A DNA stretch of 64,000 bases, from positions 682,001-746,000 of the forward strand of contig OY253654.1 in assembly GCA_958009055.1 (NCBI GenBank), in the 5' to 3' direction. The position numbers were made by a program, and so were the translations under genes. Position 1 is the stretch's first letter. The number at the start of each line of letters is the position of its first letter. The notes beneath the pieces were generated by a model. The model worked only from the letters and a program-made list of their open reading frames with translations, ran no database searches and was not told the DNA's origin. This document shows, in pieces, positions 1 to 64,000 of this stretch. This DNA is from Choricystis sp. odSpoLacu1 (lineage: Eukaryota; Chlorophyta; Trebouxiophyceae).

Positions 1-1534
1 GATGTGGCGATTGTCGGGGGCGGCCCCGCCGGCCTGGCCACCGCGCGCGCGCTGGCTCGCGTTGCGCCCCGCCTGTCGGTCGCCGTGCTGGAGCGTGCAC
101 GCGAGATGAGGCCCATCGGGTTTACAATCGGGTTGATGGGTGAGTGCGTTGGGGGAGGCTGGAGAAAAAGGGGGGGGCGACGTGGCCATGTGTCGGTTGA
201 TGCCGCTCCCCTCCCCTTCCTGGCGACGCATTTCGCCATACCCAGCCGTGCCACGTCGGCAGACGATGCGCATGTGCACGTCGCGTGGGCGGAAAGGGAG
301 GAAGAGAGGGAGGACAGCAACCAACCGCCGCTCAAAAGAAATGCGCGTCGTCGCAGCACGACACGGCCTCACCACCTTCTCACCACCCACCCACCCCACC
401 CACACAGGCAACGGCCTCCACACCCTGACCGCCCTGGACCCGTCCCTCGGCGCCGCTGTCGAGGCGCGCCTCCTGCCCGACGGCCCGGTTCGGCAGTACG
501 ACCCTGCTGATCCCACCCGCCTCCTGCTCGACCGTCCGTCAGCCACCGGCATCTTCGACCGCTGGTGCCGGCGGGTTGGCCACTTTCCCTGGCACGAGCT
601 GGTGGACACGCTGGCGGGTGGGCTTCCCGCCGGCGTGGTGCGGCTGGGGCACTCGGTGGAGGGCGTGGTGGACGGCGACCCGGAAGGCCAAGACGCCGAC
701 ACCGGCTGCGTCACCGTCACGTCGTCCCTGCCTGATGGGTCGACAAACACGCTGACTGCGCGCCTGGTGGTGGGGTGTGACGGCAACCAGTCGGCTGTGC
801 GCACTGCGGCGACTGGGGATGCGTCCGCGCCATGCTTTCTGGGGATGGCGGTCTGGCGCGGGCAGTGCGCTGCGCCGCGCGACTGGGCGCACCACGCTAA
901 CCTGTTGACCGGCTTTGCCCGCGCCGGCCAACTCTTTCTCGTGGTCGACCTGCAGCGTGAGATCAATGCGGATGGTGTGCGCGCCCGCGGCGGCCGCCTG
1001 GCGTGGCAGGCGATGGCGCCGTGGCCGGCGGAGAAACTGGGCGACTTGAAATCTGCGCGCTACACCGACGCCGCCGCCACCTACACCGCCGACACTGCCA
1101 AGCGGGACCGCGCCCTGGCTGCGTATGCGGACTACCCTGCTGTAGCGCTGGATTTGGTCAAGGCGAGTGATCCGAGCACGATCACAGAACATGGACAGTT
1201 TTACAGGATGGCGTCCGATTGCCGCATATGGGGGCGGGGGCGTGTCACCCTGGCCGGCGACGCCGCCCACCTCATGACCCCGTTCCTCGGCCAAGGCACC
1301 AACCAAGCCCTGGAGGACGCAGTCGAGCTGGCGCGCTGCGTTGGCAAGCATGGAGCGACGCCTGCTGCTCTGCGCGAGTACGAGAGCATCCGCGTCCCCG
1401 CCGCGACGCGCGTGCAGGAGGGGTCGGTCGGCATCGCCAAATCAATGGTGAGTGGGGGCAAAATTTCGGAAGTCGAGTGGTACACCGCCAACTCGGACGT
1501 GTTGAGCCACGCGCCGGAGCCGTTGGTGGTGTGA
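1..1534 (+). CDS. FAD-dependent monooxygenase (aromatic hydroxylase/zeaxanthin-epoxidase-like), 5' partial
   Basis: Two exons are visible: 1..139 and 408..1534, joined by a GT-AG intron (donor gtgagt, acceptor cacacag). The reading frame enters from outside the window, so the true start is missing; at least 421 residues are present. The N-terminal dinucleotide-binding motif VAIVGGGPAG is at visible residues 2-11. The second FAD motif (GCDGNQSAVR) lies near residue 170 and the GD motif GDAAHLMTPFLGQG near residue 330. This order is that of class A flavoprotein monooxygenases (PF01494 family: salicylate or kynurenine hydroxylases, zeaxanthin epoxidase). The substrate cannot be read from the sequence. 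No C-terminal FHA domain is present, so it is not a plant-type zeaxanthin epoxidase. Confidence 0.88.
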
Positions 1535-1663
1535 AGAGAGGGGGGCTGTGGGAAACTGTAGGAAGGTTTTTGCAAGCACGTCGGGAGTGTCTGTCAGTCG
1601 CAGGCTGGGTGTGGTCGGCAGGCGTTCAGAGAGTCTTAACTCGAGCACAGCACGCACTCTTCG

Positions 1664-4434
1664 ATGCAGATTCTCCTGCCAGCCCCTCTCACCACACGCT
1701 GCTGCCGCGCCGTCGCGCGCACTCTAATCGCTCGCCCCACTGTGCCCACCCCGGCGACGCGCCTGTCACCTGCTGGCCAGCGCGCAGTGGCCAGGTGAGA
1801 AGGGGAGTGTTGCGAATGTGAGCGCGCACCGCCGTCGGCGTCGCCCTGCTGGCCGCCGCCGTCGCGCACTGGCTGACAAGGCACGTTGGGTTGGGAGTGC
1901 GTGCGTGTGTGGGGGGGGGGGATGGAGAGACAGGGAGAGCAGAGAAACTTTTCTCTGATCCCCCTGACCCTCCCTCAGGCCGCTCTCCACCACCCTCCAC
2001 GCCATGAAAACCGCCGCCCCGGGCGGCGAGTGGGCCACCCCCATCACGTCGTCCACCCTGGTCACCGACGTGGTGGGGCTGGCTGAGCCCGCGTTCGGGC
2101 CGGATGGTGCGTTGTACTGCCTGGAGAGCCGCCCCTCGGAGGGCGGGCGCTCAGTGCTCGTGCGCCGCCCTCCCGGTGGCGGCCCCCCTGTCGACGTCAC
2201 CCCGCCCCCCTTCAACGTGCGCACCCGGGTGCACGAGTACGGGGGCGGCGCCTTTGCCGTGGTGCGCCACCCGAGTGTGGAGGGGGCGACACTGGTGCTG
2301 TGGTCGAACTTTGCGGATCAACGCGTCTACGCCCAAACCGGGACGGACGGCGGTGCGGTCACGCCGCCCACGCCTCTCACGCGGGAACCCTCCCTCCCTG
2401 CCGGCCTGCGCTTTGCGGACTGTGTGCCCGACACCGGCCCCCGCCCCCGCGTGTGCTGCGTGCTGGAGGATCATGAGGGCGGTGGCAGCGAACCAGTGAA
2501 CTGTGTCGCGGCTGTCGATGTGGACAGTGGCGCCATCACGCGCCTCTCCCACCCCACCGACGCCTCCGACTTTGTCGCCTTCATTGCGCCCAACCCGGAC
2601 GGCACCGCCGTCGCCTGGGTGGCGTGGACCCACCCCAGCATGCCGTGGGACTCGACGGTGTTGAAGGTGGCGCGAGTGCAGGCAGACGGGTCGCTGGCTC
2701 CCGCTGTCACAGTCGCTGGCGGGGAAGGCATCAGTGTCCAAGCTCCACTCTGGCTGCCGGATGGTGGACTGGCCTTTTTGTCTGACCAAGAATCAGGCTG
2801 GTGGAATGTGTGGCGCACGGAGGTTGGGGTGGACGTCGCGCGTGCGACCGCGCCGCCACCCCACACCAACCTGTGCCCCCTGGCCGCCGAGTTTGGGGGC
2901 CCCGCCTGGGTGCACGGCCTGCGCCCCCTGGTGCTGCTGCCCAGCGGCCGCCTGCTGGTGCGGGTGGCGGATCCTGGGAGCCCGGGGGTGCAGGTTGGGG
3001 TGTTGAGTGTTGACAAGCCGGCGCCATTAACCCCCCTCTCCTTTCCGTTTGCGGGCGCGTCCCGGCTGGCGGTGCACGTGACTGGGGATGGTGGTGGTGC
3101 TGTGGCCATAGCCGCTGTCGGCACCCGCCCTGACGCGCCGTCCGCCCTGGTGACGGCGACGCTGGCGAGCGATGGAAAAACGGTTGGTGCCTGGACAAAA
3201 ATCGCGGCCGCCTTCGACCTCACCATCGACCCGTCCTACCTCTCCTCCCCCCAAGTCATCACGTTCCCCACGGACCCGGTGCCGGGCAGTGACGACGTGG
3301 CCCCCGTGGCGCACGGCATCTACTATCCACCGACCAACCCAAAGTTCGAACTCCCGCCGGGTGCCGCCCCTCCCGTCCTCATCAAAATCCACGGCGGCCC
3401 CACCGCGGCCGCGTCATCGGGGGCGCTGTCCCTGGGCATCCAGTACTGGACGTCGCGCGGGTTTGCAGTGGTAAGAGAGTGGGTGGGGAGGGCGAGGGGG
3501 GGGGATGGCGAGGGGGGGGGAGGTGTGTGTGTTTTGAATCAATCTGACCTCCCCACTTTTCCTACCCCACCCATCCTCAGTGCGACGTCAACTACCGGGG
3601 CTCCACCTCGTACGGCCGCGCCTACCGCGCCGCCCTGAATGGTGCGTGGGGCGTGGCTGACGTCTCCGACGTCGCGGCTGCCGTCCGCTACCTCTCCTCC
3701 CGCGGCCTGGCCGACCCCGCGCGCGCCTGCATCGACGGCGGTTCCGCGGGCGGCTTCACCACGCTGGCCGCCCTCGCCTTCACCGACACCTTTTCGGCGG
3801 GGACGTCGCTGTATGGCGTGGCAGACTGTTCCCTGCTGGCCCAAGAGACGCACAAGTTTGAGTCGCGCTATTTGGACGGGCTGATCGGGCCCTGGCCCGC
3901 CGCCAAGGACGTGTACGACGCGCGGTCCCCGCTCAAACACGTGGACAAGATCAATGCGCCGTTGCTGCTGCTACAGGGTGATGAGGACAAAATAGGTGAA
4001 ACATTGATTGGGGGCGGGGGGGGGGGGGGGCAGAAGAGTGAGGGGACAGGGGCAGGGCTAGGTTGTGGAGGCAGCCGCGGCCCAGTCGCCGGCTTCTGCG
4101 GCCTGGATGGTGGGAGAGGGCGGCGGGCGGTCGTGGCGGCGCCGCGTGGTGTGTGTGGTCACCAACCCCGCGCCCCCCGCCACCTCACACCCACACAGTC
4201 CCGCCCAACCAGGCCACCCTGATCCACGACGCGTTGAAGGAGCGGGGCGTGCCGACCGCCCTCATCGTGTTTGAGGGGGAGCAGCACGGTTTCCGCACGG
4301 CCGACGCGATCCGCTGCGCGTACGACGCCGAGCTGTGGTTCTATGGGCGCGTCCTCGGCTTCACGCCGAGCGGCATCGGGGTGGACGTCCAGCTGCCTGC
4401 CGTGAGCAACGTGGTGAGTGCGAATGTGGAGTGA
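1664..4434 (+). CDS. S9 family prolyl-oligopeptidase-type serine peptidase, organelle-targeted
   Basis: Four exons: 1664..1794, 1979..3470, 3581..3995, 4199..4434 (757 aa). All junctions are GT-AG and keep the frame. I chose the ATG at 1664 because this exon adds an Arg-rich, acid-free leader (MQILLPAPLTTRCCRAVART onward) that joins in frame to ARPLSTTLHAMKTAAPGG, a plausible mitochondrial or plastid presequence; translation from 2004 would lose it. A beta-propeller-like region occupies about residues 60-430. The alpha/beta hydrolase part follows, with nucleophile Ser596 in GGSAGGF, Asp in QGDEDKIVPPNQ (about residue 674) and His in GEQHGF (about 707). The layout matches S9C acylaminoacyl/dipeptidyl peptidases that trim N-terminal residues from peptides. 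Exact specificity is not determinable. Confidence 0.9.
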
Positions 4435-4653
4435 GGGCAGTGTCGCGCCTGTGCGTGTGGCCACAAACAGCGGCGCTGGCGGCGCGTGCGGGTGGGGAGG
4501 GTGTGGGGGCGAGCGTGGAGGGAGAGGGCTGCGCGTTCGGCGCCAACCCCACAGCAACGCCTGTCCTTTGGTGTCCCCCCGTCCAAAACAACGTTCACAA
4601 CAAGGCGCGCGCGCGCGCGTGTGTCTCTCTCCCCCTCTCTGCTCCGCCCTCCA

Positions 4654-5139
4654 TCACCACGGCAGGCGCCACCGGTCGTCGCTGCCGCCCCACCGCCGCA
4701 CACACACCGCCGCCGCCGCCGCCCCCGCCGCCATGGCCAGCCCCGCCATGGCCACGGCCAGGACGGGGGTGGCCACCAGGTCGGTGTCCGGTGCATCGAC
4801 GGTCGCTGGCTTGGCTCGCCGAGTGGTGGTGGTGGTGCGGGTGGGGGTGGGTGCAGCGCGCTTTGTGCGCGCGGCGGGCGTCACCGGTGACGCCGCCGCC
4901 TTGCCGCCCGCCGCTGCCGCAGCAGCAGCCCACTTCTCCACGTCGCGTGCCGGGAACCAGTAGACGGAGCCGTCGGCATCAAAGCGCACGTCGTATGCAT
5001 TTGCGCGGCGGGGGGTGGGGCGCAGGACGACGGCGGGGTAGGTCCCGTGAGGCTCGTTGAAAATGTGGCCTGGCACCAGGACACGTGTGCCGCTGTCCAC
5101 GGCGGTGGAGGCGGCGGCCTGGCGGGCGCGAGGCGGCAT
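4654..5139 (-). CDS. Small Tudor-like domain protein with C-terminal membrane segment
   Basis: Single-exon, 161 aa. Residues about 15-70 (GTRVLVPGHIFNEPHGTYPA, then YDVRFDADGSVYWFPARDVEKW) look like a small SH3/Tudor-type beta-barrel with conserved aromatics. An Ala/Thr-rich linker follows. A hydrophobic stretch (LVATPVLAVAMAGLAMAAGA) lies about 25 residues before the C-terminus, suggesting a tail-anchored membrane protein. It is convergent with the peptidase gene and divergent from the DUF1764 gene, only about 100 bp from the latter's ATG. I do not recognise a named family. The Tudor assignment is by pattern only. Confidence 0.6.
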   Translation of the reverse strand: MPPRARQAAASTAVDSGTRVLVPGHIFNEPHGTYPAVVLRPTPRRANAYDVRFDADGSVYWFPARDVEKWAAAAAAAGGKAAASPVTPAARTKRAAPTPTRTTTTTRRAKPATVDAPDTDLVATPVLAVAMAGLAMAAGAAAAAVCVRRWGGSDDRWRLPW

Positions 5140-5240
5140 GGCGAGTCAATGTTTAGGCGAGAGTAAAAAAACTGACGCAGCTAAAAAAAAAAGTGTTCTT
5201 TGCATCAGAGCCGCGCCCAGCCCCGCGCATTGCTTTTACT

Positions 5241-5892
5241 ATGCCGCCCAAGCGCCCCCCTGTGGTCATCTCAGTACCTAGCACCGACCCTGGACGCGCC
5301 ACAGCGCCTGCCTCGACGTCCGCCCCACCCCATTCGCGCGACGGCCGCCCCGACAAGCCGCGCACCGCGCCCCGCCCTGCTGCTGGTCCTCCCACGACAA
5401 AAAAACCGAGTGAGAAGGCTACTGGCAAACCTGACGGCGGCGCCGCCGTCGCTGCAGCCGCCAAGCGGGGGGCGAGGGAGGAGGTGGACGCGCTGTTTGC
5501 GAGTGTCAAGACGAAGAAGAAGAGCAAGGCGAGTCGGGTAAAGAGGACAGGAGAGAGAGAGAGAGAGAGATGTGTGCTTGAGTGTGGCTGGTTCAGTTTG
5601 GAGCGCGGGAGGCGGTGGAGGAGGAGACCGCGTCGGGACACGCAGCCGATGTTAGCCCCCCGTTTTTCCCTTCCCACAGCCGTCGATGCCACCCCCACCA
5701 CCCAAACCCGCCACCACCGCTCCAGTCACTGGCTCCCTGGACGACGTGTTTGGGGATGGGTCCACCTGCGCCAACCGCGCGGGGCGTAAGCGCACGGAGG
5801 AAGGGTGGCCGGTGTACACAGAGGACGAACTGAAGCTGGGGGCGGGAGGGGGGACGGATGCTTGTCCGTTCGACTGCGGTTGCTGTTATTGA
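5241..5892 (+). CDS. DUF1764 family protein
   Basis: Two exons: 5241..5537 and 5680..5892 (169 aa). The N-terminal half is Pro/Ala-rich and low complexity, ending in a Lys-rich EEVDALFASVKTKKKSKASR segment. The C-terminal half carries the DUF1764 signature: GSLDDVFGDG, TEEGWPVYTEDELKLG and the Cys-rich tail CPFDCGCCY at the stop. The family is eukaryotic and of unknown function; the clustered cysteines suggest metal binding (inference). The donor used is gtaaag at 5538. A GC donor nine bases upstream (AAG|GCGAGT) would also keep the frame, so the end of exon 1 is uncertain by three residues. The last codons and 3' UTR are duplicated downstream (see repeat entry). Confidence 0.85.
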
Positions 5893-6130
5893 AGAGAGAG
5901 AGGGTGGGAGGCAGAGGAGGCGGTGTGTAGAAACATAGAAAAACCGGTTAAAATAAAAGCAAGTCAAAACACACACTCTTCACGGGTTGCGGTTTGGGGG
6001 CGGAGGGCGGCACCGATGCAGTGCCCTTTTTGACTGCGACTGCTGTTATTGAGGGTAGAGGGTGAGACAGGCAGGCAAAAAATGGGGTTGAAAAAAAAAC
6101 TGGTTAAAAGTCAAAAACACACTCTTTCTC
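5836..6130. repeat. Tandem duplication of the DUF1764 gene tail (two copies, period about 158 bp)
   Basis: Copy A (about 5836-5985) contains the last codons, stop and 3' UTR of the DUF1764 gene. Copy B (about 5993-6130) repeats the same order of words: a gggggcgg block, gatgc, gactgcg-ctgctgttattga, a purine-rich block, aa-tggttaaaa, agtcaaaa and acacactctt. Copy B still encodes DCDCCY followed by a stop, but one extra T breaks the frame just upstream, so it is a decayed duplicate and not a second gene. This and the short remainder account for the whole 5893-6261 interval before ATG16. Confidence 0.8.
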
Positions 6131-6261
6131 TCATTTTCCTCGACGAGGGGCGCCCACACTCCCACACCCACGCCTCTCACACACACCATGACGCACCCCT
6201 TTTGACGCACACACACACGCCTGCCCGCGTCTCACCTCCACCCGCAACGTCCGCCACCGCG

Positions 6262-8610
6262 ATGTGCGCCCTCGTCGCTGCGCTCCACGCACGCAACGCG
6301 GCGGGCGCCGCGTACGGGCGTGTCATCGCGGACTATGACGCCCTGGCGACTCGGTGTCTGGAGCTGGAGGTAAGGGTTGGGTGGGAGCAGGGAGAGGTGT
6401 GGGGGGAGGAATGGGGCATTCGCACAAACCCACGCCCTCCTCCTCACCACCACACCAGACGCGCACCCACCAACTCGACAAAGAAACCGCCGAACTGCGG
6501 GCTGAAGCCGCCGAATCGGCCGCTGCTGCCGCCGCCGCGCGCGCCGCGGCCGACCGCGCGGCGCCTGCGGCCGCGGCTGCACTGGCCGCTGTGTACAAAC
6601 AGAAGGCCGCACTGGCGGAGGAGGCGCTGGCGGCGGCTCGCCAGGTGGCGGTGTTGAGGGAGAGCAATGAGAAGCACGCGGCGGACGCGGAGCGGGCGCA
6701 GCGTGAAGCCGACGCTGCGCGCGCGGATGCTGCTGCCGCCCGTGCCGCCGCCCGAGCTGCGCAGGACGCTCTAGCTGCTGCTCAAGACGAGATGGCGGCC
6801 AGGCTGGCGGAACGCGAAGCGGCTGCTGAGCGGGCGGCGACAGCTGAAGCTGAGGTCTCTGATCTCGCCCGCCGTCTCGTCGAAATGAAGACCACCGAGA
6901 TCGACCGCGTCAACGCAGTGACGGAACAGTGTGCCGCCATGCTGGCGGACGCGCGCGCCAAGCAGCGGTCGGCGGCGGCGGATGCCGCGGCGGCCGCGGC
7001 GGCGGTGAGGGCAGGAGTGGGGAGTGTGGCTGGCGCGGCGGCGGCAGGGCTGCTGGATAGGATGAAAGGCGTGCGCCGCAGCTTGGCAGGCGGTGGTGCT
7101 GGTGCTGCGGCGGCCGAGGCGGCGCCAGACACACCTCCTCCCCCTCTTGACGACGACGACACGCCCCCCCCCGCCCCCAACTTCCCTCCTCCCCGACACC
7201 CTCACCGCCTGCCTCCCCCCCCACACGGGTGGCACTTACGCTGCCGCATTTGACGGCGCCGGCTGGCGCCTGGCCACCGCAGGCGGCGACAGGGCGGTGA
7301 GGTTGTGGGATGGGGCCACGGGGGCGCCTGCCGGTGCGCTGGCGGGGGCGGTGGACACGGTGACATCCGTCGCGTTCACGTGTGATCGCAGAGGGTTGCT
7401 GGCTGGGGGGGTGGATCAGGTAAGAGAGAGGGTTGGAGGGGTGGTTGGAGGAGTTGCCGCGGGCGGCCGGTCCGCCCTCGCCGACCTGCCCGCCTCCTCA
7501 ACTGCGAAGCTGCTGGCCGGGGACGCGGTGGCAGCGTCGCCGGGGCGGGGCTGGCGCTGGTGGGGGGGTCGGGCGGTGTTTTTTTTTTCCTCATGCCCCC
7601 TGGTCGCCGCCCTGCCCTCCACTTTGCCTCCCCGAAAGGTTGGTGTGTCCCTCCTGCGTGGCTGCCAAGCAAGCCCTGCGTGCGGACGACGCGACCTCAG
7701 CGGCGGCAGGTTTTTGCCTTTTTGATCGCGCCTAACCTTCTCCCCACGCGACCCCCACCACCCCTTTCCTCACAGTCCATCCGCTACTTTGACCTCGCCA
7801 CCTCCCGCGCCCGCCACACGCTGACCGGCCACACGGCAAAGGTCACCTCCGTCGCCTCCTCCCCCGCCGACGCCACGCGTGCCGCCTCTGCCGGCGCCGA
7901 CCGCGCCGTCCGCGTGTGGGACCTGGCCCGCGGCTACGCCGTGCGCGCCCTGCTGACGCCATCCACGCCGCACTGTGTGGCGTATGGGGTGGATGGGAGG
8001 AGTGTGGTGAGCGGCCACTTTGACGGCAGCGTGAGGCTGTGGGATGGGGCCACGGGGCGGGAAGCGGTGGCGGCGCCCAGGCTGCATGATGGGGGGGTGA
8101 CGTCGGTGTGTGTGAGCTTGACGGGAGGTGAGTTTGGTTGGTGGGGAGGGTGGAGGGAGGGAGGAGTGTGCGTGCGGGTTTTCGTCCGCCACCCACAAGG
8201 AGAGGGGGTTTTGTTTCCCTGCTTTCTTACACATTCACCAACACACCCCACACCACCAAACCACATCATCAGCTCGCATCCTCACCTGCGGCAAAGACTC
8301 CACGCTGCGCGTGTTGGACGCGCGGTCTTTGGGCACCCCTCTTTGCACTCTGCGCTCCCCAACCTTCACTGTCTCCACCGCGCACTGTGTCGCCAGCCTG
8401 GGCCCCGACGCCGCCCACGCGGCCGCCGGGTCGGCGGACGGCACGCTGCACGTGTGGAACGTGGAGAGTGGGGAGGTGGTGCGAGTGCTGGGGCGGGCGG
8501 GGGGGGCGCCGCTGCTGACGACTGCGTGGTCGCCGCGGGGGGTGCCGGTGGTGGCGGGGGACAAGGCGGGCGGGGTGTCGTTCTGGGCGGGGGGGGAGGG
8601 GGTGGAGTAG
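6262..8610 (+). CDS. ATG16: ATG16-like autophagy protein (coiled coil plus WD40), frame break in a C run
   Basis: Exons: 6262..6369, 6459..7419, 7776..8127, 8273..8610. About residues 5-240 form a long Ala/Glu/Arg-rich coiled coil. An acidic/Pro linker follows, then at least five WD40-type repeats (for example TAGGDRAVRLWDG, SAGADRAVRVWDL, VSGHFDGSVRLWDG, TCGKDSTLRVLDA, GSADGTLHVWNV). Coiled coil followed by a C-terminal WD40 propeller is the ATG16/ATG16L architecture, the partner of ATG5-ATG12 that directs ATG8 lipidation to autophagic membranes. Between linker and propeller the frame shifts by one base at the nine-C run 7164-7172. No AG acceptor exists between the run and the first WD repeat, so this is not a normal intron; one base less in the run gives 585 aa. 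Confidence 0.8.
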
Positions 8611-9355
8611 AGGTGGGGGTCTAGGGTTAGGGTTGGGTCACGCCGCCGCCTGCTACCAGCCGCAGTGGTGCTTGCTGGAGGTGGAGGAGGAGAGGAGGAA
8701 AGGGAAGGGGTGCGTGTGTTTTGTGTTTTTGAGTTTTACGTTTTGTCCTTTGCAGAAAAACTCACACAGCTACGTGAGCTTGCACTCATTGTTCCTCTCT
8801 GTCATGGCAAGAGTGTGATGCGTTGTTGTGAGGGTCGGGGCAGGGAGGCGGGGACGTGGAGGTGGAGATTGGGGAGGAGAGAAAAAATGAGGGTTGTGCG
8901 TTTTCAAAAACTCAGCAAAGTGTGGAAAGTTGCTTCTTTTTTCCCTCTCTGCGGAGCCAAGCGTTCCACACGTCGTTGTGAGGGGGCAGGACATGTAAGC
9001 GGGGACGTGGAGATGGAGTTTGGGGGGAGGGGGAAAATGGGGGGTTGAGCTTAATGCTGTCAAAACTCGATTTACTGTCGAAGATTACCCCCATTGTCCC
9101 TCTCTGCTGTGCCAAGGGGGCGGTGCATCGTTCTGGGGGGGTGAGGCAGTGAGGAGGGACGTGGCGGTGGAGGCAGATGAAGGAGGAGGAAACAGCGGTG
9201 TGTTTTGCGTTTTCAAAACTAACCAAACTGCGTAATCTAGCCCACATTCTCCCTCACTGCCGTGAAAAGGGGGCGGTGCATCGTTGGGGAGGGGCGTTGA
9301 GAGAGGAGGAGGAGGAGACAGTGTGTGTGTTGGTTTTGCGTTTTTTAACATCAAC
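8555..9355. repeat. Degenerate tandem array derived from the ATG16 gene tail (period about 150-156 bp)
   Basis: The 8611-9416 interval holds no gene. It contains at least four degenerate copies of one unit. Each has a (t)ccctc(t/a)ctg block (about 8792, 8941, 9097 and 9250), then g-caagg/gg-cg, tgc(g/a)tcgtt, a G-rich stretch with gggacgtggaggtggag, and ends tg-gttttgcgttttcaaaact. The aagg-gggcggtg-tcgttctggg part matches the last coding bases of ATG16 (about 8561-8590), so the array seems to have started by duplication of that gene's 3' end. Confidence 0.75.
8621..8637. repeat. Telomere-like motif (two TTAGGG units)
   Basis: The sequence ctagggttagggttggg lies 10 bp after the ATG16 stop codon. 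It is too short to be a telomere and sits at the start of the tandem array. Similar CCCTAA words lie 3 kb away after COX11. Confidence 0.6.
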
Positions 9356-9374
9356 CAACCGCGGCACAAACACC

Positions 9375-9402
9375 ACCTCTCTCTCTCTCTCTCTCTCTCC
9401 TC
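9375..9402. repeat. (CT)n microsatellite
   Basis: A CT dinucleotide run of about a dozen units lies in the 3' flank of the small single-TM protein gene on the minus strand, between it and the degenerate array. Confidence 0.8.
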
Positions 9403-9416
9403 CACCACATCCACAC

Positions 9417-9818
9417 TCACCCACCAAAGCCTTTGCCGCCACCGCGGGAGGAGACTTTTTTGGCTTTGGGGGGTTTGAGCGCCGCACTGCCGCCCGCGGC
9501 GGCACGGCTAGCAGCCGCCTGCTCGGCCTTTTTCCTTTCCGCTTTCTCAGCTTGGTCGTCCAGCCATCCCTGGAGAGACAGGTAGGCGACGCCGGCCGTC
9601 AACACGACCAGGGCGGCGGTGGCGACACCGAATGCGACAGACACGACGGGATCGGCGAGGGCGGCGTCGGCTGCGGCTGCGGCGGCCGCGGCAGTCTCAG
9701 GGGTGCCGTGTGGTGGAGGTGGCAGACGCCGCCGCCTGGTGGGCAGGCAGCTAGAGGAGGAGGGGCGGGGGGCGGTGTGGAGGGAGGGAAGGCGGACGGG
9801 ACTGGCGGCCGGGCGCAT
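9417..9818 (-). CDS. Small single-TM protein, probably plastid-targeted
   Basis: Single exon, 133 aa from the ATG at 9818. I chose this start because MRPAASPVRLPSLHTAPRPS begins a Ser/Pro/Arg-rich leader with no acidic residues, as in transit peptides; the frame stays open upstream but that extension looks like promoter sequence. An Ala-rich, acid-containing segment is followed by one clear transmembrane helix (VVSVAFGVATAALVVLTAGV). A charged amphipathic segment (LDDQAEKAERKKAEQ) and a basic, Gly-rich tail ending KGFGG complete it. I do not recognise a named family. A thylakoid or envelope location is an inference. Confidence 0.6.
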   Translation of the reverse strand: MRPAASPVRLPSLHTAPRPSSSSCLPTRRRRLPPPPHGTPETAAAAAAAADAALADPVVSVAFGVATAALVVLTAGVAYLSLQGWLDDQAEKAERKKAEQAAASRAAAGGSAALKPPKAKKVSSRGGGKGFGG

Positions 9819-10193
9819 TGTGGGGGCGAATTGGGGGGCTGGGGTGGGCGGTGGATGCAGGCGCGAGTGTGTGTGGTGTGGGAGGAGGCGTGGCGTGGGG
9901 GAGGCGCACGGCCCACGAACAGAAACAAACGGCAGGTGTGGCGCGACGTGTCGGCCGTCGACCCGACGTCGGCGTGTGATCAGCTGCTGGCGCCACCTCC
10001 GGTCCCCCTCGATCCACCGCCAGCATGGGCCAGGGAACGCGTGCCAGCAGCGAGGTGATTGGTGGGACGTGTGGGGTGGCTCCAGTGATTGAAAAATCGT
10101 CGGTAGATTTTTCCACGGTTGCCCAACTGTCGCCGCTGCCCACAACTATTAGTATACCCCTCAAAAACACAAAAGTGACACATCGTAAACCAA
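9819..10193. other. Intergenic spacer, 375 bp
   Basis: It presumably contains the promoter of the minus-strand small TM protein gene on its left side. The last 50 bp before the tRNA are AT-richer than the surroundings (actattagtatacccctc). No coding signal, repeat or RNA fold was seen elsewhere in it. Confidence 0.5.
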
Positions 10194-10288
10194 TCTCGTA
10201 TAGCTCAGTGGTAGAGCGTTTATTTAGTAGAAGCCTCAGGGCGCATCTATTCAGTAGAAGGCCCCGTGATCAAGACACGGTACGAGAA
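10194..10288 (+). tRNA. tRNA with a ~23-nt anticodon-loop intron (anticodon AGU/Thr in the simplest fold)
   Basis: A perfect 7-bp acceptor stem (TCTCGTA at 10194-10200 with TACGAGA at 10281-10287, discriminator A at 10288) encloses a perfect D stem GCTC/GAGC with conserved loop AGTGGTA. The T arm is also perfect: CCGTG/CACGG with loop ATCAAGA. T8, A14, G18-G19, A21, G53-C61, C56 and A58 are all canonical; A54 replaces the usual T. A T8 Pol III terminator starts four bases after the tRNA (10292-10299). Between G26 and a 5-nt variable loop there are 40 nt, so about 23 nt must be intron. The best anticodon stem is TTTAT/GTAGA with two G-U pairs, giving loop TTAGTAA. The isotype is therefore uncertain. 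Confidence 0.8.
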
Positions 10289-10572
10289 CACTTTTTTTTG
10301 CCTGTCGTCCCTTTTTCGCCTTTTCCGCTGTCGCCTCCACTGGAGCATGGTGTTGCCGGTTGCTGGACACAGGAGGGGGGGGTTGGGGCACCATGATATC
10401 GGTTGACAGCAAAAAAAACGGAGAACACAGCGACCGAGACGATCGTCACCACACTCCCGCGCCCCTGTTTATGTGGGTGTGACCCTGCGCGTCGGGGGCC
10501 CTCTCTCTCCCCTGTCCCGCCACGCCGCGTCAGGCAACACACACACGCACGCACACACACACAGGCCACCGC
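10289..10572. other. Spacer between tRNA and COX11
   Basis: It contains the T-run terminator of the tRNA and the COX11 promoter. CA-repeats occur close to the first candidate COX11 ATG. Nothing else was recognised. Confidence 0.4.
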
Positions 10573-11627
10573 ATGCAGCGGTCCCGCGTCACGGTAAGAG
10601 TGCGTGCGTGTGCGGGGCCAGGCGCGCCGCGCCGCACCACCTCAATTGCGTGTCGCCACGACCGACCCACCCTCCACACAAACCACAGGCCCTCACCCTC
10701 ACCGCCGCCTGCGCCGCCGCCGCCGCCGCCGTTGCCCTGCCCGCCCTGACGGCGACGCGCCCCTCGACCTCTCCCGCCGCCCCCGGCTTTCGCAAAGGCG
10801 CGGCGCGCGTGGCTGTGCACGAGTGGCGGAAGCCACCAGTGAGTTGGGAAAGCATGCTGGCCCACGCGGTGGCTGCCTGTGCCCGCCGGCGTGCCGCCAC
10901 CTGCGCCCGGCGCGCGTTTTCACAAAGCGCGCCGCGGTCGCCACCACCACCACCTCCGCGCCCCGACGTGACCGCCGCCGCGACAAACCAAGGCCTCTAC
11001 ATCTGCGCCCTCGTCGTCGGCATGGTCGGCGCCACCTATGGTGCCGTCCCCCTGTATCGCCTGTTCTGCCAAGCCACCGGCTTCGGCGGCACGGTGCGTG
11101 AGGGGGCGACAGTCGAAGCCAAACTGGCGGCTCGGTCGCGCGTCGCCACTCCCACCACTCGCCCCATCACCATCACCTTCAACGCCGACGTGGCTGACGG
11201 CCTGCACTGGAGGTTCACACCCGCCCAGCGCGCGGTGACGGTGCGGCCAGGGCAGTCGGCGCTGGCTTTCTTCACCGCCACGAACATGACGCAACGCCCC
11301 ATCACGGGCGTCTCCACCTACAACGTAGCCCCTCAACACGCCGCCCCCTACTTCAACAAGGTGCAGTGTTTTTGTTTCGAGGAGCAACGTCTGCTGCCGG
11401 GCGAGAGTGTGGACATGCCGGTCCTGTTTTATGTGGATCCCGAGTTTGAAACCGACAAACGGTTGACGGGGCTCGACACACTCACCCTGTCCTACACATT
11501 CTTCCTAGTGGATGACGGCACGCTGACCGAGGCGGAGGTCGCCTCCAGGCGAGCGGCCGCCGTGGCGGCGCGGGAGGAGGAGGAGAGGGTGGTGGCAGAG
11601 CTGGCGGCGAGGAGGGAAGGGAAGTGA
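10573..11627 (+). CDS. COX11: Cytochrome c oxidase assembly protein COX11
   Basis: The core is read from the ATG at 10854 (257 aa): MLAHAVAACARRRAATCARR is a classic mitochondrial presequence. It is followed by one TM helix (LYICALVVGMVGATYGAVPL) and the CtaG/COX11 domain. Copper-binding Cys172 and Cys174 are in QCFCFEEQ, preceded by the family segment YNVAPQHAAPYFNKV. COX11 delivers copper to the CuB site of cytochrome oxidase from the inner membrane, facing the intermembrane space. The open frame continues upstream through a possible exon pair (10573..10593 joined to 10689), starting MQRSRVT; I give the wide span but favour 10854, whose context (A at -3) and leader are better. The C-terminal 20 codons are charged (EEEERVVAELAARREGK) and are part of a tandem tail duplication downstream. 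Confidence 0.9.
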
Positions 11628-11687
11628 GTTTTTTTTCTTCTTTTTTTTTCTGTTAGTTGTTCACCATCTGCGTTTGTTTTTTGCTTG

Positions 11688-11704
11688 CCTAACCCTAACC
11701 CTAT
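11688..11704. repeat. Telomere-like motif 1 (CCTAACCCTAACCCTAT)
   Basis: Short interstitial CCCTAA repeat in the 3' flank of COX11, copied with the tail duplication. Confidence 0.7.
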
Positions 11705-11843
11705 CCTCTGGCCCGGTCCCATGTGGCGGCGAGGGAGGAGAGGGCGGTGGCCGAGGTGGCGGCAAGAAGAAACGGTGGTGGTAATGTTTTTTCTGTAGCA
11801 GTTGTTTTCCATCATCTGCGTCTGCTTCTTCTACTCCTGCCTA

Positions 11844-11860
11844 CCTAACCCTAACCCTAC
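11844..11860. repeat. Telomere-like motif 2 (CCTAACCCTAACCCTAC)
   Basis: Second copy, 156 bp after the first and at the same position within the duplicated tail unit. Confidence 0.7.
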
Positions 11861-12013
11861 AATCCTCTTCTCGCCACCTGACCGCCAGGGAGGGAGGGAG
11901 GATGAATAGAGGGCGGCAGAGACGGCGGCGCGGAAAAAGGGGGGTGATGGTGGTTGCTTCCTTGTTTTCATTTGCAAAAAAACCTGTCTCCACGTCCAAC
12001 AAACATCTCTCTC

Positions 12014-12493
12014 TCAACCCTCCACCACACTCTCTTTCTCTCTCTCCGCCCGCGCCGCCGCGCGTCTTAAGTGCCGCCGCTGCAGCGCGTTGAGCGCCGC
12101 GGGCGCCTTGCCCGCGGCCGCCTCACCCGCCCACTGAGCGGCAGCCGTCGCCCAGCCCGGAGGTGGAGGAGGCGGAGGAGAGACAGACGTCGGTGGCGCC
12201 TCCTCCACTGCCGTCACCACCTGTCCCAAAAGCCAAGCCGGCGCCGTCACCGTCGGCCGCAGCGCGCGCGCGGCGGCGCCCGTGCCCACGCCCGCGTTGG
12301 CCCGGGCTCGACGCACGGGGGAGGGGGTGGCGATGCCCAGGGTGGGGGAGAAGTGGGAGTGGTCCACGAGGTTGGGAGGTGAAGGGGGTTTTGCGGCGGC
12401 AGCGCGAGGCGGCAGGCGCGACCTTGCCGCCGCCACCCGTATCCGGGGCGGCGGGGGAGCGGTGTATGTGGTGGTGGCGGCGTCTTCAGACAT
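12014..12493 (-). CDS. Hypothetical protein, Pro/Ala-rich
   Basis: Single open frame of 159 aa starting MSEDAATTTYTAPPPPRIRV. It is Pro/Ala/Arg-rich and lacks a signal peptide or membrane segment. The C-terminal 50 residues (GWATAAAQWAGEAAAGKAPA, then LNALQRRHLRRAAARAEREK) are probably helical and are the most protein-like part. It is divergent from the SCFD2-like gene with 113 bp between start codons, which favours a real gene sharing a bidirectional promoter. No family recognised. It could also have an undetected intron. Confidence 0.5.
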   Translation of the reverse strand: MSEDAATTTYTAPPPPRIRVAAARSRLPPRAAAAKPPSPPNLVDHSHFSPTLGIATPSPVRRARANAGVGTGAAARALRPTVTAPAWLLGQVVTAVEEAPPTSVSPPPPPPPGWATAAAQWAGEAAAGKAPAALNALQRRHLRRAAARAEREKESVVEG

Positions 12494-12606
12494 CGTCTGT
12501 GTGTTGTGTGTGTGTGTTTATGCCAGTCGGTCGCCCTCGTCGGCGCCGGTTAAAGTGCGAGGAAACAAAAAACACGCGCCCTCCCACTCCGCGAACGTCA
12601 TTTTCA

Positions 12607-14709
12607 ATGCTTCATCCAGTCCCCCCTTCCCTTCGCGCCTCCCTCGCCGCCTGCCTTTCGGCCTCCCCCTCACCCTCTCTCGCCTACGCTGATGTCGGTG
12701 TTGCTGAAGCCTTGCGCTCCCTGGGCGCCTCCCCCCCCTGGCTGCGGTCGGCGGGCGGCGTCGCGCTGATGTGCGATGTGGAATCTCCGCGCCCCCAGCA
12801 CGCGGCCGCGGCGGCCGCGCTGGCGGCCGGCTGGAGGACGGTCATGAGGGAGGATGGGGAGGAAGAGGATGACGTGGCTGCTGCCCATCCTGCCCACTTC
12901 CTCATCCTCGTCTCAAGCCCTTCCTCCACCGCCGCCGCGTCCACCGCCCTCTCCACCCACACCTCCTGGGCACCCCGCTCCGCCACTCTCCTCGCCACAT
13001 CAGCCGCCGCAGACTCCCCCTCCTCCCTGCGCGCCCTGGCGGCCGCCGTGGAGGCGGGCGCGGGGTGGCCGCGCGGGTCGCTCGGCGCGCGCCGACTCGC
13101 GGGCGCAGAGTGGGCGGTCGCGGGGGAGGCCGCGTTTTTTGCGTTGCCGACGGCGTGTGGTGCAGCCACCGCTGCAGTCACCGCCTGGCCATTCGACACA
13201 CCCGTGGACGAGGAGGAGGGAGTGGAACCCTCTGCCTCCGCCACCACCACCGCTGCCGCGCGCTCCGTCGGCACCGCCATCGCGGCCGGCGCCTCGGACG
13301 CGGGCTGGCGCATCGAACCCTTTGCCCTGGGGGCCTCTCCTGCGGCAGCAGCCGTCGCAGCCGCCGTCGCAGAAAACAGCGGCGGCGGTCAATCCACCGC
13401 CCCGCGCTTCGCCGTCGTCGTCATCGACGCCCGCACCGCGACCACCGACCTGGCGGCCCCGGGGGACCACCCTCTGGACAGAGCCATCGGCCTGCTGCCG
13501 CGCGCCGGCAACGACGTGGTGGTGTGCGTGGATGATTGTGCGGGATTTGTGGAAGATGAAAACCCACCCCCTCCTTCCTTAGCCCCCACCCTCGCCACCA
13601 TCCTGCACGCTGCGCCGCTGGCAGACAGCGGCGCCTGGCTGGACGCATTGCTGACCCGTCGCTCGGCTGACGCCCGCCTGCTGCTGCGCAAGTGGTTGCG
13701 CGAAGCCGCGCGCGCGGGTGGGCGGCCGCCCCCGCCGCGCGGGCGTGCGGGGCCGCCGACGGCACGGGATTTGGCTGGCCTGGTGGCGTCGCTGGGCCGA
13801 GGCCCACCGTCTGCGGCTGCCGTGACTGCTCGTGCCCGCGCCCTCGGCGCAGCAGGCGCGCTGGGCGGCCTGGTTGAAGGCGCAGAGGCGTGGGACCGCG
13901 CGGTCGCAACACGCACCACCCTCGACGCCGCCGCGGCGGACGGTGGCGCCCCCGCCGCCGGCCGAGACGCGGCGGATGCGTTGACAAAGGCTGTTGCTGC
14001 TGCCGCTGCCGGCGATGGCGCCCCCTTCAACCATGCCCTGCTGCTGATTCTGGCCGCGTTTTCGTGCGCGGTGGATGGCGGGTCGGGCGTCAACGCGGAC
14101 ACACCGCCCAACGCATCCCTGCTGCCCGCTCCCATTGAAGCCTCGTTGTTGGAATCGTTGACGCAGGCGTTGGCACAGGCTAGTGATGAGGCTGTCGCCG
14201 CGTGGCCGTGGCTGAAATCAGCCGGCCGTGCGGAACCTGCTGCCACCGCCGCCTCCCTCCTCTCCTCCCTGGCCGCCGCCGCCTCCCACCGCCGCCACCT
14301 GCCGCTGGCGCTGCGCCCTGCGCCACCTGCCTCTGCCACAGGCACCGCCGCCCCGCTGCCGCCGCCGCGTCTGGCGGCCGACCTTGCGCGCCGCGCCGCC
14401 TCCCGCACCCCTTTACGCGACGCTCGCCACGCGTCCACCAGTCTGCGCCACCTGTTAGCCGGCGGCCTGGCTGCTGTGGGCGTGCGCGGCGCCGACCGGG
14501 TGGCGGCGAGGCCGACCCCCGCCGACTGCGACGCGGTGGTGCTGTTTTTTGTGGGTGGGTTTACGTTGGCCGATGTTCGCGCGGCGGCAGCGGCGGCGGC
14601 GGCAGCATCCGTGGATGCACCGTCATCTGCCCGCGTCCTAGTCGCGGGCACCCAGCTGCTGAGCCCGGGCGACGTGGTGGGGAGAGTGACGAGCCGGGTT
14701 GGTGTGTAG
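12607..14709 (+). CDS. Sec1/Munc18-family protein, SCFD2-like
   Basis: Single exon, 700 aa, from MLHPVPPSLRASLAACLSAS. Most of the protein is Ala-rich and divergent. The C-terminal segment is diagnostic: DCDAVVLFFVGGFTLADVRA followed by RVLVAGTQLLSPGDVVGRV resembles the last strand-helix of Sec1-like proteins, where a VVFVVGG-T-EV motif is followed by a GT-LL motif. An internal NDVVVCVDDCAGFVEDE segment fits the middle Sec1 domain. SM proteins bind SNARE complexes during vesicle fusion; SCFD2 is the divergent, poorly characterised member. The upstream open frame lacks a good start and overlaps the promoter, so I use the ATG at 12607. Confidence 0.6.
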   Translation: MLHPVPPSLRASLAACLSASPSPSLAYADVGVAEALRSLGASPPWLRSAGGVALMCDVESPRPQHAAAAAALAAGWRTVMREDGEEEDDVAAAHPAHFLILVSSPSSTAAASTALSTHTSWAPRSATLLATSAAADSPSSLRALAAAVEAGAGWPRGSLGARRLAGAEWAVAGEAAFFALPTACGAATAAVTAWPFDTPVDEEEGVEPSASATTTAAARSVGTAIAAGASDAGWRIEPFALGASPAAAAVAAAVAENSGGGQSTAPRFAVVVIDARTATTDLAAPGDHPLDRAIGLLPRAGNDVVVCVDDCAGFVEDENPPPPSLAPTLATILHAAPLADSGAWLDALLTRRSADARLLLRKWLREAARAGGRPPPPRGRAGPPTARDLAGLVASLGRGPPSAAAVTARARALGAAGALGGLVEGAEAWDRAVATRTTLDAAAADGGAPAAGRDAADALTKAVAAAAAGDGAPFNHALLLILAAFSCAVDGGSGVNADTPPNASLLPAPIEASLLESLTQALAQASDEAVAAWPWLKSAGRAEPAATAASLLSSLAAAASHRRHLPLALRPAPPASATGTAAPLPPPRLAADLARRAASRTPLRDARHASTSLRHLLAGGLAAVGVRGADRVAARPTPADCDAVVLFFVGGFTLADVRAAAAAAAAASVDAPSSARVLVAGTQLLSPGDVVGRVTSRVGV

Positions 14710-14785
14710 AATAGAAGAAAAAAAAACACTGGCCACACTCTGTTTCCCCCTTTTCTCTCTCACCACACACGCACAAACAACCCTT

Positions 14786-17700
14786 ATGGTGCGCCCACCG
14801 GCCGCCTCCCCAGCCGCCGCGCTGGTGGGCGGCCTGCCGCCGCCCGCGTCGCCGCCGGCCGCGCTACTGGGTGGGGAGCTGCTGGCGTACGCGGCGGGGG
14901 GCAGCGTGGTGGTGGTGGATGTGAGTTTGTGTGTGGGTTGTGTGTGTGTGTGTGTGTGGCGGAGGGAGAGGGAGCGCGCTGGCCGCCTCCGCGCCCGCGG
15001 ACGCGCGATATCGATGGGCATTGGACCGGCTGCGCCTTCCCGACTGCCTGCCTGCGCCTCGGTCCAACCGCCGTGCCTCCCACACACACTGTTTCCCTCC
15101 CCTCCTTCCACACTCAGGTCCGCACCATGCAGGTGGCCGCCCTGCTGGCCGGCCCGCACGCGGGCGCGTCCGTCACCTCGGTCGCGTGGCACCCGGCTGC
15201 CGCGGCGCGGGGCGAGGGGCGGCTGAGGTGAGACAGTGGGAAAGAGAGGTGGCGTTGGAAGAGAGAGAGAGTGGAAGGCGTGACGAGATGAATCACGCCT
15301 CCCCACCCCTCCTACCCAACAGGCTCGCCACCGGCGACGACGCCGGCCGCACAACCGTCTGGGACGTCACTGCCGCCGAGCCCATCGCCCACCTAGCCGA
15401 CGCCCATCTGGCTGCGACCGGGCGCCGCGCCCCAGGCGGTGGTGGCACCGCAGTGCGTGCTCTTGCGTTCGGCGGCCCCACCCCCGACGACACGCTGCTC
15501 ATCCTGGCGGCCCCCGGCCTGCTGGCCGCCTGGGACACGCGCACCGGGGGCGTCCCCTGGAGGCGCACGTTTGACGCAGACCTGGGGCTGGCGTCGGTGA
15601 GCGTGGCGAAGAACGACGCACGAAGGGTGGTGTTGGCTGGGCCGTCCACTGGCCACGTGGTGCTGCTGACGTTGGCCAGCTTCAAGGGAGACGGCGACTC
15701 CGGCGTCACCGCGTCCTCGTTTCGAGTGGGAGGGATTGGGGGTGGTGGTGGTGGTGGCGGCGGGCGCGCCGCGTCCTCCCCCACCCTCCTTGCTGCCTCC
15801 CACACCCCGTGCGGCTGCGTCGCGCTGGCCGTTGGGCGCGAAATCACGCTGTACGACCCGGACACAGGGTCCCTGGCCCCCGCCGGCGTGGCGCCTCGGT
15901 CAGTGGCTCCCCTGACTGGCGTCCTCTCGACGACGCGCGTTGTGGGGGCAGGTGCGAACCCCCCTTCTTCCCCTTCCTTCACTGACACCCTGCTCGCCGC
16001 CCACGCCGACGGCGCCGTCTCAGCCTGGCGCCGCCCACCCGGCGCCCCCGCCTACGCGTGCATCGGCTCCACCCCCCTGGCCCCGCGCGGCGCGCGCGTC
16101 GTGGCGACTGCGGCGTCGCTGCGCGCGGCGACCTCAGGGGGCGACGACGATTGTTGGGAGGAGGAGGAGGAGGGGAGGGCGCTGACCTTCTCCGACGCCT
16201 TCCTCATCCTGGCCGCCACCGACGATGGCGCCGTCACGCGGTGGGCGGCGCCCGTGGCTGCCGCGACGGGTGGCGCCACGTTCCGCCCCACCCCGTCCTC
16301 CGTCCTGCACACGCCCGCCACCCGCGTCACCTCGGTCGCGGCCTGCCCTTTCACCGCGTCTCATCACCACTGCGACCCCATGCTGGCGCTGGGCACGGCG
16401 GGGGGGCGCGTCCACGTCGCGGACGTGGCACGTGGCGGCGCGCCGTCGCGCGGCGGCGCGCTCGCGATCACACTTGGTGCCGCCCTGGCCGTCCACGCCG
16501 CCCCCGTGCGCGGCGTGCGCTGGCTGGGGGCCGGCCCCCGCTTTGTTTCGTTTGCGGGAGGGGAGGCGGGCGTGTTTTCCGCCGACGGCGGGGACGGAGA
16601 CACGCCGTCGACGCCAGCCGCGGCCGCGTCATCGTCGTCGTCGCCGCCGTCCTCCGCCGCCGATGTCGCCATCATCGACGCCCGGTCTCGGTCCATCACC
16701 CGCCTGCCCGCCCCTCGCCCTCGCCCGCCTCTGCTGGACGTGGCTGCCTCGCCCTCGGGGCGACACCTCGTGCTGCTGGGGCGGGGAGGGGCGTCCGAAG
16801 TGTGGACGGTGGGGAGCGGTGCTCCCGCGTGCGCGCGCGTGCTCGACCTCCCGTTTGCGGCGGCAGCGTGGCTGGCCGGACCGTCGCTGGGGCAGCAGCA
16901 GCAGCGCCCTGGCAGACGGGCGGAGGATCAACTCCGCCGGCGCAAGTCAGCGTGGTCGCGGTCGCCCGCCGCGCGCGCGCGCGCGCCGCGCGCACGGCGC
17001 TCGACGACGTGATTGATGCTTCGTGCCCCCCCCTTGACGGCCAGCCAACCGTCCCTGCCACTGTCCCTGACCTGCCCGAAGACCGCCTCGCGTTCGCCCT
17101 GTCCGACGGCCGCGTCGGCGTGCTGACCGTGCGCGGCGACCGCGTCGCCGACGCACGGCCGCGCCGCCCGTCGTGGGGCCTCCTCGGCGCCGACGCTGCC
17201 CCCACCTCCATCGCGGACGGTGGCGGCGCCACCGGCACCCGCGTCCTGTTGGGCGACGCCGCGGGCGGCGTGCACGCGTGGGACATCGAGTCGGGGCGCG
17301 TGCTGTCGGCGCGCGGCGCGGGGGCCGCGGTGGTCAGGCTGCTGCCGTGCGCGGCTGCTGGCGACGCCACCTCCGTCGACGCAGCCGTCCTGGCTGACGG
17401 TGTCGGCGTGTGGCGCGCCACGTCGGGCGGCGTGGCAGCGGGCTCACCCACCCCCGCTGCCGTGGCGGCGGCGGTGGGGCCGGTGGCGGACGCGGCGTGG
17501 GTGTCGCTCCCGGGCGGCGGGCATCCATCCCTCCTCCTGACCGCCACCGCAGACGGCGCCCTGGCCGCCCTGGCCCCGTCCGGCGGGCGCGATGTGCGCG
17601 CCTGCGTGGCGCCGGGCACGCTGTCCCGGACCCCCCGCCCCCTGGGCACAGCGCTGCTGCTGCCGCCCGCGTGGCGCGCGTTGGCGCGCGCGGCCGTGGT

Positions 17701-18887
17701 CGCCGCCGCCTCTGCGCCCTCCCCCTCCCTCCACGCCGCCGCTGCCGCCCTGCCCCCCGCCGCCACCACCGCGTGGCGGGAGGGCTCCGCCTCGCGAGCC
17801 GTCAGCGAGGCGGCGGCCGCGGTGGCGTACGTGGCGGGGAGGGAGGGGGGGGGGGGGGGCGGGCGGGGACGCGCCGGGCGTGGCCTCTTCTGCTGCCGAC
17901 CCACCCTGTCTGGCCGTCCGCCCCGCCGCAGATGGCGCGCCGCCGCCACCCCACCTGGCGAGTTTGGCGGACGCCATCTCCTTACTAGCCTCCGTGCGCG
18001 GCGGTAGCAATGGCGGCCTGCTGCATTCAGCAGAATCCGCCGCCCTCCACCGCGCGCGCGGCTCGCGCGCGGCCACCGCCGCGGTCGCGGCCGCGGTCGC
18101 GGGCGACGCCGCGGAAGCTGCCTTCTGGGACGCGCTGCCGGCGGCTGTGAAAGTGGCCAGCGGCGATGATGCTGCCGCCAGCGCGTGCTCCGTGCCCCCC
18201 CTGTTCTCACCGGCGTCCGCCGTCGCGGCCGCGCGCGACGCGGCCGACGCGCGGGCCGCCACGCCCCGCCCCCGGGACGCGCCACCCCCCTCCCCCGCCG
18301 CCACAGAGCTCGACGTGCTGGACGCTATCGCCCTGGGCGACTTGCCGGCCGCCGTGGGCCTGCTGCTGGGGGCGGGCGGTGTCGGCGCACCGCCGGCTGC
18401 CAGGTATCGTGATGCTCTGGCAGCGCTGGCACTGACGGCGGCGAATGGGGATGGTGGGTCGTCAGCATCAACACCCCCTCCTCTGCTCGCCCAAGTGGCC
18501 AACGTGGCGGCCGCCACGTTTGCGGCAGCCGGCGACGGCCTGCTCCCTGTCGCCCTCCACACCGCGCGCGGCGCCCCCGCCGCGGCAGCCTCCTCCCTCG
18601 CAGACGCAGGCCGCTGGAGGCACTCTCTCGCACTCGCCTGCACGGCGTTACCCGCGGGCAGAGACAGGACCGCCGTGTTAGAAAGGTGGGCGGCAGCGCT
18701 GGCCGCGCGCGGCGCGGCGGGGGGCGACACCGCGTGGGGCGCGCGCGCGGTGCTGGTGGCGGCCGGGTCGGTGGGGGCGGAGGATGGGCTGGAGGGGGAT
18801 GGGGTGGGCGTGTTGAGGGCGGAGCAGGGCGGTGGTGGTGGGGAGAGCGAGGGTGAGTGGGTGGGGCGCGTTGTGGCGGCGTTGTGA
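14786..18887 (+). CDS. WDR11: WDR11-like beta-propeller protein, two apparent frame breaks
   Basis: Exons 14786..14920, 15118..15227 and 15323..18887. The start resembles WDR11: LLGGELLAYAAGGSVVVVD joined to VRTMQVAALLAGPHAGASVTSVAW. Degenerate WD repeats run through the first 900 residues (GDDAGRTTVWDV, DAAGGVHAWDI). The C-terminal alpha-solenoid has the WDR11 order: ELDVLDAIALGDLPAAVGLL, then SSLADAGRWRHSLALACTAL and DRTAVLERWAAALAARG. WDR11 acts with FAM91A1 in endosome-to-Golgi vesicle tethering. The conserved frame changes near 16889-16905 (GGGG followed by CAG repeats) and again in the 15-G run 17845-17859, with no usable GT-AG intron at either site. Full length is about 1,280 aa if both are corrected. 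Confidence 0.78.
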
Positions 18888-19047
18888 GTTTTTAGTTTTG
18901 CAGATGCACAGGCCGTGTTGTGTCGTGTGCAGTGTATCCATGTTGGTTTCGTGAGCAACCCGCTCACGTGCGGCAAAAGAAAAAACGGCGCGTCGCGGGG
19001 TCACCACAAATTGTCGTGTGTGTCCTCCCCTCCCACTCACCCGCGCG

Positions 19048-21733
19048 ATGCCTCCCTCCTCCCTCCTCCCACTTGGTCTGGTGTGTTTGTTGTCGGTGCG
19101 TGCGTTGTGTGGGGTGTGGCAGGCACGGCCAACGCGGCCAATGGCGCGCTTTTAGTGGGTGCTAGTTCTCACAATGGTGGGCTAGCGTTTTTCTTGGTCC
19201 GCTTTCTTTCTTGGTCCGCGGGAAAGCTTCCCGCCCGCCTCCCCTCCTTCCTGTCGGCTCCCTTCTTGTGAGTCTACACGTGCGAATGTGACAGGTGGCT
19301 CCTGTGACAGAGCGCGTCCAAAAACAGCCCTCCCCCACCCCACAGCTGGCCACGCACGCCGCCGCGTACAATGCGTCTGCTTTCGACCTTGCCGCCCTCG
19401 AGTCGCGCGCCCAGCCGGTGCTGCCCCAGGTATCGGTGCCACTGAATCCGTCATATCAATTGTTTAGGTGAGAAGAGAGGAAATGGGGGCTTTGGTGAGC
19501 GCCATTGGGGCAAAGCGGGTCGTCACACCCCCTCCGCTCTCTCTCTCTTCAACCGGCCTCCGCCTCCACACCTCACAACAGCTATTGCTCCCCTTCCTCC
19601 CCCAACCTGCCCCCCCCCAACCAAAACGTGGTGTGGTGGTGGCAGGGCTGCCCCCCTGTCATTCCCGCAGACGACCCTCTGCTTGTGAAAACGGCGCCTG
19701 GGTGTTCGCCCGAACAGGCTGCCCTCATGTTTTACGGTTCAGACCCGCTCACCCACAAAGCCTCGATTCTGATCTCGTGGGCCACGTGCGACGGTGTGTG
19801 GACGCCGGCGCCCACGGGGACGGCGCTGCCGACTGACGCTGCCACGAGTGTGGTGCGGCTGGGGCGCGCTCCCGGCGTCTACACCCGCACAGTTCAAGGC
19901 GTCGCCACCTCCTACGTCGCCTCCTTTGGCTCCACTGGGGGCGGCACGTATGTCTCTCCGATCCTGCACCACGCGCTGGTGACTCAGCTGGAGAGTGGCA
20001 AGTGGTTCTATAAAATCGAAGATGGGGTGCAGCTTGCCGGCGTGCCCGCTGGCTCCACCCCCGCCTACGGCTCCTTTGACGTGCGCGACCCGTCCAATCC
20101 GTTTCCGTACACCATTTCGTTCTTGGGGGATCCTGGGCAGCTCGTCAATACGACGACAACGATCGAGATTGCGGCTGCGGCAAAACCCGATCTCGTGTTG
20201 ATGACGGGCGACCTTTCCTACGCCGACCAAATCATCCAAAACCCAAAATACGGCCCCGCCGGCGTCGACCTGCTGTCCTTCTACCAGCACTACGGCCAAA
20301 ACATGAACTTTTTTGGCCCCCGCTGGGACATGTGGGGCCGTTTTGTTTCCCGACTCATCGGGAGTGTGCCTTACATCACGACCAACGGCAATCATGAAGC
20401 CCCGGACGACACGGTGCCGCTCAACTTCAACTATTTTGCTCAAAACGCGGCATCCCCGTGCGCCGGGTTTGCGTGCGCCTTCAACTTCGAGGCGCGCCAG
20501 CTGAATTACAACCATCGCTACCCGCTGCCGCAAACGGAGGCGATCAGAACTCAAGGCCCGACGACAGACTCACTGGGCCCCGTCACCCTGGACCCCGCCA
20601 CCTACACCCGCAACGCGTGGCAGCGCACCGAGGTGGCGGGCGTGGCCACCATCATCACGCTGAATGAGTACATCCTGTACGACGATGCGTCGACGGCGAG
20701 CGCTCAATACCAGTGGCTGGCAAATGAGCTCGCCACCCGCCCCGTCGACCGCTCCCGCACGCCCTGGCTGCTTGTCATGCTGCACGCACCCTGGTACGCG
20801 TCGTTTGCTAAGCATTGGATGGAGGCGGAGTGTTTCCGCAAAACGTACGAACCACTGTTTGCTGCCGCCGGCGTGGACTTGATCGCGAGCGGCCACCAGC
20901 ATTCCTATGAGCGCACGTATCCTTCAAACAACTGGGCGGTGGACGCGGAGTGTGGCGCGACGCACGTGATGGTCGGCGGAGGCGGCAGCGATGATTTGAC
21001 CATGGGTTATATTGATCAAGTGTTGGGCACCAACTCGCCCTATGGCTACTACAAGGCCACCTACTGCTTGGGAGCCAACACGCCCAACCCGGCTCAACCC
21101 TACTGGCCAGGTGAGAGAGGAGGGAGGACGGACGCGTTGTTTTACTTTTTGTGTGTTTTTCATCAACCGCCACCCGAACCACACACACACAATCCCAACC
21201 ACACAGCCTACTTCGCCACCCAGTACCCCGGCCAATACGGCCCCGGCGGCTGGTGCACCCCTCCCCCCGAGATTCTGTGCCCCGCGGCCCAACCAGCCGT
21301 CAGCGCGTTTCGCGCTCAGTCTTACGGCACCGGCGTCTTCAAAATGCTGTCCCCCACCAAAGCTGTGTGGACGTGGACCGCGCACGCCGACCCGCACAAG
21401 CCGGCCGACGAGGTCGTGCTGCTGCGGTCGGACGCGCGGCAGGCACTGTGTGCGACGAGGGCGGCAAAGCAGGGTGTTTTGAAAAACGTCACTGCCTGGA
21501 ATCCCTTGACCAAGGTGACCACCGTCAAGACGACGATCAACTCCACGCTCAACTCGCTGTCCGCGACCGGCCTGGGCGCCAAGCCGGTGGTGGACCCGTC
21601 CGCGCTGCCCCCGGCGGCCGCGGCCGCCAAGGCGGACGCACTTTGGCAAGCCAACTGGACGTCGGCGGGCGTGGTGGCGGCCAAGGCGAAGGTGGTGGCC
21701 AAGCTGAACGTGTCTGTGGCGGCGCTGGGGTGA
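19048..21733 (+). CDS. Secreted purple acid phosphatase
   Basis: Exons 19048..19095, 19346..19467, 19582..21110, 21207..21733 (741 aa). The 48-nt first exon joins in phase to give MPPSSLLPLGLVCLLSLATH followed by AAAYNAS, a clean signal peptide; this supports the chosen start. The metallophosphatase metal-ligand motifs appear in order: GDPG (about residue 240), GDLSYAD (265), GNHE (325), MLHAPWY (457) and GHQHSYER (493). The Tyr in GDLSYAD is the one that gives purple acid phosphatases their Fe(III) charge-transfer colour. Several N-glycosylation sites occur. The enzyme would hydrolyse phosphate esters outside the cell or in the vacuole. It is longer than usual plant PAPs because of a 200-residue C-terminal region with NxS/T sites. 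Confidence 0.92.
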
Positions 21734-21956
21734 GAGTTGTTTTTTCTAGTGTGTGTCGAACAAGGGGGCGGGGGGTCGTTTTTTTCGACGCACAGATTGA
21801 TTTAGTTTTTTTTCTACATGCAGGGGGCGTGCGTGTGCGTCGTGTGTGTGTGCGCTCTCTCTTTTTGTTTGGTTCAAACCCCGAGTGCCACTCTCTCTCG
21901 TGCAAAAGGAAAAAAAGAGACAAAAAAAACACGCAATCTTTCTCTCTCTATCTCAC

Positions 21957-22643
21957 TCACCCCACTACATCCACCCGCTGCACTAGCTCGGGCCCAGGGC
22001 ACCCCGACACAAAGTAGTACGTCCCCGTCTGGTTGAAGCTCACCCCCACGTTACCGACCCGCGTGAAGGGCGCGATTTCGACAGAGGGCTCGCCGTCGGC
22101 CGGGCACGCACCACTCTTCACTTGCGTCACCTCCGCGTCCTCCCCCGACCACACAAAGCGCACGGTCGCCCCGCGGCAGATGGTGACCGGGTAGCGCGGC
22201 ACCTGGGTCGTCCAGGTGATGACGACAAAGGCGCCCGCGTTGCCGAGCGTCGCGGCGTCCACGCAGTCGCCCTTCCCCCCCGCCGCGATCGTTTGCGTGC
22301 CGTCGCTCGACCACGCGCGCGCGTTTTCGCCCAACGTCGACACCGACGCGTCCGCCAGGGAGCGCCGCGACCCCGAGTAAATCCATTTGCCCGTCTTGGG
22401 GTCGTAGGCGGCGGACCGGGCGTTGGGGCTGGAGGTGGCGGTAGAGGCGTCCAGCAGGCCGCGGCCAGAGGACGACGGTCCCTGCGCGAAGCCGCCCGAC
22501 GACCCGCCGATCCACTTGCCCGTGTTGGGGTCAAAGGCGGCGGCAAAGCCAGAGCCCGAGCTGGAGGTCGCGGCATCCGCGGCAGCGAGCGACACGAGCG
22601 ACGCGGCCGCGGTCGCGGCCAACAGCAGGTGGAGGGGGCGCAT
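21957..22643 (-). CDS. Secreted cupredoxin-like protein with two GKW repeats
   Basis: Single exon, 228 aa. The signal peptide MRPLHLLLAATAAASLVSLA is followed by two copies of a short repeat, FDPNTGKWIGGS (about residues 37-48) and YDPKTGKWIYSGS (about 80-92). The C-terminal 110 residues have the phytocyanin/plastocyanin strand pattern: VTICRGATVRFVWSGEDAEV, then VSFNQTGTYYFVSGCPG. The usual first copper His (in HxV) is replaced by Ala-Glu, and the second His after the Cys is missing, so copper binding is doubtful. It lies in the same direction just after the multicopper oxidase, 240 bp downstream of that gene's stop. Confidence 0.75.
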   Translation of the reverse strand: MRPLHLLLAATAAASLVSLAAADAATSSSGSGFAAAFDPNTGKWIGGSSGGFAQGPSSSGRGLLDASTATSSPNARSAAYDPKTGKWIYSGSRRSLADASVSTLGENARAWSSDGTQTIAAGGKGDCVDAATLGNAGAFVVITWTTQVPRYPVTICRGATVRFVWSGEDAEVTQVKSGACPADGEPSVEIAPFTRVGNVGVSFNQTGTYYFVSGCPGPELVQRVDVVG

Positions 22644-22652
22644 GACGGAAAG

Positions 22653-22785
22653 ACCCCGGATTTTGGGGAGGGTGTGGCAGGAAAACCCCGGGTTTGGGGC
22701 AGGTGTGAGTCAGGAGGGCAGGGTTTGGGGTGTGGGTGGGTGCAGGTGGGTGGGTGGGCGCTGGGTTTGTGGGGCGCGGGGCGGG
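22653..22785. repeat. Degenerate ~31-nt tandem repeat upstream of the cupredoxin-like gene
   Basis: Four copies of a GGGTTTGGGG-centred unit (ccggattttggggaggg, ccgggtttggggcaggt, cagggtttggggtgtgg, ctgggtttgtggggcgc) occupy the promoter side of the minus-strand gene. On the coding strand they are CCCCAAACCC boxes spaced by about one DNA-helix multiple. Confidence 0.6.
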
Positions 22786-22883
22786 GAGAAACCAACAAAA
22801 ACGTGGGTTGAGTTGTGACGCCGACTCGACGCGGAATTCGGTTAAAGCAATGAAAAAACACTACTCTCTCTCCCCCTCTGCTT

Positions 22884-25037
22884 CTACTCCACCAACAGCA
22901 CAAACGCCAGCCCCATTTTCTCATGCCACACGACGTGGCAGTGCACATACCAAGGGCCGGGCGCGGCGGCGACGAGGCGCAGGCGCGCGTGCGACCGTGG
23001 CGCGACGGTGGCGGTGTCTCGAGCGACGATGGCGGTGGTGGTGGTCGAATCATCGCTACTCCGCCCCCCTCGTCCCACCACATAGTCACCCGCGTCTGTG
23101 CCCCCTGCGTCCAGCACCCAGAACGCCGCGCCGTGCACGTGAATGGGGTGGTCATTAGCGTCTCGGTTGTTGAAGATCAAATCGACGACCGAACCCAGCG
23201 GCACGCGCACAATGTGCCACCCCGCCCGCGCGTCATGTGGGGGGGCGACGTCCGGTGACGATGCCGCGGCAGGAGGGGGCGGGTCGGGAGGCAGCCCCAC
23301 CCCCTCTGGGTTGCCTGCAATCCGCTCCAGCAGCGACGGAAACGAGTCGCCCGGCTCGTCGTGCGCTCCATCCACCGCGTGCGGCTTGTGGGACACGCCG
23401 TTGACGTACATAGCGGCCGCGTCAGCGCCATCGGTCTTGGACTCGATGGTCAGGGTGTGCGTCACATCGGCGCGCGGCGGTGGTGGCGTCAACGCGGTGC
23501 CCCCGGGTGGCGGCAGAGGGGGCACGCTGCCTGGCGCGCTGGCGTCGAAGATTGGCGGCATCGAAGGCGCCCTCCCACTGCCGTCAAAATCCAGCACCGC
23601 CAGCGCGGACGGGGAGGAGGGGGTCGCGTCAAAGAGGGATGAATCCATGACGACCACCACCCACGCAGGCGCGGAGGCGGCCATGCTGTCGCCCTCTTTC
23701 ACCGGCGTGCACACCTCCACGTCCAGCCGCTGACCCACCGCCAGGCGCAGCGGCCTCGTGACACGGGTGCGGGCGGTGGGAACCCCGTCGGCCGCGACCA
23801 CGAAAACGTGCGGCTTGACTCCGCCCGGCCGCACAAAGTGCACTGCCACCGGCGCCATGCCGCCTCCATTGATGAAACGCAGCAGGGGCAGGGGGTCGGC
23901 CGAGGAGCAGGCGGCGGGCGCAGACCGCAGCACGGGTGGCGGGGGTGGGCACGTGGCGTTGGGCGCAGAGACACACGCCGCCGCGCCCGCCGCCACGCCG
24001 TTGATGGTGACTGAGGACGGCACCGGCTCATTGCCCGCGGGATTGCCCGCCCCCGTCAGCTTGGGCAGGAAGGCGGCGGCGGGGGCGCGGTACCAGTCGG
24101 CGACGAACACAATGGTGTCGGCCTTCCGCCTCCCATCACCCTCGCCCCGCACCACCAACGCGCCCCGCACGCCGTCCACATACTGGACACCGGCATGGGC
24201 GTGCCACCAGTAGGTGCCGGGGTCGGGGGGGGCGATGCTGTACAGAAAAACGGGGGGACCGCCCGCCGCAGTGGCGGCCCCCTCCACCGCGGCCGACACA
24301 GGCCGCTGCGTGACGCCGGCCGCGCCATCGGAGGCGACGCCCGTGCCTCGTGCATCCTCTCCCACTCTCACACCGTGCCAGTGCAGGGAGGAGGGGGAGG
24401 GCAGAGCGTTGACGTACTCCACGACTGTCGTGTCCCCCGCGTCCACCCACACCGCGGGGCCTGGCGTCCGCCCATTGACGACGGCCGCGACTCTGTCCAC
24501 GCCGTCGGGGGCGACGTGCGCGTGGGACGCCACCAGGCGCTGGCGCCGGATCACGGGGTGTGTGCTGTGGGTTGTGTTCCTCTGCTCCGCGCACAGGCCG
24601 CTGCCCGCCAGCGCGCACGCGCCCAGCCGGGTGCAGCATGTGTTGGAGGGACATGAAGCTATGTAGGCGCCGCACGGTGCGCCCGGGCCAGCGGCGACGG
24701 GCAGGGAAGCGGGTGGCGGAGGGCGCGCCACGCCGCCGCCTTGACACGGCGACCCGCGCCCACTGTACGCCGGCTGGCACAGCGGCCCGCACGCCCAGGG
24801 AGACAGGCTGCACGTCCCCCGCGCCGAGCAGCAATGGCCCAGGACGCAGGCGCCCACGCCGCGGCCGCAGGGGCCGCGCACGTGGCGGAAGCGCGCGCGC
24901 GGGTCGACGTTGGCGTCCAGCTCCGCCGCCGAGGCCGCCACCAGCTGGGCGGCGATGAGGTCGTCGATGTCGGTGGGTGGAGCGGGGGCGGCGAGGTGGA
25001 GGAGGGGGAGGGCGAGGAGGAAAAAGGCGCGACGCAT
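22884..25037 (-). CDS. Secreted multicopper oxidase with N-terminal chitin-binding domains
   Basis: Single exon, 717 aa from the ATG at 25037; MRRAFFLLALPLLHLAAPAP is a signal peptide, and an in-frame ATG nine codons upstream sits in a palindrome. Residues about 50-145 hold two Cys-rich hevein-like (CBM18-type) modules (CVLGHCCSARGTCSLSPWAC; SCPSNTCCTRLGACALAGSG). Three cupredoxin domains follow with all copper ligands: HWHG (about residue 220), WWHAHAG (276), HPIHVHG (632) and HCHVVWHEKM (702). The axial Met suggests a lower-potential type-1 site. Laccase, ascorbate-oxidase or ferroxidase activity is possible; the chitin-binding modules suggest a cell-wall or glycan location. No introns, unlike most neighbours. 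Confidence 0.9.
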   Translation of the reverse strand: MRRAFFLLALPLLHLAAPAPPTDIDDLIAAQLVAASAAELDANVDPRARFRHVRGPCGRGVGACVLGHCCSARGTCSLSPWACGPLCQPAYSGRGSPCQGGGVARPPPPASLPVAAGPGAPCGAYIASCPSNTCCTRLGACALAGSGLCAEQRNTTHSTHPVIRRQRLVASHAHVAPDGVDRVAAVVNGRTPGPAVWVDAGDTTVVEYVNALPSPSSLHWHGVRVGEDARGTGVASDGAAGVTQRPVSAAVEGAATAAGGPPVFLYSIAPPDPGTYWWHAHAGVQYVDGVRGALVVRGEGDGRRKADTIVFVADWYRAPAAAFLPKLTGAGNPAGNEPVPSSVTINGVAAGAAACVSAPNATCPPPPPVLRSAPAACSSADPLPLLRFINGGGMAPVAVHFVRPGGVKPHVFVVAADGVPTARTRVTRPLRLAVGQRLDVEVCTPVKEGDSMAASAPAWVVVVMDSSLFDATPSSPSALAVLDFDGSGRAPSMPPIFDASAPGSVPPLPPPGGTALTPPPPRADVTHTLTIESKTDGADAAAMYVNGVSHKPHAVDGAHDEPGDSFPSLLERIAGNPEGVGLPPDPPPPAAASSPDVAPPHDARAGWHIVRVPLGSVVDLIFNNRDANDHPIHVHGAAFWVLDAGGTDAGDYVVGRGGRSSDDSTTTTAIVARDTATVAPRSHARLRLVAAAPGPWYVHCHVVWHEKMGLAFVLLVE

Positions 25038-25040
25038 CAC

Positions 25041-25067
25041 GGTGTGTTCAATTGAATTGAACACACC
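25041..25067. promoter_or_regulatory. Perfect 27-nt palindrome just upstream of the multicopper oxidase start
   Basis: Arms of 13 nt (GGTGTGTTCAATT and its exact complement) flank a single central G, three bases before the preferred ATG. Possible operator or hairpin in the 5' UTR. Confidence 0.7.
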
Positions 25068-25077
25068 TCGCGGGTCG

Positions 25078-25105
25078 CCTTTGCTCTCGCGGGCGAGAGC
25101 AAAGG
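25078..25105. promoter_or_regulatory. Perfect 13-bp stem hairpin upstream of the multicopper oxidase
   Basis: CCTTTGCTCTCGC pairs exactly with GCGAGAGCAAAGG around a central GG. It lies 10 bp beyond the first palindrome. Confidence 0.7.
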
Positions 25106-25313
25106 AGCGTCAGCCTCCCGCAGGCCGGTTGAGGTTAACCGCGCATTGAATTGATGGAGTGAGTCTGCGCGTGTGTGTGCGTGTGCGCGCAGGAGGAAGA
25201 GGGGAGCGTGAAAGAAAGAAAAACCGCGTGCGCGTTTTGACGCGTCGGTTTCGTCGTTCTTGTCTTTCTCTCTTCAGCTACACACACCACACACCACACA
25301 CCAACCTAACACT

Positions 25314-26844
25314 CTACAGCCTAGGGCTTGCGCCCCCGCCGCCCTGCACCGGACGGCGGCGGCGGCGGACGGTCCCCTCCCTTTCCCTCCTTCCCACCAC
25401 CCTCCTCCAACCAGTCTCGCCACCCCTCCCCTGGGCCGCGGGCGCCGCCGCCGCCCGCGCGGCGGCCGCCTCCCGCGCCGCCCGCCGCCGGGCGGCCGAC
25501 TTGGTCTCCCCCAGCAGCACAGGCGGCGGCGGGGGTGGTGGCGTGGTCGTCGGTGGTGCCGACGAAGCGGCCGCCGCGCCCGCCGCCACCGCCACAAACG
25601 CGGGGCCGGTGGGAGCAGGAGGAGCAGACGGGGGTGGAGCTGAGCGCCGTGTGGATGCTGGGGCGTCGCCCGCCGCGGGCAGCGCCTGTGCCTGGGTTTT
25701 CGGGCGCGCCGCCGCGCGCGCCTCCCCACCGCCGCCGCCGCCGCCGCCCCGCTTCCTGCCCAGCACCGGCCCCGCGGTCGCGTACGCCACCCGCCGGTCG
25801 GGCGGCGGCGCCGCCCCCCGGTCCACAAACACATGCAGTTTGGGAGGAGGGGGGGCGGAGACAGTGGCCCGCCCACTCACCGTCTCCCGACTGATCGGCA
25901 CGCCGACGTCGCCGTCAGTGGGTAGTGCGCTGTCGTGTGCAGCACCTGCCTTGACCACGCGCGCGGCGCCGGCGCCGGGTGGCACGCGCGCGGCCGGGCC
26001 GCCGCGCGCCCAAGTCACCGCGACGACGGCTGGCAGTTCACCCCCTCCTCCTCCTCCCGTCACGCCGCGCGGCGCCAACTCATTGTATACGCGCGTTGCG
26101 TCCGCCACCAGGGCGGCCGCCGCCGAGTGCACGCGCGCCGCGACGGCGAGCAACGCGGAGCAGAGCGGCGTGAAGAAACACGACGCTAGCTGGCCGCTGG
26201 CCGCCACGGCGGCGCCACGGGAGGCAGCCACCAACGCTCCTGCCAGGGACGCGGTGGCGGCGACAGCGGTGAGGGTGGGGGCAGGGACGGGGGCGCGCGC
26301 GGCGGACGCGCATGCGGAGGCAGCGCGGGGGCCAGCGTCCACTTCCTGAAGCAGGCGCAGCAGGCGGGCCACCTGTGGGGGAGTGAGATGGGGTGTCGTC
26401 GTGTCGTGTGTGAGGGCGGGGAGGCCGGGAGAGGGCGGTGGAGGCGTGTGCCAGGGGGGGGCGCCTGCGCCTTGGCCTTTTGGCCGTCGTTCGCCGTCTC
26501 TCCTCTTCCCTCTCTCTCACCTCTGCCAACCGACGGTAGTGCGCCCCCCCCCCATGCTGCGCTTTGTTGCGGTACAGCAGTCGGGTCAGCATGGCAGCCT
26601 CCCGCGCCAGGGCGGGAGGGGAGAGGCGGGCCTGTGGGATTTTGGGGGAGAGGGATTCATATACGTGCGTGGCGCACGTTGAACAGGCGGCCGAGGGGGG
26701 AGGGAGGCGTGGAGAGGGGCGCGCAGGTGGCACGAAGGGGAGAGGGAGGTTGTGAGGCGCGGCTCGGCCGACCGACGGCGCACAGAGCGCTCGGGCGTCG
26801 CCGTCGACACCTCCCCTTTTTTCACTCACCTGCACGTCCTCCAT
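25314..26844 (-). CDS. Nepro/DUF4477-like nucleolar protein
   Basis: Three exons on the minus strand: 26844..26830 (15 nt, MEDVQ), 26631..26521 and 26372..25314 (394 aa). The conserved core spans the exon 2-3 junction: ALAREAAMLTRLLYRNKAQH, then HYRRLAEVARLLRLLQEVDA. It matches the N-terminal signature of Nepro (C3orf17, DUF4477), a nucleolar protein linked to RNase MRP/rRNA processing. The C-terminal half is Ala/Pro/Arg-rich, includes a KLHVFVDRG segment and ends in a basic stretch. The splice sites are strong (caggtgagt, cccacag), and the 37-codon middle exon keeps the frame. The family match rests on the short core. Confidence 0.65.
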
Positions 26845-27074
26845 GACAAGACCACTCAAAGAATGGGGTGGAGGGAGGAGCAAACACGCACCCCGCCCGC
26901 GCCAGCGGTATGTGTGGGCGGCAGCTTCAGAAAGGGGGAAGAAGAGTGGTTGAGAGTTTTCGTGTTTCGTCAACCAAAACTCACTCTCGCTTTACTTTTT
27001 TTTCTCTTTCGGCCGCTAGCCTCCCGCTTCCTGCCACTCCCCAGCCTCCCCAGCTTTCCCACACACTTGTCAAG

Positions 27075-29500
27075 ATGGCCAAGAAGATTGCTCCCGTTGG
27101 TGCGTTGAGGGGAGGGAAAGGGGAAAGGCGGCGACCCGGGCAGCACGCACCGACATGCATCAATCGTCCTTGCGTTTCTTGCCCCTCGACGCATTCCTCT
27201 CCGCCGCCTCCACCGCCTCTCACACTCCCTCCCCTCCCCCTTTACCCCCCACAGACACGCCCGAAGAAGGCCAGGACCACGCTGAAGGCCACATCACGGG
27301 CCACGGCCACCACGGCCACGGCCACGGCGCCCCCGCTGCCCCCGTCGCGCGCCCGTCTGCTAGGACGGTCATCCGCGGCCGCGTGCGCAACGCCACCCGC
27401 ACCCGCAACACCTACCTGGTGGACCTGGCCTGCTGGGCGCCTCCTGACTCGTGAGTGATGGGGTGGAGGGGGGGGGGAGGGGAGGAGAAGGCGCGGCGGC
27501 GTTGATTGAATTCGGCGGTTGCACGCGTCGGGGCGCTAGCCAAAACGCAAACACCGCGCCCCGCTCCTCGTTGACAGCCTCCCTTTTTCCTCTACCCACC
27601 CACAGCTTCAAGGTCACCAAGGATGACCTGATCGAGGGCATCAAGAAGACGGTGCGTGCTGGTGGTGGGAGACGACGGGTGGGCGGCATGCGTTTTCAGA
27701 GCACGAATTTGCATCAAACGAAAAACGCTCGCTCGGGGGGAACCAAGCCGCTGGCAACCCCTAGACTCTCTGTGCGTGGTTTCTGCCTGTCCCTCCCCCC
27801 TCCCTCCCTTCCTCACACACCCACACACTCACCCACAAACCACCTTTCTCCTTACCTTCCTCCCACAGGAACAATTCTCCCCGGAAGCCGTCGACTTCCT
27901 CACTCGCGTCGCCAAAGCGTCGGGCCTCGGCGACGCGACCGCGCTCACCCCCTCCATCAAAAAGATGCTGTTCCGCGACAACAAGTACCACTCCACCTAT
28001 GACGACTCGCGTGACGAGACGTACATGGTGATGTTTGACACGGTGGCGGAGTTGTTGGCCAAAACCAAGACCGACCCCAAATCGATCGACGTGTGCATCA
28101 CGTCCTGCTCCTGCTTTGCGCCCATGCCGTCGCTGTCCTCCGTGCTGGTGCACAAGTTTGGCATGCGCCAGGATGTGCAAACCTTTGCGCTCGCGGGCAT
28201 GGGGTGCGGGTCGTCCGTTCCCTGCGTCGACATGGCGCGCCGCCTCTTGGCCACCCTCCCCAAAGGCTCCAAGGCTCTGATCGTCAACCACGAGAACATC
28301 ACCAACAACTGGTACGTGGGCGAGGACCGGTCCATGCTGCTGGTGAACGTGCTGTTCCGGGCGGGCGGGGCGGCCGTCCTGCTCTCCAACAAGTCCAAGG
28401 GCGCCAAGTACAAGCTGCTGGACGTGGAGCGCACCCACATGTCGGGGACCGACCCCACCGCCGTGGATGCCATCACGGTGGAGTGCGACAACCGGGGGCG
28501 GCGCGGGGTGACGCTGTCCAAAAACTTGACGCGCGTCGCGGGCGCCGCGCTGCGCGCCAACCTCACGGGCATGGCCTCCCGCCAGCTCCCCCTCTCCGAG
28601 CTGGCCCGCGTCGCCCGGGGCGGCAAGCACACCATGCCTGACCTCACCAAAGCGTTCGACAAGTTTTTGCTGCACGCGGGCGGGCCGGCGGTGCTGTACT
28701 CAGCGATCGAGACCCTGGGCCTGGAGGAGTCGCACATGGGGGCGTCCCTGGACTCGCTCAAATACTTTGGCAACACGTCGTCCGCGACCACGTGGTGAGT
28801 AGAGTGGGAAGGGGGTGGGGTGTGTCTTTAGGTTTTGGTTGGGGTTTTTGGCTCGTCCCGCCCGCTGCGTTTTTCCTTCGCCCTGCCCCTCTCTCTACCC
28901 CCTGCCCGCCCCCTCCGTCCGTCCCAAAACCCCATGCCCTATTGTCCCATTGTCTCCCTGCCCCATGTCCTTGTGTCGTGTGTGTCTCCCCTTGTTTTAA
29001 TTTTTGCCCTGTCCCAAACGACCTGTCCCCGCTCACTCTTGCCTCCCCTCCCTCCCCTCCCTCCCTCCCCTCGCCTCCCTAGGTACGCCCTCTCCCGCCT
29101 CGAGCACAACGGCGACGTCAAGGCGGGTCAACGCCTGCTCCAAGTGGCCCTGGGCGGCTCCTTCAAGGCGGGGTCGTGCGCTTTGAAGGCGCTGCGCAAC
29201 GTGCGCGAGCGCCACGAGTGCTGGGCGGCTGTTGATGCCGGCTCCCTGGCCGCCGCCCGCACCCAGGTCGGCGCCCCGCCCGACCCGCGCGAGCAGCTGG
29301 TGTGGCTGTGCGACCGCACCGACGAGGAGGCCCCCCGCAACGCGGCCCAGTCGCGGTACCTGTACGCGGCGATGCGGCAGGCTCTGGATGAAACCGCGGC
29401 CGACCGCGCGGCGGGTGTCCCTCCCGCCAAGGCGCTGGCCCCCATGCCACCCGCGCCGTCCACGCTCAACACGGGGCCGCGCCAGGCCATCGAGTTCTGA
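27075..29500 (+). CDS. KCS: 3-ketoacyl-CoA synthase (FAE1/KCS type) without N-terminal membrane anchor
   Basis: Exons 27075..27099, 27255..27450, 27606..27651, 27869..28794, 29083..29500 (536 aa); all junctions keep phase. The condensing-enzyme fold has catalytic Cys202 (GMGCGSS), His358 (LLHAGG) and Asn391 (GNTSSATTWY), the KCS triad. The family entry motif TYLVDLACWAPPDS is at about residues 67-80. KCS condenses malonyl-CoA with acyl-CoA as the first step of very-long-chain fatty-acid elongation. Plant enzymes begin with two TM helices; here the 65 residues before the core are hydrophilic, with a His-rich HGHHGHGHG tract, and no TM is seen. A 60-residue charged/Pro-rich tail follows the core. 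Either the protein is soluble or an anchor is supplied in another way. Confidence 0.9.
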
Positions 29501-29681
29501 GTGTGTGGTGTGTGGGTGAGAGTGAGACGGTGGGGTGGGTGTTTCCATTTTTTATTGATCTTGGGTGGTTGCGAAGTGAGAGACTTGACTATTTGTGCGT
29601 GCTGTGCGGTGCCCCTTTTCTTCCACTTTCTGGTGTGTGGCATGGTTTTGTGTGGGTGAAGGAAACTGCAAACACTTGATT

Positions 29682-29706
29682 TTCGTGAAACCGACGGTTT
29701 CACGAA
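29682..29706. terminator. Perfect palindrome plus A-run between convergent genes
   Basis: TTCGTGAAACCG and its exact complement flank a central A, followed directly by a run of A. It lies between the KCS stop and the SDR stop. It could mark transcription ends for the two convergent genes; that function is inferred from position only. Confidence 0.5.
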
Positions 29707-29749
29707 GAAAAAAAAAAATCAACCCTCCTCTCTGTTTTGACCCCCTCCT

Positions 29750-30676
29750 CTAGTTCTGGGGCACGCCAAAAAGGTCCAGCGCGCTCAGCCGGGGCGCCCC
29801 CTTGCGCGCGACCACTTCAATCACTTTTCCCGACGCGGCGGGCGAAATGAGAGCCTCCACAGCCAGGTCGGCCACAGCTGCGCGCGGGATGGACCCGGGC
29901 GACTCTTTGGGGCGGCCGGGCAGGGGGATGCCGACCTCGCCCGGGCTGTAGGCCACAACAGCTGAGTCAGCAGCCAGGGGGGCATCCGTCAGACCGCCCG
30001 GCCGAATAATCGTGTAGGGCACGCCCGACCGCGCGAGCGCGGTCTCACCCCGCTTCTTGAAAAACAGGACGCCCCCGGGAAACGCGAGCTGGAAGAGCGG
30101 GTCGTCCGCCCCAACCGAAGAAATGAGCACGAAGCGACGCACACCCGCCGCCCGGGCCGCGGCAGCCGCGTTGGCCACCGCCTCCCACTCCAGCAGGGGG
30201 GCGGCCAGCGGGTTGATCAGGGCGGCGGGGGAGCGGACGCCCGCGGCCCAGATCAGGGCAGTGCGCCCTGCCAAGGCTGCATCCAACGAGGACGGCCTCC
30301 CCACGTCACCACGCACCACGTCCACGCCGGCGGGGAGCACGCGGCGCGCGGCGTCCACGTCGCGCGCCAGGACGGCGGTGGGGACACCTTCATCGAGCAG
30401 GCGTTGGACAATCAGTTTGCCAGTGCGCCCTGTGCCGCCGACGACTAGAGCGCGCACCCCCGCGTAGGCCACGGAGGAGGAGGGGAGGGCCTTGCGAGGG
30501 GATAGGACTTCGCCGTCGGAGGGGACGGCGTCGTCGACGCGGGCGCGGGCGGGGGTGGGGGTGGGGCGGGTCCGGCGCGTGTCGCGGCGAGTGCACGGCG
30601 CGGCGGTGGGTGCGCGCGGGGACGCGACCCGGGCGGTGGGAAGGCCGCCACCTGCGCGGATCAAGCTGTTGCGCAT
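29750..30676 (-). CDS. Plastid-targeted NAD(P)-binding atypical SDR
   Basis: Single exon, 308 aa. Residues 1-70 form a Ser/Thr/Arg/Pro-rich leader starting MRNSLIRAGGGLPTARVASP, which fits a chloroplast transit peptide. The Rossmann motif ALVVGGTGRTGKLIVQRLL is at about 75-95. Further on are WAAGVRSP, FVLISSVGADDP and YTIIRPGGLTD, typical of NmrA-like/atypical SDRs such as Tic62-like and At2g34460-like proteins. The catalytic YxxxK is replaced by FKKRGE, usual in this class. The substrate is unknown. It is convergent with KCS. Confidence 0.82.
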   Translation of the reverse strand: MRNSLIRAGGGLPTARVASPRAPTAAPCTRRDTRRTRPTPTPARARVDDAVPSDGEVLSPRKALPSSSVAYAGVRALVVGGTGRTGKLIVQRLLDEGVPTAVLARDVDAARRVLPAGVDVVRGDVGRPSSLDAALAGRTALIWAAGVRSPAALINPLAAPLLEWEAVANAAAAARAAGVRRFVLISSVGADDPLFQLAFPGGVLFFKKRGETALARSGVPYTIIRPGGLTDAPLAADSAVVAYSPGEVGIPLPGRPKESPGSIPRAAVADLAVEALISPAASGKVIEVVARKGAPRLSALDLFGVPQN

Positions 30677-30834
30677 GGTGTGGTCTTGTGCGTGTGTGCG
30701 GTGGGAGAAGAGGGGCGCGCGAAGGGCCGGTCGCGCTGTGTTGTAGAGTCAATGGCAGAGAGCGTTGTGGAGTGCTTGTTTTCAACCTTTCCTACCCGCA
30801 CAAAAAACGGATCCGCAAAAAACAGAACACAGCC

Positions 30835-32151
30835 TCACTCGAGCTTCAACACAATCACGGTCACGTCATCTGTGCTGCCAAACTCCGCAGCCGCAGCAGC
30901 CAGTGCTGCGGAAGCCTCCGACGCATCACCACACGCCGCCGCGATCGCGCCCGCGGTCGCGTTGTCAATGCCACCCCCACCCCCACGCTCCACGTTCGCA
31001 TTCAACCCGTCCGACGCGATGATGATGTGGGTGTAGGTCCCCGGCGGCGTCAACGGCGTTTGAGTGACGGTGAGTTCAGCAGTCACACCGAAGCCAGACC
31101 CGTACGAGTTGCCGCCCGTGGACAGGCCCTCAAACTGGTCGCTGCCCTTGAGGTGGGCGTCGCCGAACGCGCGCGACAGGGCGAGGAGGCCTCCCACCCG
31201 CCACGTCCCGCCAATGAAACGCACGAGGGGCAGGCGCGGGTTTGGGTTGGTCCTCTCGATGCGGGCGCGCTCGTCTTCATCGTCGGGCACGTGGTCCGTC
31301 GTCACCTGAAGCACGGTGCCGTCGGCGCGGCGGAGCAGGACGCGCGCGTCGCCAACGTTGGCAGCGACAAGGGTGGGCACGCCGCCGGGAGGGGTGTGGA
31401 CCGTTGCGAAGGCAGCAGTGGAGCCGCACTTGGCGCCGCCGATGCCGCGCTCGCCGACGCCGAAAAAGCTGTGGGTGTGTGGGGGGGGGGGGGGGGTGGG
31501 CGCGGGGGCCAGGGAAAGGCGAGCGAAAACGACACACACTGATCTCTCTCTCTCTCTCCCCCTCTCTCTCTCTTCTCACTCACCCTGCTTTGGGGGCCAG
31601 CAGTTTCTTGTCGGCCGCCAGGAAGGCGGCCGTCAGGGCAGCCTCAGGGGACGACCGCGTGTTTTGCCACTCGCGCCGCACATACTTTTCCAAATTCTTG
31701 ACCAGCCAGTCCGCCACGGCGGCGCCGCCGTGGCGGTCGTACACGCCGGTATAGATCCAGGGGTCGGGGGTGGGGGTGGTGGGGGGGCTGGAGACCTGTG
31801 GGAGGACGAAGTGTGAGGATAAGAGGGTCAGCCGCGGGCGAGGCGTTGCTTTGCTCTGATTGGGAGACCGAAAACGCGCCTCCCCGCCCCGCCTCTTCGG
31901 AATCGGATGCTGAGCACACAACAAGCTCTTCACACAACACACATACACACTCTCACCTCCAGCGCGTGGCGGTCCTCGTTCACTTTGCGCGCGGTGCCTC
32001 GATTCGACGCGACCCCCGCGTCGGCCACGCGCACGGCGGCGGTTGGCGCCTGTGCAGCTGCGCGCGCACGGCCGCGAAGCGGGCGCGTCGCCGCGTGTGC
32101 GCGGAGGGCGGGCGGGGAGGCGCCCGGGCGCGGGAGGGAGGCGAGGATCAT
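30835..32151 (-). CDS. PP2C-type Ser/Thr phosphatase with altered metal motif
   Basis: Three exons: 32151..31957, 31795..31584, 31468..30835 (346 aa), joined in phase. The first 40 residues are Arg/Ala-rich and may be a targeting peptide. PP2C motifs appear in order: RKVNEDRHA, VYDRHGG, CGSTAA, VANVGDARVLL, DHVPDDEDERARI, GLLALSRAFGD, IIASDGLN and STDDVTVIVLK. Four of the metal-coordinating Asp positions are kept, but the invariant Gly after the first Asp (DGHGG) is Arg. The enzyme may therefore have changed metal binding or be weakly active; this is an inference. Its first exon lies only 65 bp beyond the TAF4 stop. Confidence 0.85.
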
Positions 32152-32216
32152 TTTTTTTTTTAAGTCGGGTTGTGTTTTTTGTTTTTCAACCCCAAAAACT
32201 CCCCTCCTCCCCCCCC

Positions 32217-34039
32217 TCATCTCTCTAACTCGTACAGCGCATACAGCGTGGCCGACCGCCCGTAGTCCGGGTCCCGCTCCAGGGCGGCCACCACGTCTCG
32301 CAAGCCGACCGTGACCGGAGCGACGCGGCCACCGCTGCGCACGCCGCCTCCATTTGCCTCGGCCGGCGCGGCCGCCGCGGCCCCTGCAGCCGCCCCCCAC
32401 TGCGTCCACTTGCCCGCCCCCCCCCCCCAGGGCGGCCACGGCGGCCGCCCCCCGCGTCCGCAACCTGGGCGCGTTCAGCTTCGGCGGCCGCCAGGCGGGC
32501 GGCGCGGTCGGTGTCGCCGTCGCCGCGGCGGGGGGCGAGTGCTGCCTCTGTTTCCGCGCGCTCGCGGGCGCCCGCCGCCGCGCGTGCGGCGCGCTCCAGC
32601 TCCACGACGCGGCGGGCGCCATCGTCGGCGGCGCGCACGGCGGCGGGGGCGCGGCGTGCGGCGTCTGCGCGCGCGCGCGGGCGCAGCGCAGGGCAGCGCC
32701 GGCAAGTGCCCTCACGTGCGCCTCTGCGAGCGCGGACAGCAACGGCCCCACGGTGCGGTGGGCGCCGCGCAGGCCGGCGGTCGTGGCGGCGGTGGAGGCG
32801 GCGTCGGACGCGGCGGCAGCGTACAGAAAGGTGTCATCAGCCCCAGGCGCGCCGCGCGCACGCGCGACGCCGACCGCGCGCGCGCCCAGCAGCGCTTCCT
32901 CCTCCGCCAAATCCACCCCTGTCCCCACCAGCACGTCTCCCGGGTCGTCATCCCCGCCCGCCGCGCGGCCGCGCTTGCCGCGGCCGCGGCCGGCGCCCGG
33001 CGCAGAGGCGGCGGGCGGCGCGTGCGACGCGTACGGCGCTGCCGCCTGCTGCTGAGCCCGGGCGGCGGCTGCAGCGTGGGCTTGAGCGGCAGCGGCAGCG
33101 GCCGCCTGGGCCGCGGCGGCGGCGTGGGCTTGGGCAGACGCTTGCGCGGCGGCAGCACTCGACGGGGCTGCTGCGCCACCACCGCCGCTGCCACCACTGC
33201 CTGGCCGCCCGCTCGGCCTGTCCCCCGACGCCACAGCAGCGTGATACGCCACCAGGGTATCTTTTCCCACGAGAGACACCAGATCTTTCTGCCACTGCCT
33301 CCGCGCGGCGGGGTCCCGCATCCCGCCCCCCCGCCACCTCTCGATGTGGGCCACCACCGCAGCGTGAGTCGGTGCAGGGAGACGGGTGGCGGTCCAGGCC
33401 AGCAGGTCGGACAGGTGGAGGCCGGTGCCGCCGGGGCGTTGTTGTTGTTGTTGCGGCGGCGCGGCAGCGGCAGCCGCGGGCGCCGCTGCACGCGCCGCCA
33501 CCGCGGCAGCCGCGGGCGCCGCTGCACGCGCCGCCACCGCGGCAGCCGCTTGGCGGGCTGCAGCGGCTTGGGCGGCGGCCTGCGCCTGCGCCTGGGCGGT
33601 GGCGCGGGCTTGGGCTTGGGCGGCCGCGAGCGCGGCCGCCGCGGCGGGCGGCGGCGCGGGGGGCAGGGGGACGGGGGCGGAGCTGCCGCCAGCCAGCAGC
33701 TGGGACTGCAGCTGGGCGGCGAAGGCGGAGGCGTCGGGGTTGGCGTTCTGGAGAAGAAGGGGTGGGGTGGGTGAAGGGTGAGAGGGGGATCGGGGGGTGG
33801 TCGGCGCATGTCGCTCTCTTCCCCCCCGCCTCCTCGCCTCCACCCCCCTGTGCCTCTTCCAAACAACTTTGGCGTGCGCAACGCCGCCAGCTACAGCGAG
33901 GACACAGGTCGCAGCGCCAGAAAACAACACACGCAACCGTCGTTCCTCCCGACGCAACACCGCCCCCCCCACACACACTCACCAGGTCCACGTCGTCGTC
34001 ATCGTCCAGCAGGCTGTTGACGTCCAGAGGCTGCGCCAT
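32217..34039 (-). CDS. TAF4: TFIID subunit TAF4, two apparent frame breaks
   Basis: Exon 1 is 34039..33983 (MAQPLDVNSLLDDDDDVDL) and exon 2 runs from 33747 to 32217. An Ala/Gln-rich low-complexity region leads to an RST-like helical domain (AHIERWRGGGMRDPAARRQW, then QKDLVSLVGKDTLVAYHAAV). The TAF4 C-terminal histone-fold region begins DVLVGTGVDLAEEEALLG and contains GPLLSALAEAHVRALAGAAL. The end (DVVAALERDPDYGRSATLYA, then LYELER) matches the family's final helix. TAF4 pairs with TAF12 and scaffolds TFIID. These blocks lie in three different frames; the switches fall in a CG run (32667-32679) and a 12-C run (32417-32428), with no splice sites there. Confidence 0.8.
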
Positions 34040-34219
34040 GGCGTGAGGGAGGCGCACAGCAACACGCGTGTGCGCGTGTTGTTCGCAGCGCAAGCAAAGA
34101 AAACGCAAATGTCGGCTTTGCTCACAAAAAAAATACACCAGCGGCCTCTCCTGCGCCTAGTGTCCTGTCGCGCCCGTCGCCACACACACTCCACACACCA
34201 CACACAAAGCCTACTTCTC
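34040..34219. promoter_or_regulatory. Bidirectional promoter, TAF4 / UTP3
   Basis: 180 bp between two divergent start codons. No TATA box is evident; CACACA tracts lie next to the UTP3 start. Confidence 0.4.
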
Positions 34220-36447
34220 ATGACTCGCGGCTCCCGCGCCCGCGCGCTCGCGCGCGCGGGCCCCGCGCCGTCCGACGGCTCGGACGACGTGGACGACGAA
34301 GTCGCTGCCTTCCACAAGTCGGCCGACCGGCTGGCCCTGAATGTGGACGATGACGACAGTGACACCGGCGGCAGCAGCAGCGAGGAGGAGGAGGAGGTGC
34401 TGGGCGGGACGTCGAGTGAGAGCGACGCATCCAGTGACGACGACGACGACGAGGAAGACGGCGACGGCCGGCTGGCTCAACGTGAGTGTGGAGAGAGAGA
34501 ATAGGGTGGTGGTGTTTGTGTGGGGTGTGGCACAGGGAAGGAGGCGAGGCGGTTGACCGGGGGGGCGCACCCCCGACCGCGGCGGCTGCATGTGGTTGCA
34601 GCGAGCGCTGGCTAACCCAAAGCGCTCACCCCTTCCCTCTCCCTCCCTCCCTCCCAGTCGCCAAAACGGAGCGCATCATGCGCCGCAAAGTGGCCCTCAA
34701 TCAGGGCGCCTCGGACGATGAAGACGAGGATGAGGAGGGTGTCCCCGCTGCCGCTGCTCGTGCCGCGTGGGGGTCCAAGAAGAAGGCCTACTATGGAGGC
34801 GACTCCGGCTCCGGCTCAGACGACGAGGAAGCCGGCGAAGCCGAGGAAGCCGCCCGCCTGCAGCGCGAGGCGGCGGCCGCGACGGCGGCGGGCGACTATG
34901 AACTGCCGTCGGATGAGGACGACGACGACGACGACCGTGGCACATTGGGCGCGGCTGTCCAAGCCATCCCTCGCGCCGGCACGGGCGACGCGGCCGCGTC
35001 CCTGCCGTCCTCCGCCGCCGACACAGACGCGCTGACCGCGCTGCTGGGCGACATGGCATCAGCGCTTGACGATGCGGCGCGCGTGGCCGGCCCCCTAGCT
35101 GCCGACCTGCGGTCTGGCGCCCTCGCCACCGACGCCGGCCTCTCCTTCCTGGACGCCAAGAATGTGCTCCTCCTGCAGTATGGCGCCTGCCTCGCGTTTT
35201 ACTGCTTGCTGCTGGCCGAGGGGGTGCCTGCGCGCGACCACCCAGTGGTTTCCCGCCTGGTCCAGCTGCGCGCGTTTCTGGAGCGCGCCCGCCCGATCGA
35301 CAAGCGGCTCAAGTACCAGGTGGACAGGCTGCTGGATGCTGCGGCTGCGGCACGCGCTGCCGCGGAGGGCGGGGAGGGTGGTGCCAGCGCCGGCGGCGAC
35401 GACGCGCTGGCTCACGGCCCCCGGCCGGATGCTCTGGTGGCGACCGGCGGCCGCGACGCTGCCACCACCACCACCACCGCCTACCGCCCCCCCAAACTGG
35501 CCGCCGTCGCCATGGATGGTGCCGACGACCCGGACGCTCCCTCCCTCGCGCGCGCCGACCGGCGCGCCGCGCGCGACGCGGAGCACCAACGCCGGCGCGC
35601 CGCGCTGTCGGGCTACGTCCGCGAACTGGCGGCCGAGCTGGTCGACGCCCCCCTGGAAGCCGCCGTCGACGGTGGCGCGTCCACCGACGCAGCCGCCATG
35701 CTGCGCACGCGCCAGGGGTTGGCGGCGCGGGCGGCGGAGGAGGAAGACTTGATGCTGCGCGTGCCGCTGACCAAGGACGAGCGGCGCCGCCTCAAGTCGG
35801 CGCGGCGGGAGGGCATGGCGGGCGGCGCCCTGCTGGACGACTTCACGGCCGACGTGGCGGGCTTGGTGTCGTCCGCCCGGCCGCCGGCGGGATTCGACCG
35901 CCAGGTCGCGGCCCAAAAGTATGGTGGCACGGGTGGCGGCGGCGCCCGCGCCGCCCTGCCGTCTGGCGATGCCGGCCCCCCAGAACCCGTCGCCCTGTCC
36001 GACCGCCGCGCCGCCGCCGACGCGGCGCGCGCGCGCAGCATCGTCAAACGGTCCCGCACGGAGGCCGCGTTTGGCGGTGGTGGCCGCGGTGGTGGTGGCG
36101 ACTCGGACGCGGATGATGGGGAATACGCGGCTGCCGCGACCGCGGCGCGCGCGGCCAAGGCGGCACGCCGCGCCGCGTACGCGCTGCCCGCGCCCCACCC
36201 TCCGCTCGCACCCCTCACAGCCGACGGCCCGCGCGCCATCACGCGCGCCGTGGAGAAGAACCGGGGCCTGACGCCCCACAGGCGGCGCGACATCAAGAAC
36301 CCGCGCGTCAAGGGGCGCAAAAAGTACGAAAAAGCCAAGGTTCGGCGCTCGGGGCAGGTCGTCGCCCCGAGGGAGCGCAGCACGGCGTACGGGGGGGAGG
36401 CAACGGGCGTGCGGGCACGCGTGTCCAAGAGCGTGCGGTTGGGGTGA
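34220..36447 (+). CDS. UTP3: UTP3/SAS10 small-subunit processome protein
   Basis: Exons 34220..34481 and 34658..36447 (683 aa). The N-terminal 200 residues are strongly acidic with Ser/Asp/Glu blocks. The Sas10/Utp3/C1D domain lies at about 205-300 (DAKNVLLLQYGACLAFYCLL; RPIDKRLKYQVDRLL). The Sas10 C-terminal domain is at about 605-683: AITRAVEKNRGLTPHRRRDI, KNPRVKGRKKYEKAKVRRSG and a basic end. UTP3 works in the nucleolus in 18S rRNA processing. A central LTKDERRRLKSARREG segment is basic. It is divergent from TAF4 and its 3' end is 168 bp from the SCC2 stop. Confidence 0.9.
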
Positions 36448-36614
36448 GGAGAGAGGGAGGGGCATGTTCTTGGGACCTGCGTTTTTTGTTGTTTGTTTTT
36501 GTGGAAAGAAAGAGAGGAACCGGCACACGCCCGGAACGGAAACGACATACACACACAGAAGAACACACTGAGAAAAGAAGGCACCCACCTACACACACAC
36601 ACACACACACACAC

Positions 36615-39600
36615 TCACTCGCTCATCTCGTCCTCGCTCGACTCGACTTCATCGGACGACGCGGCGCGCCGTTTGCGCCCGCGCCCGCGCCCACGCCCCC
36701 GGGCGCCGCCCCCGCCGCGCCCGCCCCGCCCACCCCGCATGGCGCGCGTGCGGCCCGCGGGCGACACGCCAGGTGTGTCGCCACCACCGCCTCCGTCTTT
36801 GGACGCGGAGGACGCCGATGGCGTCGGGTTCGCGCCGCACACAGGCACCGGGGGCGGCGCCACCGCGGCCGCGTCCAGGGCGCCCCGGGCGGCCACAAGG
36901 GCGGCGACGCCCAGGTCCCACCAGGCAGCATCGTCGGGAGGAGGGGGCGGCGTGGCCAGCGCGGCGGCGGGCAGCGCGGCCAGCGACAGCGGGCCGCCGC
37001 GCGGAGCGACCGGCGCCCGCTCCTCCACCTTGCGCCGGTCGGCGGAGGACGCATACTCGGCCACGCGGTCGGGGGTGAGGCCGTACGCGTCCGCCAGGTG
37101 GGCGCGCAGGGTGGCCAGCATGGCGACGGAGAGGGCCGACGCGGTTTCTCCGCGCGGAGGGGGGGTGGCCGCGGCAGAGGCAGCAGCATCGGGCGGGCCA
37201 GCACCACCATCAGACGCATCATCTGCATCATCATCATCGGCCCCCCCATCCAGGCCAGCAGGCAGCGCCCGCCCGCCCGCGCGCAGCGCGCGGCGCAGCG
37301 CCGCGAGCGCGGGCTCGCCGCGGCGCGCGAGCGCGGCATCAGCGGCGGTCACCAGCAGCAGGGGTTCGTCGCCCCGGCGGAAGGGCAGGCCCGCGGCGGC
37401 GACGATGGTGGCGGCCAGGAGGCTGCGTGTGGACAAAGTGGGAGGGTGTGTGTGTGTGTGTTGAAAACAAAACAAAAACGGAGAGACCACCCTGCCCAAC
37501 CCCCCTCGTCCCCCTCTGGCCCACGCACCCAACGTCTGCCTCGTCGCCCCCGCGCCCATGCACGTCGCACGCGGCGTCCAGCTTCTTTAGCAGGCGCCCC
37601 AGGAACGCGTGGCGCAACGGTTTGGAGGGCTGGACCAGGTTTTTGTAGAGGCCACCCACGCCGCGCGCGAGCGCGGCCGCGCCCGGCACGCCATCGCCCC
37701 CCCCACCAAACGCGGCCGCCAGGCCCGCGTGGAAGGCGGCCGCCAGGGGCAGACCGTCCGCCACGGTGGCCTTGAACATGTCGGGGGCGCGCGCGGCGGC
37801 GCGCGCGAGGACGCGGAGGGCGCGCTCCGCCACGTCGTCGCACGGGTCTGTGGACGCCGCCGCCAGCGTGGGCACCGCCGTCCACGGCGCCACCAGCCCG
37901 CCACGCTCCACTTCATCCATCAAAGCGACCGCGGCCCGGCGCACGGCGGCGTGGGCGCGGGGGCCGGCGGAGGCGGGGGTGGGCGGCACCGGCGCCGGGT
38001 CGAGCGCCAGGCGCAGCACCCACTCCCAGTTCTCCTGCAGCGTGGCGGACGCCAGGGACAGGGCGTCCCCGCCCGCGCCACACACGTCGGGCACGACGTG
38101 GGTGGAGCCGCCGGCGGGGGAGGCGGCGGTGGCGGCAGCCAGCGGCGCACTCCCGAGCGCGGCACGAGCGACGTCTGCAGCCTGTGCATCCACCATGCGC
38201 GCATCCTCCGCGCGCAGCAGCTCGGCCAGGTTGTGCAGAGCGCGCAGCTTGAAGGTGGCGGGGGCGGCGGGGGACAGGGCCGCCCGCAGGGCGCGGCGCG
38301 CGCGGCGGCCGAGCGCAGTCGCGGGCGCCGCGAGCGCGAGGCACCCGAGCGCGTGCAGCGCCGCGTCGCGCGTCTTGGCGTCAGCGCCGGCGTCCTCAAA
38401 CGCGGCCAACGAGGCAGCCAGCACGCCGTCCACGGTAGCGGGGGGGGTGCCGTCGTGGGGGGGGGGGGGACCGGTCGATGGCGGCCGCGCCGTGGCGGAA
38501 GAGGTGGCCGAGGACAAACAGGTAGCGAGCCGCATAGGGGCCAGCAGGTGGCGCTGCGCGCGGCGCGCCGCCACACGGGCTCGGCGCCAGCAACGCCAAA
38601 TAGCGCGCCGCCCAGTACCCGATGGCTCGCTCCGCGGGCGACCGCGGCACCGCCAGGGCGGCCAGGGCGCGACAGGACGCGGCGACGACGGCGATGTAGG
38701 GGTGCGCGTTGACGAGGGAGGACAGGTCGCGCGCGAGATCGGCAGCGACCGACGGGGCAGCAGACGAGGCACTGCCTCCGCCACCCCCACCACCACCCGC
38801 CGAGGCAGCACGCACCGCGCCCGGCACGGACAGGGCGGACGCCAGCACGCACAGGACGGCGATGAGGCGGTCGGCCGCCGCGCGGTCGGCGTCGGGGTCG
38901 CTGCCGCCCGGCGCGCGCGCGGGCGGCGGCTTGACGTACGGCGCCAGCGCGCGCACGACGCGGGCGGGGTCGGCAGCCGGCGCCGCCAGGGCGGGCACCG
39001 CCGTGGTGAGCGCGTGCAGGGCGAGCAGGGCGCCGCCGCAGCCGGGGGCGCCGGGAGGGGGCGGCGTCGTTGAATCGCCCAAGTCCACCACCGCCGCGTC
39101 CAGCAGGGCGCCCGCCACCGCGGCGCCCGCGTCGGCGGCGGCGCGGGCGGCCACCACTTTGCCGCGGGGGGACTGGGCGGCCGCCTTGCCGCGAGGGGAG
39201 GTGGTGGTGGTGGTGGTGGTGGGCGTGCCGCCGAGTGCTCCAGCAGTCGGCGCTGCGGCCGCTGCCGCCATCAGCGCCGCTTTCAGCGAGGCGGGCAGCG
39301 GGTGCCCCGCCTCCAGGGGCAGGCGCAACCCCGGCCCCGCCGCAGCAGCCAGGGCGGTGGCGGCCGCCGCCACGCGGGCTGCGCGCTCGGCGGGCGCCGC
39401 GCGCGGCGGCGGCGCGGTCACCGCGGGCGAGCGCGCGGGCTTGACCGGCGAACGAGCAGCGACCGACCCACTGCTGGGCGGCCGTGGAGGTACCCCCCCA
39501 AACCACAGCTCCCCCAACGACCGGGCGGCGGCATCGGTGACGCCTTCGTCAGCCATGTCGGCGGCTGCCGCGATCAGGGCGACAGCCGCGTCGGCCGCGC

Positions 39601-42349
39601 GCGGGAAGCTCGGGTCGCGCACACACCTCTCATCGATGATCTTGAGGGCGGCCCTGCGCACGCTGGGGGCGGTGTCTCGAGACGCGGCGACCAGGGTGCC
39701 AAAGAAGGAGGTGGCCAGGGCGGGGTCGAGCTCGATGGCGGCGCCCACCACGTCGACCGCGGCCTGGCGTGCCGACGCGGCCTCATCCCGCAGCGCGCGA
39801 CCGACGGCGGCCTGCAGCTCGGGAGACCGCGCAGCGCGCGGGTCGGCGCGGGCGACGGCGCCGAGGGCGCGCAGGGCGCGGGCGCGGGCGGCGGGGGCCT
39901 GGCGCGCGGGGTCGGCCGCGTCGGCGAGGGACGCGAGCAGCGTGCCGCGCGCGCGCGCTTCGGCGCCCGCCGCCACGGCGGCGCGGGCCAGCAGGCCGGC
40001 GTCGTCGGGCGTCAGGTCGGCCGTCACGCTGGCGTCCAGCTCGGCGGCGGCGGTGGTGTAGTCGGAGGAGACGGCCGCGGCCGCGCGAGCGTCGGCAGCG
40101 CTGCCGTCTGGCCCTGCCGCCCACTCCGACGCACACCGCGCCAGCAGAAAGCGGCGGGCGGAAGCGCGGCCGGCGGCGCCGTCGGACGAGGCCGCCGCAT
40201 CCGACGACGCGAGGTAGGCCAGCAGGAGGGCGGTCTCGGTGGACACGCCGGGGAGTGAGGCGGCGGGCCCCGCCGACGCGTCACCATCGTTGCCCCCAGC
40301 GTCCACCAGCGCGGCCGCAGCGGCCGCCTCCCCTTCCGCGGCCGCCACCACGCCACACAGCGCGGCAGCCGCCACGCCCACAATGTCGACCGCCGCCTGG
40401 CGGACGGAGGGGTCGGTCGCGCGCGCGGTCACCGCGCCCGCGGCCGCGCCCGCCAGTCGCAGCAGCGTCGGCCCCGCCGCCGGCCAGGCGGGCAGGCCGA
40501 CACAGGCAGCGACATCGGTGACGAGTTCATCGACGGCGGCTTTGACGTCGACCGCGGTGTCTGCTTTGACGGTCTTGGCGGTGGCCAGGCGGTCGAGGAG
40601 GACGGTGGCCACCGCGTCGGCGGCCGCGTACGCGGCGCCCACCGCTCCCGCCAGGGGGGCGGTGGCCGCCGCGTCTTGGTTGTCACCAGCACCCACGTCC
40701 TCCCCACCAGGAGGAGGCGGCAGCTCGGCCGCCGACTGGACGCACTGCAGGAGCGCGGCGGAGAGGGGTTGGATGACGGCGCCGCCCCCCGCGGGCACGG
40801 TGCGGGACGCCCGCCCGGCGCCCCGGGCGGCGGGGACGTGGGGCAGGGCGTCGCTGACCAGGGCGTCCAGCAGGGAGGGGCGCAGGGAGGGGGCGTGGCG
40901 GTAGGCGGCTGACACGTAGTCGGCCCCAGCGGCCGCGAGCACGGGGGCGCCCTCGACCGCGAGCGCGGCCGCGGCTGCGCGCGCCAGGCCCAGCACGGGG
41001 CCGTCGGGGGGGCGCACACCCGCCAGGGCGGCGGCAGCCACCGGCAGGGCGGCCTCCACCGCGGCGCGCACCTCTGCGACGCCGGGGCCGCCGCCCGCCG
41101 CGCGCGCGGCGGCGGCGGCCGCTTTCTTGCGCCCTTTCTTGGCCGGCGGCTCGTCCGCATCGGCGTCGCCACCACCAGGCGCTGCCAGTGACTTGGGCCG
41201 GTGCGAGGTCGCCAGGCGGGCGTCCAGGGGGGCCAGGCTGTTGGCGAGCGCGTGGTGGCGCAGCGCGTCCAGCGCGGCTGTCAAAGCGTCCTCCGTCCTC
41301 GCGGCGGGGGGGCACCCGGGCGCTCCCGCGACACGCAGAATGGCGGTGGCTGCTGTGACGGCTGTGAGGGCGGCCACGGCGGCCGGTGAGGAGGCCGGGG
41401 CGCCGTCTGGGACGACGGTGCGGCCACCCACAGCCACGGCACCACCCAACCGCCCGACGGCGGCGGTCACCGCGGCTGCGTCGGCGGTGGCGACGCCGCC
41501 AGAGGACGCAGCAGCGCGCAGGGCGGCGTCCGCGTCGCGGGCGTCGGTGAGGGAGACGGGGGGCGGCGTGGCGGATGCGGTCGCGCTGTCGACCGCCATC
41601 GCGTCCAGCCAAAAGGTCAGCGCCGCCGTCAGCGCCGCTCCAGCAGCTTCCCCTCCGTCGGCGGGCGTGTCCAGGCTGCGCACCACCACGGCGCGGCGGC
41701 GGCGGCGGCGGCCGGTGGAGGGCGGGGCGAGGGCGTCGGTGAGGGGGGGCGCCTCAGGGGAGGGGGGGGGGCGGCGGGGCGCACGGCGTGGGCCTAGGGG
41801 GGGGCTTGGGTGGCGCGGTGACGATGGAGGCTGAGGAGGGGGAGGGGAACGAGGGTGTCCGAGGGTGGGTGGGTGGGAGGTGGGACGGAAACAACGAGGC
41901 GCGACCACCCCTCCTCCCCTAAACCACTCACCGTCCTCCACCAGCGTCACCGCAAACGCGGCGGGGCAACAGTCAGCCACGGCGCGGGCCAGGGGTCCCG
42001 CGGCGTCGAGGTCGGGGTCGGCGGCGGCGGGGACGAGGGGGCAGCTGTGGGAGGGTTGTGCGCGAGTGAGTGAGGGAGGGAAAAAAGGCCCCTCATTTCC
42101 ATCCCTCCCCTCTCTCTCTCCCTCCACACACAACCAACACACTCACACAAAATGCTCCTTCACCGCCAGCAGCGCCCGCCGCACTCTGTCCACCAGCGCC
42201 GCATCTGACGCGAGCGCCGCGTCGTCGCCCGGCGCAAGGACCGGCATGGGCGGTGGCGGTGGCGCCGGCGCGATGACGTCGGACAGGGCGAGGCCCAGGT
42301 CCACGCCGGCGCCGACGTTGGGCAGGGCGATGAGGGGGGGCAGGTGCAT
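36615..42349 (-). CDS. SCC2: Cohesin loader SCC2 (Nipped-B/NIPBL), frame break in a G run
   Basis: Exons 42349..42147, 42044..41932, 41793..37529, 37422..36615; about 1,795 aa. HEAT-repeat segments match the Nipped-B family: VRRAALKIIDERCVRDPSFP followed by a DAAARSLGELWFGG segment, then LQENWEWVLRLALDPAPVPP, VALMDEVERGGLVAPWTAVP and ADVGLLAATIVAAAGLPFRR joined to GDEPLLLV. The C-terminus is basic and AT-hook-like (GRGRGRGRKRRAASSDEVES) and ends acidic. SCC2 with SCC4 loads cohesin on chromosomes. The frame changes inside the 13-G run 38457-38469: RYLFVLGHLFRHGAAAIDR lies before it and VDGVLAASLAAFEDAGADAK after it, in different frames. The first two exon junctions were fixed by phase and by GTGAGT donors. 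Confidence 0.82.
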
Positions 42350-42635
42350 CGGGGAGTGTGGGGATTGGGGGGCCGGCCGGGTGGCAGAAACCACACGCAC
42401 TCTCGCGCCCCCCGTTGCGAGTGTGGGGGAGGCTGGAACAGACGCCTGTGGCTGGGCGCTGGCGTGGAGCCCCGGGTCTCACGCGGTCGTCGCCATTCGC
42501 TGGGAGACCGGCCGTGTTTCCGCGAAAGTCGGTCGAGCTCTGCGCCGACAGTTTTTGTCTCTTCGTTACGGCGAGCAAAACACGGCGCCGTCGAGAAAAA
42601 ACAGCCGCGCCCGCGCCCTCCCAAGCCAACTCACG
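42350..42635. promoter_or_regulatory. Divergent spacer, SCC2 / hypothetical gene
   Basis: 286 bp between start codons of opposite direction. No distinct motif was found. It presumably holds both promoters. Confidence 0.35.
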
Positions 42636-43723
42636 ATGCATGGTACGTCCTCTGTTTCACTCCCCGTCTTGCTGCAAGCGCAGGACGAGTGAATGCTCTT
42701 CCCGAGAGGGCGGTGCGGCCCTGCTTTCTCAGTACGCGCCGAGAGCACATGCGGGCGCCCCCGCACCACCCCACCCCGCCCACCTCGCCGCCCCCTTTCC
42801 GCCTCGAGGGGCGCCCCACATATGTCATGCATTCGTGCGGGGGGCGGTCGCCGGGAACGAGGGCCGACAGGGGGGAATGGCACGCGCTACCCGCCGAAAC
42901 CGCGGAGCGCGCGCCTCAACGGCCCTTCTCACTGTGTGGCGCCCTCTCCCTCCCCCCCAGGCTTCGTCTTCCGCGCGCTCCCGTCCGCCGGCGTGGTGCC
43001 GTCACCGCGGCGGGTGACTGGGTCGGCTCCCGCGACGGTGAGAGAGAGAAGAGGGGAGGGAGGCCAATGCGGCCGCTGCTCCCGAAACCGCCGCCATAGA
43101 AACCAACCCCCGCCTCCACCCACCCACCCCCACCCCCACCCCAGCCCACCAAATCCACCGCCCTGCCCTTCCTGGACATCGGCCTGCTGCGCGCCGCCGC
43201 GAGTGCGACAGCAGCGCCCGCGCCGGCGCCACCGCGCGGCCTGCCGCCCGCGCCGCCGCGCGGCGGCGCGAGCAGCGGCCCCTCCTCTGCCGGCTGCACC
43301 CCCGTGCCCGCTCCGCCCGCCTGCCAACCTGTCGCCCCCCGCAAACAGCCGGTCCACGCCTCCCCTCCCCCCAGCGTTAGCGCCGCCCTGGCCGCCGCCG
43401 CGCCTCGCTCCTGTCCCGAGCGTGGGCGCCCGCCGCGCGCCCCCGGCGCGGCGCGCACGCACGCCCGGGTGCGCGTGCGGCGCGCGCTGGACCTGGATGG
43501 TCGGCGCGTGCCCCTGCCCCGGGTGGGGCCCCTGCCTGTCGCTGGCGATGGGCGCAGCGTGCGGTTTGGGGGCGCGCCAGGTGCGCCGCCGCCACTGCGC
43601 CCGCCCGCCGAGCGGCGCAAGCGGGCCGACACGCCGGGGTGGCCGCCCCGGGTGGCGGCTCGCAGGCGGGAGGCGGACGACGCGGCGGCGGGGCTGGTGG
43701 CCAGGCTGCAGCTGGGAGAGTGA
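42636..43723 (+). CDS. Hypothetical protein, Pro/Arg-rich, with a 7-nt first coding exon
   Basis: Exons 42636..42642 (ATGCATG), 42961..43037 and 43145..43723 give 220 aa in one frame. The short first exon is accepted because the donor (gtacgt) and the acceptor (cccccag) are good and the phases match. The product starts MHGFVFRALPSAGVVPSPRR and has a TALPFLDIGLLRAAASA segment and a Pro-rich middle. It ends in a basic, possibly helical tail (PPRVAARRREADDAAAGLVA). The strand VRRALDLDGRRVPLPRVGPL looks folded. No family recognised. The start is the least certain point. Confidence 0.5.
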
Positions 43724-43912
43724 TGGTGCGTTGGTTGGGAGGCTGCTTTTTTTTTCTCGTGCTGCTGCTGCTTTCTTTTGGCTTTTGGGTTTTTCTTTGC
43801 TGCAAACAAACACACCGCCCGGCTTCACGCCTTCTGATTCACCAGTGGCCCCCAGGTGTGGGGGCGGGATTCTTTTTGCAGGGGAGAAAACACAGGAGAT
43901 AGAAGAAACGTG

Positions 43913-45054
43913 TCAAGCCTCGCCCTTTGCGCGCGCCTTCTCCAAAAACGGCCCCAGCTGCCCTCTCCCCGCCAGCTCGCGCAGCAGGCTGAACATGAAG
44001 GGCAGCGCATTGTGCTTGCGCCGCTCATTGTCCGCCGCCCACCGCGCGCGCAGGGACGCGGCGGCGTCGACGTCGGACCGAGCATCGGCCAGTGTGGCGG
44101 CGTCGGCACCCGCTGCCTCCAGCGCTGCCACCCTCTCCCGCGCCGCGGCCAGCCGGTCCCCCACCACCGCCATCAGGTTGAACCGCACTTCGGAGGCTGC
44201 ATAGCGCGCCACCCGGGCCGCCAGGACGGGGGCGACGGCGTCCAGCCACGCGTCGCCGTCGCCGACGGACGTCGCCACGCGCAGTGGCCCCGCGCGCAGT
44301 CCATCCAGTTCGTACACGTCCCCTCCCACCGGCACGTACGCCACAAAGTGGAACGCGTCCTCGGACGGACCGCTTTTGTCCTCCTGCAGCAGGGGGGTGG
44401 GCGGCGTGAAGGAGTTGTGAGCCGTGCGGATCGGGGCACACGCTGCCAACGCCATGCCCGCCACATCCGGCGGCACGCCCACGCAAAACTCTTTCAGCTG
44501 GGCGGCGGGGCAACCCAGCTGAACGCCAGACGCGTTCAGCAGGACGGCCAGGATGGCCTGCGTCGCGCACGCGTTGGTGGCGATTTGTTTGGCGAAGAAG
44601 AGGGTCGGCGGCGCGTCGGTGGCCGGCGTGCGGTCGTCGGGCTCCCCTGTATACTTGAACAGGAAGACGAGGCCGTGCACCGGGGCCAGGGCTTTCAGGG
44701 AGTCGGCGTCCATGGCGTAGAGTTCTTCCATCTGGGGTGGTGGGAGGGTGGGTGTTTTGGGTGGATGGTCGACCCTCGAAAAAACGAAGAAAAAAAAACA
44801 ATGATCCATCAGCCTCACACCTGCACCCCGGACACGCCCATCTCCTGGATGAGCTCGGTGAAGACGGCCGGGTCCGACTCTGTGGGGAAAGAGAGGAGGA
44901 GGGTGTGAGGAAACGAGTGCCGTCGCGCCATTCAACCAGGGGGGGCGGCCGTTCCCCTCGCTCGCTCTGCATCCAACACCGCTCACTGTGTCGCATGGCA
45001 CGGCACACACATGCACGCACCAATGGTCGTCCACGCGGCGTCGTCGTCCGCCAT
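43913..45054 (-). CDS. UCH37: UCH37/UCHL5-type ubiquitin C-terminal hydrolase
   Basis: Exons 45054..45021, 44879..44821, 44731..43913 (303 aa). The start MADDDAAWTTIGESDPAVFT continues as ELIQEMGVSGVQMEELYAMD, the typical N-terminus. Catalytic residues are Cys86 (TNACATQAIL), His159 (DAFHFVAY) and Asp174 (YELDGL), with the oxyanion Gln in FAKQIATNAC. The C-terminal ULD-like helices include RWAADNERRKHNALPFMFSL, the region that binds RPN13 (proteasome) or INO80G. The length agrees with UCHL5 (about 330 aa) with a shortened tail. It removes distal ubiquitin from chains at the proteasome lid or in INO80. Confidence 0.95.
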
Positions 45055-45222
45055 GGGGAGGCGAGTTTTTCGGAACAGAAAAGAAAAAATGAAACGAGTG
45101 CAATCGACGACCTCACCTCTCGTCACTTCAGCTCTTCCTTTTTCGTTCCACTCCCCCCACAAAAACAAACCAGGGAGCCAGGCACCGCCTGTCGAGGACC
45201 AACTTAACACACACAACCAACA

Positions 45223-46184
45223 ATGTCGGACAAGTAAGTTCGGCGGGTGGCGGGGAGGTGGGCCGCACCACCCGATGCACCCGCCGCCGCCGCCTTGCCG
45301 CCTGCGCCTCCCCCTGCCCCGGCGCTCCTGAGTTCCTCCCTCCCCACACCCGCTCGCACACACTGCGCACACAATGGACCGACACCCTCGCCACGACACG
45401 CGCTCGGCAAGAGCGGCGGCGGTGCCCCGATCTGCGCGTTTGGTTCGGCGCAAAGAAAAACGACGCGTCGGCAGCGCCTCTCGCGGGCAGCCGCCCGTCG
45501 ATCGGGGCGCTGCGCCCGCGGGGCGTGTGCGTGTGGATTGTGCGACCACGCATCGGGGCAGGGAGGAGGCAGAGTGTGGGCTGGGGAGGCGCTGGCGGCG
45601 GGACGGCGGGCCGCCGCGCACGCGCGGGCCGCCGCCGCGCCGACCCCCAATCGCAAGCCTCCCCGCCCGCCCACCCCGCGAACCCGTGGCCTGCCAACAA
45701 CGCGCACACTCACGTTTTCCCTGCACCCCACCCCTTCCTCCCCCACAGCGAATCTGAGAAGTCGGCCGCCGGCTCCGACGCGCCCGCCGCCGCGCCCGCC
45801 GCGCCCGCCCCCGGCGAAAAGATGGACGTCAACACCGCTGTCGCCGCCGTCCTCAAGAAAGCCCTGGCCCACGACGGCCTGTCTCGCGGCCTGCACGAAG
45901 CCGCCCGCGCCCTGGAGCGTGGCGGGGCGCAGCTGTGTGTTCTCGCCGACGACTGCGACCAGCCCGACATCAAGAAGCTGGTGGAGGCGCTCTGCGGCGA
46001 GCACAACGTGTCCCTGCTGTCGGTGCCCGAGTCCAAGCAGCTGGGCCAGTGGGCGGGCCTGTGCAAGCTGGACGCCGAGGGCGAGCCGCGCAAGGTCGTC
46101 GGCTGCTCGTGCGCCGTGGTCACCGACTACGGGGAGGAGACGGAGGGGTTGGCCGTGCTGCAGGAGTACCTGAAGTCGCGCTGA
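45223..46184 (+). CDS. RPS12: 40S ribosomal protein S12 (eS12)
   Basis: Exons 45223..45233 (MSDN) and 45749..46184 (148 aa). The eS12 core is clear: [58 protein letters not shown] and [13 protein letters not shown]. An Ala/Pro-rich N-terminal extension precedes it, as in plants. The gene has a 515-nt first intron placed right after four codons, common for ribosomal protein genes. I searched it for C/D-box snoRNA signatures and saw none convincing. Its start lies 169 bp from that of UCH37 in the divergent direction. Confidence 0.96.
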
Positions 46185-46469
46185 TGAGGGAAGGAAGGAG
46201 AGAGAGTGAGTGGTGTGTGGAGAAGGCGTGGTGTGGGGGGGGCACCCGCACCCCCCGCTCTCGTTGCAAAACCACCCGAACGTGCTTTTCCTCGGCGCTT
46301 TTTTTACAAAAGTGGAAACAGTCTTGTGTGCGCATCTGCTCTTTCTCTCTCTATCTCTCTCTCTCTCTCTCTCTCTATGCGCAAAAGTTGGTGTGAGGGC
46401 ACGCACACACAGAAAACGCGAAGACTGGTGCGCACAACAAAAAACAAAAAAACACACTCTTTTCCATGT
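46185..46469. other. Convergent spacer RPS12 / SRPK with CT microsatellite
   Basis: 285 bp between two stops. It contains a (CT)n run near 46345-46377 and A/C-rich sequence before the SRPK stop. No gene was seen. Confidence 0.5.
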
Positions 46470-48803
46470 CTACTCCTCCCCACCCACCGACGCCCCCCTC
46501 ACCCCGGGCGACGGCGACCTCGACCGCCGGGGCGACCCCTCCTCCGCGGTGGGGCGGTCGGGCACGCGCCCCGCCCGCTCGCCACTGTCAAAGCCGGCGG
46601 GTGGGGGGCCGGTCAGCCACGGGTGGCGCAGAGCTTCGGCCGCCGTGGCGCGCCGGTCGGGGGACCAGTCCAGCATGGGCAGCAGAAAGTCGGCCAGGGC
46701 GGCAGCCTGTGTTTGCGTGTGGGGTGGGAAGGTGAGGGGGGTTGGTTGAGCAAAAACGTGTGGGTCCGGTGTTTTTTCTTTCTTCTCTCTCGTTTTCGTT
46801 TGGTGCTCGGTTTCTTTGGTAGTTTCTGGCTCATCCAGGGGGGGACAGTTTCCTCTCCCCGCCCATGTCGACAGTACAACATGCATTTGTGTATCGTGAT
46901 GGTCATCATCGCAGCCAGAACGAGGGAGAGAGAGAAGGAGGAGGCAAAACAACGCGGCCGCCCGTTGGTCCCGCACGCCCACCCACCCACCATCCCTTTC
47001 TCCAACTCACCTCTTCCCGCGGCAGCCCATACTTTTCGTGCAGCACCGCGTCCAGCGGCCAGAACCTCAGCCGCCGAATGTGGCGCAACTCCCCCGTGCG
47101 CCCGTAAAACTCGCGCGCGCGCTTGCCGACGGTCCACACGCGGCGCGGGGGGCGGCCGACGAGCTCCGCGATGAGGGCCAAATGGTCATCATCCCGCCCG
47201 TAGTCGGCGCCGGAGCGGGGGTCGAAGAGGAGGTCCCCCGTGGCCAGCTCGAAGACGAGGCAGGCGAAGGACCACATGTCGGCGGGGGTGGAGTACTTGG
47301 CGCCGAGCAGGACCTGGGGGGTGGGGTGGGTGGGTGTTTTTAAAAGTGGTTAAAAACATTGAAAAAAATTAAGTGTGCTCCCCGGCAGTAGCGCAAAGCC
47401 GCGCGACCGGGGCGCGCATGTATTGCACGCCCCGCGCGGGCGCGCGTCGCAAGCGGGGGGCTGGTGCTGTGGGCCGCAAAATGAAATGAAACGAAGGCGC
47501 ACTCGACTCGAAAACGTGTGCGCCCAGATACCTAGACGGCCGGGTGTGGTTTTTCCTCTCCCTCTCCCTCCCCTCCCTCTCTTACCTCGGGGCACCGATA
47601 CTGCCGCGTCTGGATGTCGGACGTGAACTGCTTGTGCGTCCAGCAGGCATTGCCAAAGTCGACGATTTTTGCCATCGCGCGCGGCAGGTCGGCCGCCAGG
47701 GCGGCCGTGTCGATCGGGGGTGGCTTCGGCCGCCGCGGAGGCGCCGGCGCCGCCCCGCCGTCACTGCCCGCCACAGTCGGTGCATCCTTCTTGGCGCGCG
47801 CCTTCAGCTTCTTCTTCTGGCCGCGCGACAGGCCGGCGGTGGCGGCAGCGGCGGCAGACGGCGCGGCCAAGGTCGACGCGCTGCCGCCGGCGTCATCGCC
47901 GTCGCCTCCACCACCTTTCCGCGCCGCCAACAGGTCGGCCGCCGCCCCCGCTCCACTGCGGGGGCGCAAGGTGGAGGCCAGCATGACGTTCTCGGGCTTG
48001 AGGTCGGTGTGGATAATGGAGCGAGAGGAATGCAGGTAGTCCAGCCCCACCAACACCTGGCGTGCCAGCTCCCGCACCGCGGGCAGCGGCACCCCCCGGT
48101 ACGAAAACGCTTTGATGAGTGACAGCAGGTTGTCGCCCAGGCGTTCGAACACCATGCACACGTGGCGGCCGTGCGGGCCGGAGTGGTCAAACGCGTCAAT
48201 CAGGCGCACACAGTGTTTCTGGTCATCAGGATCCCCATTCCGGATCTGGGTCAGCAGCGTGATCTCGTCGCGGGCGGCTTCCGTGTAGTGGGGGGCCGAC
48301 TTTTGGATTTTGAGGGCGGCGTGCGCGCCGCCGCGCGCGATGTCTTCGACGAGCCACACGGTAGAAAAGTGGCCCCACCCCAGCTTGGACAGCACGATGT
48401 AGCGGCCGCTCGGGCCGTAAGCGTCGCCCACGCGGACGGGGTGGTAGCCACCTAGGGGAGAGGAGGGGAAGTGGAGGTGGTGAGTGAGCAAAGAGGCGAC
48501 GAAGAAAGGACAAAAAACTGTCACCCTCTCCCACCCACCAACACCTCTCTCACCTTTCTTGTACCCGTCCACGCCCTCATCATCGGACTCGGTGTCGGAC
48601 GCGTCCCCCCGCGACGACGCGCCATCGTCGCTGCTGCCACCGTCGCCGGAGCGTGAGCGGCTGCGAGACTCGCTGTCGCTGCGGCCGCCCCCGCTGGGCG
48701 GCTTGCCGCTGGAGGGGGTGGGGCGGGTGCGCCCTGCCACCGCTTTGGCGCGGCGGGCGGCGGCGGCTTTGACGGCGGCGGCTGCCGCGCCGCCGGAGCC
48801 CAT
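46470..48803 (-). CDS. SRPK: SR-protein kinase (SRPK)
   Basis: Exons 48803..48554, 48451..47586, 47313..47011, 46706..46470 (551 aa). An Ser/Asp-rich N-terminus with an SESRSRSRSGDGG tract precedes the split kinase domain, which begins GGYHPVRVGDAYGPSGRYIV and LSKLGWGHFSTVWLVED. Key residues: Lys in AALKIQKS, HTDLKPENV (catalytic loop), then a 90-residue spacer rich in Ala/Gly/Lys, and KIVDFGNACWTHKQFTSDIQ, TRQYRCPEVLLGAKYSTPAD. The spacer between the kinase lobes and the QTRQYR-PEV motif identify SRPK. It phosphorylates RS domains of splicing factors. The C-terminal tail contains SPRRSRSPSP, a possible self-substrate. Confidence 0.94.
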
Positions 48804-49079
48804 TGGGGGTGGCGGCCGGGTGGGTGGGGTGGGGGAGGAGGAACGGAGACGGCTCTCACCGTGTGCGCGCCTTGCGCCGACGTCTAGTGGTGCAATGTGG
48901 GGGTGGACAAGAGGGGCGCGGTCGCTGTGGCCAGCCGCAGACAGCGACGCCCGCGGTCAGAGAGCCGCCCACAGAACGAAAGCAAAGGAGTGGGGTTTCC
49001 TTTCGTCCGTCTTCTCTCTCCCTGCCTACCCACCCTGCCGTCCTGCTGCGACAAACGAAAGACACGCTCAAACAGAATT

Positions 49080-50057
49080 CTACAGCCCACCCTCCCTCTG
49101 CACGTCCACCACTCGGTACACATCGCCCCGCTTCTGCCTTGCCAGCGGCATCGCTGCCCGCCTCTTGGCCACATCCCCCAACGCCAACTCCGCCACGACT
49201 GTGGTAACAGCCGTCGCCCCCGCATCCACCAGCACATTCCCCCAGGGGTCCACCACCAGCGAGTGGCCGTGCGCGATGTAACCCTCGCCAGTGTCTTCGC
49301 GCGACGGCGAGCACAGCGCGACAAACGCTTGCCCATCCACCGCCCGCCCCCTCGCCAACAACTCCCAGTGCGCCGGCCCCGTCGTCGTATTGAAAGCGGC
49401 GGGAAAGATGAGGAGGGAGGCGCCCCGCGACGTGAGGAGGGAGGCGTATTCAGGGAAGCGGATGTCGTAGCAGATTCCAAGACCCAGGACTAAATTATCC
49501 ACGCCCAGCACAGCGCTGACATCGACTGTGGTGGCGCCACAGGGGCCCGCCGTCAGCGTGTCCGACTCTTTGAAGGTGACGCCGCCCGGGATGTCGACGT
49601 CGAACAAGTGTGCTTTGCGGTGGCGCGCGAGCAGGTTTCCATCCGGCCCGAACACGAGGCACGTGTTGTACAGAGCGCCCCCGGGTCCCTTTTCAGCAAT
49701 GGAGCCGCCCACCAGGACGATGCCTCCCGCTTTGGCGGCGGCGGCGAGGGCGGAGGCGGAGGGGGACGAGCCCCCGTCGACGTCCTCCGCGTGGATGGGA
49801 AAAGAGTCATTCCCATAGGGGCAATGCCACATCTCCGGCAACACCACTAGCCTGGCGCCCTTGGAAGCTGCATCCGCCACAGCCGCGGTGGCGGCCGCGA
49901 TGTTGGCGGCTTTGTCGGGGGTGCCGGGCGCGGTTTGGCAGAGCGCGATTTTGAGGGTGGTGGCGGCGGGCGGAGGAGAGTCGGGCGCAGCGGTCGCGGC
50001 GGCGGCGACGCCGCGGGTGGAGGCGGCTCGCTTGATTGAGGAGACGAGGGCGCGCAT
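49080..50057 (-). CDS. NIT2: Nitrilase-family omega-amidase (NIT2-like)
   Basis: Single exon, 325 aa from the ATG at 50057. The leader MRALVSSIKRAASTRGVAAA is Arg/Ser-rich without acids, a likely mitochondrial presequence. The catalytic triad is Glu75 (VLPEMWHCPYG), Lys148 (RHRKAHLFDVDIPGG) and Cys196 (GLGICYDIRFPEYA). These contexts are those of NIT2, which deamidates alpha-ketoglutaramate and alpha-ketosuccinamate, salvaging transamination products. It shares a 225-bp divergent promoter with the next gene, whose product also looks mitochondrial. Confidence 0.93.
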   Translation of the reverse strand: MRALVSSIKRAASTRGVAAAATAAPDSPPPAATTLKIALCQTAPGTPDKAANIAAATAAVADAASKGARLVVLPEMWHCPYGNDSFPIHAEDVDGGSSPSASALAAAAKAGGIVLVGGSIAEKGPGGALYNTCLVFGPDGNLLARHRKAHLFDVDIPGGVTFKESDTLTAGPCGATTVDVSAVLGVDNLVLGLGICYDIRFPEYASLLTSRGASLLIFPAAFNTTTGPAHWELLARGRAVDGQAFVALCSPSREDTGEGYIAHGHSLVVDPWGNVLVDAGATAVTTVVAELALGDVAKRRAAMPLARQKRGDVYRVVDVQREGGL

Positions 50058-50282
50058 GGTGAGAGGCGTCGCGTGGCGCGCAGGACGCGAATTGAGACGA
50101 CAGAGGGATGGGTGACCTTCGAGATTGCTTTTGACACAAGAAAAACACATTTGAAACAAACCCAACCCGCCCCCCTCCCCCCCGCAAACCCGCCCCCCCG
50201 CAAACCCGCCCCCCCTCCCACCCAACCCGCCCCCTGGACACACGTCGACAATTCACCTCGCACCCCAGCGTCAAGCTACCCC
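50058..50282. promoter_or_regulatory. Divergent promoter, NIT2 / helical-repeat protein
   Basis: 225 bp with short C-rich repeats (two or more copies of gcaaacccgcccccc between 50175 and 50215) next to aacccaacccgcc words. Confidence 0.4.
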
Positions 50283-51575
50283 ATGTTGGGACCCGTGGCC
50301 GCTCTAGCCCGCCGCGCGCACCAGGGCGCGCCATTGGCTCGCCTGCGCGCGCTGGCGGCCGCCCCCGCCCGCTCCAGAACCACGACAGACACGACAGGAG
50401 AGACGTCGAGTGAACAGTGGACGCACGTGGTGGAGGCAGAGCCGACGCCCAAACCGCTGACCGCGCCGTTTGGACCCCCCGACCCGATGGCGCGCTGGTC
50501 GACCGCCCCGGCGCCGCCACCACCCCCGTCGTCTGCACCCGCGCCCGACCCGTTCACCCCGGAAGCCGCGCGTGAGGCCGTGCACTCGACTGCTGCTGGC
50601 ATCACCGATGTCGCCTGCCTGAAAGCCCTGCTGGCCACGGCTCGGGACGCGGCACCGCTGCTCGCGGCCGCGCACGCGGTCGCCACGTCCCCCCGCCGCG
50701 TGCCGCGCGCTGCGGCCGACGCGGTGGGCGCCGCCCTCGCCGCCCGCGCGGCCGACATGGACGTGGACGACATCGTGTCGGCTGCCTCCGCCTTTGCGTC
50801 GGCGGGCGTGTGGAGTCGCCACGTCAAGGCCGCGCTCGCGGGCGCCGTGCGCGACCGCGCGGGCGAGTGCTCGGGCCACGCGCTGGCGCGCGCCCTCCGC
50901 GCGTACGCGTCCCTCACGGTCTTCGATTCAGGCGTCCTGGCCGCCGCCGTCGACAGGCTGGTCGCGGAACCCGACGCCTTTGACGCGGCCGACGTCGCCG
51001 ACATCGCGGCGTCCGCGGTGCGCCTCGGCGCTCTGTCCGACGCTCTCGTCGACGCGGTGGCGGACGCGGCGCCGGCGCTGGGCGCCGGCGCGCGCGACTC
51101 GGGCGCGCTCGCCGACGTCGCGTCCGCGCTGGCGTCCGTGGGGCACACGTCATCCCCCGCCCTGGCCGTCGTGGCGGAGAGAGTGGCGGAGGACGCTGCC
51201 TCGTTCGGACCGTCTGGCCTTTCATCCGCCGTCTCCGCCCTCATCCGCTCCGGCTTTGGCGATGCCCCCCTGCTGACCGCGGCGGACGCGGCGGGCGCCC
51301 TGCACGCGCCGTCCATGACCAACGCAGACATGGCCCGCCTAATGCGCGCGTTTGCGGACGCGGGGGCGCCCGCGCCTGCGTTTTCGGCGGCGGTCGACGC
51401 GGAGGCTGCCGCCCGCGTCGCGGCGGGGCGCCTCCCGCGCGCCGTCGCGGTCGACCTGCTGGACGCGGCCAACATACTGGGCTCTCCCGCGCCCCAGCTC
51501 GCGGCCGCGCTCGAGACTGCGGCGGGCGGAACGGGCGTGGTGAATGAGGGGAAGGAGGCAACGGCGAGTGAATGA
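50283..51575 (+). CDS. Organellar alpha-helical repeat protein (FASTK/OPR-like)
   Basis: Single exon, 430 aa. MLGPVAALARRAHQGAPLAR continues with more Arg and no acids, a good mitochondrial presequence. From residue 110 to the end the protein is made of about 35-38-residue helical units with recurring LASALASVGHTSSPALAV-like and MARLMRAFADAGAPAPAFSA-like patterns. This periodicity resembles the helical repeats of FAST-kinase, OPR and HPR proteins that bind organelle RNAs. No RAP domain is seen at the C-terminus. A role in organelle RNA metabolism is an inference from fold type and targeting. Confidence 0.7.
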   Translation: MLGPVAALARRAHQGAPLARLRALAAAPARSRTTTDTTGETSSEQWTHVVEAEPTPKPLTAPFGPPDPMARWSTAPAPPPPPSSAPAPDPFTPEAAREAVHSTAAGITDVACLKALLATARDAAPLLAAAHAVATSPRRVPRAAADAVGAALAARAADMDVDDIVSAASAFASAGVWSRHVKAALAGAVRDRAGECSGHALARALRAYASLTVFDSGVLAAAVDRLVAEPDAFDAADVADIAASAVRLGALSDALVDAVADAAPALGAGARDSGALADVASALASVGHTSSPALAVVAERVAEDAASFGPSGLSSAVSALIRSGFGDAPLLTAADAAGALHAPSMTNADMARLMRAFADAGAPAPAFSAAVDAEAAARVAAGRLPRAVAVDLLDAANILGSPAPQLAAALETAAGGTGVVNEGKEATASE

Positions 51576-51733
51576 AAATGAGAGGCGTGCGTTCTGTGTG
51601 TTTTTTTGTTGTGATGTTCTTTTGGTTGCCTGCGTTTGTGGGGAGATACCCACCCACTCCCCCTCCCGCACACCGGCGTGTAACACCACCACCCTATAGG
51701 GAGCAACAATGAAAGAAAGAAACACCCCTTTTT

Positions 51734-52818
51734 TCACGGTTTTTTGTCCGCCACCAACAGCGCAAACCGAATGCTGCCCCGCTTGAATCCGGCCGCCATC
51801 AGCGGCATGGCCAGCGCGCCCAGCACCGTTTTCCACCCGGCTTTGAGCAGGCCGATGATGCCGCGCGGTGTGAGGGCGGATGCAACCACACGCCCCCAAA
51901 AAGGGGCGACGTCATTTGACCAGTCTGCGCGCCGAATGTTGGTCAGACCCGCCTCCTCCATCAACGCCACATAGTCTGACGCCGAGCACCAGGGGGGCAG
52001 GTAGTAGGCCCGGTTGATGGCGGCCAACAGGGCGCGGTCGAAGAGAGGGAGGGAGGGTTCAGAGGGAGAGAGGTCGCGGTGCACCCACGTCACAACAATG
52101 ACCCTCCCCCCCGGCGCCGCCAGCGTCGCCAACGCCCGCACAAAGGCGCGCTTGTCGGGCATGTGCTCCCCCGACTCCAGAGACCAGACCAGGTCGTAGG
52201 TTGCGGGAGGGAGAGGCGGCGCCAGCGCGTCACCCACACTGAACGATGTGCGATCCGCCAGACCAGCGTCCTTGGCCAGCGCGTTGGCGCGGGCGGCTTG
52301 CACGGGGGACAGGGTGATGCCATCGGCGCGGGCGCCGGGGAACGCGCGGGCGACGTGGCGGGAGGAGCCGCCGATGCCGCACCCGACGTCAACCATGCGC
52401 GAAACGGAGGAAACACCCGCCCAATCTAAGACAGCGTCGATCATGTCCACCTGGGCCTGCTGGTTGGACTTGGACGGCGGGTCGGAGGGGCGATATAGGC
52501 CGTGGTGCATGTGCTCGCCCCTGGGAGTTTGGTGGGTGGGTTGAGAACGGGTGGGTGGGATTGCCAATCGCAATCGACGCGCCGTTTTTGCCCTCTCCCC
52601 TCCCCTCCCTTGTCTCCAACTCACCACATGTCTTCCCACAGTCCGCTGCTTTCATCGTAAAAGTCCGCGATCCCCGATTTGAGCTCGGCGGCCGCCACGC
52701 CGTCGACTACGGGCGGCGACACGCGCGTGGTCACCACGCGCCGTGCGGCGTGCGGGCGAGCGATAGCCGCCGCCCGGGCGGGAGGCGGGGCGCGTGGCTG
52801 GGGCGCGAGGGGAGGCAT
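51734..52818 (-). CDS. VTE4: Gamma-tocopherol methyltransferase-like (VTE4 family)
   Basis: Exons 52818..52625 and 52520..51734 (326 aa). A short Ala/Pro/Arg-rich leader (MPPLAPQPRAPPPARAAAIA) fits plastid import. The enzyme starts at LKSGIADFYDESSGLWEDMW and GEHMHHGLY, the VTE4 signature. SAM-binding motifs: MVDVGCGIGGSSRHVARAF (about 107-125), DGITLSPVQAARANAL, YDLVWSLESGEHMPDK and GGRVIVVTW. The membrane-contacting C-terminal part is shorter than in plants. Gamma-TMT methylates gamma- to alpha-tocopherol in the plastid; related MPBQ-type or sterol enzymes are the alternatives, but the EHMHHG motif favours TMT. Confidence 0.9.
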
Positions 52819-52883
52819 ATTTGGGAAAAAGAAGGAAACGGGACTTGACAAGTGAAAACAGAAAAACACCGACCTCTCTTTCT

Positions 52884-54027
52884 TCACAAACCGGCGCCAC
52901 TACCCTCTCGCCTCCTGCCAAACGCCACCCCCCACCTACTGTCCCGCTTGCGTCTGGCCTCCGCGTCAGCCGCTGCGCGCGCAGCTGCTCTGTCGCTGTC
53001 GCCTGCCAACTCCAGCGCTGCGCCCGCGGCAGCCGCCACCGCGCGCCGTGGAGCGAGCAGGGGGTGCTCCTCAAACCAGGACGACCGCAGCGCGTCCCGG
53101 GCGGAGGCGCGGGCGGCCGGATCGTATGTCAGCAGAGAATTAATCAACGCCACGCCGGCCGAAGACAGGGTGGGCAGTCTCTGCGCGACTCTGTTGTACC
53201 CAGTCCCCGGCCGTGGCGGCGCGTACACCCCCGCCGCCGGGAACGATGCCATATCAGGCCAGATGGACACAGACGGCGCCCCCAGCCAGGCGGCGTGCAT
53301 GGAAGCTAGCTCAGTTTCGGTGCGCGCGGGGAACAGGGGCTCGCCCTGCACCACCTCCCCGATCACACACCCCGCCGCCCATGAATCGATGGCAGAACCG
53401 TAGGTCGAGCCCCCGCGCAGCAGCTCGGGGGCGCGGTACCACAGGGTGACGACGCCAGCGGTGAGAGGAGGGGGGGCGGAGGCGTCGTCGTCGTCGCCAC
53501 CACAACCACCATCGTCATCGCCGTCGCCGTCCCTCCTGGCCAGCCCAAAATCACACAAACACGCGCTTCCATCGCGTCGGGTCAACAAGTTGGAGGCTTT
53601 GACGTCTCGGTGGATCCACCAGGCGGCGTGGGCAGCATCCACGGCGGACAGGAGGTCCAAGGCCACTCGGTTCGCAGCCGCCACACTGAACGGCCTGGGC
53701 GCCGCATCTAGCACCCGCCCCACATCCCCCAGCGCGCGTTCGGTGACCAGGTAGAGCGCGCCGTCGGCCCCCTGCTCCACGCGGTGCAGGCGCACGATGG
53801 AGGGGGAGGACCGCAGCGTTTGCAGGGCGGTCAGTTCACGAGCAGCGGACAGGGGCAAGCCTGATGCCGCGTCTGTTGCGGTGGGCGGTCGCAACCTCTT
53901 CAATGCCACCTGGGCGCCTGTGGCGGCGTCGATCGCGGCGAACACGTCGCCAAAAGTGCCGGCCCCGATACGGGAGAGTTGGGTGAAGCCGGGGGGGGGG
54001 GTGGGGGGGTGCGGATGGCGACGCCAT
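52884..54027 (-). CDS. CDK-like (CMGC) protein kinase with acidic activation-loop insert
   Basis: Kinase domain of about 380 aa, read from ATG 54027 (MASPSAPPH) across an 11-C run (53991-54001 on the plus strand) into GFTQLSRIGAGTFGDVFAAI. One more or two fewer bases in the run join the frames; the frame after the run is also open further upstream without a good start. Motifs: RIGAGTFGDV, ALKRL, SAARELTALQTL, HRDVKASNLL, CDFGLAR and LWYRAPELLRGGSTYGSAID. It resembles CDK10/CDK11-type kinases but lacks a PSTAIRE-like helix; the equivalent is GLPLSAARE. About 20 residues rich in Asp/Gly are inserted between DFGLAR and the APE motif. The cyclin partner is unknown. Confidence 0.75.
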
Positions 54028-54177
54028 GGGTATGGAAAAGGGGCGAGATGACTTCTGGGGGAGCGGTGAGAGTTGCGAGGGCGCGCGCGCCCCCACACAC
54101 CAGCCCCTGGCCCGGAATTGGGGGGATGAAAAACAAAAAACAAAAAAAAAAAACGAAAGCCGACCGCATTCGACCGC

Positions 54178-55178
54178 ATGCCAGCCCCACCCGCCCCCCC
54201 ACCCGTCGTCGCTGTGGCCGGCGCGACCGGCTGGCTGGGGCGCCACGTCGTGCCAGAGTGTGCCCAGCGCGGGTTCACGGTCATCGCGCTTGCCAGGCCG
54301 ACAGCCGACACAGCGTGCTTTCCAGCGAGCGTCGTCGTCGAGCGTTGCGACGCGCTCGACCCGCCGTCCCTGACCGCCGCCCTGACCCGCCACGCCCCCA
54401 TCGCCGGCCTCATCTCCTGCCTCGGCTTGCGCGGCCACCCGCCCGATGGCGACGTGTTTGAGTTGCTGAGCGGTGGCACCGCCGCCCTGGCGTCCGCCGC
54501 GGCGGGCGCGGGCGCGGTCCGCTTCGTCACTGTAGCTGGCGGCATCCACCGGTCGAGAGCCGGCGCGCCGGTGGAGACGATGATCCACAACGCGGCCCGC
54601 GAGCGTGGCCTGCGGGTGGCGCGGGAGGCGGCGGCGGGAGGCGGCATGACGGTCACCGCGGTCGACGCGTCTGTCTTCTTCAAGGACGCGGCCACTCTCT
54701 TCGACATGATCGCCTCCGCCGCCGATTGGGGGGCGCGCACCTCGTCCCTCACGCTGGTGGAGGGCGCGTGGACCGTGCTGTGCAACCCCATCTCAGGACG
54801 AGACTTGGCGGCGCGGCTGGTGAGTGTCGTGGTTTCAACGACACCACCGCCGCCCCGCATCACGGCCGGTGGCCCCGACACTCTCACGTTTGCCGCGCTC
54901 GTGGACGCTGCGGGGGACGCGCTGGGCGTCACCGTCAAGCATGCCACCATGCCGCGCTGGGTGGCTCGCCTGGCGCGCGCGACAGCGGGCGCTGCCGCGA
55001 CCGTCGGCGTCGCGCGCGCGCGCGCGGCCTGCACCGTTTTCTCACCTTTCTGTGGGTGGTGGCCACCGATGAATCGCCGGGTGGGCTGGTGGGGGAGGCG
55101 GGCGGCGCGCGCGACCATGTGGCTGATTTTTTCAGGGAGCGGGCGGTTGAGAAGAGGAGGGAGGCGGGGGTAGCGTGA
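54178..55178 (+). CDS. NAD(P)-binding SDR/NmrA-like protein, frame break in a CG run
   Basis: Single exon of about 333 aa starting MPAPPAPPPVVAVAGATGWL. The Rossmann motif VAVAGATGWLGRHVV is at 10-24. GLISCLGLRGHPPDG and VRFVTVAGGIHRS follow, as in atypical SDRs. After VGVARAR the conserved C-terminus (FLTFLWVVATDESPGGLVGE, then ARDHVADFFRERAVEKR) lies in a different frame, and the switch is at the CG run 55011-55026. Without a switch the tail is Arg/Trp-rich and unlike the family. The divergent CDK-like gene starts 150 bp away. Substrate unknown. Confidence 0.7.
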
Positions 55179-55335
55179 GAGAGACGTGTGAAGAGAGAGG
55201 AAAGAAAAAGCAAAGCGCAGACCGAACACACTTTTTCCTCTCTTTCTGCGACACTCTCAGCCTCTCGGCGCAAACAGCGCCCTCCCTCGCTAGGCCCCTC
55301 CGCCTGTGGCTGGTCCCCCAGCACACCGGGGCCCA

Positions 55336-55754
55336 ATGGCGGACGCCCCGCCCCCGCCCCCGCCCGGCGGTGGCGGCGTGTCGCTGTCGTTCGCCAAGCG
55401 CGCCCGACCCCGGGTGGCGGTGGCGGCGCCCAAGGAGCCGAGCGTGCAACGTGAGCTGATCACGGGGGTGCAGGGTGCGTGCTTTTGTGGGAGCGGGGGG
55501 GAGAGAGGGGCGGCATTGGCCAGACCGCATTCGGCGAAAACAACGGCGGGCTCCCTCACCATCACAACACTCACTCGCACACACACACAGGTGGCGTCAT
55601 GGAGCCCGCCGACCCACGCCTCGACGCAGCAGGCGGCGGACCGAGCGCCCGTGGCCTGCGCGTCATCCCGGCGCTCCCCGACACGTTTCGCCTTGGCGGC
55701 GGCGGTGACCGCAAGTTCAACCCCGACCGGTGAGTGTGTGCGTGTTGGAGGGCA

Positions 55755-55807
<53 letters not shown>

Positions 55808-57144
55808 TGTCGGGGGATTGGGGGTGGCAGAGGGAGAGAGAGAGACGGGTGGCGAGGTCTGTGTTTTCTCACCCTTCCCTCCTTCCCCTCCCCGAAAACT
55901 CCAGCTACGTCCCCGAGCCCGCCGTCACCACGCCAAGCGAGGGCGTGGACCGCTTCGAGACCGCCGGCCCGGAGGTGGCGCAGACGGGGGTGACGTACGG
56001 GTTGATTAAACGAGACGCCCCCGACACCGACACACTCGCACCACCACCACCCCCTCCTCTGTCCTCCACCCTGCCCGTCGCCACCCGGGAATGGGAGGAG
56101 GCGCGCTACAAGGAGGACCTGGCGGCCCTGCCCCCCGCGCCCTCGATCGACGCGTACGAGGCGACCCCAGTCGAAGCATTTGGGGAGGCCCTTCTCCGTG
56201 GCATGGGGTGGACAGGCACAGTGGATGGCGACGGAACCGATCCAGCCGTCACGCGCCGGCCCGCGCTGCTGGGGCTGGGGGCGGCGGCGTCCGCGCCGCC
56301 GCCGGCACGGCGGGTGCGCAAGCCGGGCGAGGCTGAGCCGCTCCCACCGCCACCACCCGCGGCCGCGGCTGCAGGGAATGGCGGTAGTCAGACCGCCCTC
56401 ACGCCCGGCACCCGTGTGCGCGTCATTGGAGGGCGGCACGCCGGCCTGGACGCGACCGTGGTGACAGCCACGCCGCACGTGGCGGCACGCGGCGGCGCTC
56501 GCGTGCGGGTTGCCCTCCTCCCCTCCGAGGTGGAGGCCACCGTGGACGCGGCCGATGTGGAGATGGGGACAGGGCGTGTGAGGGAACGGCGGGAGGGCGA
56601 CGACGACGAGAGGCGGCGGCGCAACCGCGACCGCGACCGCAGCAGCCGCGACGCTTCTGCCTCCCGACCAACAGACCGCAAGCGCCGCCCCCGCTCCCGC
56701 TCCCGCTCGCCCAGGCCCCACCACACGCGCCGGCACAGGTCCCCGTCCCCGCCCTGGCTGCTGCCGGGCATCGTGGTGCGCGTGGTTTCGACACGGGTGG
56801 CGGGTGGTTCGCTCTACCTTCGCCGCGCGACTGTCGTCGACGTGCCGACCCCGGGGACCGCCACCCTGGCCCCCCACGCGAGTGGAGGGGATGAAGCAGC
56901 ATCCTCCCGGCGCCCCGTGGCGGCCGCGGTCACGGGGGTGCCTCAATCAGCGCTCGAGACCGCGCTCCCGCGCAAAACCGGGGGCCGCGTGCGCGTGGTG
57001 CGGGGGCCACACAGGGGACGAGCAGGCACCCTGCTGGCCAAGGGCGAAGCCGCAGCCGCGGTGCAGCTGGCGGGCGAGCTGGAGGTCGTCAAACTGCCGC
57101 TGGACGCGGTGGCGGAGGGGGTGGGCGGAGAGGAGGACGAATGA
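55336..57144 (+). CDS. GPKOW: GPKOW/MOS2-type splicing factor (G-patch and KOW domains)
   Basis: Exons 55336..55474, 55591..55729, 55905..57144 (505 aa). The N-terminus has SLSFAKRARPRVAV and a PALPDTFRLGGG segment. YGLIKRD and EEARYKEDLAALPPAPSIDA precede the Spp2/G-patch segment VEAFGEALLRGMGW (about 181-195). KOW1 (TPGTRVRVIGGRHAGLDATV) is at about 259 and KOW2 (GGRVRVVRGPHRGRAGTLLA) at about 452. An SR/RD-rich stretch (RDRDRSSRDAS; RSRSRSPRPHHTRRHRSPSP) lies between them. GPKOW binds the helicase DHX16/Prp2 and acts in spliceosome activation; the plant homologue is MOS2. Intron 2 contains a long GT microsatellite. Confidence 0.93.
55752..55807. repeat. (GT)n microsatellite in intron 2 of the GPKOW gene
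   Basis: Almost uninterrupted GT dinucleotides for about 55 bp just after the GTGAGT donor. On RNA this is a long GU tract. Confidence 0.9.
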
Positions 57145-57390
57145 ACAGAAAAGATCAGGAGTTTTTGTGTGTTTTTGTTTTTGCAGAAGTCAGCGAGAAT
57201 CTCGTCTGATTCGCTCTGTGTTGCCGGTCGCTGGGGTGGGCGTCGCGGCGAGGAAAGAAGGGGGTGAGTCAGATCTCTCTGACGACCTACAACAACTCGA
57301 CCCCACTCTTCTTTTCGTTTCCAACGCCCCCTCTCTCTCTCTCTCTCCACCTCCGAGCCACCCCGCACACACACACACACACCTCCTTCA

Positions 57391-58490
57391 ATGCTGGCGC
57401 GTCGTCACGCGACGCTGGCGCCCGCGTCCCGCCCCCGGCGAGCCGCCCCCGCGCCGCCCGCTGCGGGGCTGCGGTTTGGGCGAGCCGTGCCGCCGCCGTC
57501 GCCGCCGCCGTCGCCGCCGCCGTCGCCGCCGCCGCTGGCGCTGACGCCCAACCAGACACTGATTCTGGTGGTGGCCCAGGTGAGAGGGAGGGAGGGAGAG
57601 GGAAGGAGCGGGTGGATTGCACACCGAATTTGCACGCGCCGCGCACGCGCAGACGACGACGCGTTTTTTTTTTTCTTTTCCATTTCCGCCCTCCACCCAC
57701 CCCACCCACCCCCCCCAGTCAATCGCCCTCATCGGTGCCACCGTCACCGGCACCCTGGCCCGTCGCCGCAGGCTGGAGGTGGAGGCGATCGCCACGAAGT
57801 TACGTGCGATCAACGTGGAGCTGCGCGCGCGCGCGGCCGACGCGGCGGAACCCGGCGGCTGCCAAGCGGATGAGGAGGGGGAGTCGATGCGGGCGTACAA
57901 GATGGGGTTGGAGCACGTGAGTCCTGGGTGGGTTGGGTTGGATGGAGAGAGAGAGAGAGAGGAGAGGAGGAGGGAGCGCCCGCCGTCGCTGTCGCCCCTC
58001 AACGCCCCCCCCCACCCGCCCGCACACACAGTCGCTCGAAGCCCCGTCTGCCTCCCACCCCGTCGACGCCGTCGTGGAAGCCGACCTGGCCCTCGCCTCC
58101 ACCAAGCGCAAAGTGTCGCGCGCCCTGGGGGAGGGCAAGCAAGCCCTCAAAGCGGGGTGCGTCGGCGACGCGCTGGCCGCCGCGGCCGACGGCCTGCCCC
58201 TCGCCCGCGCCCTGGGCGACCCCCGCGCCGAGCGCGCCCTCGTCCGCCTCAACGCACGCGCCCTGGCGGCATCGGGCGACGCCCGGGGCGCGCTGCGCGA
58301 GCTGCTGCGGGCGGCCGACATCTCGGCCGGGCTGGGCGAGGTCGACGGCGACGCGGACTTGCTGGGCGCGGTCGCCGACGCGTACGCGGAGCTGGGCGAC
58401 CTGGACAGGGCGGGCGCCTACTATGATCGCTGCATTGCGGCCATCACGGACGGCACGCCGCCCAGCATGTCGTCTGTGTGGGACTGTTGA
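57391..58490 (+). CDS. FLU-like plastid membrane TPR protein
   Basis: Exons 57391..57579, 57719..57916, 58032..58490 (281 aa). MLARRHATLAPASRPRRAAP is a transit-peptide-like leader and is followed by a PPPSPPPSPPPSPPP tract. A TM helix spans the first junction (LILVVAQSIALIGATVTGTL). A coiled coil (RRRRLEVEAIATKLRAINVE) follows, and then TPR-type helices (ALGEGKQALKAGCVGDALAA; ARALAASGDARGALREL; AVADAYAELGDLDRAGAYYD). TM, coiled coil and C-terminal TPRs are the order found in FLU, which represses glutamyl-tRNA reductase in the dark. The order supports FLU or a close relative, but I cannot rule out another plastid TPR protein. Confidence 0.72.
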
Positions 58491-58710
58491 GGGAGGGAGG
58501 CGGGGGAGGAGGTGTGGTCGCGTTTTTTTTTTTTTCGTGTGTCACCACACACCGACGCTCTCGGCTGGGCACCCACCAATTGTCTCTGCCTCTCTCCCGT
58601 GGTGGCATCATGGCTGGGCGGGTTGTGCTCTCGTTTGTTGCAGAGGGAAAAAAGAACTGGGGGGGGGGGGGCAAGTTTGACACAAGAAAAAACATGGAAA
58701 CAATCACTCA

Positions 58711-61700
58711 TCAGGTGCTCACGTCGTCGTCCGCCACGCTCGACGCGGCGACACTGGACGCCGCGCCCTCAAACCGCATGGCCGCCAGGTCGGACCTCAG
58801 CTGGCGCTCGGACGTGGGGTCGGCGGCAGGCGGTGGCGGTTGCACCGGCGCCACCACCACCGCGGCGCGCGCTGCGGCCGCGACGCTGACCGCACTCACT
58901 GCCGGCGCGCTCGCGCCGCTGCGCGTGCCGCCGCCGCCCTCCCCCGTGCCCGCCGGCCCGCGCAACCGCTCAAACACGACGTCCGCCGCGGCCGCCGCGT
59001 CTGCGCCGCCGCCCGCGGCGCCCGCGGCCGCCGCTTGGGCGAGCAGCGAGGCCAGCTGCTCGCGCGTCAACGCGACGGCATCATCATCGCCCGACGGCGC
59101 GGGCGCCGCCACCTCCCCCGTCAAAAAGGGGTGCCGCCTCAACTCATCAATCGTGGCCCGCGCCCGCGCGTCCCTGGTCAGGCAGGCGCGAATGCAGTCG
59201 GCCAGCGCGCGGTCGGCGAGGGGGGGGAAGTCGATGGCGTGGCGTGGGTCAGTGATGGCGTGCAGCTTGGCCAGGAAGGGCAGGTGCGCAAACGGGGTGG
59301 CGCCGTGCGCCATCTGGTACAGGATGCAGCCCAGGGACCACACGTCGGATGGGCGCCCCACTTTGACGGGGGCGGCGTCCGCCCCTGGCGCCGACACGGC
59401 GGCAGTGCCGGGGGGGGGGGAAGCGCCCCCCAGCACGGCTTCGGGGGACATGTAGTTGAGGGTGCCGACCTGGGTGTGCACAAGGAAAAGGAGAGAGGGA
59501 GTGGTGGTGTGATGAGCGCACCAACACGCACGACACACACACCACGCACACACACACACAAAACGCCCCCGCCGTCCAACCCCTCACACACACCACCAAC
59601 CCACCTGGCTCTCGCGCGCGATCGACGTCGTGTCCGCGCCAATGGCTTTGGCGATGCCAAAGTCGATGAGCTTGAGGCACCCCTGCACCACCAGAAAGTT
59701 GGCGGGCTTGAGGTCGGAGTGGACGATGCGCGCGGCGTGGATCGTGGCGACGGCGTCGAGCATCTGCCGCCAGTACAACCGAATGAACACGCCGTCAGGG
59801 GGGGGAGGCGCCGCCGCCGCCGCCCCCCCCGCCCGCCGGGCGGCTGCGGCCGCCCCCGCCTGCTGCTTGGCCAGCAGGCGGGCGAGGTCGATGTCGCCGT
59901 ACTCCAGGACGACTAGAATGAGTTTTTCAGAGGGAACGACTTCAGCGTCGATCAACTCGACAATCCCTGGCCGCCCCTTCAACGCGGTCAACAGCCCGAT
60001 CTCATCCACAAAGCCTTGGGCGGCTTCCGCATCCCGTCCCGTCAGGCGGATGCGTTTGAGGGCGTAAATTTTGCGGGAGGGGGCCATCACTTTATAGACT
60101 TTGGACGACCCCCCCCTCCCCACACACTCCAGCTTGGCATAGCGGGTGCCGCGCACCAGGATGGAGGCATCGTCTTCACGGGGTCGGCGTTGGGGAGGAG
60201 GAGGAGGGGGGGCGGGAGCGGACGGTTGGTCGGTCGCGCCCGCCACCTCCTGCCGCCTCCCGCTCAGCGGGCGCGTCGTCGCGTCGCCGTCCGCCCCCAT
60301 CAACGCGCGCGCTGACGCCCCCCCCTTCATGACGGTGGGCACGGCGGTCGGCCGCCCCCGCCCCAGCGGGGGCGCGGCCAGCGTGGTGGCGGCCGCGTCG
60401 TCGTTGTCGGGGGGGGACCGACGCTTGGGTGCGTCGGCGGGCGCGGCAGCCGCGGGCGACAGCGCGCCCGCGTCGGCGGCCGCCTTTCTCTTGGCGGCGG
60501 ATGAGGAGGTTGATTGTGGCGGTGGTGGTGGTCGCGCCATGGCCGGCGTGGCCGCCCCGCCGCCGATGCGGCGGGGGGGCTTGACGGTCGACGACAACGC
60601 CCCCCCACCTCCCACCCTCGCCGTGGGCGTGGGCGCTTCAGAGGCATCCCCAGCAGCCGACACGACAGTCGTCACCCGCCCTGACGGCGTGGCCGCGGGC
60701 GGGCGGGCGGGCGGGCGGCGGGGGCCGGCCGCGGGCGCCGTGTCGGTCGCGTGCCACGCTGGCACCCCCGCCGGCGGCCACACGCGCGTTGCCACGGCAG
60801 CAGTCGCCGCTTCCAGCACGTCAGTGGGTCCAGCACCAGCAGCCCTGCCTTTGGTCAGCAAGGCGGCCGCCTTGGCGGCGCCGCCGCCACCGTCGGCCGC
60901 GGCTTCCAACCCCGCCCACTCGGACCACACGTGCGCACAGGCCCCTCCCCGCGTCGACGCGCGCACCGTCTTGAACACGTCCCGCCCCTCATCCGCGCCA
61001 CGCCGCCCCCACGTGCGGCGGGCCAGGCCCAGCCACAGGCGGACGTAGGAGGAGGAGCCGGAGCCGCCGCGCGGGGCGGCCGCGCGGGCAGCCGCCTCGT
61101 ACAGGCGCAGCAGGGCAGCAGCAGCGACCGGCCCGCCTGGCGGGTCGGGCGGCGGTAGTGGGGACGCGCCGGCGTCCAGGGCACCCGCTTCCTCGTGCGC
61201 CAGGAAGGCCCACCACGCGTCGGCCGACGCATGCGCCGCGCGCACAGCGGCCGCGAGCGACGCTGCGCGCGCGGCGCGGGGCGGCGGCCTGCCGGGTGCG
61301 GCCAGCAGGGCGTCCAGGTCGGCGGTCCAGGCGGGGCGGCCGGTGTAGCGTGCTGTGGCGGGCGTCTGGAGTGTGTTGCGGGGTGGGAGGGTGGGTTGAG
61401 AGAGAGCCAGGCATGTGTCGGTTGGCGGTGCGAGCCTCCCTCCCGCGCCCACATGGCCCTCCTCCCCTCCCGCCACCCGCACAGTCCGCAGTTCGTCTGA
61501 CGCTGTGCACGCTGGCACAGTCGCCACGCGTGCCGAGGTCCCGGCAAGGGCAGCCGGCACGGGAGCGCGCATTGCTCGTGCACGCATTTCCCCTCCTCTC
61601 CCCTCACCTGCGCCGCCCCAGGCGTCGCCCCCCCAATGCCCGCCCGCCGCGGCGTGGACGCCAGCACGCTGGCGCCACCACGCGCGGGAGTCGCCTTCAG

Positions 61701-61832
61701 CGCGCTGCTGGTAGGTGCTGGCGTCGACGCGGGCGCACCAGCGCGCGGCACGAGCACCGCGCGCGGGGGGGGTGGCCCCGCCGCGCGGGCGGCGGACGGG
61801 CAGTTTTCTCGGTCGGTTTCAGGGCCGTCCAT
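58711..61832 (-). CDS. MPS1: MPS1/TTK-type dual-specificity spindle checkpoint kinase
   Basis: Exons 61832..61608, 61365..59605, 59469..58711 (914 aa). Residues about 75-260 form a helical region with WWAFLAHEEA and VFKTVRASTRGGACAHVWSE, like the N-terminal TPR domain of MPS1/BUB proteins. A low-complexity linker leads to the kinase (about 480-770): LECVGRGGSSKVYKVMAP, YALKRIRLTGRDAEAAQGFV, VVLEYGDIDLARLLAKQQ, ARIVHSDLKPANFLVV, LKLIDFGIAKAIGADTTSIA and QVGTLNYMSPEAV. These are MPS1 hallmarks. It phosphorylates KNL1 at kinetochores in the spindle checkpoint. The catalytic domain contains a 12-residue Ala/Gly insert after KQQ. Confidence 0.95.
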
Positions 61833-61968
61833 GAGGGCGTGTGTGTGCAGAGGGCAGGCCGCCGCGGGCCGCCTGGTCTCGTTTTGTGGGTTTTCAGAGT
61901 GAGCGAGTGAAACGCAAACGCTCCACTTTTATTTTGGTGCCGCGACCGCCGGCGCGCCCACACACACG

Positions 61969-62013
<45 letters not shown>

Positions 62014-62035
62014 CGCTCATCTCCGCACCCACACC
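61833..62035. promoter_or_regulatory. Divergent promoter MPS1 / EMC4 with (CA)n tract
   Basis: 203 bp between start codons, with a CA dinucleotide run at about 61961-62009 close to the EMC4 start. Confidence 0.45.
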
Positions 62036-62948
62036 ATGTCCTCGCCCGCCCGCCCGCGCGTCGAGTGGGCGCCCTCCGCGCACGACGGCGCGCTGACGCT
62101 GGCGGGGAAGAAGGTACCCGACCCGCCTGGGTACTCGGGGCGCGGCTTGGTGAGTTTGTGTGTGTGGGGGGGGGGGGGGGGGGCGTGAGAGGGGGAGGTG
62201 CGGCGTGTGGTGCTGGGCGCGGCAGGGGGGGGACGCTGCGACCGTTGCGATCACGCGGACATCCAAACCCCGCGCCTCCCTCTCCCCCTCTCCCCCACTC
62301 CACAGGACGCGCCCTCGACGTCAACCGCGACCACCTCCCGCTCCGCCGGCCGCTCCCCCCGGTCCGGCGGCCCGTCCACCGCGGACAAGCAGGCCGCACT
62401 GATGGCGCGCGCGACGGGCACCGTCAAGTCGGTGGGGTTCCTGTGCTTCATGATGTGGATGAGTGGGGCGCAGGTGAGTTTGTGTGTTGGAGGGGGGCAG
62501 AGAGAGAGAGACAAGGCGGGAGGCGTTTGTTTTGTTTTTCGTCATCACCAACCCACCCTTCCCAACCTCACACAGATCCACCTCTTCTCCATCATGATGA
62601 CCGCGTCCGGCATCTACCAACCATTGATGGCCATCCTGAAGTCGGGCGAAGGTGCGGGTTGGACGGTTGGTGGGACGGTTTTTCGGGGTTCTCACCATTT
62701 GTCCGTCTTTTCTCCACAACCTACTCCCACTCCCACCCTCAGCCTTCCCGCCCGAACTGGCCGACGGCGGCGCCGTCGACATCCTCACCCCCCGCCTCGT
62801 CTACTGCGCGGTGCAGGCGGCGGGGCTGCTGTTCGCGCTGCACCGGCTCAACGGGATGGGGCTGCTCCCCACGCGCGCGGCAGACTGGGCGGCGGGGCTG
62901 CCGCCCGCGCGTGCGGTGCAGCCGGCGGGGGGAGCGATGCTGTTGTGA
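62036..62948 (+). CDS. EMC4: ER membrane protein complex subunit 4
   Basis: Exons 62036..62149, 62306..62473, 62576..62651, 62743..62948 (187 aa), all in phase. The N-terminus MSSPARPRVEWAPSAHDGAL continues to LAGKKVPDPPGYSGRGL. The membrane part has VKSVGFLCFMMWMSGAQIHL, FSIMMTASGIYQPLMAILKS, LVYCAVQAAGLLFALHRLNG and MGLLPTRAADWAAGLPP, the DUF1077/TMEM85 signature (MGLLPT-ASDW). EMC4 is part of the EMC insertase for tail-anchored and multipass proteins. The length matches the family (about 180 aa). Confidence 0.95.
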
Positions 62949-63645
62949 GAGAGAGGGAAAGGAGAGGGAAAGCGTGGCTTTTTCCTTTGTAGGTTTTTCT
63001 TCTTTCTTTTTCTGTTCAACACTTCCCGTGGCTTCCGGCGAAAAAAACAAGCACAGACACAGACACTTCCGTCCACAAAAGAAACAGGACATAGGCGCAG
63101 CAATGCACGAAGATTGAGGAAGCAAAAAAGGCACGAGGGGAGGGGTGGTGGCAGGGCAACAACAGGCCCCACACGCAAAAAAACTTGGGGGGTTGGTTTT
63201 TCTCCGCAGGGAGGAAAGCGCTCAAACAAACACATCGAAAACGCACGTTGACTTCTGCCTGGCGAAACGACGTGGTGGAACAGACTTCGGAAAACACTCT
63301 CTTTGTTGTGTGGTGGGGGGAAACCGGGGTTGTTGGGGGGGGGGTGTTGAGGAAGGGGAGCCTGGTGCGACCAGGCGCCGCAATTTTTTTTTTCTTGCGT
63401 TGGGGCGACGTCTCAAAACTTTGGCAAGGTGTGGGTGTGGGTGTTTGGAGGGAAGAGGGAGGGTTGAGGGGGGACACAGACACCGCCCCTGTGGGGGTGG
63501 TGTGGAAAAATGGAGGGGTCATCGGGGCAAAGCGAAGAACTTCGCCCCGCGTACAACAAAAAAAGATGGAACTAAACAGACACGCACGCCCGGTGTGCGC
63601 GTGGCCACGGTCTTGTTTGCTTGGATTTGATTGTTCACCTTTTTC
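62949..63645. other. Intergenic region, ~700 bp
   Basis: No convincing coding frame on either strand. It contains T/C-rich and G-rich blocks and a short imperfect inverted repeat at about 63523-63549 (GCGAAG AA CTTCGC within flanking GGGG/CCCC). It probably holds the 3' ends of EMC4 and of the downstream minus-strand kinase. Confidence 0.5.
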
Positions 63646-64000
63646 TCACGCCGCCGCGCTCGCCACGCTCCGCAGCAGCGCCCTGACCTCGGCCAGAACG
63701 TCCGCCATGGTCGGCCGATCCAGCGGATCCGCCGCCCAGCACCGCCGCACCATTTCCACGAACGCGGGCGGCGAGTCGGGGGGCAGGTCGGGGCGCGCTT
63801 GCCCGTACACCACCGCGTATACGATTTGTCCAACTGCTAACCCTAAAAATGGCTTGTCCCCGCTCGCCAGTTCACAGGCCAGAAGCCCAAACGCGTAAAC
63901 GTCGGCCGCGGGGGACAGGTGCCCCGTGGCCAGGACTTCGGGGGGTTGGTAGGTGACGGTGCCGTAGGTCTGGGTGGAGACGTGGGTTTGAACCGTGACG
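63646..64000 (-). CDS. TKL-type protein kinase, C-terminal part (5' beyond the window)
   Basis: 118 residues are visible from the right edge to the stop at 63646. They contain the end of the activation segment and the C-lobe: TQTYGTVTYQPPEVLATGHL, SPAADVYAFGLLACELASGD, KPFLGLAVGQIVYAVVYGQA, RPDLPP and MVRRCWAADPLDRPTMADVL. The PPEV, ADVYAFG and CW-ADP-DRP motifs are those of tyrosine-kinase-like (Raf/MLK/MAPKKK-type) Ser/Thr kinases. The N-lobe and any regulatory domain lie outside the window. The CTAACCCTAA word near 63836 is inside this coding sequence. Confidence 0.85.
   Translation of the reverse strand, partial: VTVQTHVSTQTYGTVTYQPPEVLATGHLSPAADVYAFGLLACELASGDKPFLGLAVGQIVYAVVYGQARPDLPPDSPPAFVEMVRRCWAADPLDRPTMADVLAEVRALLRSVASAAA

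What the first reader, a model, noticed from the sequence alone, without database searches (positions are those of the whole stretch)
5836..11960. Shared pattern: three gene tails duplicated with a nucleosome-sized period
DUF1764, ATG16 and COX11 all show tandem duplication of last codons plus 3' UTR, with periods of about 158, 150-156 and 156-161 bp. All three lie on the plus strand within 6 kb. The similar unit length suggests one mechanism, for example repeated repair or replication slippage at transcription ends limited by nucleosome size. I know of no named system that does this.
Basis: inference. Interest (0 to 1): 0.75.

Follow-up and report, generated by a model that had tools for sequence, protein, structure and literature searches.

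The report
Clustered tail duplications in an alga
Three neighbouring genes of a small green alga each carry side-by-side, decayed copies of their own trailing end, most likely ordinary repair duplications clustered in one fragile spot rather than a nucleosome-measured process.

Summary
DUF1764, ATG16 and COX11 are followed by diverged head-to-tail copies of their 3' ends (2; 4 clear plus 1 interrupted; 2 clear plus 1 probable), spaced about 143-161 bp. For DUF1764 and COX11 the copies clearly include the last 53-63 coding bases; for ATG16 this is weaker (p about 1e-4). The arrays share no clear sequence with each other, so they are separate duplications. The nucleosome reading is not supported in the 314 kb examined. 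Of 196 scored candidate gene ends, strong hits (z at least 8) at lags 140-170 occur only at these three loci; other clear AT-rich duplications have periods of 62, 73 and 77-79 bp. Copy divergences differ (K80 0.22-0.54), against a single episode. New fact: perfect TTAGGG-type runs of 13-16 bp sit in the ATG16 and COX11 tails and nowhere else at 11 bp or more in the 314 kb. I read the region as a local hotspot of error-prone break repair, whose duplications survived because one spanning a stop codon leaves the protein intact. Confidence is moderate; the whole-genome test could not be run.

The parts
5674..5892 (+). Terminal piece of the DUF1764 gene, stop TGA at 5890-5892
   Evidence: PF08576 61.5 bits; sequence
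5837..5994 (+). DUF1764 tail unit 1: last 53 coding bases before the stop, plus 3' flank
5995..6127 (+). DUF1764 tail unit 2, decayed copy
8562..8800 (+). ATG16 unit u0: coding tail (stop TAG 8608-8610) plus 3' flank, with an extra stretch of about 60 nt (roughly 8617-8676, judged from the alignment)
   Evidence: coding part p about 1e-4; 8676-8800, E 1e-6
8622..8634 (+). Telomere-type run TAGGGTTAGGGTT inside the extra stretch of u0
8801..8950 (+). ATG16 array unit u1
8951..9105 (+). ATG16 array unit u2
9106..9258 (+). ATG16 array unit u3
9259..9390 (+). ATG16 array unit u4; the array ends near the stop (9417-9419) of a convergent minus-strand gene
11562..11722 (+). COX11 tail unit 1: last 63 coding bases before the stop (TGA 11625-11627), plus 3' flank
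11723..11887 (+). COX11 tail unit 2
11888..12043 (+). COX11 tail unit 3, probable, more diverged
   Evidence: weak by the two-unit profile
11688..11703 (-). Telomere-type run (CCTAACCCTAACCCTA on the + strand) in COX11 unit 1
11844..11859 (-). The same 16-mer at the corresponding place in COX11 unit 2

Best explanation
These are ordinary small tandem duplications that arose independently and more than once in one fragile stretch of about 6 kb. Inferred mechanism: staggered breaks were filled in and end-joined, which copies the stretch between the nicks, and some arrays were later lengthened by slippage or unequal exchange. They appear at gene tails because a duplication spanning a stop codon leaves the first, complete copy of the coding end in place, so selection does not remove it. 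Short telomere-type runs in two of the tails are read as further repair scars. Shown: the copies, the coding content of two of them, the lack of shared sequence between arrays, the local clustering and the telomere-type runs. Inferred: the break-repair route and the selection filter. Why the three share a size of about 155 bp is not explained.
For: Head-to-tail copies far above shuffles. The arrays share no clear sequence (forward scores 34, 38 and 48; reversed controls 28, 37 and 51). The ATG16 array has no other match in the whole genome (a word-based search). Divergence ranges from K80 0.22 to 0.54, hence several events. Smaller duplications lie in non-coding DNA elsewhere: 62 bp in a probable intron, 73 bp after a stop, 77-79 bp after a stop or in an intron. 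The only perfect telomere-type runs of 11 bp or more in 314 kb lie in these tails (order-2 Markov expectation 0.003-0.004 for each 11-mer on one strand). Literature: small duplications arise at breaks with complementary 3' overhangs through CST, a telomere factor, and Pol alpha-primase (PMC8355091, passages). Rice insertions of 10-1000 bp attributed to inaccurate break repair include tandem duplications (PMC7407515, passages). Telomeric repeats were inserted at break sites in mammals (PMC2246262, passages).
Against: Three neighbouring arrays within a narrow period range, starting 46-63 bases before their stops, are more alike than random placement predicts. In the passages read, break overhangs were about 43-50 bp, shorter than 155. 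No empty-site allele or relative's DNA could be read. The telomere-type runs are only about 2-2.7 units. A weak possible fourth case at lag 146 lies at a minus-strand gene tail (C1:319181, score 57), and two further weak gene-end hits have lags 157 and 159 (see Tried and rejected).
Confidence: 0.55

Rival explanations
1. Slippage or unequal exchange alone made the arrays; the shared size and clustering are coincidence, and the telomere-type runs are unrelated.
For: Multi-copy ATG16 array with units of several ages. Tandem duplications of other sizes occur elsewhere.
Against: Three loci in about 6 kb against three clear low-GC ones in the other roughly 308 kb (Poisson P about 4e-5 by my own arithmetic, and post hoc).
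Confidence: 0.25
2. A process at transcription ends, limited by nucleosome size, duplicates gene tails.
For: Lags of 143-161 at three loci; starts 46-63 bases before the stop. AT content in the ATG16 array repeats at about 150 bp. Medakamo hakoo, a possible relative, has no detected linker histone H1 (PMC9871001, passages), which could suit a short repeat length (inference).
Against: No clear excess at 150-160 in the remaining gene ends; other clear duplications are 62-79 bp. A periodic AT trough is a trivial result of any repeat.
Confidence: 0.1
3. The arrays are functional units, such as repeated termination or polyadenylation regions between convergent genes, kept by selection.
For: The ATG16 array lies between convergent 3' ends, and the COX11 array probably does (minus-strand coding segment 12081-12482; its stop scored low). 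Some boxes are shared by u0-u4.
Against: The DUF1764 array lies between two plus-strand genes. Units diverge with many gaps.
Confidence: 0.07
4. The arrays are copies of a dispersed element, satellite or introner.
For: About 155 bp is a common satellite or introner size (recalled). COX11 profiles give some weak hits elsewhere (up to 21.4 bits).
Against: No cross-similarity of the three arrays. The ATG16 array is unique in the genome. The DUF1764 and COX11 units carry their own gene's tail.
Confidence: 0.03

Closest known systems
Small tandem duplications made by break repair (CST/Pol alpha-primase fill-in with NHEJ; plant 'patch-mediated' repair)
   Same: Adjacent head-to-tail copies, tens to hundreds of bp, not tied to a mobile element
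   Different: Units here are larger than the overhangs in the passages read, old and diverged, partly multi-copy, and clustered at three neighbouring gene tails
Interstitial telomeric sequences inserted at break sites (mammals)
   Same: Short TTAGGG-type runs at internal sites, one in an apparent insertion
   Different: Only about 2-2.7 units, below the four-unit cut of PMC2246262; no empty site seen; lies inside tail duplications
Introners (mobile introns; algal ones favour nucleosome linkers, PMC9860276 passages)
   Same: Similar length scale in some algae (recalled)
   Different: Not found dispersed, not introns, arrays unlike each other

Membership tests
Small tandem duplication | Adjacent head-to-tail copies above chance | tested here: met
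Small tandem duplication | Not part of a dispersed element | tested here: met
   ATG16 array, whole genome; all three, 314 kb only, with weak COX11 profile hits up to 21.4 bits
Small tandem duplication by break repair | Junction microhomology or filler, and an empty site in a relative | not testable with these tools
   Copies too old to read junctions; no DNA of the relative was reachable (one search found none in viral contigs)
Nucleosome-limited 3'-end process | Peak of unit length at 150-160 at gene ends generally | tested here: not met
   196 candidate ends in 314 kb of 14.6 Mb
Nucleosome-limited 3'-end process | Units in register with nucleosomes | not testable with these tools
   No MNase data
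Interstitial telomeric sequence | About two or more telomeric units at an internal site | tested here: met
   runs of 13, 16 and 16 nt
Interstitial telomeric sequence | At least four units (cut used in PMC2246262) | tested here: not met
Interstitial telomeric sequence | Motif equals this genome's own telomere | not tested
   Fetch of chromosome ends unanswered; M. hakoo telomere is TTAGGG
Introner or satellite family | Many dispersed similar copies | tested here: not met
   (whole genome for ATG16 only)

The most novel reading that the evidence does not exclude
A fragile chromosomal spot where breaks recur at transcript ends and are repaired in steps of about one nucleosome, with occasional capture of telomeric repeats, so that neighbouring genes independently gain tandem tails of the same length, each starting about 50-60 bases before the stop.
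Probability: 0.1. Interest if true: 0.65.

Novelty: new member of a known kind. Interest (0 to 1): 0.32.

Why it matters
If it is an ordinary hotspot, it is a small, clean example of how stop-codon-spanning duplications can escape selection and lengthen 3' flanks in a compact genome. If the shared length were shown to follow nucleosomes, it would tie break position to chromatin at gene ends. The telomere-type runs in the same spot offer a handle on the repair route.

Tried and rejected
TRF at its default score did not report the arrays. Dispersed-element idea: rejected, with the whole-genome search done for the ATG16 array only. Single-episode idea: disfavoured because K80 values differ. General 150-160 peak: tested on 196 gene ends, not seen. 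Two weak gene-end hits with similar lags (lag 157 at C6 window coordinate 66790, minus, z 6.1; lag 159 at C1:394407, plus, z 6.2) were inspected and look like low-complexity runs; this rests on the raw sequence, whose printed alignments matched each stretch to itself and say nothing. A lag-149 hit at C1:396635 is 95% GC. A weak lag-146 case at C1:319181 stays open. Lag 427 at C1:323881 falls on similar splice-site regions. High-GC hits (at score 56: 252 real and 89 reversed windows) were left out and not examined one by one. Relatives' DNA: viral contigs gave none. Only proteins of a relative were available: P0001 (COX11, 95% identical) and P0122 (ATG16-like, 78% over 45% of the query), both listed with a longest contig of 45,980 bp. 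P0001 ends as unit 1 of COX11 does; P0122 is three residues longer than our ATG16 tail, which I read by eye. Literature on nucleosome-sized or 3'-end tandem duplications: searches (10 of 649 papers listed; 8 of 27; 2 of 2) showed no title or abstract start describing this; only listings were seen and only open-licence papers are held, so absence is not shown.
Full report
WHAT IS THERE. The window is part of contig C6 (682001-746000) of a 14.6 Mb, 19-contig genome; the window is 69.9% GC. COX11 search hits include Elliptochloris, Coccomyxa and Chlorella (that these are trebouxiophycean algae is recalled), and genome size and GC resemble Medakamo hakoo (15.8 Mb, 72.7% GC; PMC9871001, passages only). 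I infer a relative of that kind; the species is not shown.

The three genes are as named: DUF1764 (PF08576, 61.5 bits), an ATG16-like protein (ATG16 domain 23.5 bits, below the 33.7 cut-off, with WD40 repeats above cut-off) and COX11 (PF04442, 192.7 bits).

THE COPIES. A self-BLAST of the window listed ten pairs 60-1000 bp apart. Four map to the reported loci: lags 158, 150 and 155, and a second ATG16 row at 305. The other six lie elsewhere and were not followed one by one; those re-listed have GC 0.65-0.85. Against 2000 dinucleotide shuffles none equalled the real score for DUF1764 (100 against a maximum of 40), COX11 (114 against 36), COX11 units 1-2 against 3 (59 against 35) and ATG16 u1 against the rest (105 against 48). 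For ATG16 u0 taken whole, 2 of 2000 shuffles did as well (score 51, maximum 53; reversed control 47), the region being G-rich and interrupted; the coding tail alone gave 0 of 2000 (51 against 46; reversed 36). Profiles of the units match the units they were built from by construction. The independent results are the second half of u0 (26.0 bits, E 1e-6) and COX11 unit 3 with a two-unit profile (20.2 bits, no better than unrelated places on C1 and C3 at 21.4 and 20.7 bits), so unit 3 is only probable. ATG16's own stop was not in the top 25 of the gene-end scan; its array was picked up from the convergent minus-strand gene at 9419.

Coding content: COX11 unit 2 still reads VAAREERAVAEVAARRNGGG; DUF1764 unit 2 reads GAEGGTDAVPF and, in another frame, FDCDCCY*. 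So these copies are old gene tails, now decayed. The duplicated stretches start 53, about 46 and 63 bases before the three stops.

INDEPENDENCE AND AGE. Scores between the three arrays (34, 38, 48 forward; 34-37 on the other strand) are close to those against reversed or complemented sequence (24-51). The ATG16 array has one match, itself, in the whole genome; the same search for the other two did not complete. Gap-free K80 distances: DUF1764 0.23; COX11 0.22 (1-2), 0.36 (2-3), 0.48 (1-3); ATG16 u1-u4 0.24 to 0.54. With 19-38% divergence between copies assembly error is unlikely, and they probably did not all form at once.

IS IT GENERAL? I examined 314 kb: the window, its 10 kb flanks, 100 kb each of C1 and C3, and 10 kb each of C2, C5 and C8. 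In a sliding scan (score at least 54, window GC under 0.68) ten clusters appeared: the three loci (lags 158, 150, 143); lags 62, 77 and 73 (clear); lag 146 (weak, score 57); lag 427 (splice-site-like); and two at lag 34 where the reversed control scored as high. High-GC windows gave many more hits, in real (252 at score 56) and reversed (89) sequence; I left them out unexamined.

Of 197 candidate gene ends (a crude codon-usage caller; DUF1764 was added by hand because it fell below the caller's threshold), 196 could be scored. At z 6 there are 17 real and 5 reversed, at z 8 there are 9 and 0. The nine are the DUF1764, COX11 and ATG16-array ends (lags 158, 161, 152), two rows for the C3 73-bp duplication (lags 73 and 78), the C1 intron (69), the C1 77-bp case, and two at lags 329 and 253 (the last with a reversed z of 7.0). 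Weaker hits at lags 157 and 159 (z 6.1 and 6.2) looked like low-complexity runs. After removing eight strong ends, the mean score at lag 150 equals the null (16.32 against 16.31); at lag 160 it is 16.73 against 16.38 (null sd 0.14), a small rise matched by other lags such as 310 (18.10 against 17.40, sd 0.22). A weak general signal cannot be wholly excluded, and the sample is about 2% of the genome.

The 62-bp duplication lies in an intron judged by splice-site-like borders; the 73-bp one lies after a stop; the 77-79-bp one lies after a stop or in an intron, which I could not decide.

TELOMERE-TYPE RUNS. TAGGGTTAGGGTT (8622-8634) lies in an extra stretch of about 60 nt in ATG16 u0. CCTAACCCTAACCCTA lies at corresponding places in COX11 units 1 and 2 (11688 and 11844). 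One further run of 10 nt lies at 63837. There are no other perfect runs of 10 nt or more in the 314 kb; order-2 Markov expectation is 0.003-0.004 for each 11-mer on one strand. The COX11 pair counts as one event. That the runs are telomeric in this species is assumed: the ends could not be read.

READING. A tandem duplication that begins inside the last codons and ends in the 3' flank leaves the first copy of the coding end whole, so it should be nearly neutral; one inside the coding region is usually not. This filter alone would put surviving duplications at gene tails, without any 3'-end mechanism (inference). Break repair with fill-in is a documented source of small tandem duplications (PMC8355091, passages; PMC7407515, passages), and telomeric repeats have been inserted at breaks in mammals, at some loci with duplication of flanking sequence (PMC2246262, passages). 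Clustering with telomere-type runs makes a local break-prone stretch my preferred reading.

Noticed in passing
window 10194-10288: A tRNA gene with a 23-nt intron in the anticodon loop (ARAGORN with introns: Thr, AGT; Rfam RF00005 45.4 bits), not reported by the default scan.
   Followed up: partly
window 8622-8634, 11688-11703, 11844-11859: Short telomere-type repeats in the ATG16 and COX11 3' flanks, the only perfect ones of 11 nt or more in 314 kb.
   Followed up: partly
L005 (C1:344555-344700): A 62-bp tandem duplication, 93% identical, inside what looks like an intron of a minus-strand gene.
   Followed up: partly
L015 (C3:549109-549254): A recent-looking 73-bp tandem duplication (94.5% identical) just after a stop codon.
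   Followed up: partly
L002 (C1:319181-319433): Weak tandem similarity at lag 146 at the tail of a minus-strand gene; possible fourth case or chance.
   Followed up: partly
protein P0003: A COX11 record named Artemisia annua ranks third (373 bits), well above the other land plants in the 120 rows listed, for this algal query; possibly algal contamination of that assembly.
   Followed up: no
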